Shown here one piece after another: positions 1-50,847 of a stretch of DNA of 50,847 nt; the stretch's first letter is position 1; each line of letters begins with the position of its first letter. The notes beneath the pieces were generated by a model, which worked only from the letters and a program-made list of their open reading frames with translations, was not told the origin of the DNA and made no database searches. Source of the stretch: a virus; the IMG/VR virus record IMGVR_UViG_3300035678_000003, positions 1-50,847 of that record; one strand, given 5' to 3'. Made by a program: the position numbers and the translations under genes.

Positions 1-126
1 ATCGACCAGACCCAGAAAACGGTGATGCTGCACGGCATCGACCATGCGGGGGTCATGCACACAATCCTCATCTTGAAAGGTGCCGATGGCGGTTGGACTG
101 CGGAACGCAGAGAAGGATGGCTATGA
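1..126 (+). CDS. 3' part of the small hypothetical gene that begins at 50613 (duplicate by overlap)
   Basis: This is the second copy of the C-terminal 41 codons of the gene annotated at 50613-50846, present only because the contig ends overlap. The TGA stop overlaps the ATG of the next gene in the ATGA arrangement typical of translational coupling. It should be counted once when the contig is circularised. Confidence 0.85.
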   Translation: MDQTQKTVMLHGIDHAGVMHTILILKGADGGWTAERREGWL

Positions 127-127
127 C
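1..127. repeat. Terminal direct repeat, left copy (contig overlap)
   Basis: These 127 bases are identical to the last 127 bases of the window. An exact overlap of this size at both ends is what a de Bruijn assembler leaves when a contig closes into a circle. The unique length is then 50,720 bp. The repeat lies inside coding sequence (the 3' end of the last gene and the first codons of the next), which argues against a designed terminal redundancy. Confidence 0.95.
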
Positions 128-338
128 CACCACTGCAGCCTACGACGCGGCCAGCCGGAACCACGTGAAAGTGAAATTCGTCCGTACGCCGGACCCGGAC
201 TGCCTGGGCTGCTGGCACTGGTACTGCCCGTGTCACCCCGAGCTGGAGGACCGAGGGCCGGGCCGCGCGATTCTGGCAGCTGTCGCCCTGCACGTGACCA
301 AGTGTCACCCGCCGGGCTCGATCGTCGTGCTACGCTAA
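123..338 (+). CDS. Small Cys-rich zinc-ribbon-like protein
   Basis: A 71-residue protein whose centre carries CLGCWHWYCPCH followed by a His and a Cys near the C-terminus, a pattern suggestive of one bound zinc. The start is the ATG at 123 because it overlaps the upstream TGA and has AGAAGGA about 6 nt upstream; in-frame ATGs at 93 and 117 lack this. It is the last gene of a short rightward operon that starts at the operator-promoter at 49727. The function is unknown; small zinc-ribbon proteins of this kind are common in actinophage early regions and may bind nucleic acid or host proteins. Confidence 0.7.
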   Translation: MTTTAAYDAASRNHVKVKFVRTPDPDCLGCWHWYCPCHPELEDRGPGRAILAAVALHVTKCHPPGSIVVLR

Positions 339-396
339 TGGGGCGCGAATACGTCGGGTAGAAGCGCAGGCAGGGATCCGGCAGGGACCCAAGATT

Positions 397-429
397 GACC
401 CCGGGGCGAAGGGGACCCGTCCCGGGGTC
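397..429 (+). terminator. GC-rich hairpin after the zinc-ribbon gene
   Basis: Nine-bp perfect inverted repeat GACCCCGGG / CCCGGGGTC with a 15-nt loop, about 60 nt after the stop at 338. There is no U-tract, as is usual for actinobacterial terminators. It probably ends rightward transcription. The sequence TGCTACGCTAA occurs on both sides of it (328-338 and 446-456). Confidence 0.5.
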
Positions 430-501
430 GATCGCTGTCCGGACCTGCTACGCTAACCGGGCGTTCGCCAATGCAGCCCGCAGGCCGAGGGGCACACAGA
501 C

Positions 502-533
502 GGGCCCCGGTGGATCCTCTCCCGCCGGGGCCC
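502..533 (-). terminator. Hairpin between convergent genes
   Basis: GGGCCCCGG / CCGGGGCCC form a 9-bp stem just beyond the stop codon of the leftward resolvase gene (539) and 160 nt after the rightward gene. It is followed on the plus strand by TTGTCTT. It can serve both directions. Confidence 0.6.
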
Positions 534-538
534 TTGTC

Positions 539-946
539 TTATGGAGCGTCAGTGCCGCGTAGCATCGAGGTACCGGGAGACGGCCCGTACCAGAATTCGG
601 TGCGAGGGTGGTCACGGTCCAGGTGTAGGCCGACGGTCGAGTACATCGTGATCTGGCTGTCGTCTACCCACAGGATGCCGTTCCCGCAGTCGAGAATGTG
701 CTTCAGCAGATTATCCAGATCGACCACCTGACGCGTCGCCCGATAGAACCGCGCGCCGATGAAGACGTTTCCCGTGAGCAGCGGTAGCTTTCGTTCCTGC
801 AGGGCCTCGCGGGTCCGGACCTCGGCCGCCTTATCCTTCGGGTCCTGGTGCGTCCGGCCCCCGCCCCGGCTGATGCGCGGACGCATCTTGGCGTGCGGCT
901 GCCAGTCCAGGATGAGGTACTCGGGTCCGCCCAGTTCGCTATGCAC
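539..946 (-). CDS. rusA: RusA-like Holliday junction resolvase
   Basis: A 135-residue homologue of the RusA endodeoxyribonuclease family, which cuts four-way DNA junctions symmetrically as a dimer. The family signature is clear: D-L-D-N-L-L-K-H-I-L-D at residues 76-86 followed by WVDDSQI at 93-99, which supply the metal-binding aspartates. The start is a GTG at 946 that overlaps the end of the upstream regulator gene by 8 nt, so the two are translationally coupled and share the promoter at 1231-1249. The role is likely resolution of recombination intermediates or branched DNA before packaging. Placing a resolvase under the regulator's promoter is unusual, because most resolvases sit with replication genes. 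Confidence 0.88.
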   Translation of the reverse strand: MHSELGGPEYLILDWQPHAKMRPRISRGGGRTHQDPKDKAAEVRTREALQERKLPLLTGNVFIGARFYRATRQVVDLDNLLKHILDCGNGILWVDDSQITMYSTVGLHLDRDHPRTEFWYGPSPGTSMLRGTDAP

Positions 947-1223
947 CGGACGGCTCCTCGTTGACCACGGGGGCGAGCTTCTCGGCCGCCGCGAGCTCCC
1001 GCCGGGCGAACTCGTCGGCGTAGGCGCGGTCGACGCCCTCGTGCTGGCGCATCTTCGCCTCGATCTGCTCCTCGATCGACCAGTCGAACAGCTTCGAGAT
1101 GCGCAGGATCAGGTCGGTAGACGGGGTGCGGTTCCCGGACCGAATTCGGCTGATCGTCGCGTGGGAGACACCGAGACTGTCTCCCAGCGCGACGTTTGAC
1201 AGTGCGTTGGTGTCTTCGCTCAT
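939..1223 (-). CDS. XRE-family HTH transcriptional regulator (Cro/CI-like)
   Basis: A 94-residue protein with an N-terminal HTH_3/XRE domain: residues 10-32 read as helix-turn-helix with L-G-V-S-H-A-T-I-S-R-I in the recognition region, and NRTPSTDLILRISKLF follows as the fourth and fifth helices. The rest is a charged helical tail without a peptidase domain. An in-frame ATG at 1232 exists, but the -10 element TACAAT at 1236-1231 would put +1 at about 1223, exactly at the second ATG, so a leaderless mRNA starting MSEDTN is preferred. A variant of the genome-wide palindrome covers this -10, suggesting autoregulation. It is the best candidate for the protein that reads the palindromic operators spread over the genome. 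Whether it is a lysogeny repressor or an early-late switch cannot be told from sequence. Confidence 0.82.
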   Translation of the reverse strand: MSEDTNALSNVALGDSLGVSHATISRIRSGNRTPSTDLILRISKLFDWSIEEQIEAKMRQHEGVDRAYADEFARRELAAAEKLAPVVNEEPSGA

Positions 1224-1230
1224 AGCAACC

Positions 1231-1249
1231 ATTGTACCCTGCGGGTAAA
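1231..1249 (-). promoter_or_regulatory. Operator-promoter of the HTH regulator operon (leftward)
   Basis: Read on the minus strand it is TTTACCCGCAGGGTACAAT. The 3' arm is the extended -10 element GGGTACAAT and the two arms form an imperfect palindrome related to the genome-wide operator. The -10 hexamer ends 7 nt before the ATG at 1223, which predicts a leaderless regulator mRNA. Confidence 0.7.
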
Positions 1250-1295
1250 GTATTCGTCGTGGTAAGCTCGACCAGCCCAGGGGTTTTGGCCAGCC

Positions 1296-1313
1296 GTACC
1301 AGTGTGGTAAAAT
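1296..1313 (+). promoter_or_regulatory. Operator-promoter, rightward (GTACCAGTGTGGTAAAAT)
   Basis: The palindrome GTACCA-N3-TGGTAA overlaps the extended -10 TGGTAAAAT. It faces right, divergent from the regulator promoter. A half-site, TGGTAAGCT (1260-1268), lies between the two. The leader carries the CCTGCC element at 1331-1336 and the gene starts at 1361. Confidence 0.7.
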
Positions 1314-1360
1314 TGTCGCACACCACCTCCCCTGCCGGGACCGAAGCCAAGGAGCTTGAA

Positions 1361-1984
1361 ATGCCGAAGACCACCGAGACCGCGAACCTCCCCCAGTGCG
1401 CTGACCTCTGCGGCATGGCGGTCAACAGCCCGAAGTCGATCTTCCTGCAGGGCCACGACCAGCGGCTGGTGTCGGTGCTGGCTCGCAAGGTCGCCGGGCT
1501 GGAGCACCTCCCCGCCGAGTACGTCGAACTGCTGGGACTGGAGAGCTACGACGAGAGTGGCGACATCCAGGCCCGGATCAACGAGGTTTCGGCCGCTGTC
1601 GGCCGTCGGTTCAGCCCCGCGCTGGCCGCGAAGGCGGACGCGGCGATGATGAGGTTCTGGGCCCTGGGCGAGAAGCGCGCCGCTGCCGCTGCCGCCAAGG
1701 CTGAGCGCCAGAACGCGCCGAAGCCGGAGCGCAAGCCGCGCGCCGCGAAGACTGAGGCCCCGGCCCCCGCCGACGACGCCCCCGCGTCGACGGTCGGCAC
1801 GGTCAAGCGGGCCGCCGGAGTCACGATGGGCAGCCCGGTCAAAGCGAAGATCGGCCGCTGGGTCAAGGACGCCTTCGTGCATGGCATGAACCAGAAGGGC
1901 AGCGTCACCGCCGTCAGCTACACCGACAAGAATGGCAACGACAAGGTCGCGACCGAGGGCAAGTTCACGCTCGTCGTGGAGTGA
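1361..1984 (+). CDS. Basic Ala/Lys/Pro-rich protein of unknown function
   Basis: A 207-residue protein. The first 105 residues look folded and mostly helical. Residues 105-150 are a Lys/Arg/Ala/Pro-rich low-complexity linker, and the last 55 residues form a second small domain ending in a beta-rich KNGNDKVATEGKFTLVVE. The ATG at 1361 has AAGGAG 8 nt upstream; the frame is open further upstream but that region contains the promoter. It is the first rightward gene facing the regulator, so it is probably the first early gene expressed. The basic linker suggests DNA or RNA contact. I do not recognise the family. Confidence 0.75.
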   Translation: MPKTTETANLPQCADLCGMAVNSPKSIFLQGHDQRLVSVLARKVAGLEHLPAEYVELLGLESYDESGDIQARINEVSAAVGRRFSPALAAKADAAMMRFWALGEKRAAAAAAKAERQNAPKPERKPRAAKTEAPAPADDAPASTVGTVKRAAGVTMGSPVKAKIGRWVKDAFVHGMNQKGSVTAVSYTDKNGNDKVATEGKFTLVVE

Positions 1985-2000
1985 CCTTCCTGAATAGAGC

Positions 2001-2045
2001 GCCCCACCCCCGCCGCAGGTGATGCCAACCCGGCGGAGGTGGGGC
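2001..2045. terminator. Bidirectional terminator between convergent genes
   Basis: A strong inverted repeat, GCCCCACC-CCCGCCG against CGGCGGAGGTGGGGC, with a 13-nt loop. It lies between the stop at 1984 (rightward) and the stop at 2055 (leftward) and can end transcription from both sides. Confidence 0.8.
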
Positions 2046-2054
2046 CTCTCCATG

Positions 2055-2369
2055 TTACCGGTTGCGCAGCAGCCGTGCACGACAGACCGAGCTACACACG
2101 AGCGTGAACCCCTCGGGGTAGCTGTGCCGCGCCAGCCAGGCGTATTTGTTGCGGGCACCCTGCGGGGGTGGGTCCGGGACGCCCTCGCGCCACACGAACC
2201 CGCCTGCGGGTACCACCATAAAGTTCGGATAGTCGATCGTCCCACACCAGACGCAGCGGCCCCCGTAAGCCTCGATCGCGTCCATCCGGCGCACGCGGTA
2301 CAGGGTGGTTGCGCCTTTACGGGTGCGCTCGCGCTGAGCCTGCTCGGATTCCTCGAAGGTCTTGGCCAT
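2055..2369 (-). CDS. Small HNH/zinc-finger-like protein
   Basis: A 104-residue basic protein with CVWCG at residues 39-43 and CSSVC at 92-96, which could form a treble-clef zinc site. The spacing and the C-terminal CSSVCRARLLRNR recall small phage HNH proteins, but the catalytic HH/HN residues are not evident, so nuclease activity is doubtful. The ATG at 2369 is 7 nt downstream of an extended -10 element (TGATACACT), predicting a leaderless transcript. It is a single leftward gene in an otherwise rightward early region, as expected of an inserted homing-type or accessory gene. Confidence 0.6.
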   Translation of the reverse strand: MAKTFEESEQAQRERTRKGATTLYRVRRMDAIEAYGGRCVWCGTIDYPNFMVVPAGGFVWREGVPDPPPQGARNKYAWLARHSYPEGFTLVCSSVCRARLLRNR

Positions 2370-2376
2370 GCTAATG

Positions 2377-2385
2377 AGTGTATCA
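2377..2385 (-). promoter_or_regulatory. Extended -10 promoter for the leftward gene at 2369
   Basis: TGATACACT on the minus strand, with hexamer TACACT ending exactly 7 nt before the ATG. No good -35 is visible and the palindromic arm is missing here. The palindrome at 2413-2430 lies only about 30 nt upstream and could still affect it. Confidence 0.55.
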
Positions 2386-2412
2386 CCCGGCTGGCCTAAT
2401 CTTGCCACCTGC

Positions 2413-2430
2413 TTACCACGCTGGTAAGAT
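2413..2430 (+). promoter_or_regulatory. Operator-promoter, rightward (TTACCACGCTGGTAAGAT)
   Basis: Palindrome TTACCA-N4-TGGTAA with extended -10 TGGTAAGAT, predicting +1 near 2437. The leader has CCTGCC at 2446-2451 and GAGAGGA before the ATG at 2472. It probably drives the zinc-finger and Cas4-like genes. Confidence 0.8.
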
Positions 2431-2471
2431 GGGTAATGCTCGACCCCTGCCGCTCCGAGAGGACCCCGCCC

Positions 2472-3068
2472 ATGTCGATCGAGGCCCTGGCCACGCCACA
2501 GTACCCGACCAGTCCCCCGAAGGATGTGCCAGCGAAAATGATGCGAATCTGGCGTTGCAACTTCTGTGCGAGTGGGGTACATGCGAGCTGCCCCGGGGCC
2601 GTCCGAAACGGCACGAAACAGCTCATCCTGTGCTACTGCTGCCGCAACCCGCCCCGGTGTCTCGACTGCGGCATGAGCCGCCCGGACGAGGTCAACCCCG
2701 AGACCTGGTCCTGCCTGGATAAGTCCGGGTGCGAAGGACGGATCGCGGCCCGGCTGACTCAAGCTCCGCTGTGGAACATGCTACAGCAGTGCAAGGTGTC
2801 GTCGACGAACACCCGCCGCTCTCGTCGCTTGGTCGCTGCCGCATTAAAGGAAGCGATCGGTCCCGAGGTCGACGAGTTCGATCGGCCGATTGTCCGGCCG
2901 CCCCGCCAGCCTCGCCCGTCCGCCGGGGTCTGCGAGTGCTGCGGCTCCCCGACCAAGGGGGGCAAATTCCTGCCAGGCCATGACGCCCGAATGAAATCCC
3001 GACTCCGCACCGCTGCCAAGGCTGGCGACGGTACCGCGCAAGCTGAACTCAATAAGCGAGGCTGGTAA
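2472..3068 (+). CDS. Multi-zinc-finger protein
   Basis: A 198-residue protein rich in CxxC pairs. CNFC, CYCC and CLDC cluster in residues 29-66, with further Cys to residue 87. The C-terminus has CECCGSPTKGGKFLPGHDAR, a zinc-ribbon signature that recurs in actinobacterial and actinophage proteins. The middle is basic. The upstream in-frame ATG at 2436 is rejected because it lies at the predicted +1. The stop codon overlaps the next start (TAATG), so it is coupled to the Cas4-like nuclease. It probably binds nucleic acid; the exact role is unknown. Confidence 0.75.
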   Translation: MSIEALATPQYPTSPPKDVPAKMMRIWRCNFCASGVHASCPGAVRNGTKQLILCYCCRNPPRCLDCGMSRPDEVNPETWSCLDKSGCEGRIAARLTQAPLWNMLQQCKVSSTNTRRSRRLVAAALKEAIGPEVDEFDRPIVRPPRQPRPSAGVCECCGSPTKGGKFLPGHDARMKSRLRTAAKAGDGTAQAELNKRGW

Positions 3069-3994
3069 TGCCCAGTAGCATCATCACGGTCCGGCACTCC
3101 GAGATCGCCGACTTCCGGCAGTGTCCCCTCAAACACAAGCTGAACTGGTTCGAGCTCTGGGCGAAGCCGGAGGAGTCGGTAGCTTCGACGATGGGGACCG
3201 CCTGGCACGAGGTGATGGCCGCCCACTACCTCACGATCCGCGAACACCAGCTTCGCGAAGGGAAGTTTCGGCTGTCCAGCCATTACCAGCAGGATGTACT
3301 CGACGCGGTCGACGCCCTGATCGAGAGCGGCATTCACGACGACCTGCAGGAAAACATCTCCTGGATGTACGACGGGCACATCGAGAAGTACGGGTTCAAC
3401 GACGGCTGGGAGATCCTGTCGGCGGAGGAGACCCATACCATCCCGTTCCGGGAGAAGAATGGCCGCGCGTCGCGATTCCACTACCGATGGACCAGTGACC
3501 TGGTGATCCGGGACCACACCTCGTCGGCAAAATCGCGGTACGTGGTGGACCACAAGTCGACGGCGAACAAGCTGCAGCAGGACGAGATCGATCTGATGGA
3601 TAGCCTCGCCCTGTACGTCTGGGCCTGGCGACAGAAGAAGCTCGACATTCTTGCGCCCGTCATCATGCAAGCCCACACCAAGAAGCTGAAGCGGCCCCAG
3701 ACCCTGGGGGAGCGCTTCGCGTGGATGCCGAGCTACCGCACCGAAATTGAGCTTGCGAACGTACAGGCCGAGTGCCTGGGTATCGCGAAGGCGATCCACT
3801 CGAAACTAAACAAAGAGCAGCCGTACTCGTCGCCGGACCCCCGGACCTGCGGCTGGAAGTGCGACTTCAAGGAAGCGCACCTGCTCATGCGTAAATCCAA
3901 AGACCCGGTCCGAACCCTGCCTTCGCTGATGCATTCGCGGGGCTACGTGCAGCGCGAGGAGGTGCCCTCCGGACACGCCCCGCCCCTGGCTTGA
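3068..3994 (+). CDS. Cas4/RecB-family PD-(D/E)XK exonuclease
   Basis: A 308-residue member of the RecB/Cas4 nuclease superfamily. SEIADFRQCPLKHKLNW at residues 11-27 matches the N-terminal signature. GTAWHEVM supplies the motif I His, and VVDHKS with downstream LYVWAW matches motifs II-III and the QxxxY-like helix. C-terminal cysteines (CGWKCDF) can pair with the N-terminal Cys to hold an Fe-S cluster as in Cas4. There is no CRISPR array or other cas gene, so it is a phage recombination nuclease that likely produces 3' single-stranded DNA for the adjacent Sak4-like ATPase and SSB-like protein. The promoter of the next gene starts inside its stop codon. Confidence 0.85.
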   Translation: MPSSIITVRHSEIADFRQCPLKHKLNWFELWAKPEESVASTMGTAWHEVMAAHYLTIREHQLREGKFRLSSHYQQDVLDAVDALIESGIHDDLQENISWMYDGHIEKYGFNDGWEILSAEETHTIPFREKNGRASRFHYRWTSDLVIRDHTSSAKSRYVVDHKSTANKLQQDEIDLMDSLALYVWAWRQKKLDILAPVIMQAHTKKLKRPQTLGERFAWMPSYRTEIELANVQAECLGIAKAIHSKLNKEQPYSSPDPRTCGWKCDFKEAHLLMRKSKDPVRTLPSLMHSRGYVQREEVPSGHAPPLA

Positions 3995-4020
3995 CACGGT
4001 GGTAAACACCGTGGTGTGAT
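3991..4020 (+). promoter_or_regulatory. Promoter with consensus -35 and an operator in the spacer
   Basis: TTGACA at 3991-3996 is a perfect -35, and TGTGAT at 4015-4020 gives an 18-nt spacer. The spacer contains CACGGTG-GTAAA-CACCGTG, a 7-bp perfect inverted repeat made of two overlapping copies of the genome operator core. This is the only operator site with a classical -35, and here the operator lies between -35 and -10 instead of on the -10. Confidence 0.65.
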
Positions 4021-4047
4021 TACGCTACAACTACCCGAGAGGACACC

Positions 4048-5589
4048 ATGCCGAAGCGAGACCGCAGCGCCGCCGCTGCCCCCGCGACACCCGCTCCTGA
4101 GCCCGAGGAGACGCCGGAGGCCACCCCCGCGCCCGTCGAGCCGGAAGCGGCCGAGGAGCCTGCCGACGAGGCTCCCAAGCCCGCACGCCGGGGCCGTCGC
4201 AGCACCCGCGTCGAGGAGGGTGCGAAGTCCGAGGCTGGCGAAGACATGGACGGCGCGGTCGACCCGCGACCGGACGAGGAGCCGGACGAGGCGCAGCAAA
4301 AGCCCGCGCGCCGCCGGGGCCGGACCGCCAAGCCGAAGCCCGAGGGCGACTCCGCCGACGTGGCGGAGGTCGACGAGGCCAAGCAGCGCGAGTACAAGTT
4401 CGCCGACGTGGACGACGCCGAGATCGAGTTCACCTCGCTGGCGGACGCGGACGACTACATCTCCGCCGTGTACTACGGCCGCGAGGGGATGACCAAGACG
4501 ACTTCGGCCGTCATGGCGTCCGCGCTCACGGAGCCCGGCAAAGTCCTGCTGATCAACGCCGAGGGCGGCGCGAAAAAGAAGGCACTGGAGCAGCACGGCG
4601 TCCAGTCCGATCGCGTCATGGTCTGGCCCGCGCCCGGCAAGCGAGTGTCGTTCGCCGGGCTCGAGAAGCTCTTCTACAAGCTGGCCGCCGACCTCGCAAA
4701 GGACAAGGATTCCTGGCTGGCCGTCATCTGGGACTCCGGTACCGAGATCGTGCAAACCGTGCTCGACCAGGTCGTTGAGGGCGTGATCCAGGACCAGGAG
4801 GAGATCATCTCGCGGGCCAAGGGTCGCGCCGGAAACATCAAGATGCGGGACCGTTTCGACAACGACCGGGACGACTACCGGAAGATGTCGAACATGGTCC
4901 GGGGGCTCGTGCGGAAGTTCCGCTACCTCCCGTGCCACTTCATCATGACGGCGCTGCTGCGCAAGGACGAGGACGAGAAGACCCACAAGGTCACGTACAA
5001 CCCCGCGTTCACCCCCGCGCTGCAGACCGACATCCTGGGCTACATGGACTGCGTTTTGTACTGCCAGTCCACGGTATCGGACGGGCAGCCGCTGTTCTAT
5101 GCGATGACAGTCGCGGCGAAGGACGACCGGGCGAAGGACCGGTACAACACGCTGCCGGGAGAGCTGGTCAACCCGACCTTCGACCGCGTCGTCGGCTACA
5201 TCCGGGGCGAGCTGGACCCGGACACCGACCCGATCCAGAAGCTCATGCCCGGCGGTGCCGCCAAGCGCGGCGCAGAGGTCAAGGCCGACGCGCCGAAGCT
5301 CGCCCGTGCGCCGCGTGCCAGCCGCGCCAAGAAGACCGAGCCCGCCCCAGCCGAGCCGAAGGCGGACCCCGAGCCGGAACCTGACGCGGCCAAGGAGTCG
5401 GCCGCCGCGAAAGCCCGCGTTCAGTCCGAGATCGCCGACAAGGAGGGCACCCCTGCCACTCGATCCCGCGCCCGGGTGTCCCGGGCCGCACGGGGAGCCG
5501 CTCAGGCCGACCGCGACAAGGCCAAACCCCGCCCCGGTACCCGGACCACCCGGCCCGTCGTCGGCTACAGTGAAGAACCGCCCTTCTAG
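4048..5589 (+). CDS. Sak4/RecA-like AAA ATPase (recombination)
   Basis: A 513-residue protein with a phage-type AAA_24/RecA-like ATPase core at roughly residues 130-390. The P-loop is GREGMTKTTSA near residue 141, and WLAVIWDSG at about 225 is the Walker B strand. Long disordered tails flank it: a Pro/Ala/Glu and Arg-rich stretch at 1-115 and an acidic-basic stretch at 395-505. This resembles Sak4 single-strand annealing proteins. With the Cas4-like nuclease upstream and the DUF669 protein downstream it forms a recombination/repair set. The tails are longer than in typical 250-350-residue Sak4 proteins. The Thr in GMTKTT replaces the usual Gly of GxGKT, which should be noted when judging activity. 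Confidence 0.8.
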   Translation: MPKRDRSAAAAPATPAPEPEETPEATPAPVEPEAAEEPADEAPKPARRGRRSTRVEEGAKSEAGEDMDGAVDPRPDEEPDEAQQKPARRRGRTAKPKPEGDSADVAEVDEAKQREYKFADVDDAEIEFTSLADADDYISAVYYGREGMTKTTSAVMASALTEPGKVLLINAEGGAKKKALEQHGVQSDRVMVWPAPGKRVSFAGLEKLFYKLAADLAKDKDSWLAVIWDSGTEIVQTVLDQVVEGVIQDQEEIISRAKGRAGNIKMRDRFDNDRDDYRKMSNMVRGLVRKFRYLPCHFIMTALLRKDEDEKTHKVTYNPAFTPALQTDILGYMDCVLYCQSTVSDGQPLFYAMTVAAKDDRAKDRYNTLPGELVNPTFDRVVGYIRGELDPDTDPIQKLMPGGAAKRGAEVKADAPKLARAPRASRAKKTEPAPAEPKADPEPEPDAAKESAAAKARVQSEIADKEGTPATRSRARVSRAARGAAQADRDKAKPRPGTRTTRPVVGYSEEPPF

Positions 5590-5658
5590 GGACGGGCTCG
5601 CCGAGCTCCTTCCCGAGACACAAGAACGCTTCATGCACGTGATGAGAGGAAACTGACC

Positions 5659-6087
5659 ATGGTTATGGTACCCGACGAGGTCCTGGAAGTCCTGGACTCG
5701 GGCGCGGACGAGCGCACCGAATTCGAGACGCTGCCGGAGGGCCACTACCTCTGCCAGATCGAAAAGATCGTCGAGAAGGACGGCAAAGAGTACCCGTACA
5801 TGGAGTGCGAGTGGAAGGTATTGCAGCCGCGCGAGCACAAGGGCCGCAAGCTGTGGGACAATATCTCGTTCAACCCGAAGGCCGCCTTCAAGGTCCGGGC
5901 GCTGTTCGACGCGTTCGACTACGACTACGACTCGGACACCGACGAGTTCGTGCAGGAGAAGGAACAGGCCGTCCTGTACGTGAAGCAGGAGATCCAGGAG
6001 CAGGGCAAGAAGAAGGGCCAGCTTCGCGAAGTGGTCGACGAGGTCCTCCCGGCCGACGAGGAAAACATGGACCTCGTCGAGGAGTAG
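5659..6087 (+). CDS. DUF669-family, single-strand-binding-like protein
   Basis: A 142-residue acidic protein with the pattern LPEGHYLCQIEKI, a central WKVLQPREHKGRKLWDNI and NPKAAFKVRALFDAF, typical of the phage DUF669 family found beside Sak4-type ATPases and thought to act as ssDNA-binding proteins. The C-terminus is strongly acidic (DEENMDLVEE), like SSB tails that recruit partners. The ATG at 5659 has GAGAGGA 8 nt upstream. It lies in the same transcript as the ATPase. Confidence 0.78.
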   Translation: MVMVPDEVLEVLDSGADERTEFETLPEGHYLCQIEKIVEKDGKEYPYMECEWKVLQPREHKGRKLWDNISFNPKAAFKVRALFDAFDYDYDSDTDEFVQEKEQAVLYVKQEIQEQGKKKGQLREVVDEVLPADEENMDLVEE

Positions 6088-6104
6088 CAGGGCTAGACTG
6101 ATCA

Positions 6105-6207
6105 GTGGCGCACCCGCGCGGGAGTCGGTCGGGGCCGACGACGGCGCACCCGTAACAGGGTAGGCGGGCCGGGGGTAGTGACTCCTGGGCCCGCCGGGGT
6201 GCGCCAC
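6105..6207 (+). ncRNA. Predicted four-helix structured leader RNA
   Basis: An 11-bp closing stem, GTGGCGCACCC (6105-6115) with GGGTGCGCCAC (6197-6207), encloses three hairpins: GTCGG/CCGAC (6124-6139), ACCC/GGGT with loop GUAACA (6148-6161), and GGCGGGCC/GGCCCGCC (6163-6195). All stems are perfect Watson-Crick. It fills the 155-nt gap between the SSB-like gene and the primase-helicase, and CCTGCC plus AAGGAG follow just before the start at 6243. It could be a cis-regulatory leader, a processing site or a trans-acting RNA. Base pairing is seen directly; the function is inference. Confidence 0.5.
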
Positions 6208-6242
6208 ATCCTTTCTCACCACCCTGCCGAGCAAGGAGCACG

Positions 6243-8066
6243 ATGCACAACCCGACGTTCGAGGCGATCTGCACCGCCGTGGAGGAGCAGACTGGTTATC
6301 CGCCCAAGGGCAGCGACACCCGCAAGAAGGGGGTCTGCCCGGCCCACGAAGACACCAAACCCTCGCTGTCGATCCGCTGGGACGCGGAGAAGCTCGTGGT
6401 CGGAGTGACCTGCTGGAGCGGGTGCACGTTCGACGAGATCGTTAAGTCCCTGGATCTGACGAAGGAAGATTTCCGGGACAAGCTTCCCGGTGCCCGTTCC
6501 GGCCGACGGGGTGCCAGCCGGACCAAGCGTGCGCCGAAAGCCACCGAGGCCGACGACGAGCAAACGAGCGGCAAGCGCGGGGCCCCGGAACCCGGCCGCA
6601 ACGAGGTGGCGCGATACCCCTACACCGACGAGACCGGGAAGGTCCTGTACTACAACGTCCGGTTTGAGCCGAAAGACTTCCGTATGGCGGGGCCGGATGG
6701 GCAGATGAAAGCCCTTCCAAAGAACCTGCGGCGCGTCCCCTACAACCTCCCGAAGCTGCTGGCCGCAATCGAGGCTGGCGAGGTCGTGTACTGGGTCGAG
6801 GGCGAGAAGGATGTCCACTCGCTCGCCGAGAAGGGCGTGGTCGCCACAACGTCCGCTGGCGGAGGAGGCACCCCGCCCGAGCCCGCCTGGGCTGCCCTGT
6901 TCGAGGGCGCGCACCTTGTCGTGGTCGGCGACAAGGACAAGACCGGGCAGAAATACGCGAAGAATATCGCGAAGCTGGTCGTCAATGAGGTAGCGTCGGT
7001 CCGGGTAGCGCAAGCCGCGACCCCGCAGGCCAAGAGCGACGTCACGGACCATCTCGCTGCCGGGTACCGCCTGGACCAGCTCGATTGGCAGCCGATGCGC
7101 TCGATCCGGCGCACGCGCTGGACGATGTCGGATCTGATGAGCACCCCGCCCGAGCCGCTGCGCTGGGCCCTGCCCGGCGTCATCCCCGAGGGGCTCACCC
7201 TGTTGGTCGGGGCCCCGAAGGCGGGCAAATCGTGGTTTAACCTCAACCTCGTGACCGCCCTGACCACGGGCCGCCCCGTCGAGGTGTTCGGGTGGGGCCA
7301 GGACCTGGAGCCCTGCCCGTCCCTGTACCTGGCTCTGGAGGACCCGCACCGCCGGGTTTACGACCGGATGAACCAGATCACGCGAGGGCTCGACTTCAAA
7401 GCGCACCGCGCGGGTGACGTGTGGCTATCGCTGGACCCGCTGCATTCCGGCGGCCGGGACGAAATTGAGCGGTGGCTAGAGAAGAACCCGACCGCCCGAA
7501 TGATCGCGGTCGACGTGCTGGCAAAGGTGCGCGACGGCGACGAGGGCCAGACGATGTACCAAGCCGACTACGAGGCCGTGGGCGCGCTGAAGGATATCGC
7601 CGACGACTACGGGATCGGCGTGGTCGTCACCCACCACGACCGCAAGAAGACCGACGACGACTTCGTAAACATGGTGTCCGGCACCAAGGGCGTCACGGGT
7701 GCGGCGGACACGATTCTGTACTTGGAGCGGAAACGCGGCTCCGACGAGGGCACGCTCAAGAGCGAGTCGCGCGACGTGGAGAGCTGTACATACAAAATGC
7801 AATTCGTGCGTGAATTCGGTCGCTGGCAGATCCTGGAGCGATTGGACCCGGATGCCGAGCCGTCGCCCAACGCCGAGCCGAAGATGGCGCTCGCCGACCA
7901 GATCAGCCAGGTCCTGATGCACCGGGGCGAGTCGAGCCTCAAGGATGTGGCGAAGGTGCTCGACGTGCCCGAGGCTACGGTCAAGCGTGCGGCTGCCGAC
8001 GCGCGCGAGAATGGGGCGCTGAACCAGACCTCAGACGGCAAGTGGTACGTCCCTAAGGTGAACTGA
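6243..8066 (+). CDS. Primase-helicase (CHC2-like zinc, TOPRIM, RecA-like helicase)
   Basis: A 607-residue fusion of primase and replicative helicase. An N-terminal zinc module carries CPAHEDTKPS (about residue 35) and CWSGC (about 61). A TOPRIM domain follows with WVEGEKD (about 185) and VVVGDKDKTG (about 225). A RepA/AAA_25-type ATPase has GAPKAGKSW as Walker A (about 323) and LIAVDVL-type Walker B around 420. The last 60 residues resemble a winged helix (DVAKVLDVPEATVKRA). It should unwind DNA and prime synthesis at the phage fork. The start codon overlaps nothing and is preceded by a structured leader; its stop overlaps the polymerase ATG by one base. Confidence 0.88.
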   Translation: MHNPTFEAICTAVEEQTGYPPKGSDTRKKGVCPAHEDTKPSLSIRWDAEKLVVGVTCWSGCTFDEIVKSLDLTKEDFRDKLPGARSGRRGASRTKRAPKATEADDEQTSGKRGAPEPGRNEVARYPYTDETGKVLYYNVRFEPKDFRMAGPDGQMKALPKNLRRVPYNLPKLLAAIEAGEVVYWVEGEKDVHSLAEKGVVATTSAGGGGTPPEPAWAALFEGAHLVVVGDKDKTGQKYAKNIAKLVVNEVASVRVAQAATPQAKSDVTDHLAAGYRLDQLDWQPMRSIRRTRWTMSDLMSTPPEPLRWALPGVIPEGLTLLVGAPKAGKSWFNLNLVTALTTGRPVEVFGWGQDLEPCPSLYLALEDPHRRVYDRMNQITRGLDFKAHRAGDVWLSLDPLHSGGRDEIERWLEKNPTARMIAVDVLAKVRDGDEGQTMYQADYEAVGALKDIADDYGIGVVVTHHDRKKTDDDFVNMVSGTKGVTGAADTILYLERKRGSDEGTLKSESRDVESCTYKMQFVREFGRWQILERLDPDAEPSPNAEPKMALADQISQVLMHRGESSLKDVAKVLDVPEATVKRAAADARENGALNQTSDGKWYVPKVN

Positions 8067-10132
8067 TGACGGTCCTGCGCGGATTCAAACCTAGCCAACT
8101 ACCCGACCTCGAAACCTTCGTTGCCGCTGACACCGAGACCTCCGGCCTGCACCCCGATGATGGCGGCCGGGTGGCCGTCGTGTCGGCCGCGTGGCACACG
8201 CCTTCGGGCAAGATCGAGTCGTGCGCCTTCCCGTTCTGGCAGGGCTTGTACGAGAAGCCCGACGTGCTGGAGAAGGCCGACTTCGGCTGGAAGGATTATG
8301 TCGAAGGGCCCGAGGTCCACGGGTACTTCAAGAATGGCAAACCCCGATCGAAGAAGATCCACCGGAAGTGGACGATCGAGGAGAAAATGGAGGCGCTCGG
8401 GGCTAACCCGAACCTCGGGCCGGAGGACTGGGCTATCCTGATCGAGTGGCTCCTGAAGGTACCGGGCCTGGTCTGGCACAACGCGCTGTTCGACCTCGTC
8501 GTGATGTACGCGGGCACCCCGGACTTCCCCGGCGTCGACCTGCTGCAGCACACGGCTTGGGACACCATGCTCGGGCAACGCGCCCTGGATCCGGAACACC
8601 CGCTCGCGCTGAAGGACACCGCCGAGCGGCTGTTCGACCGCCCGCCCACCGAACAAGACGCGCTGAAGGAGCACCTGAAATCGCGCAAGTTCCCGACCGC
8701 CGGTAAGAACGTGCGGTACGACTACGCCGACTGGGACGTGATGGAGGAGTACGCGGCAGTCGACACCGAGGACACGATCCAGCTCGCCCGGCACCAGTGG
8801 CACCGCTTCAGCGAGGGCGAGTCGAGCTGGGACCTGATGCACCACAACATGGACGTCATGGCCGCCCTGACCCGCATGGAGCAGCGCGGGGTGCCGTACA
8901 AGGCGGAGGAATCGTTGGTCTGGGCCGAGAAGCTCGACGCCCGGATCGCCGCCATGGTAGACGGGTTCCCGTTCAACCCGACCGCCCCGCAGGCGACTGA
9001 GTTCTTCTTCGGGCAGGGCGAGACCCAGCGCGGGGTGCACTGCCTCGGGCTTAAGCCCGTCAAGCTTACGGGCAACGGGAACGCGTCGCTTGATGGCGAG
9101 GTGGTGGACGAGCTGGCCGCTCGCGACGTGCCCTGGGCCAAGGAGTACCGCGAGTACGGAATGAGCCAGGACGCGGTCGGGAGGTACTACCGGGGGTACG
9201 CGGAAGCCACCGGGGAGGACGGCCGCCTGCGGACGCGCTTTCGGCAGACCGGGACCCGAGCGGGCCGCCTGTCGTGCGAGCGCGTCAACCTGCAGGCCAT
9301 CCCGCACGACCACCGCTTGCTCGCCGGTAACTCGGAGATCCTGGCGGAGGCTCCGAGCCCGCGCGCCCTGATTGAGATTCCCGAGGGCTACCGAGGGTTC
9401 CACATGGACCTCGCGCAGGCCGAGCTACGGGTTGCCGCCCTGGAGGCGCGGTGCGAGCCGATGCTGCAGTACTTCCACGAGGGACGCGACCCGCACGGCG
9501 AGACGGCTATCGGTCTGGGCCTCACCGCTGGCAAGGACGACCCGGATGGCATGGACTGGTACAAGGCGCGGTCCGTGATCGGGAAACGCTCGAACTTCTC
9601 GCTCGTCTTCGGCATCGGCCCTAAGAAGTTCCGCGAGGACCTGCGCAAGCAGTCCGGCATCGACTTCGGCATCAAGAAGGTGACCGAGATCCACAAGGAC
9701 TGGAACGCCCTATACCCCGAGTTCAGCCGCGCGATCAAGCGCCACATGTACGCGGCCGAGAAGCAGGGGTGGACGCCGATCAAGGGCGACCTGCGCCGTT
9801 ACTACACGCCGCTGGAGATGGGCATCGGGCCGGACGGCCGACGGCTGCAGTACAACGACCTGCACAAGGCGTTTAACCAGCGAGTACAGGGCCTGCTCGG
9901 CTGGTTCGGCCAGTATTGGCTCAAGAAGGCCGAACGGCACCTGTTGGACGCCGGGCTCGACGAGTTCGAGTGCGGCCTGCTGCTGCAGATTCACGACGCG
10001 CTGATGGTCATGGTCCCCGTAGGGATGGAGCACCTGGCCGAGGAGTGCGCCCAGATCGCCCGCGACATGTGGGTCGAGTGGTTCCCGGACGTCCCCGGCG
10101 GGGTGGACGTGGAGGAGTGGAACCACAAGTAG
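8066..10132 (+). CDS. dpoZ: Family A DNA polymerase, DpoZ candidate
   Basis: A 688-residue polymerase with an intact 3'-5' exonuclease: DTETSGLHP (Exo I, about residue 24), WHNALFDLVVMY (Exo II) and YAAVDTEDT (Exo III). The polymerase domain has motif A MDLAQAELR (about 447), motif B with RSVIGKRSNFSLVFG (about 500) and motif C QIHDALMV (about 641). The Glu after the motif C Asp in bacterial Pol I (HDE) is Ala here. No 5' nuclease domain is present. The gene directly precedes purZ and mazZ homologues. In aminoadenine siphophages the polymerase beside purZ is DpoZ, which favours dZTP over dATP. The general polymerase call is certain; the DpoZ assignment rests on gene neighbourhood. Confidence 0.85.
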   Translation: MTVLRGFKPSQLPDLETFVAADTETSGLHPDDGGRVAVVSAAWHTPSGKIESCAFPFWQGLYEKPDVLEKADFGWKDYVEGPEVHGYFKNGKPRSKKIHRKWTIEEKMEALGANPNLGPEDWAILIEWLLKVPGLVWHNALFDLVVMYAGTPDFPGVDLLQHTAWDTMLGQRALDPEHPLALKDTAERLFDRPPTEQDALKEHLKSRKFPTAGKNVRYDYADWDVMEEYAAVDTEDTIQLARHQWHRFSEGESSWDLMHHNMDVMAALTRMEQRGVPYKAEESLVWAEKLDARIAAMVDGFPFNPTAPQATEFFFGQGETQRGVHCLGLKPVKLTGNGNASLDGEVVDELAARDVPWAKEYREYGMSQDAVGRYYRGYAEATGEDGRLRTRFRQTGTRAGRLSCERVNLQAIPHDHRLLAGNSEILAEAPSPRALIEIPEGYRGFHMDLAQAELRVAALEARCEPMLQYFHEGRDPHGETAIGLGLTAGKDDPDGMDWYKARSVIGKRSNFSLVFGIGPKKFREDLRKQSGIDFGIKKVTEIHKDWNALYPEFSRAIKRHMYAAEKQGWTPIKGDLRRYYTPLEMGIGPDGRRLQYNDLHKAFNQRVQGLLGWFGQYWLKKAERHLLDAGLDEFECGLLLQIHDALMVMVPVGMEHLAEECAQIARDMWVEWFPDVPGGVDVEEWNHK

Positions 10133-10139
10133 ACAGGGG

Positions 10140-10158
10140 TTTACCACCGTGGTAAGAT
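10140..10158 (+). promoter_or_regulatory. Operator-promoter of purZ (TTTACCACCGTGGTAAGAT)
   Basis: A near-consensus palindrome with extended -10 TGGTAAGAT, placed 7 nt after the polymerase stop. Predicted +1 is near 10165. The leader has CCTGCC at 10171-10176 and GGAGAGG before the ATG at 10194. The purZ-mazZ-dUTPase genes therefore have their own switch. Confidence 0.85.
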
Positions 10159-10193
10159 AGACCCTATTACCCTGCCCGATGGAGAGGAACAAC

Positions 10194-11354
10194 ATGTCAG
10201 GACGCCTTATCGTCGTGGTCGGCGGACAGTTCGGCAGCGAGGCCAAGGGCCACGTCGCTGCCCAGCTCGCCGAGTACCACGATGCGGATCTGGTCATCCG
10301 TACCGGCGGGCCGAACGCGGGCCACACCGTATACAGCCCCGCCCAGGTGGCACACGACGCGTCGACCGCCCACCCGTTCAAATTGCGGCAGCTGCCGACC
10401 GCCAGCGTGAGCAACCCCCGCTCGACGCTCGGAATCGCGGCCGGGGGGCTAATTGACCCCGAGCTGCTGGAGGAGGAGCTGAACTCGACCGACGCGAACC
10501 GCGTGCTGATCGACCCGGCCGCCACCATCCTGGAGCCGAAGCACCGCCACGCGGAGGAGGCCGACCCCGAGATGCAGTGGGGTTCGACCAAGGAAGGCAT
10601 CGGGGCCGCCCGTGCCGACCGTGTTCACCGGACGGCGCGCACGGCCGGGGACTGGTACAAGGAGTTCCCCAACAAGCGGGTCGCGCTGGCAGACCTGGCC
10701 CAGATCGCCCGCGACACGCTGCGACACGGTGGCGCGGTGCTGGTGGAGGCCGCCCAGGGCTACGGGCTCGGACTGCACACCGACTATTACCCGAAGACCA
10801 CATCGGCGGACTGCCGCGCGGTCGACGCACTGGCGGATGTTGGCCTGTCGCCCTGGTCCATTCCGTTCGTCGACCTGAACGTCTGGGTGGTCGTCCGCCC
10901 CTACCCGATCCGTGTGGCGGGGGAGTCCGGGCCGCTGGCAGGGGAGACCACCTGGGATGACCTCGGGCTGCCGGAGGAGCGGACCACAGTCACCAACAAG
11001 GTCCGGCGCGTCGGCGGCTGGGACCCCGAGCTGGTGTACAAGGCGATTCAGGCGAACGGGGGCGGCCTGGGTACCAACCCGAAGACCGTGCGCGTCGCCC
11101 TGACCATGGTCGACCAGGTGATCCCGAACCTGGCGAACGTCGGCTCGGGACACGAGCTGTTGAGCGCGGAGCTGCAGGACCTGTCCGACCTGATGGACTG
11201 GTTCCACCGGGTCGGCAACTGCGGGGCGGACGTCGGCATGATCACGACCTCGCCTTACTCGGCGGTGTTCGATATGGACGCGAACCCGATGGTCCGCGCC
11301 CTCACCCAGGCATCCAGGCTCGTCACGGAATCCCGCATGGCGGAACCCCTCTGA
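10194..11354 (+). CDS. purZ: PurZ-type adenylosuccinate synthetase homologue (aminoadenine pathway)
   Basis: A 386-residue PurA-superfamily enzyme. The nucleotide-binding loop reads GGQFGSEAKGH (residues 10-20), where bacterial PurA has GDEGKG with the catalytic Asp13. Asp is Ser15 here, the change reported for phage PurZ, which condenses dGMP with aspartate to give a precursor of 2-aminoadenine. NAGHT (41-45) keeps the His of the family. The start at 10194 has GGAGAGG 6-7 nt upstream; an in-frame ATG at 10179 overlaps that ribosome site. Its stop overlaps an ATG (TGATG), but the next gene probably starts further on. It acts with MazZ and host PurB-type lyase and kinases to make dZTP. Confidence 0.85.
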   Translation: MSGRLIVVVGGQFGSEAKGHVAAQLAEYHDADLVIRTGGPNAGHTVYSPAQVAHDASTAHPFKLRQLPTASVSNPRSTLGIAAGGLIDPELLEEELNSTDANRVLIDPAATILEPKHRHAEEADPEMQWGSTKEGIGAARADRVHRTARTAGDWYKEFPNKRVALADLAQIARDTLRHGGAVLVEAAQGYGLGLHTDYYPKTTSADCRAVDALADVGLSPWSIPFVDLNVWVVVRPYPIRVAGESGPLAGETTWDDLGLPEERTTVTNKVRRVGGWDPELVYKAIQANGGGLGTNPKTVRVALTMVDQVIPNLANVGSGHELLSAELQDLSDLMDWFHRVGNCGADVGMITTSPYSAVFDMDANPMVRALTQASRLVTESRMAEPL

Positions 11355-11368
11355 TGGCGGTCCACCAA

Positions 11369-11417
11369 GGGCCGGGGCTGTGTTACTGCGACTTGCTGGC
11401 ACAGCCCCACAAGGCCC
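11369..11417 (+). promoter_or_regulatory. Hairpin between purZ and mazZ
   Basis: GGGCC-GGGGCTGTG pairs with CACAGCCCC-ACAA-GGCCC around a 17-nt loop. It sits 15 nt after the purZ stop and supports reading this stretch as intergenic rather than as the N-terminus of the next gene. It may stabilise or attenuate the transcript. Confidence 0.45.
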
Positions 11418-11464
11418 ATCAAGACGGAGTCGGCGGCATTTCGCTACAGACCGAGGAGGGTGCA

Positions 11465-11836
11465 GTGGTGTTCAACCCGGACCTGAGCAAGCCGACGGAG
11501 ACGTACGTCGGCGGAGGGCAGCGCGAGGCCAACGCGGGCCGCCCTCGCTACGACCTAATGTGGACCCGCAGCCAGCCGCTGGACGAGCAGATGCTGACGC
11601 GGGACGCCAAATGGATCGCCTACGGATCGGCGAAGTACGGCGAACGGAACTGGGAGGCATTTGAGGGCCCGGACGCCCTCGCCCGCTGCGAAGCGTCGCT
11701 CGGTCGGCACTACGCGGCCTTCATGCTGGGCGAGGACGACGAGGACCACGCGGCAGCTATCCGCGCCAATGTCCAGTTCATCGAGTACATCCGCTGGCGG
11801 ATGATCCCCGACGGAAGCACCGAAGGCCCATTCTAA
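11465..11836 (+). CDS. mazZ: MazZ-like dATP/dGTP pyrophosphohydrolase
   Basis: A 123-residue protein matching the dATP/dGTP diphosphohydrolase N-terminal family (formerly DUF5664): GGQREANAGRPRYDLM near the start, then KWIAYGSAKYGERNWE, CEASLGRHYAAFMLGEDDEDHAAAIRANVQF. The Glu/Asp-rich helices are those that bind metal in all-alpha NTP pyrophosphohydrolases. GTG at 11465 or 11468 is preferred because GAGGAGGG (11453-11460) precedes it; the frame is open from an ATG at 11354, but that stretch contains a hairpin. In Z-phages MazZ turns dGTP to dGMP, the PurZ substrate. Adjacent purZ strongly supports this role. Confidence 0.78.
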   Translation: MVFNPDLSKPTETYVGGGQREANAGRPRYDLMWTRSQPLDEQMLTRDAKWIAYGSAKYGERNWEAFEGPDALARCEASLGRHYAAFMLGEDDEDHAAAIRANVQFIEYIRWRMIPDGSTEGPF

Positions 11837-11846
11837 GGAGAAATTC

Positions 11847-12722
11847 GTGTCCCTGACTGCCTACCTTGCCCGACCGATCGACCTGTCGTCCCTGACCGGC
11901 GCGCAGTCCAATCACCTGGCGTTCGTCGAGGACTACCTCCTCGAACGCGGCGTGGTCGTCTTCAAGCCCGCCGGAGCGTTCGCAGTGCCGCCCGAGACGC
12001 CCCCGCACGGCGCAATCCAGGACATCAACCGCTACGCCCTGGAACGATCCGACCTGCTCGTCGCGCTGTACCCCGAGGCCGTCGGGGTAGGCACCGCGAT
12101 GGAGCTGGAGTACGCCCGTGCGGCCAAAAAGCCCATCCTCGTCGTAACCGACGTGGCCCACAAGTCGTGGTCGCTGGCGGGGGTCCCGAAGGCCGTGAAG
12201 ACCCAGTTCCCGACGGGGTCCGAGGTCGAAGCCGTCGTCGCCTGGGCCCACCTGGCGCAGACCGAGCGGGAGAAGGATGGGGCGGCTGCTCGCCCGGTGC
12301 TCAAGTTCCAGCTCGACGACGATGCCAAGATGCCGACGCGTGGCTACGCCGGAGACGCCGGGTACGACCTGTACGTCCAAGAGGACATCGTGATTGGCCC
12401 GGACGCGTTCGCCGACGTGCCCATGGGCTGCGCGGTCGAGCTGCCGCCCGGCGTCTGGGGGTTCATCACCGGTCGCTCGTCGACCCTGCGCAAGCACAAC
12501 CTGCTGGTGACCACCGGAATCATCGACACGGGCTACCGAGGGCCGCTGTTCGCCGGGGTCAAGAATCTCGACTTCAACCGCCCGTTCACGGCGGAGAAGG
12601 GAACCCGGCTCGCCCAGCTCATCCCGCTCCCGAACCTCGCGGACGGTATGCTGGCGGTAGAAGCGCAAACCCTCGACCCGTCCGAGCGGGGAACCGCCGG
12701 ATTCGGGTCGTCTGGCCACTAG
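11847..12722 (+). CDS. Nucleoside deoxyribosyltransferase-like domain fused to dUTPase
   Basis: A 291-residue two-domain protein. Residues 1-145 look like the nucleoside 2-deoxyribosyltransferase superfamily: AYLARPID at the start, DINRYALERSDLLVAL, then GVGTAMELEYARAAKKPI with a Glu in the expected catalytic position. Residues 150-291 are a complete trimeric-type dUTPase: AGYDLYV (motif I), GRSSTLRKHN (II), GIIDTGYRGPL (III), GTRLAQLI (IV), ERGTAGFGSSG (V). It begins with GTG at 11847 after AAGGAG. The dUTPase lowers dUTP; the first domain may remove or exchange bases in the deoxynucleotide pool. The fusion is unusual and fits a phage that remodels its dNTPs. Confidence 0.85.
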   Translation: MSLTAYLARPIDLSSLTGAQSNHLAFVEDYLLERGVVVFKPAGAFAVPPETPPHGAIQDINRYALERSDLLVALYPEAVGVGTAMELEYARAAKKPILVVTDVAHKSWSLAGVPKAVKTQFPTGSEVEAVVAWAHLAQTEREKDGAAARPVLKFQLDDDAKMPTRGYAGDAGYDLYVQEDIVIGPDAFADVPMGCAVELPPGVWGFITGRSSTLRKHNLLVTTGIIDTGYRGPLFAGVKNLDFNRPFTAEKGTRLAQLIPLPNLADGMLAVEAQTLDPSERGTAGFGSSGH

Positions 12723-12730
12723 GAGGGGCG

Positions 12731-13456
12731 ATGCCTGCTGGCAAGCCAATCAAACGGACGGCGGAGGAGCGCGCGAAGCTTCCGCCGTCCAAGCGGGGCG
12801 CGCACAACACCAAGCCGCCCGTGCCGCTCAAGCGCGAGCTGTGCGGCGCGACCAAGCCAAATAAGGAGAAGTGCGGCCTGCCCGCCGGGTACGGCACCGA
12901 CCACCCCGGCAAGGGCCCCTGCAAGCACCATTTCGGGAACACGGCCGGAGTGGTCCGGGGCGTAGCGATCGACGATGGCAAGGACGTTATCGCTACGCTG
13001 CGCGGAATGGGTGTCGAGATGGACATCGACCCTATCGACGCGCTCGTGTGGGAGGTGCGCAACTCGGCTGGACACGTCGCCTGGCGGCGCTCGATTATCG
13101 CCACCTGGGAGACCCGGGACAAGAAGGGTGACTTCATCCCGCTTACGGCGGAGCAGGAAAACTTCTACGCTGCGTACCTGGAAGAGCGCAAGCAGCTCGT
13201 CTACGCCGCCCGGATGGCCGAAGCGGCTGGCGTGCAGCAGCGGGCAATCACGATCTCGGAGAAGCAGAGCGTCATGCTCGCGGACGCGGTCGAGGCCATC
13301 CTTATTGGGCTCGGGCTGTCCGAGCGGCAAAAGGAGCTGGTGCCGGAGATTGTGCCGCCCACCCTGCGCGCGATCGCCATGCGCGTGCCGCTGCTGGAGG
13401 AGCTCGTGAGCACGGATCCGGACATCAACGAAGCGTGGATCGAGAGGAACCGATGA
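12731..13456 (+). CDS. Probable terminase small subunit
   Basis: A 241-residue protein. The N-terminus is basic with a zinc-type cluster (CGATKPNKEKCGLPAGYGTDHPGKGPCKHH). A long helical part follows, with DPIDALVWEVRNSAGHVAWRR and ERKQLVYAARMAEAAGVQQRAITISEKQSVMLADAV in separate helices, a pattern seen in actinophage small terminase proteins. The ATG at 12731 follows GGAGGGG. If correct, it recognises the packaging site and recruits the large subunit, which lies 7.5 kb away, an uncommon separation. The alternative is an unrelated zinc-binding DNA protein. The stop overlaps the next ATG (ATGA). Confidence 0.55.
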   Translation: MPAGKPIKRTAEERAKLPPSKRGAHNTKPPVPLKRELCGATKPNKEKCGLPAGYGTDHPGKGPCKHHFGNTAGVVRGVAIDDGKDVIATLRGMGVEMDIDPIDALVWEVRNSAGHVAWRRSIIATWETRDKKGDFIPLTAEQENFYAAYLEERKQLVYAARMAEAAGVQQRAITISEKQSVMLADAVEAILIGLGLSERQKELVPEIVPPTLRAIAMRVPLLEELVSTDPDINEAWIERNR

Positions 13457-13770
13457 CCAACACCTGGAACTACTTGATCGCGGCCGGACAGGAGATCGCG
13501 ACATCCGCCCGTCCGGCCGAGTGGCGGGCCCGCGTCGACGCCCTGCTGGTCTGGCACCTGAACAAGACGGCTGCCGACGCGGCTATCGAGTACTCCCGCC
13601 TGATCAACGAGAATGTCGCGCCGGAGATCGCCGCCATGTCCGTCGAGATGGGGGCCGAGTACCTGATGGCGATGGAAGCGGCGGCCGACGTGCTGGGCGT
13701 CGGTTACTCCAAGTGGTCGGTGGACGCAAATTTCAAGAAGGCGTTCCCGAACGCCAAGAGTGACGGATAG
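13453..13770 (+). CDS. Small helical protein of unknown function
   Basis: A 105-residue mostly helical protein with Trp residues near the N-terminus (NTWNYLI, EWRARVDALLVWHL). The ATG at 13453 overlaps the TGA of the probable small terminase, so they are co-translated. An in-frame ATG at 13435 would extend it by six residues. It ends the operon, followed by the 54-bp palindromic element and a hairpin terminator. It could be a packaging accessory protein judged only by its neighbour. Confidence 0.65.
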   Translation: MTNTWNYLIAAGQEIATSARPAEWRARVDALLVWHLNKTAADAAIEYSRLINENVAPEIAAMSVEMGAEYLMAMEAAADVLGVGYSKWSVDANFKKAFPNAKSDG

Positions 13771-13779
13771 TAATCAAGA

Positions 13780-13833
13780 TGATGAGTTTATAGCAAGACA
13801 TGTACCCAGGGTGGGCTTGCTATAAACTCATCA
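13780..13833. repeat. 54-bp palindromic element, copy A
   Basis: An 18-bp perfect inverted repeat, TGATGAGTTTATAGCAAG / CTTGCTATAAACTCATCA, around an 18-nt centre. The reverse complement of copy B (31712-31765) matches this copy over all 54 positions except about three. No U-tract follows. It is AT-richer than its surroundings and lies between a gene end and a hairpin terminator. Its function is unknown; see findings. Confidence 0.85.
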
Positions 13834-13844
13834 GGCGCTACTAC

Positions 13845-13879
13845 GGGCGGTGACGACTCTACGGGTGTCGTCACCGCCC
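13845..13879 (+). terminator. Strong hairpin terminator
   Basis: GGGCGGTGACGAC / GTCGTCACCGCCC, a 13-bp perfect stem with a 9-nt loop, followed by ACCTATATA. It lies between the gene ending at 13770 and the operator-promoter at 13917 and separates two rightward operons. Confidence 0.75.
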
Positions 13880-13916
13880 ACCTATATACGGGGAGTAGTC
13901 GGGATTGCGGGGTATC

Positions 13917-13934
13917 TTACCATCGTGGTAAGGT
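13917..13934 (+). promoter_or_regulatory. Operator-promoter (TTACCATCGTGGTAAGGT)
   Basis: Palindromic operator with extended -10 TGGTAAGGT. A second half-site, GGTGGTAACC, follows at once. Predicted +1 is near 13941, and GGAGG at 13949-13953 precedes the ATG at 13962, so the leader is only about 20 nt. Confidence 0.7.
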
Positions 13935-13961
13935 GGTAACCCTACCCCGGAGGTGTGCACG

Positions 13962-14255
13962 ATGTCGGTTCCCAGACCATCCGCAGTAGTGCGGGTGTTC
14001 TACATCGCCAAGTACACGTTCAAGCTGACGGAAAACCACGACGGCACCTTCGCCGTCGTCAAGGTCCCCATCGTCAACCCGGTTCGGCGATCCATGGAGA
14101 TGCCCCAGCCGGACGCCCTGATCTTCAGTCGCAAGATCGCCGCCATGGGTGGGCAGTCGAAGGTAATGCGCTGGAAGACGAACCAGGGCATGTACGGCGA
14201 ATGGGTCTTGGTAGAGGATTCGAACAAACCCGACAAGGAGAAGCGCAATGGCTAG
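13962..14255 (+). CDS. Small hypothetical protein
   Basis: A 97-residue protein, beta-rich in the first half (VVRVFYIAKYTFKLTEN) with a basic, hydrophilic C-terminus. The ATG at 13962 is 8 nt after GGAGG; a GTG at 13953 overlaps that site and is rejected. It is the first gene of an operator-controlled operon and overlaps the lipoprotein gene by 8 nt. Family not recognised. Confidence 0.65.
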   Translation: MSVPRPSAVVRVFYIAKYTFKLTENHDGTFAVVKVPIVNPVRRSMEMPQPDALIFSRKIAAMGGQSKVMRWKTNQGMYGEWVLVEDSNKPDKEKRNG

Positions 14256-14982
14256 ACACCGCAAACCTCGTACCCGCAAGTACCGCTTGCTGGGCTACTT
14301 GGTCGGCCCGCTCCTGATGGCCGCCTTGACCGCCTGCGGCTTCGCGGGACCCGACGCGCCCCCGGAGGCTGCAGCATGGACGGCCCCTTCGTCGGTCCCG
14401 GTCGCTTTGCCCTCCCCGAGCAGCCCGCCCCCGTCCATCGTGCCTGCAGCCCCTTCATCGACCCGACCGACGCCCCCGACCACTTCTACAGCAGCCCGCA
14501 CGACCCCTTCGACCACCAAGGCGGCCCCGAAGACCGTGCCGAGTAAGAAGCCCGCCGTCGCCCCGGCCGCCAAGCCGAAGCCCGCCGCGAAGCCGTCCAC
14601 CTCCGGGTGCGACTGGCGGACCGAGTTCGCCCGGAACGCGGCCTCGATGCCCGGCAAATGGAACGCCGTTGCGATGACCGAGACCGGGTCCAGCGCCGAA
14701 ACCCAGGTCAGTACCGGAGAGGTCTGGGTACGCACCGACGTGGCGTGCGTCTACCTGCACGACCTTATGCTGCACGAGTCGATGCACGTCCGCCAGGGAC
14801 GCATCTACGGGACCGCTGCGGCGGCCTCTCGTGCGCTCGGGGCGTACGGCGGTATCGAGGTCAACGCGGACTGCGCCGCCCGTGCGGCTGGCGCACGCAA
14901 CGGCTCGGGCTACACCGACGGCCCATGCGCGGGCAAGTACGCCGAGGCTGGTCGCGCCACGCTCGCCGGGCGGTCGGTCTGA
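14248..14982 (+). CDS. Lipoprotein with HExxH metallopeptidase-like domain
   Basis: A 244-residue exported protein. A basic N-terminus and hydrophobic stretch end in LTAC at residues 27-30, a lipobox, so it is probably diacylglyceryl-anchored outside the cell membrane. Residues 31-120 are Pro/Thr/Ala/Lys-rich, a wall-spanning type linker. The C-terminal domain (from CDWRTEF) has LHESMHVRQ near residue 175, a zinc HExxH motif, and EVNADCAAR about 25 residues later, where a third ligand is expected. Phage lipoproteins often block superinfection; a surface protease is a rarer possibility. Catalytic competence is inferred from motif only. Confidence 0.75.
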   Translation: MARHRKPRTRKYRLLGYLVGPLLMAALTACGFAGPDAPPEAAAWTAPSSVPVALPSPSSPPPSIVPAAPSSTRPTPPTTSTAARTTPSTTKAAPKTVPSKKPAVAPAAKPKPAAKPSTSGCDWRTEFARNAASMPGKWNAVAMTETGSSAETQVSTGEVWVRTDVACVYLHDLMLHESMHVRQGRIYGTAAAASRALGAYGGIEVNADCAARAAGARNGSGYTDGPCAGKYAEAGRATLAGRSV

Positions 14983-15368
14983 TGGCGTTCAAGAAGACAG
15001 CGGCGCAGGTCGCCCGTCAGAAGCTCATGGGACCCGCTGCCAACGACGAGTTCGACCTGCTCGACCAGGAACGCGGCGTGTGCCCGGACCACACCGCGCC
15101 TGGCGAGAGCACGACAATGTGGTGCGCCTACCAGCCCAAGACGCTGTGGGGCCACACCGCGAAGGGGCGGCTGCTGTATCTGCCCCGGACCGAGATGGTC
15201 GTGGTCCCGTTCGAGATGACCGACTCGGGCTGGAACGTGGTAGTGGTCCGGGGGAACAAAACCTACCCGCGCGGTGGCTACCACCTCTGCCTCGGAATGG
15301 CCGAGATCGAGTGCGCTATCGTTTTGGACCGGGAAGGTCTGGGCCCCGGCAATGACCGACCCGAATGA
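14982..15368 (+). CDS. Hypothetical protein
   Basis: A 128-residue protein whose ATG overlaps the lipoprotein stop (TGATG). It contains CPDHTAPGESTTMWCAYQPKT-type Cys/His spacing (Cys at about residues 34 and 48) and a beta-rich middle (RLLYLPRTEMVVVPFEM, WNVVVVRGNKTYP). No family recognised. It is cotranslated with the lipoprotein. Confidence 0.6.
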   Translation: MAFKKTAAQVARQKLMGPAANDEFDLLDQERGVCPDHTAPGESTTMWCAYQPKTLWGHTAKGRLLYLPRTEMVVVPFEMTDSGWNVVVVRGNKTYPRGGYHLCLGMAEIECAIVLDREGLGPGNDRPE

Positions 15369-15597
15369 GCCCGAAGGTTATGATGCCTACATCGACTACG
15401 TCTGTGGTCGTACCGTCGAGGACGCGCCCGAGGAGAAGCCCGTGAACGACGCTGACACGCCGATCTTCAACGCGCTGTTGGAGGAACACCCGAACTTGGT
15501 CGCCCTGCTGGAGCCGGAATGCCCGCGTGTGCGCCGTCGTCGGCTGGCGCACCGCCCGCGCCGCCGGATGCCCACCCCATACCCCCGGGGCGAGTGA
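15352..15597 (+). CDS. Small acidic hypothetical protein
   Basis: An 81-residue protein, acidic in the first two thirds and ending in a strongly basic tail (RVRRRRLAHRPRRRMP). The ATG at 15352 lies inside the end of the previous gene (17-nt overlap), and its stop overlaps the ATG of the HNH gene. The charge switch suggests nucleic acid contact by the tail, but nothing more can be said. Confidence 0.5.
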   Translation: MTDPNEPEGYDAYIDYVCGRTVEDAPEEKPVNDADTPIFNALLEEHPNLVALLEPECPRVRRRRLAHRPRRRMPTPYPRGE

Positions 15598-16085
15598 TGG
15601 GGACACGGCTGGCGGGCCGGACAGTCGAGGAGAAGCTGCGGTTCAACGTCGAATACGTCGGCAGCACCTGCTGCTTGCTCTGGACGGGCACGAAGACGGG
15701 CAACGGGTACGGCTCGATCCACTTGAATGGCTCGTCCGTCCCCGTGCACCGGGTGGCCTACGAGCTGTGGGTGGGGCCGCTGCACGCCGACGACACGGTC
15801 GACCATAAGCCCCGGTGCCGCCGCGCCCTGTGTATCAACCCCGCCCACCTCGAAGCGGTGTCGGGGCCGGAGAACACCCGGCGGATGAACGCGGCGCTGC
15901 GCGAGATCAAGCAGGCGGCCGACCTGGGCATCCGAGTGGCGTGCGGCAGGCCCCGTCCCGGCAGCGGCACCACAATCTACTGTGAAATGGAACAGACCTG
16001 GCACCGGACTCACCGCGTGCCGGGCTCGCACCTTCACCACGGCCGGGGCAAGGGCGGCCGTTGGTACACCTGGGAGGACCGATGA
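15597..16085 (+). CDS. HNH endonuclease
   Basis: A 162-residue HNH_3-type protein. The ββα-metal signature is VHRVAYELWVG followed by DDTVDHKPRCRRALCINPAHLEAV, with the first His of the HNH motif in DHK and the Asn/His in NPAH. ENTRR follows as usual in this family. Free-standing HNH genes in phages are either homing enzymes or packaging partners; the large terminase is 4 kb away, so a homing or accessory role is more likely. The stop overlaps the next ATG (ATGA). Confidence 0.85.
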   Translation: MGTRLAGRTVEEKLRFNVEYVGSTCCLLWTGTKTGNGYGSIHLNGSSVPVHRVAYELWVGPLHADDTVDHKPRCRRALCINPAHLEAVSGPENTRRMNAALREIKQAADLGIRVACGRPRPGSGTTIYCEMEQTWHRTHRVPGSHLHHGRGKGGRWYTWEDR

Positions 16086-17356
16086 GCCGCCAGCCGTTTT
16101 GGGACGCGATGAACTGCGGGGAATGCGGGGCCGACGCCTGCACCCACAGCCGCTCTGCGCACACGTATCTGGTGGAGAGCCAGGAGGTCGCCGACGCGAT
16201 CGAGGCCGCTACCGGGGTCCATCCGGTCGTCAATCCGCTCGTCCCGCAGGGCACGGCGTATGTCTTCCCCGCAGGCGTCGACGGACTGCCCGAATCACCC
16301 GCTGCGGGTTGGGTTGACCGGGGATACACCGACGACGGCTTCATGCGGTCGATGGAGGAGCGGAGGGCCGGGCACTGGCGGAACTATGTTCGGCTGATGA
16401 ATGAGCAGATCGAGGGGACGCTCATCCCTCCAGTCGGCTCGGTCCCTCCGCCCAACTCCGAGCTCGGACGGCTAATCGCGTCGGGGGCACACGGCGAGGT
16501 TCTGTTCGATGGCCCCGCTCGGCTGATCGTTACGCCCGACGACACTACCCCGCTCGGGGTGCCAATGGCGGACCACGAAAGGGCGAATACACACGCCCAG
16601 CTTCGGCAGCGATTTGAGCAGATGGCCGCACGCAGGGGGCTGACCACCGAGGTGATGCCCGGAGGGCTGGTGCACCGCGATCCGCACGACTTCTCGAACA
16701 TCGACGAGGCGCTGCGCTGCTGGAACTGGGCGAACTGTGGCGGCGAAGACCAGGGTCTCGGGTGGTGCTCCGAGTCGTGCCACACGGCCTTCCTGGAGTC
16801 GAAGTGGGGCCCCGCGCATCTGCGGCCGACCGACCGCTCCGAGGTCGCTCCCGATCTGCCGGAGCTGGAGGGCGACCCGCACGGGCTCAACGGCCGCGCC
16901 CACTGGTCATCGTCGCGGGGTGGTCAGGGCCTCACCGTACCGCCCGCCGAGCCGTCCACCGTGGTGGGGATTGGGTTCGACCGAAGCGAGTGGGAGGAGA
17001 TCGGGGCGACCACCGATCCGGCCGACGACTTCGGCTGGGTGCAATACGGGAACGCCGAGGCTGTGGCCCAGGCTCTGCCACACACCCGGTACGCCCCGGT
17101 CTCGGCGGCGATCACCGCGATCGAGCTGGCCGCCCGCCGCTGGTTCGACCCGTCCAACGCCCTGGATTTCCTCTGGGCTTGTAACTTCCAGCGCGAGGAG
17201 TGGCGAGTCACGATCGGTTGGGAGACCCGGCGGGCAGATGAGCAGGGAGCTGTCTACCATATGCGAAACGTGCACCAGCAGATGCTGCGCGCCGAGATGT
17301 TGGCCACGGTCGCCCCCGAATTCATCGCGGGTCGGCTCGTGTCCTACCTGGTCTAG
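16082..17356 (+). CDS. Large hypothetical protein with zinc-ribbon motifs
   Basis: A 424-residue protein. It opens with CGECGADACTHS, a zinc-ribbon start found in several actinophage genes. The middle has CWNWANCGGEDQGLGWCSESC, a second Cys cluster at about residues 219-240. The C-terminal 120 residues are Trp-rich and helical. It overlaps the HNH gene by 4 nt and ends 10 nt before the next operator-promoter. No enzymatic motif recognised. Confidence 0.65.
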   Translation: MSRQPFWDAMNCGECGADACTHSRSAHTYLVESQEVADAIEAATGVHPVVNPLVPQGTAYVFPAGVDGLPESPAAGWVDRGYTDDGFMRSMEERRAGHWRNYVRLMNEQIEGTLIPPVGSVPPPNSELGRLIASGAHGEVLFDGPARLIVTPDDTTPLGVPMADHERANTHAQLRQRFEQMAARRGLTTEVMPGGLVHRDPHDFSNIDEALRCWNWANCGGEDQGLGWCSESCHTAFLESKWGPAHLRPTDRSEVAPDLPELEGDPHGLNGRAHWSSSRGGQGLTVPPAEPSTVVGIGFDRSEWEEIGATTDPADDFGWVQYGNAEAVAQALPHTRYAPVSAAITAIELAARRWFDPSNALDFLWACNFQREEWRVTIGWETRRADEQGAVYHMRNVHQQMLRAEMLATVAPEFIAGRLVSYLV

Positions 17357-17365
17357 ACGCGATAC

Positions 17366-17383
17366 TTACCACCGTGGTAAAAT
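17366..17383 (+). promoter_or_regulatory. Operator-promoter (TTACCACCGTGGTAAAAT)
   Basis: Perfect palindromic core with extended -10 TGGTAAAAT. The leader carries CCTGCC at 17400-17405 and GGATGGAG before the GTG at 17422. It drives the membrane-protein cluster. Confidence 0.85.
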
Positions 17384-17421
17384 GGCGGGGTACACCTTCC
17401 CTGCCGGATGGAGTGATTCTA

Positions 17422-17919
17422 GTGGTTTCTGGACAGCAGCCGGGCGAGTCGGACCGCGACTACTTCCGCCGTCTCACGGCTGAGGCGAACAACCAAAAGC
17501 GTGCCAGCAAGGACGCGGAGACGCAGCGCTCGCTCGACGCCCAGGCGCGGGAACAGCGAGTCCGCGAGGCCCTGCAGTCGCAGGACGAGGAGTGGGTGGA
17601 CGAGCTGTCGTCCCTGCTCGGGGACGACTTCGCCCAGGCCAAGATCGACATCGAGCGGTACAAGATCCACACGCCGGGCCTGGACGCGGCGCTCTCGGAC
17701 ATCAACGCGGCGCAGTCGAAGTGGACGGCCGCCGGACGCGCGAAGGCGGGCAAAAAGGCCGTGCGCAAGCACAAGAACACGCTCAAGAAGACCAAGAAGG
17801 AGATCCAGAAGAACAAGGGCTGCGTGGTCTGGGCCGTCGTGATCGTCGGTGCGCTCGCGGGGGCCGTCTACGGCTCGTACGAGGGCGTTACCGCCATCGT
17901 GGGGGCCCTGGGCCAGTGA
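17422..17919 (+). CDS. Coiled-coil protein with C-terminal membrane anchor
   Basis: A 165-residue tail-anchored protein: Arg/Glu/Gln-rich helical region (residues 1-125, probable coiled coil), a Lys-rich patch (KKTKKEIQKNK), then one hydrophobic segment (CVVWAVVIVGALAGAVYG) near the C-terminus. GTG at 17422 follows GGATGGAG by 8 nt; an earlier in-frame GTG lies inside the operator. The soluble part should face the cytoplasm. Possible roles are membrane anchoring of replication or exclusion. Confidence 0.7.
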   Translation: MVSGQQPGESDRDYFRRLTAEANNQKRASKDAETQRSLDAQAREQRVREALQSQDEEWVDELSSLLGDDFAQAKIDIERYKIHTPGLDAALSDINAAQSKWTAAGRAKAGKKAVRKHKNTLKKTKKEIQKNKGCVVWAVVIVGALAGAVYGSYEGVTAIVGALGQ

Positions 17920-18116
17920 GTCACCGCCTGCCCCAGGGACATCGCCCGCCCACCACTCCGGTGAGCGTAGCGATGGCCGTGGTAGCTTTCATCGTCTCCT
18001 GTGCGGTCGAGATCGCGGGCCGTGTCTGGTTCGACTTCGAGGCGCTCGGGCTGGTCGCCTGGCCGCTGCTCTACTTCGCCCTCACCACCTACTGCACCAA
18101 CCGCCCGAGAGGATAG
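17916..18116 (+). CDS. Small membrane protein (two segments)
   Basis: 66 residues with two hydrophobic stretches (VAMAVVAFIVSCAVEIA and LGLVAWPLLYFALTTYC). The GTG at 17916 overlaps the previous TGA (GTGA). Part of a run of four small membrane proteins in one transcript. Function unknown. Confidence 0.6.
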   Translation: MSHRLPQGHRPPTTPVSVAMAVVAFIVSCAVEIAGRVWFDFEALGLVAWPLLYFALTTYCTNRPRG

Positions 18117-18120
18117 CCTC

Positions 18121-18246
18121 ATGGCCCGCCGTCGCTCAACCTGGTCACGCTGGAAGCGGGTTCGCCCGGTCCCCGTGCTCGTCTGGGTGACGGCGGGCTT
18201 GTTCTGGCTCATCTGGGGCATCACCCAGCTCGTCCACCGTTTCTAG
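18121..18246 (+). CDS. 41-residue single-span membrane peptide
   Basis: Basic N-terminus (ARRRSTWSRWKRVRP) followed by one transmembrane segment (VLVWVTAGLFWLIWGITQLV). It starts at the ATG at 18121, 4 nt after the previous stop, with GAGAGGA upstream. By topology rules the basic end stays in the cytoplasm. Confidence 0.55.
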   Translation: MARRRSTWSRWKRVRPVPVLVWVTAGLFWLIWGITQLVHRF

Positions 18247-18259
18247 CTCAGGAGTCCTC

Positions 18260-18715
18260 GTGAACGACAGAATCAACGGCATGGCTGCCCGCGCCCACTC
18301 GCTGCAGTTCAGCGACACGGATATCGAGGCTGGTGCGAAGGCGATCATTCGCGCCGAGGTCGACCGGGGCCGCGTCACGCCCATCAACAACCCGAACTTC
18401 GAGCAGCTTTGGGTCAACTGCGCCAAGGAGCTGCGGGCCCAGGCCATCGACACCGCCCGCGCCGTCCTGCGGGCCGCCGAGGCCGTCTCCGCGCGCTCCG
18501 TGATCGTCCCCGCTGCCCCCGGTCTGGAGGGCGAGCTTGCGGCCCCCGGCGACTACGTGGAGGGCATCGGCGATGGCGGCCGGACCTGGCGCGGCGAGGT
18601 CATCCACTCGGCCACCTACACGACCACCATCCGCCGCGAGGGCACGAACTTCGAACAGACCGTGTGGACCCGCACCCTGCACAACGTCGAGCGCCCCGGG
18701 GTCGTCCGAACGTGA
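18260..18715 (+). CDS. Hypothetical protein
   Basis: A 151-residue soluble protein: a helical N-terminal half (DIEAGAKAIIRAEVDRG, EQLWVNCAKELRAQAIDTARAVLRAAEAV) and a beta-rich C-terminal half. The GTG at 18260 has CAGGAG 6 nt upstream. Its stop overlaps the next GTG. No family recognised. Confidence 0.6.
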   Translation: MNDRINGMAARAHSLQFSDTDIEAGAKAIIRAEVDRGRVTPINNPNFEQLWVNCAKELRAQAIDTARAVLRAAEAVSARSVIVPAAPGLEGELAAPGDYVEGIGDGGRTWRGEVIHSATYTTTIRREGTNFEQTVWTRTLHNVERPGVVRT

Positions 18716-18975
18716 TCCTGACCATCGCCAAAGTCATTGGCGGCCTCGCCGTCGTGTTCGTCATCCTGGGCATCCTCGCTGGCTGCCTGGTCGTGCTCTT
18801 CGAGAGGCTCGAACGTGAGATTAAGCACCACAAGGGCCATCGCCCTGAACGCGGCCGTCCAGTTAGTAAGCACCGATCGCGTGGGCCAGGACGGCGAGCT
18901 GTACGTGACGCGAACCCTGCAGATGGCCGAAGCGTTCGAGCAGTGGCTGAACCGCCCGAGTACGACCGCTACTGA
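18712..18975 (+). CDS. Small membrane protein, long overlap with next frame
   Basis: The GTG at 18712 overlaps the previous TGA. The first 35 residues form one clear membrane span (VIGGLAVVFVILGILAGCLVVLF). After about residue 40 the sequence becomes Arg/Pro-rich and looks like a shadow of the gene in the +1 frame at 18815. Either the real protein simply ends with this tail, or the membrane part is joined to the downstream frame by a frameshift. Confidence 0.5.
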   Translation: MILTIAKVIGGLAVVFVILGILAGCLVVLFERLEREIKHHKGHRPERGRPVSKHRSRGPGRRAVRDANPADGRSVRAVAEPPEYDRY

Positions 18976-19072
18976 GGCCCCGCCCGTGCGCAAACCTGCC
19001 GCCTGGTTCCATCAGGCACCCGGTGCGGTCGAGGCCAGCAGTCCCCTCCCGAACATCGACCCGCCCCGCTAA
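18815..19072 (+). CDS. Small helical hypothetical protein
   Basis: An 85-residue protein with TRAIALNAAVQLV and TRTLQMAEAFEQWLNRP, an AEaFexWL-type helix seen in many small actinophage and actinobacterial proteins, followed by a Pro-rich tail. GTG at 18815 has GAGAGG 8 nt upstream. It overlaps the preceding membrane gene by 161 nt in another frame; the conserved-looking helix makes this frame the more credible one over the overlap. Confidence 0.5.
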   Translation: MRLSTTRAIALNAAVQLVSTDRVGQDGELYVTRTLQMAEAFEQWLNRPSTTATEAPPVRKPAAWFHQAPGAVEASSPLPNIDPPR

Positions 19073-19086
19073 AAGGAGAACCGACC

Positions 19087-19548
19087 ATGGGATTCCCTGC
19101 CGTTACCCCGAAGTTGCTCAACTACCTGTTCACCGTGCCGCCGGACTCGGTCGTCACCATCGACCAGATCTACGCCGCGACGGGCATCCCGCCCCGCTCC
19201 ATCGTCTCCGGCGTCGAGCACTCCATCCGTACGCGCCGGATCGACGGCGACGTGATCCACCCCGGCCGCGAGTGGCGTTGGATGGGTCTGGGCGAGAACG
19301 CCAAGGGCGTCGACCGCGAACGTCAGGCGCTGGTCGGCCTGAAGTTCCTCGCGCCGCCGACTGCTCACGACGCCGAGGTCGCCCAGCGCATCGACTTCGT
19401 GGCCAAGCAGCTCGCCGCCCCCACTTCGCCCCCGCGCGTCGCTGGTAAGAACGGCCGCGTCTTCGAGCAGCTCCGAGTCCTGAAGGACGGCTCCCTGCTG
19501 ATCGAGGACGAGAACGGCGAGCTGTACCGCGCAACGGAGATCCTGTGA
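19087..19548 (+). CDS. Winged-helix-like hypothetical protein
   Basis: 153 residues. The N-terminal part (LLNYLFTV, TIDQIYAATGIPPRSIVSGVEHSI, DVIHPGREWRWMG) has the helix-helix-helix-wing order of a winged helix, suggesting DNA binding. The C-terminus ends in a beta hairpin (FEQLRVLKDGSLLIEDENGELYRATEI). ATG at 19087 with AAAGGAG upstream. It could regulate late genes, but there is no direct evidence. Confidence 0.6.
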   Translation: MGFPAVTPKLLNYLFTVPPDSVVTIDQIYAATGIPPRSIVSGVEHSIRTRRIDGDVIHPGREWRWMGLGENAKGVDRERQALVGLKFLAPPTAHDAEVAQRIDFVAKQLAAPTSPPRVAGKNGRVFEQLRVLKDGSLLIEDENGELYRATEIL

Positions 19549-19622
19549 GCTGGCCTGAAGCGGTCGTCTTTGTCGCGATCCTGGCGACCTTCGCGCTCGT
19601 GATGCGCTGGTGCCTGAAGTGA
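19545..19622 (+). CDS. 25-residue single-span membrane peptide
   Basis: GTGAGCTGG at 19545 overlaps the previous TGA and opens a frame of 25 codons that is almost entirely one hydrophobic segment (EAVVFVAILATFALVMRWC) ending in Leu-Lys. Its TGA overlaps the next GTG (GTGA). Stop-start overlaps on both sides make it a credible tiny gene. Confidence 0.5.
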   Translation: MSWPEAVVFVAILATFALVMRWCLK

Positions 19623-19861
19623 AGCCCCTGTGCAAGCACGGCGTCCGCCGGGGCACCTGCCGCGACGCGGACTGTCGTCCCTCCCACCCGGCCGCCCGAT
19701 CTGCTAGCGTGGCCGTGGACTCGCCGGATCGCGGACCGACTATCGCCGCCGCGTTCGACTCCGAGTGCGGTGAATGCTTCGGCCCGGTGAGTCAGGGAGA
19801 CGAGATCTGCCCCGTGGACGGGGTCTGGATGCACGACGAATGCGCTGACGCGCTCGAATAA
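19619..19861 (+). CDS. Small double zinc-ribbon protein
   Basis: 80 residues with CKHGVRRGTCRDADC at the N-terminus and CGECFGPVSQGDEICPVDGVWMHDEC at the C-terminus (given here only as positions 5-19 and about 51-76). The second cluster follows the CxxC...GD.I....W.H..C pattern of small actinobacterial zinc ribbons. GTG at 19619 overlaps the preceding stop; a GTG at 19610 is an alternative. Confidence 0.55.
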   Translation: MKPLCKHGVRRGTCRDADCRPSHPAARSASVAVDSPDRGPTIAAAFDSECGECFGPVSQGDEICPVDGVWMHDECADALE

Positions 19862-19870
19862 GGAGAACCA

Positions 19871-20068
19871 GTGATCACCATCATCCGCCCGAAGCACTCG
19901 CACCTGTTCGAACTGCGCCACAACGGGGCCCTCATCATCGCCTCCGGGCACAAGGAGATCCTCGGGGCCCGCCTGCTCGACCTGATGGTGAAGGAGGGCT
20001 CGGAAACCGTCGCGTACAACGACGAGCGCAGCATGACCGCTCGCGCGGCCGACACCAAGACCGAGTAG
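19871..20068 (+). CDS. Small hypothetical protein
   Basis: 65 residues, beta then alpha (HLFELRHNGALIIASG, KEILGARLLDLMVKEG). GTG at 19871 after AAGGAG. Last gene of the accessory operon; the terminator at 20090 follows. Confidence 0.6.
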   Translation: MITIIRPKHSHLFELRHNGALIIASGHKEILGARLLDLMVKEGSETVAYNDERSMTARAADTKTE

Positions 20069-20089
20069 CTTGTAGAGGGTCTACAACGC

Positions 20090-20120
20090 GACGCCCCTGG
20101 GATCCGCTCCTGGGGGCGTC
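20090..20120 (+). terminator. Hairpin terminator before the head genes
   Basis: GACGCCCC / GGGGCGTC with extra pairs inside (CCTGG/CCTGG region), followed by GACTTGTTC. A smaller repeat TTGTAG-AGGGT-CTACAA lies just upstream (20070-20086). It ends the accessory operon before the terminase promoter. Confidence 0.7.
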
Positions 20121-20160
20121 GACTTGTTCAAGGCAAACAATGAATAAGCGCCTGCTTACC

Positions 20161-20209
20161 TTACCTGCGTGGTAAGAGAGCACCTCCCCCTAAACCACGG
20201 TGGTAAACT
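20161..20209 (+). promoter_or_regulatory. Tandem operators and promoter of the large terminase
   Basis: Two operator copies. TTACCTGCGTGGTAAGAG (20161-20178) lacks the final T of a -10. AACCACGGTGGTAAACT (20193-20209) has the perfect core ACCACGGTGGT and extended -10 TGGTAAACT. The -10 ends at 20209 and the ATG is at 20217, so +1 falls at or next to the start codon. The upstream copy may be a second repressor site. Confidence 0.75.
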
Positions 20210-20216
20210 CCGTCGT

Positions 20217-21785
20217 ATGCCGGAGACGAGCTTGCAGAAAGCGCCCGACCCATTCGAGCTGGCGGCTCGGCGATTCGAGCGACGTGGGTCCGCGCAATAC
20301 CTGTACAACCCGCTGGGATGGATCGACCGGTTCGTTAAGTTCCCGGTCACGAGCGACGGCCCAGGTGCCTTGACGCCGTACCAGCGCGAGTCTATCAACG
20401 ACCTGGTGATAGCTCGGCGCGTGGCAGTCCGGGGCCCGCACGGGCTAGGCAAGACGACCTCGAACGCACTGGTGATCCTGTGGTTCGCGCTATCGCGGGA
20501 GGACGCGCGGATCGACTGGAAGATCATCACGACGGCCGGGGTCTGGCGGCAGCTGGAAGTGTACCTCTGGCCCGAGATCCACAAGTGGGCCGGACTGCTG
20601 GACTGGGAGGCGCTGGGCCGCGCGCCGTTTGACCCGATCCACGAGCTGCAGACCCTGAATCTCAAGCTTCACCACGGCGCGGCCACCGCCGTCGCGTCCA
20701 GTAAGAAGGAACTGATCGAGGGTGCGCACGCCGACTCGATCCTGTACGTGTTCGACGAGGGCAAGGCGATCGACGCCGACATCTTCGACGCGGCCGAGGG
20801 TGCGTTCTCCGGAGCTCGCGAACAGGGCTTGCCCGAGGCGTTCGGCCTGGCGCAGTCGACCCCCGGCGACACCTCCGGCCGCTTCTACGACATCCACCGA
20901 CGGGCCCCCGGGCTAGATGACTGGAAGGTCCGGCACGTCACGCTGTCCGAGTGTATCGCGGCCGGACGGGTGTCCCCGACATGGGCTAACAACCGTGCTA
21001 AGCAGTGGGGTATCGACTCCGCCGTCTACGCCAACCGCGTACTCGGCGAGTTCCACTCCTCGGACGAGGACACGACGGTACCGCTCGCGTGGGTCGAGGC
21101 CGCAATCGAGCGCTGGCACATGTGGGAGGAGCAGGGCAAACCCGTGCTGGACGGCCGCCGGGTGGTCGGGGTCGACGTGGCGCGCGGGGGTGGCGACCTC
21201 ACGGTCATCGCGGACCGCATCGGGCCGATCGTCTACCCGCTCACGCGCATGGATGTGGCGGACACGATGAAAGTCGCGAAGGCAACCGCGCGTCGCATGC
21301 CGAACCGCACCGACCTGGCCGTGATCGATGTGATCGGCATCGGCGCAGGCGTGGTCGACTACCTGCGGATGAAGAAGGTGCACAACATCCACGCGTTCAA
21401 TGCGGCCCGCAAAACCAGCATGCGGGACAGGTCCGGGGAGTTCGGCTTCGTGAACCAGCGCGCGGCCATGTGGTGGACGATGCGCGAGATGCTGGATCCC
21501 ACATTCGGGCCGACCCTCGCGCTGCCGGACGATGATGACCTGATCGGCGAACTGACCTCGCCGCGCTGGTGGGTCACCCCGAGTGGCAAAATCCAGGTCG
21601 AATCGAAGGACGAGGTTCGGAAGCGGATCGGTCGCTCGACTGACTCGGCGGACCCGGTTTGCCAATCGCTCCTGACCGACACCGAATTCAACCAGGTAGA
21701 ATCGACCGAACCAGACGCCTACGCGTACGCGGATTCGCCTTCCGCTAGCCAGGGCTCGAACACCGACGCCTATTCGTGGGAGTGA
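20217..21785 (+). CDS. terL: Terminase large subunit
   Basis: A 522-residue packaging motor. The ATPase has Walker A GPHGLGKTT (residues 73-81) and Walker B SILYVFDEG (174-182). The C-terminal RNase H-like nuclease has VGVDVARGG (about 318) and VIDVIGIGAG as successive metal-binding strands. It cuts concatemers and pumps DNA into proheads through the portal encoded next. The ATG at 20217 is 7 nt after the -10, with no ribosome site, so translation is predicted to be leaderless. The next gene's GTG overlaps its stop. Confidence 0.93.
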   Translation: MPETSLQKAPDPFELAARRFERRGSAQYLYNPLGWIDRFVKFPVTSDGPGALTPYQRESINDLVIARRVAVRGPHGLGKTTSNALVILWFALSREDARIDWKIITTAGVWRQLEVYLWPEIHKWAGLLDWEALGRAPFDPIHELQTLNLKLHHGAATAVASSKKELIEGAHADSILYVFDEGKAIDADIFDAAEGAFSGAREQGLPEAFGLAQSTPGDTSGRFYDIHRRAPGLDDWKVRHVTLSECIAAGRVSPTWANNRAKQWGIDSAVYANRVLGEFHSSDEDTTVPLAWVEAAIERWHMWEEQGKPVLDGRRVVGVDVARGGGDLTVIADRIGPIVYPLTRMDVADTMKVAKATARRMPNRTDLAVIDVIGIGAGVVDYLRMKKVHNIHAFNAARKTSMRDRSGEFGFVNQRAAMWWTMREMLDPTFGPTLALPDDDDLIGELTSPRWWVTPSGKIQVESKDEVRKRIGRSTDSADPVCQSLLTDTEFNQVESTEPDAYAYADSPSASQGSNTDAYSWE

Positions 21786-23290
21786 CCGTGACCAGCACCG
21801 AGGAAATCCCGATCAACGGCCGTCCCCTCACCGACGACGAGCGGATGGACAAGGAGAAGGGCACCGCGTTCGACTGGGTAGCCTGGCCCGCAAACGTCAG
21901 CCTCGACGGGGACGTCGCGACCGAATACCCGGACCGCGAATGGGCCGCCATGATCGAGGACATGCTCAAGCAGGACGGACAGGCGAGCGCCGTGCTGACG
22001 GCCCTGACCATGCCCCTGCGGATGGCGAACACGACCATCGAGAAGCCGGATGGCGTCGGTGCCGAGAAGATCACCGACTGGATCACGCAGGCACTGACCG
22101 CGCGGGAGTGGGAAGGCGGAATGGAAACGCCGCTCGCGACCGTGATCGGGCAGATGACGCGGGCCCGAGCCATGAAGCGCAGCTACCACGAGAAGGTGTT
22201 CACGCGGGACTCCGAGGGCAAGACGATCTACAAGAAGCTCGCGTGGCGGCCCCCGGTCAGCTGCCACCTGATGCGCAAGAAGAGCAACGGCGACATTATC
22301 GGGTTCAAGCAGTGGCAGGACCCGTTCGGCACCGACGAGCAGGACCTCGACAAAGAGGGCTACGTCGTGATCGAGAAGCCGTACGCGCTGGTCTACGTGC
22401 ACGGGCAGCACATCGACCCGATGTACGGGCACTCCGACATGGACGTGAGCGCCTGGGCCTTCGAGATGAAGTCGCGGGTGGTCAAACTGTGGATCCGGTA
22501 CTGCGACCGGATGAGCATGCCGAAGACCGTGGTGTACGGCAAGGACCCGACCACTGCGGCGAACAACGCGCGGTCGATCAGTCGGCTCGGTGGCGCGGGA
22601 GTCGCGGCCGTCACCCGGACCAGCCCCGACGAGAAGATGTTCGACGTGCTGGACAACTCGGGGGGTGGCGCGGCGCAGGCAGCGTTCGCCGACCTGGTCA
22701 AGTACCTGGATGGCATGATGAGCCGCTCGGTGATGGCGAGCTGGATCGACCTCCCGTCGTCGGCCGGATCCGGCGCGGGCAGCTACGCACTGTCGGCCGA
22801 CCAGTCCGGCATCTTCATGCAGGGCACGTTCGCCGTCGCGCAGGAGATCGGGGACCTGGTCACGGCTCGGGTGATCGCGCCACTGGTGCGGCGGAACTTC
22901 GGCCCGAAGGCACCGGTCCCGCGCTTCGTGTTCGAGAAGATCGACTCGGACCAGACCGACCGGATGCTTGCGCTGATCACCGCCGTGATGACGGGGCCAT
23001 CGGGTCAGGGTATGCCGCAGGGAATCTTCCACATGCTGGTGGAGAAGCTCGGGCAGTTCCTGAACCTGGACGACCAGCGGGTGCGCAAGATCCTGGCCGA
23101 GGAGCCCCCGCCAGCACCCCCAGTCGACCCCAACGCACCCGTCCCCGTGGACGCAGGAGCGCCGGTAGACGGGGCCGGGGCACCGGACGCCGGACCCGCG
23201 CCCGCACCCGCTGCGGTAGGCTCGGACGGGCAGCGGCTGGCGGATCTGCTCAAGGCCGCGAACATCCAGTTGACACGAGAGGGCAAGTAA
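21782..23290 (+). CDS. Portal protein
   Basis: A 502-residue portal of the DUF935/Mu gp29-like group: an N-terminal helical part (AAMIEDMLKQDGQASAVLTAL), an ASYR-like body, VVKLWIRYCDRMSMPKTVVYG in the stem region, and a long Pro/Ala tail (residues 440-480). Twelve copies should form the DNA gate at one capsid vertex and dock the terminase. GTG at 21782 overlaps the terminase stop (GTGA); GTG at 21776 or 21788 are alternatives. Confidence 0.85.
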   Translation: MTVTSTEEIPINGRPLTDDERMDKEKGTAFDWVAWPANVSLDGDVATEYPDREWAAMIEDMLKQDGQASAVLTALTMPLRMANTTIEKPDGVGAEKITDWITQALTAREWEGGMETPLATVIGQMTRARAMKRSYHEKVFTRDSEGKTIYKKLAWRPPVSCHLMRKKSNGDIIGFKQWQDPFGTDEQDLDKEGYVVIEKPYALVYVHGQHIDPMYGHSDMDVSAWAFEMKSRVVKLWIRYCDRMSMPKTVVYGKDPTTAANNARSISRLGGAGVAAVTRTSPDEKMFDVLDNSGGGAAQAAFADLVKYLDGMMSRSVMASWIDLPSSAGSGAGSYALSADQSGIFMQGTFAVAQEIGDLVTARVIAPLVRRNFGPKAPVPRFVFEKIDSDQTDRMLALITAVMTGPSGQGMPQGIFHMLVEKLGQFLNLDDQRVRKILAEEPPPAPPVDPNAPVPVDAGAPVDGAGAPDAGPAPAPAAVGSDGQRLADLLKAANIQLTREGK

Positions 23291-23520
23291 TGGCAACGGT
23301 TTGGGAGAACAGGCACCCCGGGACCCAGCACTTCGAGGAGGTCTTCCAGTTCGACCACCTCGCGACGGGCCGACTGCGCGACATCAGTTCGAAGTGCGCG
23401 GAGCTGGCCGAGTTCATGGTGTCGGAACTGCCGGACGGGCAGGAGCTCACGGCCGGGCTGCGCTCGCTGTGGGAGGCTAAGAACTGCTTCGTGCTGCAGG
23501 CAGCGAGGTTCGACAAATAA
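23290..23520 (+). CDS. Acb2/Tad1-hairpin-like small protein (possible anti-CBASS/Thoeris)
   Basis: 76 residues that fit the two-helix hairpin of the Acb2/Tad1 family: an aromatic F-x-F-D-H start, GRLRDISSKCAELAEFMVS helix, the P-x-G-x-E turn (LPDGQEL), then the second helix SLWEAKNCFVLQAAR with hydrophobic/Ala-Asn-like spacing. Acb2-type proteins form hexamers that sequester cyclic oligonucleotides and so block CBASS or Thoeris. The match is by pattern only. It overlaps the portal stop and lies among head genes, a place where actinophages carry such small genes. Confidence 0.55.
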   Translation: MATVWENRHPGTQHFEEVFQFDHLATGRLRDISSKCAELAEFMVSELPDGQELTAGLRSLWEAKNCFVLQAARFDK

Positions 23521-23681
23521 TGCCTGTCACCTGGCCGTACTACGACGAACGCAACCTGTTCGAGGACAACACGCTCGTGGTCGTGCCGAATAGGCGCGAA
23601 AAGAGGGCCCGGATGAAGGCCCAGTTCCGCACCGCGAAGAACGGCCGGGGCAAGCAGTCCCGAAGGGGGAAGCGAAAGTGA
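23520..23681 (+). CDS. 53-residue basic peptide
   Basis: ATG at 23520 overlaps the previous TAA; TGA at 23679-23681 overlaps the next GTG. The N-terminus is acidic/aromatic (WPYYDERNLFEDN) and the C-terminal half is Lys/Arg-rich (RREKRARMKAQFR, KQSRRGKRK). The basic half suggests nucleic acid or capsid interior contact. No family recognised. Confidence 0.55.
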   Translation: MPVTWPYYDERNLFEDNTLVVVPNRREKRARMKAQFRTAKNGRGKQSRRGKRK

Positions 23682-23893
23682 AATACCTCGTGGCTTGCAT
23701 GACGTGCATCCAGGTCGACGACGCGGTGATCGCGGTCGAGCCGGAGCAGGACGGCGAAGGCGCGTACGTCGGCACCCGGCAGAACACGGCATGGGTGCCG
23801 GACTTCAGCACCCGGCAGGCATGGGTGACCGCGCACAACGCGCGGGTGGAATCGGCCTCGCACGACGTCGAAATCATGGGGACCGAGTACTGA
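23678..23893 (+). CDS. Small hypothetical protein
   Basis: 71 residues. GTG at 23678 overlaps the previous stop. CMTCIQVDD gives one CxxC pair near the N-terminus, and the remainder is compact (STRQAWVTAHNARVES). Function unknown. Confidence 0.6.
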   Translation: MKYLVACMTCIQVDDAVIAVEPEQDGEGAYVGTRQNTAWVPDFSTRQAWVTAHNARVESASHDVEIMGTEY

Positions 23894-24261
23894 TGAGCGA
23901 TACCGAGAAGGACCTTCCAAATGAGGTGAGCGACGGCGAACCGGGGCTATTCGACCGGTTCGCCGACCGAGTGTCGCGGGTCACCGCCAAGGCGTGGTTC
24001 TTCACGGCGTGCGTGGCGCTGGTGATCGTGTGGGCCCCGTCGTTCCTGGTGGTGCCCGACATCGACACCTGGCAGCTACTGATCAACACCCCGACAACGG
24101 TAGTGACGTTCCTGCTGGTAGGGCTGATGCAGAATTCAGCTGCACGCACCAACGCTGCTACGCAACAGAAACTGAACGCCATCGCGCGATCCCTGCTCGA
24201 CCCGATGGACACGCGAGACCTAGAAGAGGTCGTCGGCCTGGAAGACCGAGAGGGCAGCTAA
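23893..24261 (+). CDS. Low-affinity iron permease-family membrane protein
   Basis: 122 residues. The pattern DRFADRVSRVTAKAWFF, then VALVIVWAPSFLV, then DTWQLLINTPTTVVTFLLVGLMQN, then ATQQKLNAI matches the PF04120 type (two membrane spans and a cytoplasmic amphipathic end). ATG at 23893 overlaps the previous TGA. In phages such proteins more likely alter the host membrane or act like a holin/exclusion factor than carry iron. Confidence 0.65.
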   Translation: MSDTEKDLPNEVSDGEPGLFDRFADRVSRVTAKAWFFTACVALVIVWAPSFLVVPDIDTWQLLINTPTTVVTFLLVGLMQNSAARTNAATQQKLNAIARSLLDPMDTRDLEEVVGLEDREGS

Positions 24262-24262
24262 G

Positions 24263-25282
24263 ATGACCGCACCCACTGCGCCAGCCGAGACACCGCCGAC
24301 AATCCCCGAACAGAAGTACATCGAGCAGATAGCAGTGCTGCTTGCGGGAGCGGCGACGGTTGGCGCAGTGGTGGCGGCGCTCGGCGCGATCCCCGGCATC
24401 GGGCTGCAGGCGGCCAAGCAGCTGTTGCACCCGGACCATGACGTGGTTGACCTGCTCGAACTGCGGCCCCCCGCGCTGGCCCCCTCAGTGGTCCGGGTGC
24501 AGCACCGCGCGAACAGCATGCGCCGTGCCGCCTACCTGGTCAACGCGGGCCGTCGGGTGGGCACGGCGGTACTGCGGGCCCGGCGAGACCCGGGAGCGAT
24601 CGGGAAGGCCATCGAGGCTGAGCGTCGGCACCTCAAGTCGCACCTGGCCGCGACCAAGCTGCGGGTGGCGGCAGCCCAGCAGGTGCAGGCGGAGTACGAC
24701 AAAGAATCGGCTCGGCGGCCTTCGGCGAACGCGAGCAAGCCGACGCTGCAGGCGATGGCGCAGTCGCGCAACATCGAGCTCGGCTGGTACGCGATCCTGG
24801 ACAAGAAGACCAGCCCCGAGTGCCGCGCCGCGAACGGCAAAAACTTCGACCCGATCAACCCACCACCGATCGGCCTGCCTGGCACGGTGCACCCGAAGTG
24901 CCGTTGCACGGCCGGGCCAAAACACGCGACGAACAAACAGGTAGCAAGCATCCCGCTCGTGGTGGCGGCGACGAACGAAGGGTACGTCATGCGCGTCGTT
25001 AAACTGACCAAGCACGAGGTGGACTCACGGTCCCTGCCCGAGCTGGAGAACAAGCCCGGCAAGACGAATTGGGTGGAGAAGAGTGGCGGCCTGCCCAGCT
25101 ACATCAAGCGGATCGCGAAGCACCTGCAGGCGAAGGGAATGGCCGAGGGCCACGCGATCGCGGCGGCGCACAACACGTGCGTGAGGTGGGCAGCGGGTGG
25201 CGACGGGGTGACGGCCGAGACGCAAGCGAAAGCGGCGGCAGCCCTGGCCGAGTGGAACGCCAAGGCCGCCGCCAGCCACTAA
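24263..25282 (+). CDS. MuF-like head morphogenesis protein with extra C-terminal domain
   Basis: 339 residues. The middle has the MuF (gp7/SPP1-like) signature: GWYAILDKKTSPECRAANGK, then LPGTVHPKCRCTAGP with the HPxCRC motif (about residue 213). The C-terminal 90 residues (NWVEKSGGLPSYIKRIAKHL, AIAAAHNTCVRWAAG) form a small helical domain found attached to various phage head proteins. A hydrophobic stretch at 23-50 is Ala/Gly-rich. It is a minor capsid protein ejected or used in assembly, next to portal as expected. Its stop overlaps by 4 nt the stop of the leftward gene. Confidence 0.8.
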   Translation: MTAPTAPAETPPTIPEQKYIEQIAVLLAGAATVGAVVAALGAIPGIGLQAAKQLLHPDHDVVDLLELRPPALAPSVVRVQHRANSMRRAAYLVNAGRRVGTAVLRARRDPGAIGKAIEAERRHLKSHLAATKLRVAAAQQVQAEYDKESARRPSANASKPTLQAMAQSRNIELGWYAILDKKTSPECRAANGKNFDPINPPPIGLPGTVHPKCRCTAGPKHATNKQVASIPLVVAATNEGYVMRVVKLTKHEVDSRSLPELENKPGKTNWVEKSGGLPSYIKRIAKHLQAKGMAEGHAIAAAHNTCVRWAAGGDGVTAETQAKAAAALAEWNAKAAASH

Positions 25283-25557
25283 AGGTCGTGCCGGGCCTTG
25301 TTGACGACGGCCACCACATCGGCGAAGAACGTGTCGACCGAGACCGTGTCGGCCCGGATGCATGCGCCGCAGAATGCGGACTTCATGATCTCGGGCAGAC
25401 GCAGGGCCATGCGGTCGACGCCGAACTTGCCACAACGCGACATCGTTCCGGACGGCCGCAGGACGTGCAGCTTCCAGGAGACCGAACCATCCGGCTTCGT
25501 GACGCCGAAGACGGCGGTAGCCTCGGTGACAGCCAGCGCCACGCGGTCCGGGGTCAC
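25279..25557 (-). CDS. Leftward small hypothetical protein
   Basis: 92 residues, with Cys at about 42, 63 and 66 (AFCGACIRAD). GTG at 25557 overlaps the stop of the gene upstream on the same strand (GTGA), so both are translated from one leftward mRNA. It reads against the flanking head genes. Function unknown; accessory (moron-like) by position. Confidence 0.65.
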   Translation of the reverse strand: MTPDRVALAVTEATAVFGVTKPDGSVSWKLHVLRPSGTMSRCGKFGVDRMALRLPEIMKSAFCGACIRADTVSVDTFFADVVAVVNKARHDL

Positions 25558-26102
25558 GGCTTGACCAGCTTAGCTTCACGCTCGGCGAACACGGTGCGGG
25601 CCCGCTCCACTGCGGTGCCCCACGTGCTGCTCATATCCTGCGCGGACTGCGCTGCCTCGCAGGCCCAGACCAAATTCTGCAGGGGCGGGTCAACCAGTTC
25701 GTGGGTGGCGGTGTTCTCCTGCCCGGTGATCAGCTTCAGCAGGTTGAACACGACCGACTTGCCCTCGCAGATGTCGGCCGGGCTGTAGCCCAGGAACGCG
25801 AATGCGGAGCCGAACAGGCAGCGCGGGCATTCGGTTTCGGCCTCGGGGTCGAAATACACGCAGGTCTCGTTGCGGCCGACCAAGTCGCGGTACGGCTGGT
25901 TGTCGACCATGTCGAAGCTGAAGCGGTGTTCCAGCGGGTAGACGTAGTCAGCCCCCTGGGTCTCGACCGCGCGGTCTAGCGCGGCGAACATGGACTCGGG
26001 GGTGATCTTGGCGCGGAAACGGTGCGGGGTCGGCGAGTGCAGGGAGTCGACGTGGTGGTACGAGCTCTGGGGCTCGTTGCAGGTGCGACAAAGGATCGGC
26101 AT
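25554..26102 (-). CDS. Leftward zinc-binding hypothetical protein
   Basis: 182 residues. The N-terminus MPILCRTCNEPQSSYHHVD has a CxxC plus HH zinc pattern, and CPRCLFG in the middle (about 95) gives a second CxxC. The remainder is helical. The ATG at 26102 is preceded by GGAGGT on the minus strand, about 35 nt downstream of the leftward -10 in the shared operator at 26137-26157. The two-gene unit has its own promoter inside the structural region, which is typical of a gene acquired for host interaction. Confidence 0.7.
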   Translation of the reverse strand: MPILCRTCNEPQSSYHHVDSLHSPTPHRFRAKITPESMFAALDRAVETQGADYVYPLEHRFSFDMVDNQPYRDLVGRNETCVYFDPEAETECPRCLFGSAFAFLGYSPADICEGKSVVFNLLKLITGQENTATHELVDPPLQNLVWACEAAQSAQDMSSTWGTAVERARTVFAEREAKLVKP

Positions 26103-26136
26103 CGGGACCTCCGGGGTAGGAGCGGGTGGAAAGACC

Positions 26137-26157
26137 AGTTTACCACGGTGGTAAAGT
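26137..26157. promoter_or_regulatory. Bidirectional operator-promoter
   Basis: AGTTTACCACGGTGGTAAAG plus T: both arms end in an extended -10 element. Rightward it reads TGGTAAAGT, leftward TGGTAAACT. One palindrome can thus drive the leftward accessory pair and the rightward gene at 26235, and one bound repressor could shut both. Confidence 0.8.
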
Positions 26158-26167
26158 CACCACAACA

Positions 26168-26176
26168 TGATACAAT
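26168..26176 (+). promoter_or_regulatory. Second rightward extended -10 (TGATACAAT)
   Basis: Near-consensus TG-n-TACAAT 11 nt downstream of the operator, not covered by the palindrome, and followed by a long leader to 26235. It could give operator-independent expression of the structural gene. Confidence 0.5.
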
Positions 26177-26234
26177 CCGCACGGATTTACCGACCGTGCC
26201 GGATCGCACGCGACCTCTCTACCGAGGAGCCCTC

Positions 26235-26573
26235 ATGGCTGCAGCTGTCATCCCCGTGACGAACATCGACCGCAGCGGCGGGGCTCCCCCGGCCGAGGTC
26301 GCGATGGATGTGGCAAACGGGAACGTCCTGCCGAACAACAACGGCCAGATGTGGGTCGAGGTGACGAACTCGACTGGTTCCACCAAGACGCTCACGGTTC
26401 AGCAGCCGAACAAGCAGGATGGCGTGAGCTCGCCGGGCAAGGTCTACTCGCTGGCCACCACGGTCAAGCGCCGGATCGGCCCGTTCCCCGTCGGCACCTA
26501 CGGCACGGACGTCCTGTTCAACGCCGAAGCCGCTTCCACGATGACGATCATGGGCTACCAGGTCGGTGCTTGA
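26235..26573 (+). CDS. Probable small structural protein
   Basis: 112 residues, beta-rich (QMWVEVTNSTGSTKTLTVQQ, TTVKRRIGPFPVGTYG, STMTIMGYQVGA), like small decoration or Ig-like capsid/tail proteins. It has a dedicated strong promoter region and a long leader with GAGGAG, suggesting high expression. ATG at 26235. Its stop overlaps the next start (TGATG). Confidence 0.6.
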   Translation: MAAAVIPVTNIDRSGGAPPAEVAMDVANGNVLPNNNGQMWVEVTNSTGSTKTLTVQQPNKQDGVSSPGKVYSLATTVKRRIGPFPVGTYGTDVLFNAEAASTMTIMGYQVGA

Positions 26574-28093
26574 TGGCGGCCCCGACCAGCGCGGATTCGG
26601 CTGCCGCGAGTAACGGCACCAAGAAGAAGCGGTACGTCCGCACGCAGCAGGGCTCGGCGCGGTACCGTGTGCCAGTCGGGGCCGAGATCGGCAGCGCGCG
26701 GAACAAGGACGCGGAGGGCATCCAGAAGGATAAGGGTGCGCGGGACAACTACTCGGCCCTGGTTGGTGGCGACCCGAAGGCGCGACAGGAGGCGCTGTCG
26801 AAGATGAGCACGGCCGACCTGGACAAGCTCGCCGATATCGCGTTCTCGTTCAAGTCCAGCAACCCGCAGGTAGTGGCGCTGCGGATCGCGGCGCGCAACG
26901 AACAGAGCAAGCGCGGCAACAAAATCAAGCCGGGCCAGACCACCTCGTCCGGCGGCTCGGGCTACGCGGCCAAGCAGGCGAGCATCAACTACAGCAGCAC
27001 GGCCCCGAAGGCGTTCACGAACAACGGCCCGTCGGAGCGGCTGGTCGAGTTGGTCCGGGCCCGCCGGAAGGCGGCCGTCAACCCGGACTTATCCCACTTG
27101 CGCGCGATCGTGCAGAACATCGACAAGGCCGCGCCGGAGACCAAGCAGGCAATCGCGGAGCACGCCGTTGCCTTGGCCCAGACCCTCGGGGCTGAGCACG
27201 TGCTGTCGGACCGGGTGATCGAGCTGACGGGGAAGTGGAAGCACGGGTTCATCCCGGTAGACGCCGAGGCCGTGCGCGTGAAGATGAAGGGTGGAAAAGG
27301 CAAGCAGTGGTGGTCGGCGGGTGGTGGTCGCCCAAAAGGCAGCCCTAAGGGTTCGGGTGGGGGTGGCAAGCAGCGTACCACCGTGGTAAACTCGGGGTCC
27401 CCCGCAAAAGGAGCTCCCGTGACACACCCGAAGGTCAGCGACGCGCAGACCACCCAGCACTACGCCGACATGCGCGCGGACAGCAAGTACGGACGGATGT
27501 CGCTCAAGCAGAAAGACGACTACGTCACCGCGCGGGGCAACGGCAAGTCGCACAGCGAGGCGATGAGCGGGGTGTTTAGCAATGAAAAGGGGCATTTCGT
27601 CGCTCCTGCTACCAAGCGGGCCCCGCGTCCGCCTACCACGCTCAAGGAGAAGGACGCAGCTTGGGCGAAGAAGTACCCCGCGTCGGCTGGCAAGAAGCTG
27701 GTCGACCCGAACAAGCTGCCGAAGCGCGAGGGGTTCAACCTGATCACGGGCAAGGTCGAGGCCGGTCCGGCGATCTCGATCACGAAGGCCAAGTCGCCGT
27801 ACAAAGCGAAGGTCAACGCGAAGCGTACGCCGGACCGCAAGTCGGCTGATGACCGCCTGAACAGCTTCCAGCGCACCCCGACCGGGATGAATGAGAAGCC
27901 CAAGCCGGGTGCCGGACAGACGCCGACGGGCTCGCACGAGTCGCCGAATGTGCTGGCCGCGAACTACGTCAAGATGCACGGTGACGCCGGGGCCAAGCGC
28001 AAGATCGCGCAGCTGGAGTTGCTCCAGAAGAAGGGCCGTCTGACCGGGAATGGCCCGGACCTGCTCACCGCGCTGAAGGCGGCTGTCAGGTGA
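26573..28093 (+). CDS. Large basic protein with internal promoter and start
   Basis: 506 residues, highly basic and Gly/Ser/Lys-rich. Residues 1-70 are polar; 75-250 look helical (ARQEALSKMSTADLDKLADIAF, ERLVELVRARRKAAV, KQAIAEHAVALAQTLG); 255-282 is a Gly/Lys linker whose codons contain a full operator-promoter; 283-506 is a second basic half (HYADMRADSKYGRMSLKQKDDYV). AAAGGAG and an in-frame GTG follow that operator, so a C-terminal 224-residue product is also likely. ATG at 26573 overlaps the preceding TGA. It lies among structural genes but I do not recognise the family. Confidence 0.7.
   Translation: MAAPTSADSAAASNGTKKKRYVRTQQGSARYRVPVGAEIGSARNKDAEGIQKDKGARDNYSALVGGDPKARQEALSKMSTADLDKLADIAFSFKSSNPQVVALRIAARNEQSKRGNKIKPGQTTSSGGSGYAAKQASINYSSTAPKAFTNNGPSERLVELVRARRKAAVNPDLSHLRAIVQNIDKAAPETKQAIAEHAVALAQTLGAEHVLSDRVIELTGKWKHGFIPVDAEAVRVKMKGGKGKQWWSAGGGRPKGSPKGSGGGGKQRTTVVNSGSPAKGAPVTHPKVSDAQTTQHYADMRADSKYGRMSLKQKDDYVTARGNGKSHSEAMSGVFSNEKGHFVAPATKRAPRPPTTLKEKDAAWAKKYPASAGKKLVDPNKLPKREGFNLITGKVEAGPAISITKAKSPYKAKVNAKRTPDRKSADDRLNSFQRTPTGMNEKPKPGAGQTPTGSHESPNVLAANYVKMHGDAGAKRKIAQLELLQKKGRLTGNGPDLLTALKAAVR
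27375..27392 (+). promoter_or_regulatory. Operator-promoter inside a coding sequence
   Basis: GTACCACCGTGGTAAACT with perfect core and extended -10 TGGTAAACT, encoding Arg-Thr-Thr-Val-Val-Asn-Ser in the surrounding frame. Predicted +1 is near 27399. AAAGGAG at about 27406-27412 and GTG at 27419 follow. Confidence 0.7.
27419..28093 (+). CDS. Nested in-frame C-terminal product
   Basis: GTG at 27419 is in frame with the 506-residue gene and has AAAAGGAG 5-6 nt upstream, just downstream of the internal operator-promoter. The 224-residue product would begin MTHPKVSDAQ. The arrangement is like phage scaffold or minor-protein genes nested in frame in a larger gene. Both the promoter and the ribosome site are seen directly; expression is inferred. 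The alternative is that the two halves were once separate genes joined by loss of a stop. Confidence 0.5.
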   Translation: MTHPKVSDAQTTQHYADMRADSKYGRMSLKQKDDYVTARGNGKSHSEAMSGVFSNEKGHFVAPATKRAPRPPTTLKEKDAAWAKKYPASAGKKLVDPNKLPKREGFNLITGKVEAGPAISITKAKSPYKAKVNAKRTPDRKSADDRLNSFQRTPTGMNEKPKPGAGQTPTGSHESPNVLAANYVKMHGDAGAKRKIAQLELLQKKGRLTGNGPDLLTALKAAVR

Positions 28094-28428
28094 GCAGGCT
28101 CGACATCCAGCAGGGAGCAGACTTCGCCGTCGCGTGGGACATCTTCGCGCCGGACGGGGTCACGCCCCTAAATATCAGCGGGTGGTCGGCTCGGGCCCAG
28201 GCGCGGGCAACGACCGAGTCGACCACCGCGCTGTACAACTGGAGCAACGTGCTGGGGAACCTGGTGCCCGAGGCCGGGTCCCTGACCCTGAGTGTGACTG
28301 CGGCCCAAAGTAGCGCCTGGGCCTGGCAGCGCGCAGTGTTCGACGTAGAGTTGATTGACCTGTTGGGGAAGGTAGCGTCGGTCGACCGGGGGTTCATCAT
28401 TGTCATTCCCGAGGTAACGAGGAGCTAG
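28090..28428 (+). CDS. Small beta-rich structural protein
   Basis: 112 residues resembling the Ig-like/BppU-type small tail or baseplate modules (QQGADFAVAWDIFAPDG, plNISGWSARAQARA). GTG at 28090 overlaps the previous TGA. It probably decorates the virion or links a fibre. Confidence 0.55.
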   Translation: MSRLDIQQGADFAVAWDIFAPDGVTPLNISGWSARAQARATTESTTALYNWSNVLGNLVPEAGSLTLSVTAAQSSAWAWQRAVFDVELIDLLGKVASVDRGFIIVIPEVTRS

Positions 28429-28430
28429 CC

Positions 28431-28910
28431 ATGGCGGCAATCACCGACCCGTTCGTCTTCAACATCGCCAAAGGGTGGATCGGCTACTACGCCAGCCTGC
28501 CCGCCGCGAACGACGCGCTGATGGTAGCGCTGCTCAAGTCGTCAGGTCTCGAGACGTTCGAGACGCTGGCGGACTACGACAGCCTCTCGCTCCTGCTCGC
28601 CGGAACCAGCGACGAGGCGACCTTCACGAACTACGCACGCAAGACGCTCGGGTCGATCACCTCGGTCGTGGACGACACGTCGCCGAACAACTGGCGCACG
28701 CTGGACGCGGCCGACTTCACCTACGCCACTGCGGGTGGCGCAGATAACACGGCAGTCGGCGCGCTGGTGATCTACTACAACCCGGACACCACGGCGGGGG
28801 CAAACGACGCATCCTGCATCCCGCTGTTCGGGTACGGCTACGCGTTCACGCCGGATGGCACCGACTTCACGGTCGTCCTCAACGCGGCGGGGTTCGGTAG
28901 GGCCCAGTAA
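28431..28910 (+). CDS. Structural protein, unknown family
   Basis: 159 residues. N-terminal FVFNIAKGWIGYYASLP, then a Thr/Asp-rich beta body and DGTDFTVVLNAAGFGRAQ at the end, a pattern seen in actinophage genes beside LamG fibres. ATG at 28431, 2 nt after the preceding stop, with a weak AGGAG upstream. The stop overlaps the next ATG. Confidence 0.6.
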   Translation: MAAITDPFVFNIAKGWIGYYASLPAANDALMVALLKSSGLETFETLADYDSLSLLLAGTSDEATFTNYARKTLGSITSVVDDTSPNNWRTLDAADFTYATAGGADNTAVGALVIYYNPDTTAGANDASCIPLFGYGYAFTPDGTDFTVVLNAAGFGRAQ

Positions 28911-30346
28911 TGGCAGCGGTTGCGGATGCGGCAACCGACCGCGTCAGCCGCGCGAGTATGGGAACGTTGACCGGGCTCACCGTTTGTGTGTGGGCCCGGA
29001 TCAACGCCGTGCACGCGGGCAACCTGTTCCACCCGATCATGCGGATTGCGGCGGCATCCGGCTCGGCGATGATCCTCGGATTTAAGGGGACCAACGGCCG
29101 GACGCCCTCGCTGTATTCCGGCTCCTCGACCACGGGCATCTCCGGCGCTGAGCAAGCGCTTAGTACCGACGTATTCATCGCATGCACGATGAACGCGGGC
29201 CCGGCGGCGATCTTCTATGGCAACACCCCCGGCGGGCCGCTCACCAAGGTTACGGGAACTGTCAACACCACCGGTACGCCGGACACGATCACACTATTCA
29301 GCCGCGCCCCCGCCGACGGAACGGAGTGGCTGGAGGGCGTGCTATCGCACGTGCGGGTGTGGTCCGGCACGCTGCTCACGGATGCGGAGATCGCGGCCGA
29401 AAGTGGGTCCGGCACGGCCGTCAAAGCGGGGGCGTGGTCCGCCTGGGAGATGGTCGGGGCCTCGCTGCTGGACTCGTCGGCGAACGCGCGGCACCTGACC
29501 GCCGGAACCACGGCTCTCGCCAGCGCGGCGGACCCGATCGGCCGCAGTCTGGCGCTCGGGTTCGCGACCGAGACGGATGCGGCTCTCGCCCCCGGACGCA
29601 CCCGCAGGCGGACGCTCTCGATCGCGGCGGAGACGGACACCGCACTGGCCGCCGGACGGGTGCGGCTGCGCGCCCTGGGCCTGGCGACCGAGATCGACGG
29701 CGCGCTGGCACCGGGACACCGCAAGGCGCGAACCCTGGGCATCGCGGCCGAGACCGATACAGCGCTCGCCCCGACTCGCACGCGGGCACGGACGCTCGGG
29801 CTGGCCAGCGAAACCGACATGGGGTTGACCCCGACCCACAGGCGGTCCCGCACGCTGGCGGTAGCGGTAGAAACGGCCGCCGCCCTGGCAAGTACGCGGG
29901 TCCGCTCGCGCGTGCTGGGGCTCGCGGCGGAAGCCAGCCAGGCGCTGGCACCGGGGAGGGTCCGGGCGAGGCTGCTCGGTTTGGCGACGGAGCTGTCGCA
30001 GGCGCTGGCCGCGACGCATCGACGCGCGCTCACGCTGGGGCGAGCGACCGAAACGGACCTGGCACTCTCGCCGGGCACTGGTCGGCAGCAGGCGCTGGGG
30101 CTCGCCGTGGAGACGTCGCTCGCCCTGCTCCCCGGCCACCGGAGGGCACGGGGGCTGCAGGTCGGGGTCGAGTGGGGCCAGGCGCTCGCGATGGTGCGGG
30201 AGGAAGGCCCGTGGCCGCCGGAGTCCCCCGGACCACGCCCCGTTCCGCCGCTGGCCGTTGGCGCACCCGGTACGCGGGTGGTCGTCGCCAGCGGGCCACG
30301 CGAGACGTTGGCGTTCGTTGTCGGCACGCCGCGCGTGCTTCACTAA
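28910..30346 (+). CDS. LamG-type protein with eleven 20-residue tandem repeats
   Basis: 478 residues. Residues 1-200 look like a LamG/concanavalin-like lectin fold (VCVWARI, LSHVRVWSGTLLTDAEIAAES). Residues 212-432 are about eleven tandem repeats of 20 residues, consensus R-x-L-G-L-A-x-E-T-D-x-A-L-A-P-G-R-x-R. The tail is Pro-rich, ending in beta strands. Such proteins act as fibres or head/tail appendages that bind surface glycans. Repeat copies diverge in DNA, so the array is old. It closes the operon; a strong terminator follows at once. Confidence 0.75.
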   Translation: MAAVADAATDRVSRASMGTLTGLTVCVWARINAVHAGNLFHPIMRIAAASGSAMILGFKGTNGRTPSLYSGSSTTGISGAEQALSTDVFIACTMNAGPAAIFYGNTPGGPLTKVTGTVNTTGTPDTITLFSRAPADGTEWLEGVLSHVRVWSGTLLTDAEIAAESGSGTAVKAGAWSAWEMVGASLLDSSANARHLTAGTTALASAADPIGRSLALGFATETDAALAPGRTRRRTLSIAAETDTALAAGRVRLRALGLATEIDGALAPGHRKARTLGIAAETDTALAPTRTRARTLGLASETDMGLTPTHRRSRTLAVAVETAAALASTRVRSRVLGLAAEASQALAPGRVRARLLGLATELSQALAATHRRALTLGRATETDLALSPGTGRQQALGLAVETSLALLPGHRRARGLQVGVEWGQALAMVREEGPWPPESPGPRPVPPLAVGAPGTRVVVASGPRETLAFVVGTPRVLH

Positions 30347-30347
30347 G

Positions 30348-30389
30348 GTTTCGGCCCGAGCCTCTTCCCCGACTGGCTCGGGCCGAAAC
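30348..30389 (+). terminator. Strong hairpin terminator
   Basis: GTTTCGGCCCGAGCC / GGCTCGGGCCGAAAC, a perfect 15-bp stem with a 12-nt loop, starting 2 nt after the stop of the LamG gene and followed by TTGTG. One of the strongest terminators in the window. Confidence 0.88.
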
Positions 30390-30399
30390 TTGTGCGAGG

Positions 30400-30418
30400 T
30401 TTACCAAGCTGGTAAAGT
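30400..30418 (+). promoter_or_regulatory. Operator-promoter (TTTACCAAGCTGGTAAAGT)
   Basis: Fully symmetric: TTTACCA-AGC-TGGTAAA with an extended -10 TGGTAAAGT. Predicted +1 near 30425, directly at the start of a structured leader. Confidence 0.85.
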
Positions 30419-30427
30419 AGGCACTTC

Positions 30428-30507
30428 GAGCGGGGCCCACCCCGGCGGTAACGCAGCCGGGGCACCCCAGCCGAGTCGGTAACGCGGACTCGGGCCCGGC
30501 CCCGCTC
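30428..30507 (+). ncRNA. Predicted three-way-junction leader RNA with twin GGUAACGCR loops
   Basis: GAGCGGGGCC (30428-30437) pairs with GGCCCCGCTC (30498-30507) and encloses two hairpins: CCCCGGC/GCCGGGG (30440-30462) with loop GGUAACGCA, and CCGAGTC/GACTCGG (30471-30493) with loop GGUAACGCG. The near-identical loops on different stems indicate selection on the loop sequence. The structure begins within a few nt of the predicted +1 and is followed by CCTGCC and AGAGGAG before the ATG at 30536. It could be a ligand- or protein-responsive leader, or mRNA protection. Confidence 0.6.
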
Positions 30508-30535
30508 GTCCTGCCGATCAACCAGAGGAGCCCCG

Positions 30536-30904
30536 ATGCCGACCTTCTCCCACACCCGCCGTCCGTTCAGTGGTTGCAACGATGACGAGCTCGCCGTGGT
30601 CATCCGTTCGCTGTCCGGCATGGGAGACACCCCGAACGCGCTGGACGCGGCGATGCGGGAAAGCGAGCTGCGGATCGTCGCCAAGGCGCTGCCCGGCATC
30701 GACGAGCGCGAAGAGCGCATCCTGTTCGCACTGGCGCTGCGCAAGACCCGCGAGGTCCGGCAGGCGAGCGACAAGACGGGCTTCGAGGCCAAAAAGGCGT
30801 CCGCTATCGCGAAGATGGCCGAGGACGAGCTGCGCGAGACCTACGGGCTCGAGATCGACTGGACCGACTGCTCGGTCGAGCCCGTGCAGGAGCTGCAGGG
30901 ATGA
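30536..30904 (+). CDS. Helical hypothetical protein
   Basis: 122 residues, largely helical and charged (ELRIVAKALPGIDEREERILFALALRK region, KKASAIAKMAEDELRETYG). ATG at 30536 with AGAGGAG upstream; the long structured leader precedes it. Its stop overlaps the ATG of a membrane peptide. Function unknown. Confidence 0.65.
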   Translation: MPTFSHTRRPFSGCNDDELAVVIRSLSGMGDTPNALDAAMRESELRIVAKALPGIDEREERILFALALRKTREVRQASDKTGFEAKKASAIAKMAEDELRETYGLEIDWTDCSVEPVQELQG

Positions 30905-30987
30905 GCGAAGCGGATCTCACCCTCGTGTACGCGCTGGCAGCCCTGGGGCTGGTCATCTGGGCCTGTTTGGTAGCGCGACCCAAATAA
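30901..30987 (+). CDS. 28-residue single-span membrane peptide
   Basis: ATG at 30901 overlaps the previous TGA (ATGA). The product is a short acidic start (MSEADL) and one hydrophobic segment (VYALAALGLVIWACLV) ending in ARPK, giving an N-out/C-in orientation by the positive-inside rule. It resembles other tiny membrane peptides of this genome. Confidence 0.5.
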   Translation: MSEADLTLVYALAALGLVIWACLVARPK

Positions 30988-31000
30988 AACTTGCGTCGTG

Positions 31001-31019
31001 TTTACCTTCATGGTAAAGT
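31001..31019 (+). promoter_or_regulatory. Operator-promoter (TTTACCTTCATGGTAAAGT)
   Basis: Arms TTTACC / GGTAAA with extended -10 TGGTAAAGT. Leader contains CCTGCC at 31038-31043 and GAAGGAG before the ATG at 31058. Confidence 0.8.
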
Positions 31020-31057
31020 AGTCCTCACACCGCTTCCCCTGCCTGAAGGAGCCCCCG

Positions 31058-31459
31058 ATGCCGAACACCACCCCGACCCGCAAGCCGCTCACCGACGCCA
31101 CCTGGGCCGACCACGGCACGGTCCAGGGCAACTCGCAGATCGCGTGGCCCGCGCTGTCGGACCTGGAGCACCAGCTTGCCGAGGCGCGCGGCTGGGACAT
31201 CGAGATTGCCCGTGCGCTCATGTACTCGGTCAACACCCTGATGCCGATCGTGCTCACCTGGGACACGCAGCTGAACGGCGCGTACGGCGAGCCGGGCCGG
31301 ATCGAGCGCACCACGACCACCGTGATCGTTAACTACGTCACGAACCCACACAAGGACTCGCCTGCCATCCGCATCCGACACTGCGGCTTCGGCCACGAGG
31401 TACGCATGGAGCGCATCGTGTCCGCCAAGGTGCCCGAGACCACCGTCGAATACATCTGA
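31058..31459 (+). CDS. Hypothetical protein
   Basis: 133 residues, mixed alpha/beta (LEHQLAEARGWDIEIARALMYSV as a long helix, then TTTTVIVNYVTN and AIRIRHCGFGHEV strands). A single gene with its own operator-promoter and terminator, the layout of an individually regulated early or accessory gene. Family not recognised. Confidence 0.65.
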   Translation: MPNTTPTRKPLTDATWADHGTVQGNSQIAWPALSDLEHQLAEARGWDIEIARALMYSVNTLMPIVLTWDTQLNGAYGEPGRIERTTTTVIVNYVTNPHKDSPAIRIRHCGFGHEVRMERIVSAKVPETTVEYI

Positions 31460-31505
31460 GAGGAGGTGGCACCTGGACTGACCAACAACTAAATTGATCT
31501 CCCCC

Positions 31506-31537
31506 GATGGCCCGTCTGGTCGCTCAGACGGGCCATC
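31506..31537 (+). terminator. Hairpin terminator
   Basis: GATGGCCCGTCT / AGACGGGCCATC, a perfect 12-bp stem with an 8-nt loop, 46 nt after the stop at 31459, followed by GTCATGT. Confidence 0.8.
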
Positions 31538-31711
31538 GTCATGTGGCGTGGGCTAGGAGAGGGGAAGGGGTAATTCTTTTTGAAAGCGCTTCCTTGATTC
31601 ATCGAGTCTTGATTGATCCCTCCGTCGTCACCGCGCGTAGACAGCGGCGGGTTGGTCCGGGCCTCGCAGAGGTGTCGCGCGGGGCTCGTCGTCACTCCTC
31701 GTTGCGCAAGC

Positions 31712-31765
31712 TGATGAGTTTATAGCAAGCCCACCCCCGGTACATGTCCTGCTATAAACTCATCA
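31712..31765. repeat. 54-bp palindromic element, copy B (inverted relative to copy A)
   Basis: TGATGAGTTTATAGCAAG and CCTGCTATAAACTCATCA (17 of 18 paired) flank an 18-nt centre. The centre GCCC...ACATGT is the reverse complement of that in copy A, so the entire 54-bp unit is present in the opposite orientation 18 kb away. Both copies are followed by GG then a CTACT/GCTAC and GGAGTAG stretch. Confidence 0.85.
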
Positions 31766-31867
31766 GGCTGCTACGCGGAGTAGTCGCGGGTCGAGTGTTA
31801 CGGGGAGTAGCTGCGGGGCTGTAGCACACCTCGCGAGCTGCGCGCAAGTTCGGGAAAGGCGGGTTCC

Positions 31868-31876
31868 TGGTATGAT
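31868..31876 (+). promoter_or_regulatory. Extended -10 promoter of the capsid operon (TGGTATGAT)
   Basis: Near-consensus TGG-TATGAT without the palindromic partner, about 45 nt before the protease/scaffold gene. Lack of the operator arm suggests it escapes the common regulator and serves late, high-level expression. Confidence 0.55.
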
Positions 31877-31920
31877 GGCGCTCGGAACTTCGGTCCGGAC
31901 CCCGAACGGAAGCGCACCCC

Positions 31921-33063
31921 ATGACCACAGACAAGCAGATCCTCACGCCCTCCGCCGTCAGCGAGGCCATCGAGCTGAGCACCGGTGGACGCTGGCGTAA
32001 GCAGATTTTGCCGCTGCGTTCGATCGAGTACAAGGGCCGGACGCTCGACTTCAACCGCCAGTACCTGACCGGGCTGCGCGACTCGTTCAAGCGACGCGCG
32101 TTCGATCAGGTGCCCGTGCAGATCGCCGACTCGAAGAACAAGCACAACAACGACCCGCGCAACTTCGGCGGCGACCTGGTCGACGTGGAATTGGCGTCTG
32201 ACGGGTTGTACGGAATCTTCGAGCCCAGCCCCGGCGGCCGGGCCATCCTGGAGACGAACCCCAAGATCGGTGTTTCCGCCCGGATCTTGGAGGGCTACAC
32301 TCGCTCCGACGGCAAGCAGTTCCCCAAGGCGCTGCAGCACGTGCTGCTCACGGTCGACCCCCATATCGCGGGCATGAAGCCGTGGGAGAAGGTCGAGCTG
32401 TCCAGCGAACTCGAAGCGGCCGACACCCTGGATCTGTCGGACACGGAATACGAACAGGAGACCGGAATGGTTGTCAAGAAGGCCGCGCCCAAGGCGGAAG
32501 ACAAGACCACGGACGGCGAGCCGATCACGCTGTCGGCCGAGGAGTACGCGACGTTCCAGGAGATGGCCAAGCAGCACGCGGCCGTCCTGGAGTTCACCGC
32601 GAATCTCGACCCGGCGGACGTCGAGGACGACCCGGACGACGAGGAAGACGCGGAGGACACCGAAGACGGCGAGGACAAGGCCCCGACCGTCGACCCGAAC
32701 GTCACGCTCACCCTGGACGCGCAGTCGGCCCAGATCCTGGAGCTGACGAACCGCCTTCGCGAGAAGGACATCCAGCGCGAACTCGATGACCTCGCGGACA
32801 CCGGGCTCGCCCCCTCGATCATCGAGGCTGCTCGGCCGCTGCTGTCGGTCGGCGAGGGCACGATCGAGCTGTCGAACGGCGAGGACCTCGACCTGGGGGA
32901 GGCGACGCGCTCGCTGCTCAAGACGATCACGGAGCTCGCCAACAACGGCGAGGCCCTGGTCAACTTCGACGCGGAGGTGGGGCTTTCGGCTGAGTCCGAC
33001 CCGCAGCAGGCCGCACGAACCGCGATGCTGGACGCGTGGGAAGCCGTTTCCCCGACCGACTAA
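31921..33063 (+). CDS. Capsid maturation protease / scaffold
   Basis: 380 residues. Residues 1-150 resemble Mu-type prohead proteases that act on their own scaffold (LPLRSIEYKGRTLDFNRQYL, FDQVPVQIADSKN, GGDLVDVELASDGLYGIFEP, SARILEGYTRSDGK). Residues 165-380 are acidic, coiled-coil-like scaffold (DDPDDEEDAEDTEDGEDKA; ILELTNRLREKDIQREL). It lies directly before decoration and major capsid genes, as expected. The catalytic Ser/His assignment cannot be made with certainty from sequence alone. Confidence 0.75.
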   Translation: MTTDKQILTPSAVSEAIELSTGGRWRKQILPLRSIEYKGRTLDFNRQYLTGLRDSFKRRAFDQVPVQIADSKNKHNNDPRNFGGDLVDVELASDGLYGIFEPSPGGRAILETNPKIGVSARILEGYTRSDGKQFPKALQHVLLTVDPHIAGMKPWEKVELSSELEAADTLDLSDTEYEQETGMVVKKAAPKAEDKTTDGEPITLSAEEYATFQEMAKQHAAVLEFTANLDPADVEDDPDDEEDAEDTEDGEDKAPTVDPNVTLTLDAQSAQILELTNRLREKDIQRELDDLADTGLAPSIIEAARPLLSVGEGTIELSNGEDLDLGEATRSLLKTITELANNGEALVNFDAEVGLSAESDPQQAARTAMLDAWEAVSPTD

Positions 33064-33104
33064 GTCCGGGCGACCGGTCAACCCGCTAGAAAGGAAAAGC
33101 CGTC

Positions 33105-33536
33105 ATGGCAGCAGTCGTTCCTTACAACACCCTCGGCCCGGACACCTACGACGCGAACGTCCTCATTCCTGGGGCCGTGCTCGTCGAGCCGGACGCGACC
33201 ACGGGCAAGGTGAAGGTCGCAACGGCCGCCACCGTGAAGTGCCTCGGCGTCGCGCTCTACTCGGCCGCGCCGCAGGGCTCGATCCAGGGCGCAACCGCGT
33301 ACGGCGAGGTTGTGATCGACATGTCGACCCTGCAGACCGAACTCGCGGTCGGCTGGCAGGGTACGTACAAGCTCAAGGCTACTGGCGCGATTGCGTTCGG
33401 TGACCCGGTCATCTGCGCCGCAAACGGCACGGTGGCGAGTGCCGCCGCTCCCGCTGCGGGCACCCAGGTGGGTCGGTGCGTCGAACCGCTCGGTATCGCG
33501 GGTGGCGCAATCGGCCTGATCCGGCTCTCGCTCTAA
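33105..33536 (+). CDS. Capsid decoration / stabilisation protein (DUF2190-like)
   Basis: 143 residues, Gly/Ala-rich and beta-rich: LIPGAVLVEPDATTGKVKVA, GVALYSAAPQGSIQG, VVIDMSTLQ, AIAFGDPVICAANGTV, RCVEPLGIAGG. This alternating turn pattern is typical of DUF2190 proteins found between scaffold and major capsid genes. ATG at 33105 with GAAAGGAAAAG upstream. Confidence 0.72.
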   Translation: MAAVVPYNTLGPDTYDANVLIPGAVLVEPDATTGKVKVATAATVKCLGVALYSAAPQGSIQGATAYGEVVIDMSTLQTELAVGWQGTYKLKATGAIAFGDPVICAANGTVASAAAPAAGTQVGRCVEPLGIAGGAIGLIRLSL

Positions 33537-33573
33537 GGGCGTCCGGGAAACTCGATAGGAAAGGGAAACTCGG

Positions 33574-34497
33574 ATGGCAACCGTTCCGGTTACGTACAGC
33601 AACCAGGGCCCCCGGATCACCGTCAACGCGATGATCAAGGACCCCCTGCTCATCCGTCAGCGCATGCTGCGCATGTCGGACAAGCAGTTCATCATGGAGG
33701 CCCTGCTCCGCAACGCGGGGTCGGCCGAGAGCGGCGTGATCCAGTACGAGGAGAGCGCGCCGCAGTTCCTCGACGACGACATGGCCGTCGTCGCGGAAGG
33801 TGCCGAGATCCCCCTTGGCACCGGGTCCGAGGGTCTGTGGAAGGCAGCCGCGACGATCAAGATCGCTCGCGGTATCGTCATCACGCAGGAGGCTCGTGAC
33901 CGGAACCGCTTCGACCTGGTTCAGAAGCGCATGAACCAGGTTCGCAACACCATGGTCCGCGCCTGGGAACGTCGGCTCTTCGCGATGCTCTCGACCCACC
34001 CGGACATCCCGACCGTCTCGACGGCCGGGGACGCGTGGACCGGTGCGGTGCCGCTGATCCGCAAGGACATCATCCTGGCAAAGAAGCAGGTCGGGCAGGC
34101 CGTCGCGCCGTCCACAGGCAACGCGGACGACTTCCTCGGATTCAACGCGGACACCCTGGTCGTGTCGGAGAACGTCGCCTACACGATGACCCTGGACCCC
34201 GCGTTCGTCGACATCTACAAGTCGAGCCCGATCATCACGAAGAGCCCGATCTACACCGGGCAGCTTGAAAACGAAGTCGAAGGTCTCACGATCATGACTT
34301 CGCGCTTCCTCCCGGACACGTTCGCGTACGTCATGGAACGGAAGACGATCGGCGGCTACGCGGACGAGCGTCCGCTGTTCATCTCCCCGACCAAGCGGGA
34401 CGACGACCGCGAGATCTGGCGCTCGAACGTCGTGCGCCGGACCGGGATGTTCCTCGACGAGCCGCTGGCTTGCGCGAAGATCGCCATCACCGTCTAA
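33574..34497 (+). CDS. Major capsid protein (HK97 fold)
   Basis: 307 residues. Order and sequence fit HK97-fold capsid proteins: N-arm, MIKDPLLIRQRMLRM, then FLDDDMAVVAEGAEIPLG, then TIKIARGIVITQEARDRNRFDLV (spine helix), LVVSENVAYTMTLDP, and a C-terminal P-domain ending RRTGMFLDEPLACAKIAITV. ATG at 33574 with AAAGGGAAA upstream. It should be the most abundant virion protein; it follows the decoration gene by 37 nt. Confidence 0.88.
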   Translation: MATVPVTYSNQGPRITVNAMIKDPLLIRQRMLRMSDKQFIMEALLRNAGSAESGVIQYEESAPQFLDDDMAVVAEGAEIPLGTGSEGLWKAAATIKIARGIVITQEARDRNRFDLVQKRMNQVRNTMVRAWERRLFAMLSTHPDIPTVSTAGDAWTGAVPLIRKDIILAKKQVGQAVAPSTGNADDFLGFNADTLVVSENVAYTMTLDPAFVDIYKSSPIITKSPIYTGQLENEVEGLTIMTSRFLPDTFAYVMERKTIGGYADERPLFISPTKRDDDREIWRSNVVRRTGMFLDEPLACAKIAITV

Positions 34498-34538
34498 TCG
34501 GGTACGCTGGGGTCCCCCTCCCGAGGAAAGGTAGTGGA

Positions 34539-35048
34539 ATGACCGAGAAGAAGGTAGCCTGGTCGCAGATCACACTTGCGACGGGCCGAGTGCACCAGGC
34601 GTCCAAGGAGCCGTATGTGGTCTCCTACAAAAAGGGCGACCTGGTCGACCGCGACGAGCACGATTCGGACGCGTGGCGTGAGAAGTTCGACCGGCTGGTC
34701 GAGGCGAAGGCGCTCGTGGACGTGGACGAGGCCGTGGACCGCTCGCAGTACCAGAGCGCGTTCGACGTCCCGCTCACGGGTGGTCCGGGCGAGAGCGAAG
34801 TCCGGTTGGTCGTGGACGAGGAGAACGACGATCTCGGAGACGACGACGAGGAGGACGGCGAAGAGCCGACCGACTCCGTCACGCCGGACTCGGTACCGGA
34901 CGACCAGCCCACCGACGAGCCCGCTCGACCGAGCGTCAACGCGTCGGGTGCCGTGTGGCACCAGTACGCCGAGACCGTCGGTGTCGAGGTCGCGCCGGAC
35001 GCCAAGCGCGCCGACGTGATTCAGGCTGTCGAAGCGGCGGGGAAGTAA
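34539..35048 (+). CDS. Head-associated acidic protein
   Basis: 169 residues. The N-terminal 70 residues are mixed (KVAWSQITLATGRVHQ, EKFDRLVEAKALVDVDEAV). A very acidic linker runs from about 90 to 130 (ENDDLGDDDEEDGEEPTD), and the last 35 residues form a small helical domain (GAVWHQYAETVGVEVAPDAK) shaped like the one ending the protein at 36411-36770. ATG at 34539 with GAGGAAAGG upstream. It sits between capsid and connector genes, so a head-tail joining or capsid-binding role is likely. Confidence 0.62.
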   Translation: MTEKKVAWSQITLATGRVHQASKEPYVVSYKKGDLVDRDEHDSDAWREKFDRLVEAKALVDVDEAVDRSQYQSAFDVPLTGGPGESEVRLVVDEENDDLGDDDEEDGEEPTDSVTPDSVPDDQPTDEPARPSVNASGAVWHQYAETVGVEVAPDAKRADVIQAVEAAGK

Positions 35049-35054
35049 CGCACC

Positions 35055-35540
35055 ATGAGCCAGTACGTGACTGAAGAAGAGGTTCGGCTAGTCCTCAGTC
35101 GCAACAAAGATGACGTCGCCGGAAACGCGGCAAGCCTGGACGACGCGAACATGCGAGACCAGATCGAGGAGGCCCAGACCCGGGTCGACTCGAAGCTGGC
35201 GACCGTATACAAGACGCCGTTCGAGCCTGTCCCGACCATGATCCGAAACATCACTCGGGACATCGCCGCGTATCTGGCCGACCTCACCTTCCGGGAATTT
35301 CGGGACTACGGTTCCGAGCTGAACCCGGTCTACCTGCGGTACAAAGACGCGATCAAGCAGCTGGACGAGATCGCGGCCGGAAAAATCGTGATTCCCGGCA
35401 ATCCCCCGCCGGACGACGGCGCGCAGGCCGGATCCAACGAAGTGGTCGCCGTGTTCGGCGGCGAACTGGAGTTGGACTACGACCCGTACCGCAACCGCAA
35501 GGACTACGAGCGGCCCGTGTTCTTCGGCCGCTATGAGTAA
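35055..35540 (+). CDS. Head-tail connector / head completion protein (DUF1320-like)
   Basis: 161 residues with the N-terminal pattern YVTEEEVRLVLSRN, helices DANMRDQIEEAQTRVDSKLATVY and TMIRNITRDIAAYLADLTFREF of the gp6/gp36-type connector proteins that form a ring beneath the portal. The C-terminus is a Pro/Asp-rich tail. ATG at 35055. It overlaps the next gene by 8 nt. Confidence 0.72.
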   Translation: MSQYVTEEEVRLVLSRNKDDVAGNAASLDDANMRDQIEEAQTRVDSKLATVYKTPFEPVPTMIRNITRDIAAYLADLTFREFRDYGSELNPVYLRYKDAIKQLDEIAAGKIVIPGNPPPDDGAQAGSNEVVAVFGGELELDYDPYRNRKDYERPVFFGRYE

Positions 35541-35976
35541 GAACTTCGCCGACGAGGGCGTGCCGGAGATCCTCGACATGGTCGGGGATGGCAAGCTGTC
35601 CGGTACCCTCACGATCGACCAGGTCTACGCGAAGTACCAGCACGAGCGCCTGGACCTGCACCACCCGCGCGGCGGCAAGGCGCGGTACCTGGCGGACCCG
35701 TTCGTCGAGAACTACCGCCTATACCTGCAGCGAATCGCGGACCACGTGCTGGAGCCAGACGGGATGGTCGACGCGATGGCGGACGTGCTAGACAGCCTCT
35801 CGTCAGCATCCGCGCGCGAGACCCCCGTCGAGTTCTACAACCTGGCCCGCAGTCACGGGGTGGTGGTCCGGGATCGTGGAGCGATTGCCCGCCAGCGTCG
35901 GCCCGCTCAGGGGCGGCTGAGCAAGGACGAACTCCGTGAACAACGGAAGGGCAGGCGCAGCCGTGGCAATCGATGA
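35533..35976 (+). CDS. Head-tail joining protein
   Basis: 147 residues; N-terminal FADEGVPEILDMVGDGKLSG, a helical body (VENYRLYLQRIADHVLEPDGMVDAMADVL) and a basic tail (RRPAQGRLSKDELREQRKGRRSRGNR in part). By gene order it corresponds to head closure or neck proteins. It overlaps both neighbours, which indicates coupled translation. Confidence 0.6.
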   Translation: MSKNFADEGVPEILDMVGDGKLSGTLTIDQVYAKYQHERLDLHHPRGGKARYLADPFVENYRLYLQRIADHVLEPDGMVDAMADVLDSLSSASARETPVEFYNLARSHGVVVRDRGAIARQRRPAQGRLSKDELREQRKGRRSRGNR

Positions 35977-36373
35977 CACTCTGCTGGCGAAGTGGCTATC
36001 GGACACGGCAACCGAGGCCGGATTCCTGAAGAAGGTCCCGTTCGAGGTCGGCCCGGACATTTCCGAATACGCCAACGCCGACACGGCCGGATGCGTTACT
36101 CCCGTCGGCGGATTCGGCTTGGCGAATGAGGGAATCTTCGATCAGCCGCAGTTCCAGGTGCGTATCCGGGCCCGCGAGCACCAGCTGCAGGCGCTCAAAC
36201 AGACGATGGACTACATCGACCGGAAGCTGATTCTGGAAGTGTCCCATATGGCGCTATGGGACACTTGGGTAGTGGTAGCTGGACGCAGTGGGTCCGGACC
36301 CGTCCCGCTGCAGGAAGACACCAGGGAGAGGCGCTCCTACGTGTGCACCTACTTCGCACAAGTCGAACTGTAG
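35936..36373 (+). CDS. Minor capsid / tail terminator-like protein
   Basis: 145 residues. LLAKWLSDTATEAGFLKKVPFEVGP, DQPQFQVRIRAREHQLQAL and TMDYIDRKLILEVSHM fit the small alpha/beta tail-terminator group that caps the tail tube. GTG at 35936 overlaps the previous gene by 41 nt; GTG at 35963 is a possible shorter start. It lies right before the tail-tube gene as expected. Confidence 0.65.
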   Translation: MNNGRAGAAVAIDDTLLAKWLSDTATEAGFLKKVPFEVGPDISEYANADTAGCVTPVGGFGLANEGIFDQPQFQVRIRAREHQLQALKQTMDYIDRKLILEVSHMALWDTWVVVAGRSGSGPVPLQEDTRERRSYVCTYFAQVEL

Positions 36374-36410
36374 TAAGCTTCACCCGAGAGCGCGACCCGA
36401 GGAGCACGCA

Positions 36411-36770
36411 ATGACCAAGAAGGTTCTTCTTCAGCCCCGATTCCCGATCCACATTTTCGGGGCGCGCGAGGGTGGCTGGCCCGAGATTGGCCCCGGACCC
36501 ACCGAGGTCACTGAGGTCGAAGCGACGGACGCGGCGAAGGCCGCCCACGAGTTGGGGGTGGAGCTCGACGTGATCGCGGTCGACGACGTCCCGCTGGCGG
36601 TCGACACGACCGGCGAGCCCGTGCCGCCGACCCCTGTCGAGCCCAGCCGGAACGCATCCACCGAAGAGTGGCGCGCGTACGCCGAGGCCCTCGGACTGGA
36701 CGTGCCGGACGACGCGAACCGCACCCAGATTCAGCTCGCCATCCAGGCCGACCAGAACAAGGGAGAGTGA
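36411..36770 (+). CDS. Small tail-region protein
   Basis: 119 residues. First half beta-rich (VLLQPRFPIHIFGAREGGWPEI); last half has an acidic Pro linker and a small helical domain (STEEWRAYAEALGLDVPDDANRTQIQ), similar in outline to the end of the protein at 34539-35048. ATG at 36411 after GAGGAG. Probably a neck or tail accessory protein. Confidence 0.6.
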   Translation: MTKKVLLQPRFPIHIFGAREGGWPEIGPGPTEVTEVEATDAAKAAHELGVELDVIAVDDVPLAVDTTGEPVPPTPVEPSRNASTEEWRAYAEALGLDVPDDANRTQIQLAIQADQNKGE

Positions 36771-36773
36771 CCC

Positions 36774-37370
36774 ATGCCCAGCTACATTCCGTCCTACGCT
36801 CGTGACAAGGTCCTGGTCGGGCTTGCCCGGCTGTTCATCGGGCCGTACAACGCGACCTCGCCGCTGCTGGCCCCCGCGAACTCGGTGCCGCTGAACGGCG
36901 CGTGGCCCGTCGGCTGGGTCCCGATCGGCGCGACCGAAGAGGGCGTGACCTTCAACTTCCAGCGGTCCACCGAGGCCGTGCGGATCGAGGAGCAGGCGAC
37001 CCCGGTCTACAAGAACACCAGCGAGATCGACTGGAACATCGAGGCCGTCCTCTCGCAGGACTCGTTGGACACGATGAAGCTCGCCATGGGTGGCGGCACC
37101 ATCGTCGTGACGCCCCCGGGCTCGGGTACGGTTGGCACGCGCAAGCTGACGATCTCGACCGACATGGACCAGCTGTGCTTGGGCATGGAGGGTCAGAACG
37201 AGTTCGGCTTCTGGCGTCGGTTCCGCGTCCCGCTGATCACCTCGGAGGGCAACGTCGGAGCGAAGTTCCGCCGGGCTGCCGACGCTCGCCGGTACGCGTG
37301 CAAGTTCAACGCGCTGTGCGCCCCGGAAGAGGTCGACATCATCGAGATGAACGCGGCGGCTCTTCCGTAA
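36774..37370 (+). CDS. Major tail (tube) protein
   Basis: 198 residues with the order expected for siphovirus tube proteins: VLVGLARLFIGPYNATSP, GWVPIGATEEGVTFNFQRST (tube strand), IDWNIEAVLSQDSLDTMKLAMG (helix), LTISTDMDQLCLGM and FRVPLITSEGNVGAKFRRA strands. ATG at 36774 with GGAGAG upstream. It precedes the tail chaperones and tape measure, as is canonical. Confidence 0.82.
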   Translation: MPSYIPSYARDKVLVGLARLFIGPYNATSPLLAPANSVPLNGAWPVGWVPIGATEEGVTFNFQRSTEAVRIEEQATPVYKNTSEIDWNIEAVLSQDSLDTMKLAMGGGTIVVTPPGSGTVGTRKLTISTDMDQLCLGMEGQNEFGFWRRFRVPLITSEGNVGAKFRRAADARRYACKFNALCAPEEVDIIEMNAAALP

Positions 37371-37415
37371 GTCGGAGCCGGTACTATTGGAGACCCAACC
37401 GCGAGAGGACACGAG

Positions 37416-37940
37416 ATGGGTTTCAAGGCCGCAGAGTTTGTGGAGCCGCTCGATTTCGACTTCGCTCCGTACGCTGACCTCAAGGGGACAGTGCCGGAGC
37501 CGTCGGATCGAGCGGTCAACAAATTCCTGAAGCGCTGGCAAAAGCTGGTCGCCGAGATCATCCGGCTCAACATGCAAGAGCTGCAGGAGATGCCGACCGG
37601 CGAGGCACTGGCGGCGCTGCCGGAGGAAGAGCGAGCCCGGATCGAGGCCCAGCAGGCCGAGATCGAGAAGGCTCTTCCGACCACGGTGTCCGGCGCGCTG
37701 GAGGCAATGAACGACATGTCGTTCGACGACTCCGGTGTCGAGGGCAAGTCGGCGGGCGAGTTGGTCGCCGACCGGATGTGCGAGATCGTGGACGAGCTGT
37801 CCGGCGGCAAGCCGTCGGCGGCCCAACTGCTGGCCGTCCCCTACCGGCCGCGTTCGCAATTCCTGGGCTGGTTGGTCGGGGAGCTCACGAACCCGGAAAA
37901 AGGGAAAGCCGGATCGAGCACCACCTTGCGAGCCGTGTAG
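37416..37940 (+). CDS. Tail assembly chaperone (G-type)
   Basis: 174 residues, helical and acidic (RAVNKFLKRWQKLVAEIIRLNMQEL split by charged turns; RARIEAQQAEIEKALP), ending in RPRSQFLGWLVGELTNPEK. It lies between tail tube and tape measure and binds the tape measure during assembly. The -1 frame remains open past its stop and continues to 38131, the normal arrangement for a G/GT pair. Confidence 0.82.
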   Translation: MGFKAAEFVEPLDFDFAPYADLKGTVPEPSDRAVNKFLKRWQKLVAEIIRLNMQELQEMPTGEALAALPEEERARIEAQQAEIEKALPTTVSGALEAMNDMSFDDSGVEGKSAGELVADRMCEIVDELSGGKPSAAQLLAVPYRPRSQFLGWLVGELTNPEKGKAGSSTTLRAV

Positions 37941-38131
37941 AACGGCGCGACGAGCGTGAGTACTACTGGGTCCGGCGACACCTCGGTTTCAGTGCAAACG
38001 AGTGGGACGCACTGCCGCAATGGCAGTGCGACATGTACTGGGACGGCATCATCTTCGAGTTCGTCGATAAGGACGCCGAGGGCGATTTTGACGACTGGCA
38101 CGACGATCCAAACGTCGTGGTGACGATGTAA
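37416..38131 (+). CDS. Tail assembly chaperone, frameshifted long form (GT-type)
   Basis: A -1 shift near 37896-37907, where the sequence is GGAAAAAGGGAAAGCC, joins the chaperone to the downstream frame that ends at 38131, adding a Trp/Asp-rich tail (EYYWVRRHLGFSANEWDALP, CDMYWDGIIFEF). GGGAAAG is the lambda slippery heptamer, but here it is read GGG AAA G, not G GGA AAG, so the exact slip site is uncertain. The long form is predicted at a minor level. Confidence 0.72.
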
Positions 38132-38142
38132 GGGAGCCGGGA

Positions 38143-41100
38143 ATGGCGTTCAACGCTGGAGCCATCGAAGCGACACTCGATGTCCAGCGGAACCCGTTCA
38201 CCGAAGGTCTCCGCAAGGCGCAGCAGCAGGCCCGGGACTTCGAGAAGAAGGAGTTCCGGGCCAAGCTGTCTGTCGACGCGGATACGAACACCGCCCGGAC
38301 CAACCTGGAGCGCTTCCGCGCGGCCGAGGCGAACAAAGACATCAACATCGGCGTGGACGTCGACACCTCGCAGCTGTCGGCGCTGCGGGGGCAGCTCGCT
38401 GCCGCTGGTGTCCGGATCCCGGTCAACCTCGATAAGGATGGCGTCAGCCAGCAGCTCGGGGAGATCGTCAACAACACCGAGAAGACGGCCGCACGATCTG
38501 GCAACGCGATCGGCCGCGCCCTGCTGAACCCGCTGGTCCTGCAGTTCGGGTTGCTGCCGGGAATCGCGGCCGTTGCCGCCGCCGGGTCCGCCGTCGCGCT
38601 GGGTGCGATCGTGCTGGGGTTCGGCGCGCTGGCTGGCGCGGCGCAAAAAAACAACCCGCTCATCAAGGCGTCCTACTCCAACATGTGGAAGGACATCAAG
38701 AGCGACACCGAGACCATCACGGCCCCGATGGTGCCGTACTTGCTCGGGGTATCAGGCCAGATCAAGCGCGGGTTCGATGACCTGAAGCCGTCGCTGTCTA
38801 CTGTGTTCGCGGTGCTGGGGCCGCAGGTGCAAGACGCGGTCGGCGGTCTGACCGGACTAGCCAAGAACGCGCTGCCCGGCGTGACGATCGCGGCGCTCAA
38901 CTCGAACCACGCGATCGAGGGTCTGGCGAACCTGCTGAAATCGGCTGGTACCGGTATCTCGGGGTTCTTTACCGAGATCTCGTACAAGCAGGCCGATGTC
39001 GGCAAGGGCGCGACCTACATGGGCCAGATCATCGAGAGGGTCCTCACGACCCTCGGTACGCTGCTCGCCCAGTTCTCGACCGCGTTCGCCAGTATCGGTC
39101 CCAACTTCGTGACGACGTTCACGATGCTGCTGAACATCCTGACCCAAGTCACGCAGGGTGGTCTGGGCACGTTTAGCGCGACACTCAACATTTTGCTGCC
39201 GATCTTGAACGCCGTGCTCTCGATCATCCAGCCGATCGCCGCCGGGCTCGGTTCGATGGGTGGTATCCTGCTGGGGGTCATCGCCGGATGGAAGCTGCTT
39301 GGCGGCTCGGTCGGCCTGGTCACGAAGGCGTTCGGGCTGCTGGCTCCCGCTGCTATCGCGTCGCGCTTCGCGTCCCTGACCCCCATGCTGGCAGGGGCAG
39401 CCGACCGGTTCGGCGACCTGACTACGCGGGTGACCGGGTCCGGCAAGGCGGGCGACATCGCCGAACGGTCGATGACCAAGGTCGGCACCGCGATCGGCAA
39501 GGCAGCGTCCGCGCTCCCCATCCTCGGTGCCGCAGTGATCGCCGGACAGGCCGCGCTCGACCACTTCTTCCCGTCCGCCGACGCGCTGGCCGAGAAGCTA
39601 ACCAAGGGTGGGTTCGAGGCACACGAAGCCGCCGCGAAATTCTCGGAGTACGGTGATCAGACCACCATTGCAGGAGCGCTGCAGAGCCAGTTCGGCACCT
39701 CGATGGAGGATACCCTCAACAAGGTTGAGGAGATGCGCGGAAAGATGACCGGGCTAGAGCGCGCGCAGATGGATGCGACGGCCGCCCAGAACGACTTGAC
39801 CTACGCACAGAAGACGTTCGGGGACTACTCGCCGCAGGCCGCTACCGCGCAATCCCTGCTGGCGACGGCAACCGACCGCGTCGAGGAGGCGCAAAAGGCC
39901 GCCGCTGACGCGACCAAGAGCCACACCGATCGGATTATCGAGCAAACGAACCTGATGCTCGGGGAGGTCGGGGCGCGGCTGAACTACCAGGCCGGGTTGC
40001 TCTCCCTGGAAACTGCGCAGAAATCGCTGAACGACGCGACCAAGCAGCACGGCGCGACCTCGCTGGAGGCACGGAACGCGGACGTCGCGTATCAGCAGTC
40101 GCTCGTGCAGGTCGTGACCGCGATCGGCCAGCGCGCGACGGCGGAGGCTGAGGCAAAGGGGATCACGGACACGGCCGCCTACGCGGCGTCCGCGATGAAC
40201 GCCGAGATCCTCCGGCTGGCCGAGGCTGCCGGGAACAACGCGCCGCCCGCCCTGCGGCAGATGGTCGCCGGGTTGAGCGATACCGCACTGAACGCGATCG
40301 GCGCACGACGCGAGGTGGACAACGCGGGCAACGCGATCATCCACCTGCCAGACGGCAAGACCCTAACCTTCCCGAACGACGCGGACTCGGCGCGACTGAA
40401 GGTGCAGGACCTCAAGGCAGCTGTCGACGCCGTCCCGAAGAGCAAGACCACGACCTGGTACGTCAACTACATCAAATCGGTTACCGGGCAGGGACCCGCG
40501 ATCTCCAGCGGCTCGGACGGGCTGCTGCCGGGGTCCGCCATCGGCGGGTACGCGATGGGTGGGCCCGTTAGGGGTCCGGGTGGTCCCCGAGACGACAAGG
40601 TCCTGCGGTGGCTGTCCAATGGCGAGTACGTCATCAACTCGAAGGATACGGCCGCGTTCCCCGGACTGCTGGCCTATATTAACTCCGGCCGGGCCCGCAA
40701 GGACTACGGGATGTCGACTGGTGGGATGGTTCAGGCCGAGGACGGCTCGTGGGTGCCAGACAGCTTCTACAGCGGCGCGCCAGCCGGACCGCACGCGGCC
40801 TACACCGCGTCCGGCTTCGCCAAGCTGCGCGCACAGGCCCAGCAGTACGGCATCAGCTCGCTGCGGGCCGACGACCAGGCGCAGCTACGGACGTACGGTG
40901 GCTGGATCGACCCGCCAGCGGCGTCACAGCTACCGGCGAGTAACAGCTACTCGGAAGCCGTGCTCGACTCGAAGCCCGCGAACTGGCGGCCGTCCGGCAA
41001 CGCGTTCACGTCGGTGAACTCGTGGATGGGCAACACCACGCCGATCTCGCTGACGACCGCGCAGCCGTGGAAGTCACCCGCTCCGCCGACTGGCGCGCAC

Positions 41101-41289
41101 GGCGGTGACCAATCGCTAATGGGCGGCCAAAACCAGCAGATGGGGAACGTCGTCTCGCAGCTCTCGGCCGCGCTGGACCGCATCCTGCAGCGCGCGATGT
41201 CGTCCCTGGACGGCGCTCGCCTGGAGGTCGGCGGAAACGGGCTTGCTAAGATCATCCGGAATGAGACCCGTTTGACGAACCAGCAGTAA
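38143..41289 (+). CDS. Tape measure protein
   Basis: 1,048 residues, the longest gene and placed after the chaperones. N-terminal helices (NPFTEGLRKAQQQARDFEKK), hydrophobic/Gly-rich segments (PLVLQFGLLPGIAAVAAAG, GSAVALGAIVLGFGALAG; ILNAVLSIIQPIAAGLGSM) and long Ala/Gln helices in the middle are typical. The C-terminal 300 residues are Gly/Pro/Ser-rich. It sets tail length (about 150 nm if 1.5 Å per residue holds) and passes through the host membrane at infection. No lytic domain is visible. Confidence 0.92.
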   Translation: MAFNAGAIEATLDVQRNPFTEGLRKAQQQARDFEKKEFRAKLSVDADTNTARTNLERFRAAEANKDINIGVDVDTSQLSALRGQLAAAGVRIPVNLDKDGVSQQLGEIVNNTEKTAARSGNAIGRALLNPLVLQFGLLPGIAAVAAAGSAVALGAIVLGFGALAGAAQKNNPLIKASYSNMWKDIKSDTETITAPMVPYLLGVSGQIKRGFDDLKPSLSTVFAVLGPQVQDAVGGLTGLAKNALPGVTIAALNSNHAIEGLANLLKSAGTGISGFFTEISYKQADVGKGATYMGQIIERVLTTLGTLLAQFSTAFASIGPNFVTTFTMLLNILTQVTQGGLGTFSATLNILLPILNAVLSIIQPIAAGLGSMGGILLGVIAGWKLLGGSVGLVTKAFGLLAPAAIASRFASLTPMLAGAADRFGDLTTRVTGSGKAGDIAERSMTKVGTAIGKAASALPILGAAVIAGQAALDHFFPSADALAEKLTKGGFEAHEAAAKFSEYGDQTTIAGALQSQFGTSMEDTLNKVEEMRGKMTGLERAQMDATAAQNDLTYAQKTFGDYSPQAATAQSLLATATDRVEEAQKAAADATKSHTDRIIEQTNLMLGEVGARLNYQAGLLSLETAQKSLNDATKQHGATSLEARNADVAYQQSLVQVVTAIGQRATAEAEAKGITDTAAYAASAMNAEILRLAEAAGNNAPPALRQMVAGLSDTALNAIGARREVDNAGNAIIHLPDGKTLTFPNDADSARLKVQDLKAAVDAVPKSKTTTWYVNYIKSVTGQGPAISSGSDGLLPGSAIGGYAMGGPVRGPGGPRDDKVLRWLSNGEYVINSKDTAAFPGLLAYINSGRARKDYGMSTGGMVQAEDGSWVPDSFYSGAPAGPHAAYTASGFAKLRAQAQQYGISSLRADDQAQLRTYGGWIDPPAASQLPASNSYSEAVLDSKPANWRPSGNAFTSVNSWMGNTTPISLTTAQPWKSPAPPTGAHGGDQSLMGGQNQQMGNVVSQLSAALDRILQRAMSSLDGARLEVGGNGLAKIIRNETRLTNQQ

Positions 41290-41300
41290 GGGCAGGAGCG

Positions 41301-42176
41301 ATGGCGAACCGCAAACGTTTCTACCTGGGTCGGCCCGGACGCGTGGACGCGCTCGATTCCCTCACCCGAGCGTCCAACCCGTCGGCGACCGAGACGATCG
41401 TGGGAGCGGTGAACCGCAGCTTGTCCGGCCGGACCACCCGCGACGTGTTCGCCGTTAAGCGCTCGTGGTCCCTGACCTGGGACCGGATCTTGAACGAGGA
41501 CGCCTACCAGCGGCTGCGCGCCTACCTGCGCGCGAACCCGACGCTCGGGCCGTTCCGCTTCGTCGACCTGCGCAACCGCAACCTCGCCCGCGCGGGCGTT
41601 TCGCTCGGGGGCTCGGACTGGCTGGACAAGCGGGACTTCGAGGTCGTCAACACCGGGGTGAACTCGACGGGCGCGTTCGTCTGGGTAACTGACGTGGCGT
41701 GGAACCCGGAAGTCGCCGACCATATCGACGGGGGCTGCCGCTGGACGATCACCCCGGCTGGTGTACCCGTACTGCGGGACAAGGCGACCGTGGTCGTGTG
41801 GCCGACCAGCGTCTACCGGTTCAGCTTCTACGCCTACGGCACGGGGTCGGTGCAGGTCCGGGTGCGCAACCTCGGGCCGGATGGCGCGGAGCTGTCGACG
41901 ACCAACGGGCCGACCATCGCGCTGAACGGTACGAAGACGCGGTACGAGTACACCTACACCCCGCCCGCCGGGACCGCCGAGGCGCAATTCGGGCTGCAGG
42001 CGGTCCATGCCGGGTCGCTGATCATCAACACCACGGCGTGGTACTACGGAGTAGATGAGCCGTCAATGCAGCCGTGGGTCGTCGGCAACGGGACCCCCGA
42101 GGTGCTTCTCGACTTGACGACGAGCTACCCGTGGCCGGGGCAATACCAGTGCGTGCTGACCGTGCAGGAGGTCTGA
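41301..42176 (+). CDS. Minor tail / distal tail protein with carbohydrate-binding-like domain
   Basis: 291 residues. N-terminal part (RFYLGRPGRVDALDSLTRA, WDRILNEDAYQRLRAYLRAN) fits distal-tail hub proteins. Residues 145-250 form a beta-sandwich resembling carbohydrate-binding modules (VYRFSFYAYGTGSVQVRV, TRYEYTYTPPAG). ATG at 41301, 11 nt after the tape measure stop. Its stop overlaps the next ATG. Confidence 0.68.
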   Translation: MANRKRFYLGRPGRVDALDSLTRASNPSATETIVGAVNRSLSGRTTRDVFAVKRSWSLTWDRILNEDAYQRLRAYLRANPTLGPFRFVDLRNRNLARAGVSLGGSDWLDKRDFEVVNTGVNSTGAFVWVTDVAWNPEVADHIDGGCRWTITPAGVPVLRDKATVVVWPTSVYRFSFYAYGTGSVQVRVRNLGPDGAELSTTNGPTIALNGTKTRYEYTYTPPAGTAEAQFGLQAVHAGSLIINTTAWYYGVDEPSMQPWVVGNGTPEVLLDLTTSYPWPGQYQCVLTVQEV

Positions 42177-44653
42177 TGCAGTACCTGGGCGACACCGCGC
42201 TACAGAAGGCCATCTACGCGGCCGACCGCCGAGTCCGGTTCGAGTTCTGGGTGGACTGGAACAGGAACGGGCTGTACGACCACCCGTACTCGGACCTGTC
42301 CGACCTCTACATCTCGGGCCAGCGGTCCGGCTCGATCAATAGTGACCTCCCCGAGCAGGTGAACGTCATCACCGGGACGGCTGCCAGCGACGTGCGGATC
42401 GTTCTCGGCGGCAAGCGCAAGTACAGCGAGCTGCGCGCGATCGACATCTTCAGCCCGTTCGAGTTCGACTCCCCGATCTACGGCAAGCAGATCGAGGGGA
42501 CGCCGTGCAAGTACATCCGGACCGTCTACTCGTCGGCCGGACCGAAGACCGTGCGGCAGTTCACCGGGAAAATCCGCGAGTACAAGCCCGCTCAGGCGTC
42601 CTCGACCGTGCAGGTCCTGTGCCAGGACAACCTTGACGTGTCCGGCGCTCCCTGCACGCTGCCGCTGTGGGCCGTCGGCACCGCGTCGCCCTACTTCAAC
42701 TTCTTCTGGACCGACCCAGCCGTCGGCCGCCCCGTGTCGACCACCTGGGTCGTCGAGGAAATCTGCCGCCAGGCCGGATACCACACGGGCCCGCTACCGC
42801 GACCGGGCTGCCTGAGCTACCAGACGTGCAACGGCGCGTTCTTTCCGTCGTTCGGCTACGGCAACATGACGCAGGGCACGAACGTCGACAAGTACCCACA
42901 CTTCCTGAGCTACGACCCGACCGTGCCGTTTGCGAAAATCGGCCCGTACGGGATCGCGCCCCAGCGCCAGAATGTCGGGGTGCACAAAGCGTACTTCAAC
43001 ACGAACGATTATGTCTACGTGCCGCAGAACGGCACCGGAAACGGCCCGGTCAACCTCGTGTACAGCCAGTATGTACACTTCCGCACGTCGGCCGGAGCGA
43101 GCTCGAAGAGCACCACCTCTACCTTCTGGCTAGACGACGCACCCGCGATCGACGGAGGTGGGTCCGGGAACTACGGCCGTTGCTCCGTGATCGCCTACGA
43201 GGATGGCGACATCCGGCTAAACTGCACCGAAGGATGGCTCGCCGACGCAGTCACATACAAGACCTGGTACGCCCAATGGCAGCGGACGGCGCTGCAGCTC
43301 CCGGACGGCCCCCACTACATCTCGGCGCTGTTCAAATTCCGCAATAACGACGTGGACTTCGAGCTGTGGATCGACGGGGTGAACGTCGGGGCCCCGAACA
43401 ACGGTGCGGACTCGCTGTCCGGCCTCGGATTCCGGCATGGCACCAACAGCCCCAACCGCGTGAGTAACCCCGTTTCGTTCACCACCTCGATCCCCGTGCA
43501 GCACTGCCAGTGGTCGGTGGGGTTCACGACCGGGTATCCCGCGTTCACCGCCGGGGAGCAGCTGCCGCCGCTCGGTGCGGACGGGTTGGTCAAAGCGATC
43601 GTCGGCGAGTCGGTCAACGAGATGGCCTGGATCCCCGACATCGTCGACGGCGACTGCTGGGAAGTGCTCAAGGACCTGGCCAACGCCGAGTTTGGCGCGA
43701 CCTTCTTTAACGAGTACGGGCAGCTTATCTGGATGTCGCACAAGGAGCTGCGCGAGCTGACGCAATTCGACCAGGACAACGCGATCATCATGTCGGACGA
43801 CCAGCTGAACGACTTCGTAATCAACCCCTCGGTCGACCAGTACCGCAACTCGATCTCGGCGTCCTGGACATTCCGGTACTCGCAGGAAGACATCGTCTGG
43901 CGCAACCAGAACGCGAAGGACTTCATCATCGGGGCCGGGCAGACCTCCCCCGTGGTCGACATGCCCCTGACCGAGGTCATCGCGATCGACGAGTCGGTGT
44001 ACGCGATTAACTACATCGCCCCCGCCGAACAGGACATCCCGATCTACAACACCCAGGTAGCGGCCGTCACATATGCGAACCCGGACGTTGCGGCAAACTC
44101 GGGCTGGGTCATCGGTGTGTTCCCTCGCCGGAACCAGCGCACAGTGGGGCTGATCTGGGGAGCGGGATCGACGGGCCAGGACCTCTACATCGGGGCCTTC
44201 AAGGGCGCAAACCAGCCCGCATTCCTGATCTCGGGCCGCAAATACTCGCAGCCGCAGATCGTGCGCAAGACGACGCAGGACACGGCGTCGATCGCCACCA
44301 ACGGGGGCAGGGTCCGGGGCATCTCGCTGCCGGACAACAAGTGGCGGCAGACCGAAGATGGAATTGACGCTATCTGCGCCGAGCTGCTGTCGGACATGGT
44401 CGTCCCCGCCCCGGCGGTCGAGGATGTCGAGATCGTCGGCGACCCGCGCATCCAATATGTCGACGTGATTGCCCTGACCAACAAGCGCGGGGTCACGGGC
44501 AAGGTGTTCGCGCAGGTGCTGGGACGCGGGTTCGACGACTCGGTGCAAGGCGGCATGAAGGATCGGCTGACGCTGCGGCTGATCAAGACCCCGAACAACT
44601 GGATCCTCGGTGACCCGGATCTCTCGATCCTCGGTGACACGACCGTTCTTTAA
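42176..44653 (+). CDS. Tail tip / tail-associated hub protein with inserted lectin-like domain
   Basis: 825 residues. N-terminal 170 residues look like a baseplate hub (VRFEFWVDWNRNGLYDHPYS, INSDLPEQVNVITGTAASDV). Residues 250-440 form an inserted beta-sandwich resembling LamG (YVHFRTSAGASS, FKFRNNDVDFELWIDG). The C-terminal half, with WEVLKDLANAEFGATFFNEYG and VQYVDVIALTNKRGV, continues the hub. It follows the distal tail protein and probably contacts the host wall. ATG at 42176 overlaps TGA. Confidence 0.75.
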   Translation: MQYLGDTALQKAIYAADRRVRFEFWVDWNRNGLYDHPYSDLSDLYISGQRSGSINSDLPEQVNVITGTAASDVRIVLGGKRKYSELRAIDIFSPFEFDSPIYGKQIEGTPCKYIRTVYSSAGPKTVRQFTGKIREYKPAQASSTVQVLCQDNLDVSGAPCTLPLWAVGTASPYFNFFWTDPAVGRPVSTTWVVEEICRQAGYHTGPLPRPGCLSYQTCNGAFFPSFGYGNMTQGTNVDKYPHFLSYDPTVPFAKIGPYGIAPQRQNVGVHKAYFNTNDYVYVPQNGTGNGPVNLVYSQYVHFRTSAGASSKSTTSTFWLDDAPAIDGGGSGNYGRCSVIAYEDGDIRLNCTEGWLADAVTYKTWYAQWQRTALQLPDGPHYISALFKFRNNDVDFELWIDGVNVGAPNNGADSLSGLGFRHGTNSPNRVSNPVSFTTSIPVQHCQWSVGFTTGYPAFTAGEQLPPLGADGLVKAIVGESVNEMAWIPDIVDGDCWEVLKDLANAEFGATFFNEYGQLIWMSHKELRELTQFDQDNAIIMSDDQLNDFVINPSVDQYRNSISASWTFRYSQEDIVWRNQNAKDFIIGAGQTSPVVDMPLTEVIAIDESVYAINYIAPAEQDIPIYNTQVAAVTYANPDVAANSGWVIGVFPRRNQRTVGLIWGAGSTGQDLYIGAFKGANQPAFLISGRKYSQPQIVRKTTQDTASIATNGGRVRGISLPDNKWRQTEDGIDAICAELLSDMVVPAPAVEDVEIVGDPRIQYVDVIALTNKRGVTGKVFAQVLGRGFDDSVQGGMKDRLTLRLIKTPNNWILGDPDLSILGDTTVL

Positions 44654-44665
44654 GGAGGTAGTCCC

Positions 44666-45448
44666 ATGGCCCAAGTCACGATGCCGACGTTCACCGATGG
44701 CATGCAGGTGCACGATACGGACCTGACTCCGTTGCGGTCGAACATCGCCGACCACGAAACTCGGATGCTCGCGGCGGAGTCGACGAACACCACCCAGACC
44801 ACCAACATCTCGACCATCAACGGCCAGATCGGCGCGCTGTCGGCGGGCAGTCCGGCGCACAACCGATTGAACGCGCTGGAGACGATCACTGGTGCCGCCA
44901 CCTCAGGCAACGCGGATCTCAACACGCGGCTTGGTGCGGGGGTCGGTACGACCGCGAACGTGACGACCGGTACGGTGACCGCACAGAACAACGACCTGCG
45001 GTCCCGGATGACCTCGGTCGAGGGTCGCGCAACGGCGCTGGAAACCATCACCTCGACCGAGCGAAACAGCACGACCGCAACCGCGCTGGCGAACGGCTCG
45101 CAGGTGGACGTGCCATTTCCGAACTCGGCGCAATCCAGCTCGGACATCACATACGCGGCCCCGGTGTTCACGGTGGCCCGTGCGGGGGTCTACGCGGTAG
45201 AGTCGACAGTCCGCACAACCGGTGGCGCGCTGGAAATCAACCTCTGGTACGACGCGACCGGTGGTGGAACTTACCGCCGTCGCTCGGGTAACGTTACGAC
45301 CACGATGGGCGTCGTGGCAACGACGATGCGGATGCCCGTTGGCGCGAAGCTTAAGGTCACCGCGCTGAACACCTCCGGCGCGGCGAAGACGATCGAGACC
45401 GGAGCAGAGGAGACCACGCACATCTCGATCGTGCGGCTCGGAGGATAG
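44666..45448 (+). CDS. Tail fibre / receptor-binding protein
   Basis: 260 residues. N-terminal anchor, then repeated short coiled-coil segments rich in Thr, Asn and Ser (STNTTQTTNISTINGQIGAL, NRLNALETITG, NDLRSRMTSVEGRATALETI), ending in a C1q-like beta domain (FTVARAGVYAVESTVRTTGG, TMRMPVGAKLKVTALNTSG). Trimeric fibres of this build bind host surfaces. ATG at 44666 after AAGGAGG. Confidence 0.75.
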   Translation: MAQVTMPTFTDGMQVHDTDLTPLRSNIADHETRMLAAESTNTTQTTNISTINGQIGALSAGSPAHNRLNALETITGAATSGNADLNTRLGAGVGTTANVTTGTVTAQNNDLRSRMTSVEGRATALETITSTERNSTTATALANGSQVDVPFPNSAQSSSDITYAAPVFTVARAGVYAVESTVRTTGGALEINLWYDATGGGTYRRRSGNVTTTMGVVATTMRMPVGAKLKVTALNTSGAAKTIETGAEETTHISIVRLGG

Positions 45449-45449
45449 C

Positions 45450-45860
45450 ATGTACCGACGCGGACGGCGGTGGACTTCAGCCGCTGCCTACACGCTGTTC
45501 ATTGGCGTCGGCTTCGTAACCTTCATCGCGCCCCTGACCAGCTTCACCGCGACGCTGCAGGGGTGGTTGACTTTCATTTGGTCATTGACCTTGGTTGTGG
45601 GCGGTACACTCGGCGTAGCCGGGGTGGTCGCTAAAAGACCCGGACTGGAATTTGGAGGGCTCCCCGTGCTGGCAGCGTCGATCACCGTATTCGGTGTGGT
45701 GCTGATCGCCCGGGGGCTCTCCGGTGCAAGCGCCAGTGTGTGGGGAACCGTCTTGGTAGGGATGCTGATGCTCGCGCTCGCGCTGAAGCTCCTGGCTCGT
45801 TTTCTTGATATCGGCTTTCTGGTCCGCGCGGACAGCCGAAGACAGGATGGCTCGAAGTGA
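45450..45860 (+). CDS. Four-span membrane protein
   Basis: 136 residues with four hydrophobic segments (about 12-31, 36-58, 70-92, 96-117) and short loops; charged ends. ATG at 45450 is next to the fibre stop. Position before lysis genes suggests a holin-type or host-membrane role, though four spans are unusual for a holin. Confidence 0.68.
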   Translation: MYRRGRRWTSAAAYTLFIGVGFVTFIAPLTSFTATLQGWLTFIWSLTLVVGGTLGVAGVVAKRPGLEFGGLPVLAASITVFGVVLIARGLSGASASVWGTVLVGMLMLALALKLLARFLDIGFLVRADSRRQDGSK

Positions 45861-46159
45861 ACATCGACATCAACGCCGTGGTTGGGGCGATCTTCGGGGC
45901 TGGCGGCATCGGTGGTGTTGCCGGGTGGATCAAGTACCGCGATTGGGCGAAGAAGTCGAAGGTGGAGTCGGGGGCGGCCTCGCTCGCGCGCCTACAAGAC
46001 GAAAATATTCGGGTGGGGCTGCGGGCCAAGGAGGCTGAGGCGACCGAGGCGAAGTTGCGCAAGCGCATCGGTGAACTCTCGGACGACGTAGCCCTGTATC
46101 GCGGTATGCTTATTGAGGCAGGATTGCTCAAGAAGGCGAAGCCCGATGACCCCAGATGA
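45857..46159 (+). CDS. Small membrane-associated coiled-coil protein
   Basis: 100 residues: a Gly/Ala-rich hydrophobic N-terminus (VVGAIFGAGGIGGVAGWI) and a long charged coiled coil (LRAKEAEATEAKLRKRIGEL). GTG at 45857 overlaps the previous stop (GTGA). The layout is like phage spanin or holin accessory proteins, but the host type makes a spanin unlikely. Lysis-associated by neighbourhood. Confidence 0.6.
   Translation: MNIDINAVVGAIFGAGGIGGVAGWIKYRDWAKKSKVESGAASLARLQDENIRVGLRAKEAEATEAKLRKRIGELSDDVALYRGMLIEAGLLKKAKPDDPR

Positions 46160-50847: not shown

Follow-up and report, generated by a model that had tools for sequence, protein, structure and literature searches.

The analyzed window, i.e., the whole 50,847-base stretch of an IMG/VR virus record (G+C content 66%), carries a set of genes that, judging by their sequences, very probably swaps adenine for 2-aminoadenine (Z) in the phage DNA (Table 1). 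With high confidence, we assign the set to the PurZ0 type of Z-genome cassettes, here found in a new lineage and acting by the DutZ/DUF5664–PurZ0–lyase–DmtZ–DpoZ route. Gene sets of this kind are already known, and the new part is probably one separately recruited component, DUF5664. The genes, their order, family placement, and retained catalytic residues were observed here, and the enzyme activities are those established by others for homologues; by analogy, these very proteins would perform the Z route, and adenine in the virion would be replaced by Z. The first-pass annotation of this DNA had proposed a Z-genome set of DpoZ, PurZ, and MazZ. The genes are real and their coordinates right, although the DmtZ–DutZ fusion was left out of the title; the Z-genome proposal itself is supported by the PurZ0 clade (100/100), a DpoZ score above the cut-off, and the retained DmtZ residues. 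This adds a phage lineage, new and apparently complete, to those with the PurZ0 route to Z-DNA.

Table 1. Features of the window and, in the last line, examples of the X51 domain in other PurZ0 loci.
Feature	Position	Strand	Basis
Terminal direct repeat, 127 nt	1-127 = 50721-50847	.	both copies identical
Sak4-like annealing protein	4048-5589	+	PHROG 124, E 1.5e-32
SSB-like protein	5659-6087	+	phrog_7778 SSB, weak, E 5e-4
Primase/helicase	6243-8066	+	PHROG 239, E 3e-39; AAA_25; Toprim_2
DpoZ, Wayne-like family A DNA polymerase, 688 aa	8066-10132	+	NF038381
purZ0, 2-aminoadenylosuccinate synthetase	10194-11354	+	PHROG 1211; 7VF6; PurZ0 clade
DUF5664 (PF18909), putative dATP/dGTP pyrophosphohydrolase	11354-11836	+	PF18909 match
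DmtZ–DutZ fusion	11847-12722	+	PF05014 (NDT) + PF00692 (dUTPase)
DmtZ domain, dAMP hydrolase/transferase	about 11847-12210	+	PF05014
DutZ domain, dATP/dGTP/dUTP diphosphatase	about 12318-12722	+	PF00692
X51 examples	L004:6843-7154; L005:12212-12523; L002:7278-7577; L024:7062-7358; others		directly downstream of purZ0

The identical 127-nt ends of the record indicate that the genome is very probably complete, at ~50,720 bp. The region at 20–48 kb contains terminase, head, tail, and lysis genes. The nearest relatives of the major head protein come from a Microcystis phage and from Gordonia and Rhodococcus phages, and the phages matched are nearly all actinophages; the virus represents a new lineage, probably of actinobacterial phages. 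A near-identity DNA search of the phage collection with the cassette region gave 0 matches, hence, the collection did not yet include this phage. The replication module runs in the order Sak4-like protein, SSB-like protein, primase/helicase, DpoZ, PurZ, DUF5664, NDT–dUTPase fusion. The stop of the primase/helicase gene overlaps the dpoZ start, and from the primase onward neighboring starts and stops overlap or are at most 50 bases apart, so that the stretch from the primase through dmtZ–dutZ fits one operon. A pair of inverted repeats (13780-13857 and 31688-31765; 78 nt, 83% complementary), 17.8 kb apart, is seen outside the main genes.

A PurA homologue with the motif GGQFGSEAKG does, as had been claimed, directly follow the polymerase. 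Its open reading frame begins at 10179; the ATG at 10194, being preceded by GGAGAGG, is the likelier start, and with this start the Ser is residue 15, as previously numbered. The best-scoring model is NCBIfam NF038379 (amino_Aden_PurZ) with 289.4 bits, just short of its 300-bit curated cut-off; for other PurZ0 proteins, the scores are 346–393 bits. PHROG 1211 yields 252 bits, PRK04293, 198 bits, and PurA models, at most 118. The best match among solved structures is PDB 7VF6 (E 1e-69), that is, PurZ0 of Gordonia phage Archimedes (PMC12884076).

A search of IMG/VR with the window PurZ alone gave no match, and the search with a PurZ0 alignment gave 276 relatives, 80 of which were kept. The synthetase tree was built for 75 sequences: the window, 12 phage PurZ/PurZ0, 36 IMG/VR sequences, 18 cellular paralogues, and 8 canonical PurA. 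The window falls within the phage PurZ0 clade (support 100/100); PurA form one separate branch (100/100), and PurZ of phages phiVC8, S-2L, DMU1, K21lambda1, and Bm1, a separate clade (100/100). To the question posed in the first-pass annotation, whether the synthetase sits among bacterial PurA, the tree answers in the negative, and bacterial PurA identity is rejected by both this placement and the replacement of Asp13 by Ser. The nearest kin of the window protein are encoded in IMG/VR contigs L015–L018 (100/100, 52–56% identity), which have the same four genes, including DUF5664 with a short loop; L015, L016, and L017 differ from the window by a PurB-like adenylosuccinate lyase gene between dpoZ and purZ0.

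The Asp13-to-Ser replacement, previously taken as diagnostic of PurZ, does not serve as such, since the same GSEGKG motif is found in chromosomal kinase–PurA fusions and other cellular paralogues. In many bacteria, and in some archaea, the normal PurA (GDEGKG) is accompanied by another PF00709 protein, with GGQYGSEGKG. These Ser paralogues are ~540–650 aa long (e.g., L105:5392-7035, L139:5098-7038, L153:5386-7035), several have a P-loop kinase-like domain fused at the N-terminus, and they fall outside the phage PurZ0 clade, except for L097, a metagenome-bin sequence within the clade, whose surroundings look phage-like. Hence, it is the tree placement rather than the Ser residue that supports PurZ, and annotators should not take a PurA homologue with Ser in place of Asp13 for a proven PurZ. 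Given that such paralogues occur beside true PurA, the window gene might be thought to encode an accessory PurA-like enzyme that serves the ordinary purine supply and has no link to Z; this is very improbable, as the protein belongs to the phage PurZ0 clade, apart from both PurA and the cellular paralogues, and such a role would leave the linked DpoZ, DmtZ, and DutZ without explanation.

The upstream gene, described in the first-pass annotation as a family A polymerase without the 5' nuclease, is confirmed as such: it carries the 3'-5' exonuclease, lacks the 5' nuclease, and scores 394 bits with NCBIfam phage_DpoZ_2 (NF038381), for which the curated cut-off is 350. The exonuclease motifs (DTE, HN..FD, Y..VD) and polymerase motifs A, B, and C are present; motif B has Phe in place of Tyr, like related DpoZ, and motif C is HDA vs. 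HDS in most relatives. In a quick polymerase tree, the window DpoZ groups with the polymerases of PurZ0 phages, apart from phiVC8-like DpoZ. Streptomyces phage LazerLemon (L014:4992-7004, L222) has a DpoZ-like polymerase within the PurZ0-phage polymerase clade, which scores 336 bits, just below the same cut-off; in the 50 kb of its sequence examined, no purZ was apparent. LazerLemon has either lost purZ or is a pre-Z relative, and DpoZ alone, therefore, is no proof of a Z genome.

The earlier comparison with "phiVC8-type siphoviruses" has to be dropped: phiVC8 has been placed in Podoviridae (PMC8342488) and is a podovirus with another gene set, whereas the window is of the PurZ0 type with a Wayne-like DpoZ. 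Phages phiVC8, S-2L, and those of Acinetobacter resemble the window in having PurZ with Asp13 to Ser and, mostly, DpoZ, and differ from it in the PurZ clade, the polymerase clade, and the dNTP-cleaning enzymes. A classical datZ–mazZ–purZ cluster, as in phiVC8 and S-2L, whose DatZ escaped detection or was lost, would share the PurZ and DpoZ themes, and PurZ of phiVC8 also has Ser; however, the separate positions of both PurZ and DpoZ of this type in the trees, the absence of DatZ from the window, and the absence of DatZ and S-2L-type MazZ from all PurZ0 loci considered below make it extremely unlikely.

In the PurZ0 set, described in 2026, DutZ, DmtZ, and DUF5664 replace DatZ and MazZ (PMC12884076). 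The lack of DatZ, observed in the first-pass annotation, holds for the apparently complete genome: a profile search of all six frames of the window gave no match (best E 0.62). The S-2L MazZ profile has no match in the window or in other PurZ0 loci. Among 90 records of PurZ0 loci (the window, as L001, is one of them, and some are near-identical), DutZ is present in 84 and DmtZ in 79, and DatZ or S-2L-type MazZ, within the sequence covered, in 0; for comparison, dutZ was reported in 98 of 98 PurZ0 genomes, and dmtZ in 85 of 98 (PMC12884076). The earlier proposal that dATP removal needs some other enzyme, or else replacement is incomplete, loses its ground, since PurZ0 phages manage without DatZ (PMC12884076). 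Indeed, DatZ is expected to be absent given that DutZ, DUF5664, and DmtZ are all present and the in vitro activities of their homologues are known: DutZ and DUF5664 of Wayne/Ghobes convert dATP and dGTP to monophosphates with ~tenfold preference for dATP; DutZ of Ghobes and Wayne alone hydrolyzes dATP ~10 times faster than dGTP; and DmtZ releases adenine from dAMP and can transfer the deoxyribose phosphate to the Z base (PMC12884076).

The DmtZ–DutZ fusion of the window is 36–37% identical over the full length to the fused proteins of Korra and Galactica. Its DmtZ domain keeps all six residues (Tyr6, Asp12, Pro57, Asn77, Glu103, and Trp124) that were tested or highlighted in DmtZ of Ghobes (PMC12884076), and the dUTPase domain is 46–48% identical to DutZ of Ghobes and of Microbacterium phages.

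The third gene, whose start overlaps the purZ stop (ATGA), had been called MazZ. Its assignment to a dATP/dGTP-hydrolase family and its place after purZ stand; the name does not, since only PF18909 (DUF5664) is matched (39 bits, cut-off 27), and neither PF04447 (DUF550) nor MazG-type MazZ is. The protein is highly diverged, with 22–29% identity and the usual D-x-E-x-G loop residues missing, so that its predicted activity is the least certain among the four enzymes. The loop in the window clade is five residues shorter, with GEDDEDH or similar vs. GE..DxExG..H. The nearest phage match is weak (E 9e-5), and the structure model, with mean pLDDT of 52, was too poor for a fold search. The lost loop and the weak phage match could mean that the set is present but adenine is replaced only partially, because a missing DatZ and a degenerate DUF5664 would weaken the control of the nucleotide pool. 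This is unlikely, if less so than the other alternatives considered: DutZ alone has the ~tenfold dATP preference cited above, and the PurZ0 clade includes loci that have DutZ with neither DmtZ nor DUF5664 detected.

Under the preferred reading, i.e., a PurZ0-type cassette, DutZ and DUF5664 would cut dATP and dGTP to dAMP and dGMP, and PurZ0 would join dGMP with aspartate to yield the succino-intermediate dSMP. A PurB-type lyase would then convert dSMP to dZMP; since no PurB-like lyase was found in the six frames of the window, this step would fall to the host enzyme. Several relatives carry a PurB-like gene. Host kinases would turn dZMP into dZTP, from which DpoZ would build DNA. Meanwhile, DmtZ would destroy dAMP or shift its deoxyribose phosphate to the free Z base, yielding more dZMP.

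Among the closest known systems are the gene sets of Arthrobacter phages Wayne/Korra (PMC12884076; Korra is L006), which likewise have the Wayne-like DpoZ and lack DatZ and MazZ. Korra has the same order of dpoZ, purZ0, DUF5664, and dmtZ–dutZ, with a small gene, absent in the window, between the latter two. PurZ0 of Wayne/Korra is 48% identical to that of the window; their DUF5664 is probably of separate origin, the window's loop being the five-residue-shorter one. Gordonia phages Ghobes and Archimedes and Streptomyces phages Galactica and Hiyaa also have PurZ0 (43–51% identical to the window's), DutZ, and DmtZ, the latter two fused, as in the window, in Galactica and Hiyaa. They differ in having the domain X51 after purZ0, where the window has DUF5664, and Archimedes, Galactica, and Hiyaa also have their own PurB-like lyase, lacking in the window.

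Within PurZ0 phages, DUF5664 is seen in two groups only, the Arthrobacter phages and the window's clade. Forcing the window and Arthrobacter DUF5664-1 into one clade is rejected both on the PurZ tree (AU test, p 0.021) and on the DUF5664 tree (p 0.008), for a short domain with a long window branch and with groups set by gene content before the tests and after the first tree had been viewed. A single origin within the window's own clade is neither supported nor rejected (p 0.275). The two rejections, together with the shorter loop of the window clade, suggest that DUF5664 probably entered PurZ0 phages twice.

The slot directly 3' of purZ0 is occupied in the 90 records by either DUF5664 (16) or X51 (74), never both and never neither. 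X51 is an unnamed helical domain of ~100 residues with the pattern K..EYG..DL...G followed by GK..R...A...G..PSDDT..D...Y; in Ghobes and in Archimedes, it is gp51. It has no match in Pfam at curated cut-offs and, hence, would escape Pfam-based surveys such as that of PMC12884076. X51 matches 31 of 50,697 phage records (Microbacterium, 18; Gordonia, 6; Streptomyces, 5; Curtobacterium, 1; Micrococcus, 1), and the tallies of a PurZ search of the phage collection are equal to these for Microbacterium, Gordonia, and Streptomyces. X51 is confidently predicted to adopt a four-helix fold (pLDDT 90), for which Foldseek gave no significant match. The VIA-align scores are Z 5.8 for DCTPP1 and Z 5.4 for S-2L MazZ (7ODY; rmsd 2.9 over 62), equaled by unrelated helical chains; this weak resemblance of the model to MazG-type pyrophosphohydrolases, not above the helical-bundle background, is only suggestive. 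Profile comparison shows no relation between X51 and DUF5664 (probability 0.2%). From its position and the mutual exclusivity, we infer that X51 would do the job of DUF5664, and the swap pattern makes it a likely candidate for an enzyme still missing from the Z-DNA synthesis route. More tentatively, and with slightly less than an even chance, the slot may be an obligatory nucleotide-cleaning position, filled either by X51, as a new dGTP/dATP pyrophosphohydrolase, or by DUF5664, recruited at least twice, the window clade being the second case, with a remodeled loop. The fixed parts of the kit are PurZ0, DpoZ, DutZ, and, usually, DmtZ, while other parts are swapped.

We also considered the avoidance of restriction sites as indirect evidence of Z. 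In positions 1-50720 of the window, CCGCGG, GCCGGC, and GGCGCC are observed 0 times (51, 37, and 27 expected, respectively), and CTCGAG, 3 times (32 expected). This evidence was set aside as non-discriminating: CTCGAG is also avoided in the window, and A-containing sites are also avoided in Korra, a known PurZ0 phage, and in LazerLemon, where no purZ was seen. Generally, the avoidance patterns of LazerLemon and the known PurZ0 phages are similar to that of the window, and the lack or rarity of these sites in the window points to restriction pressure from the host.
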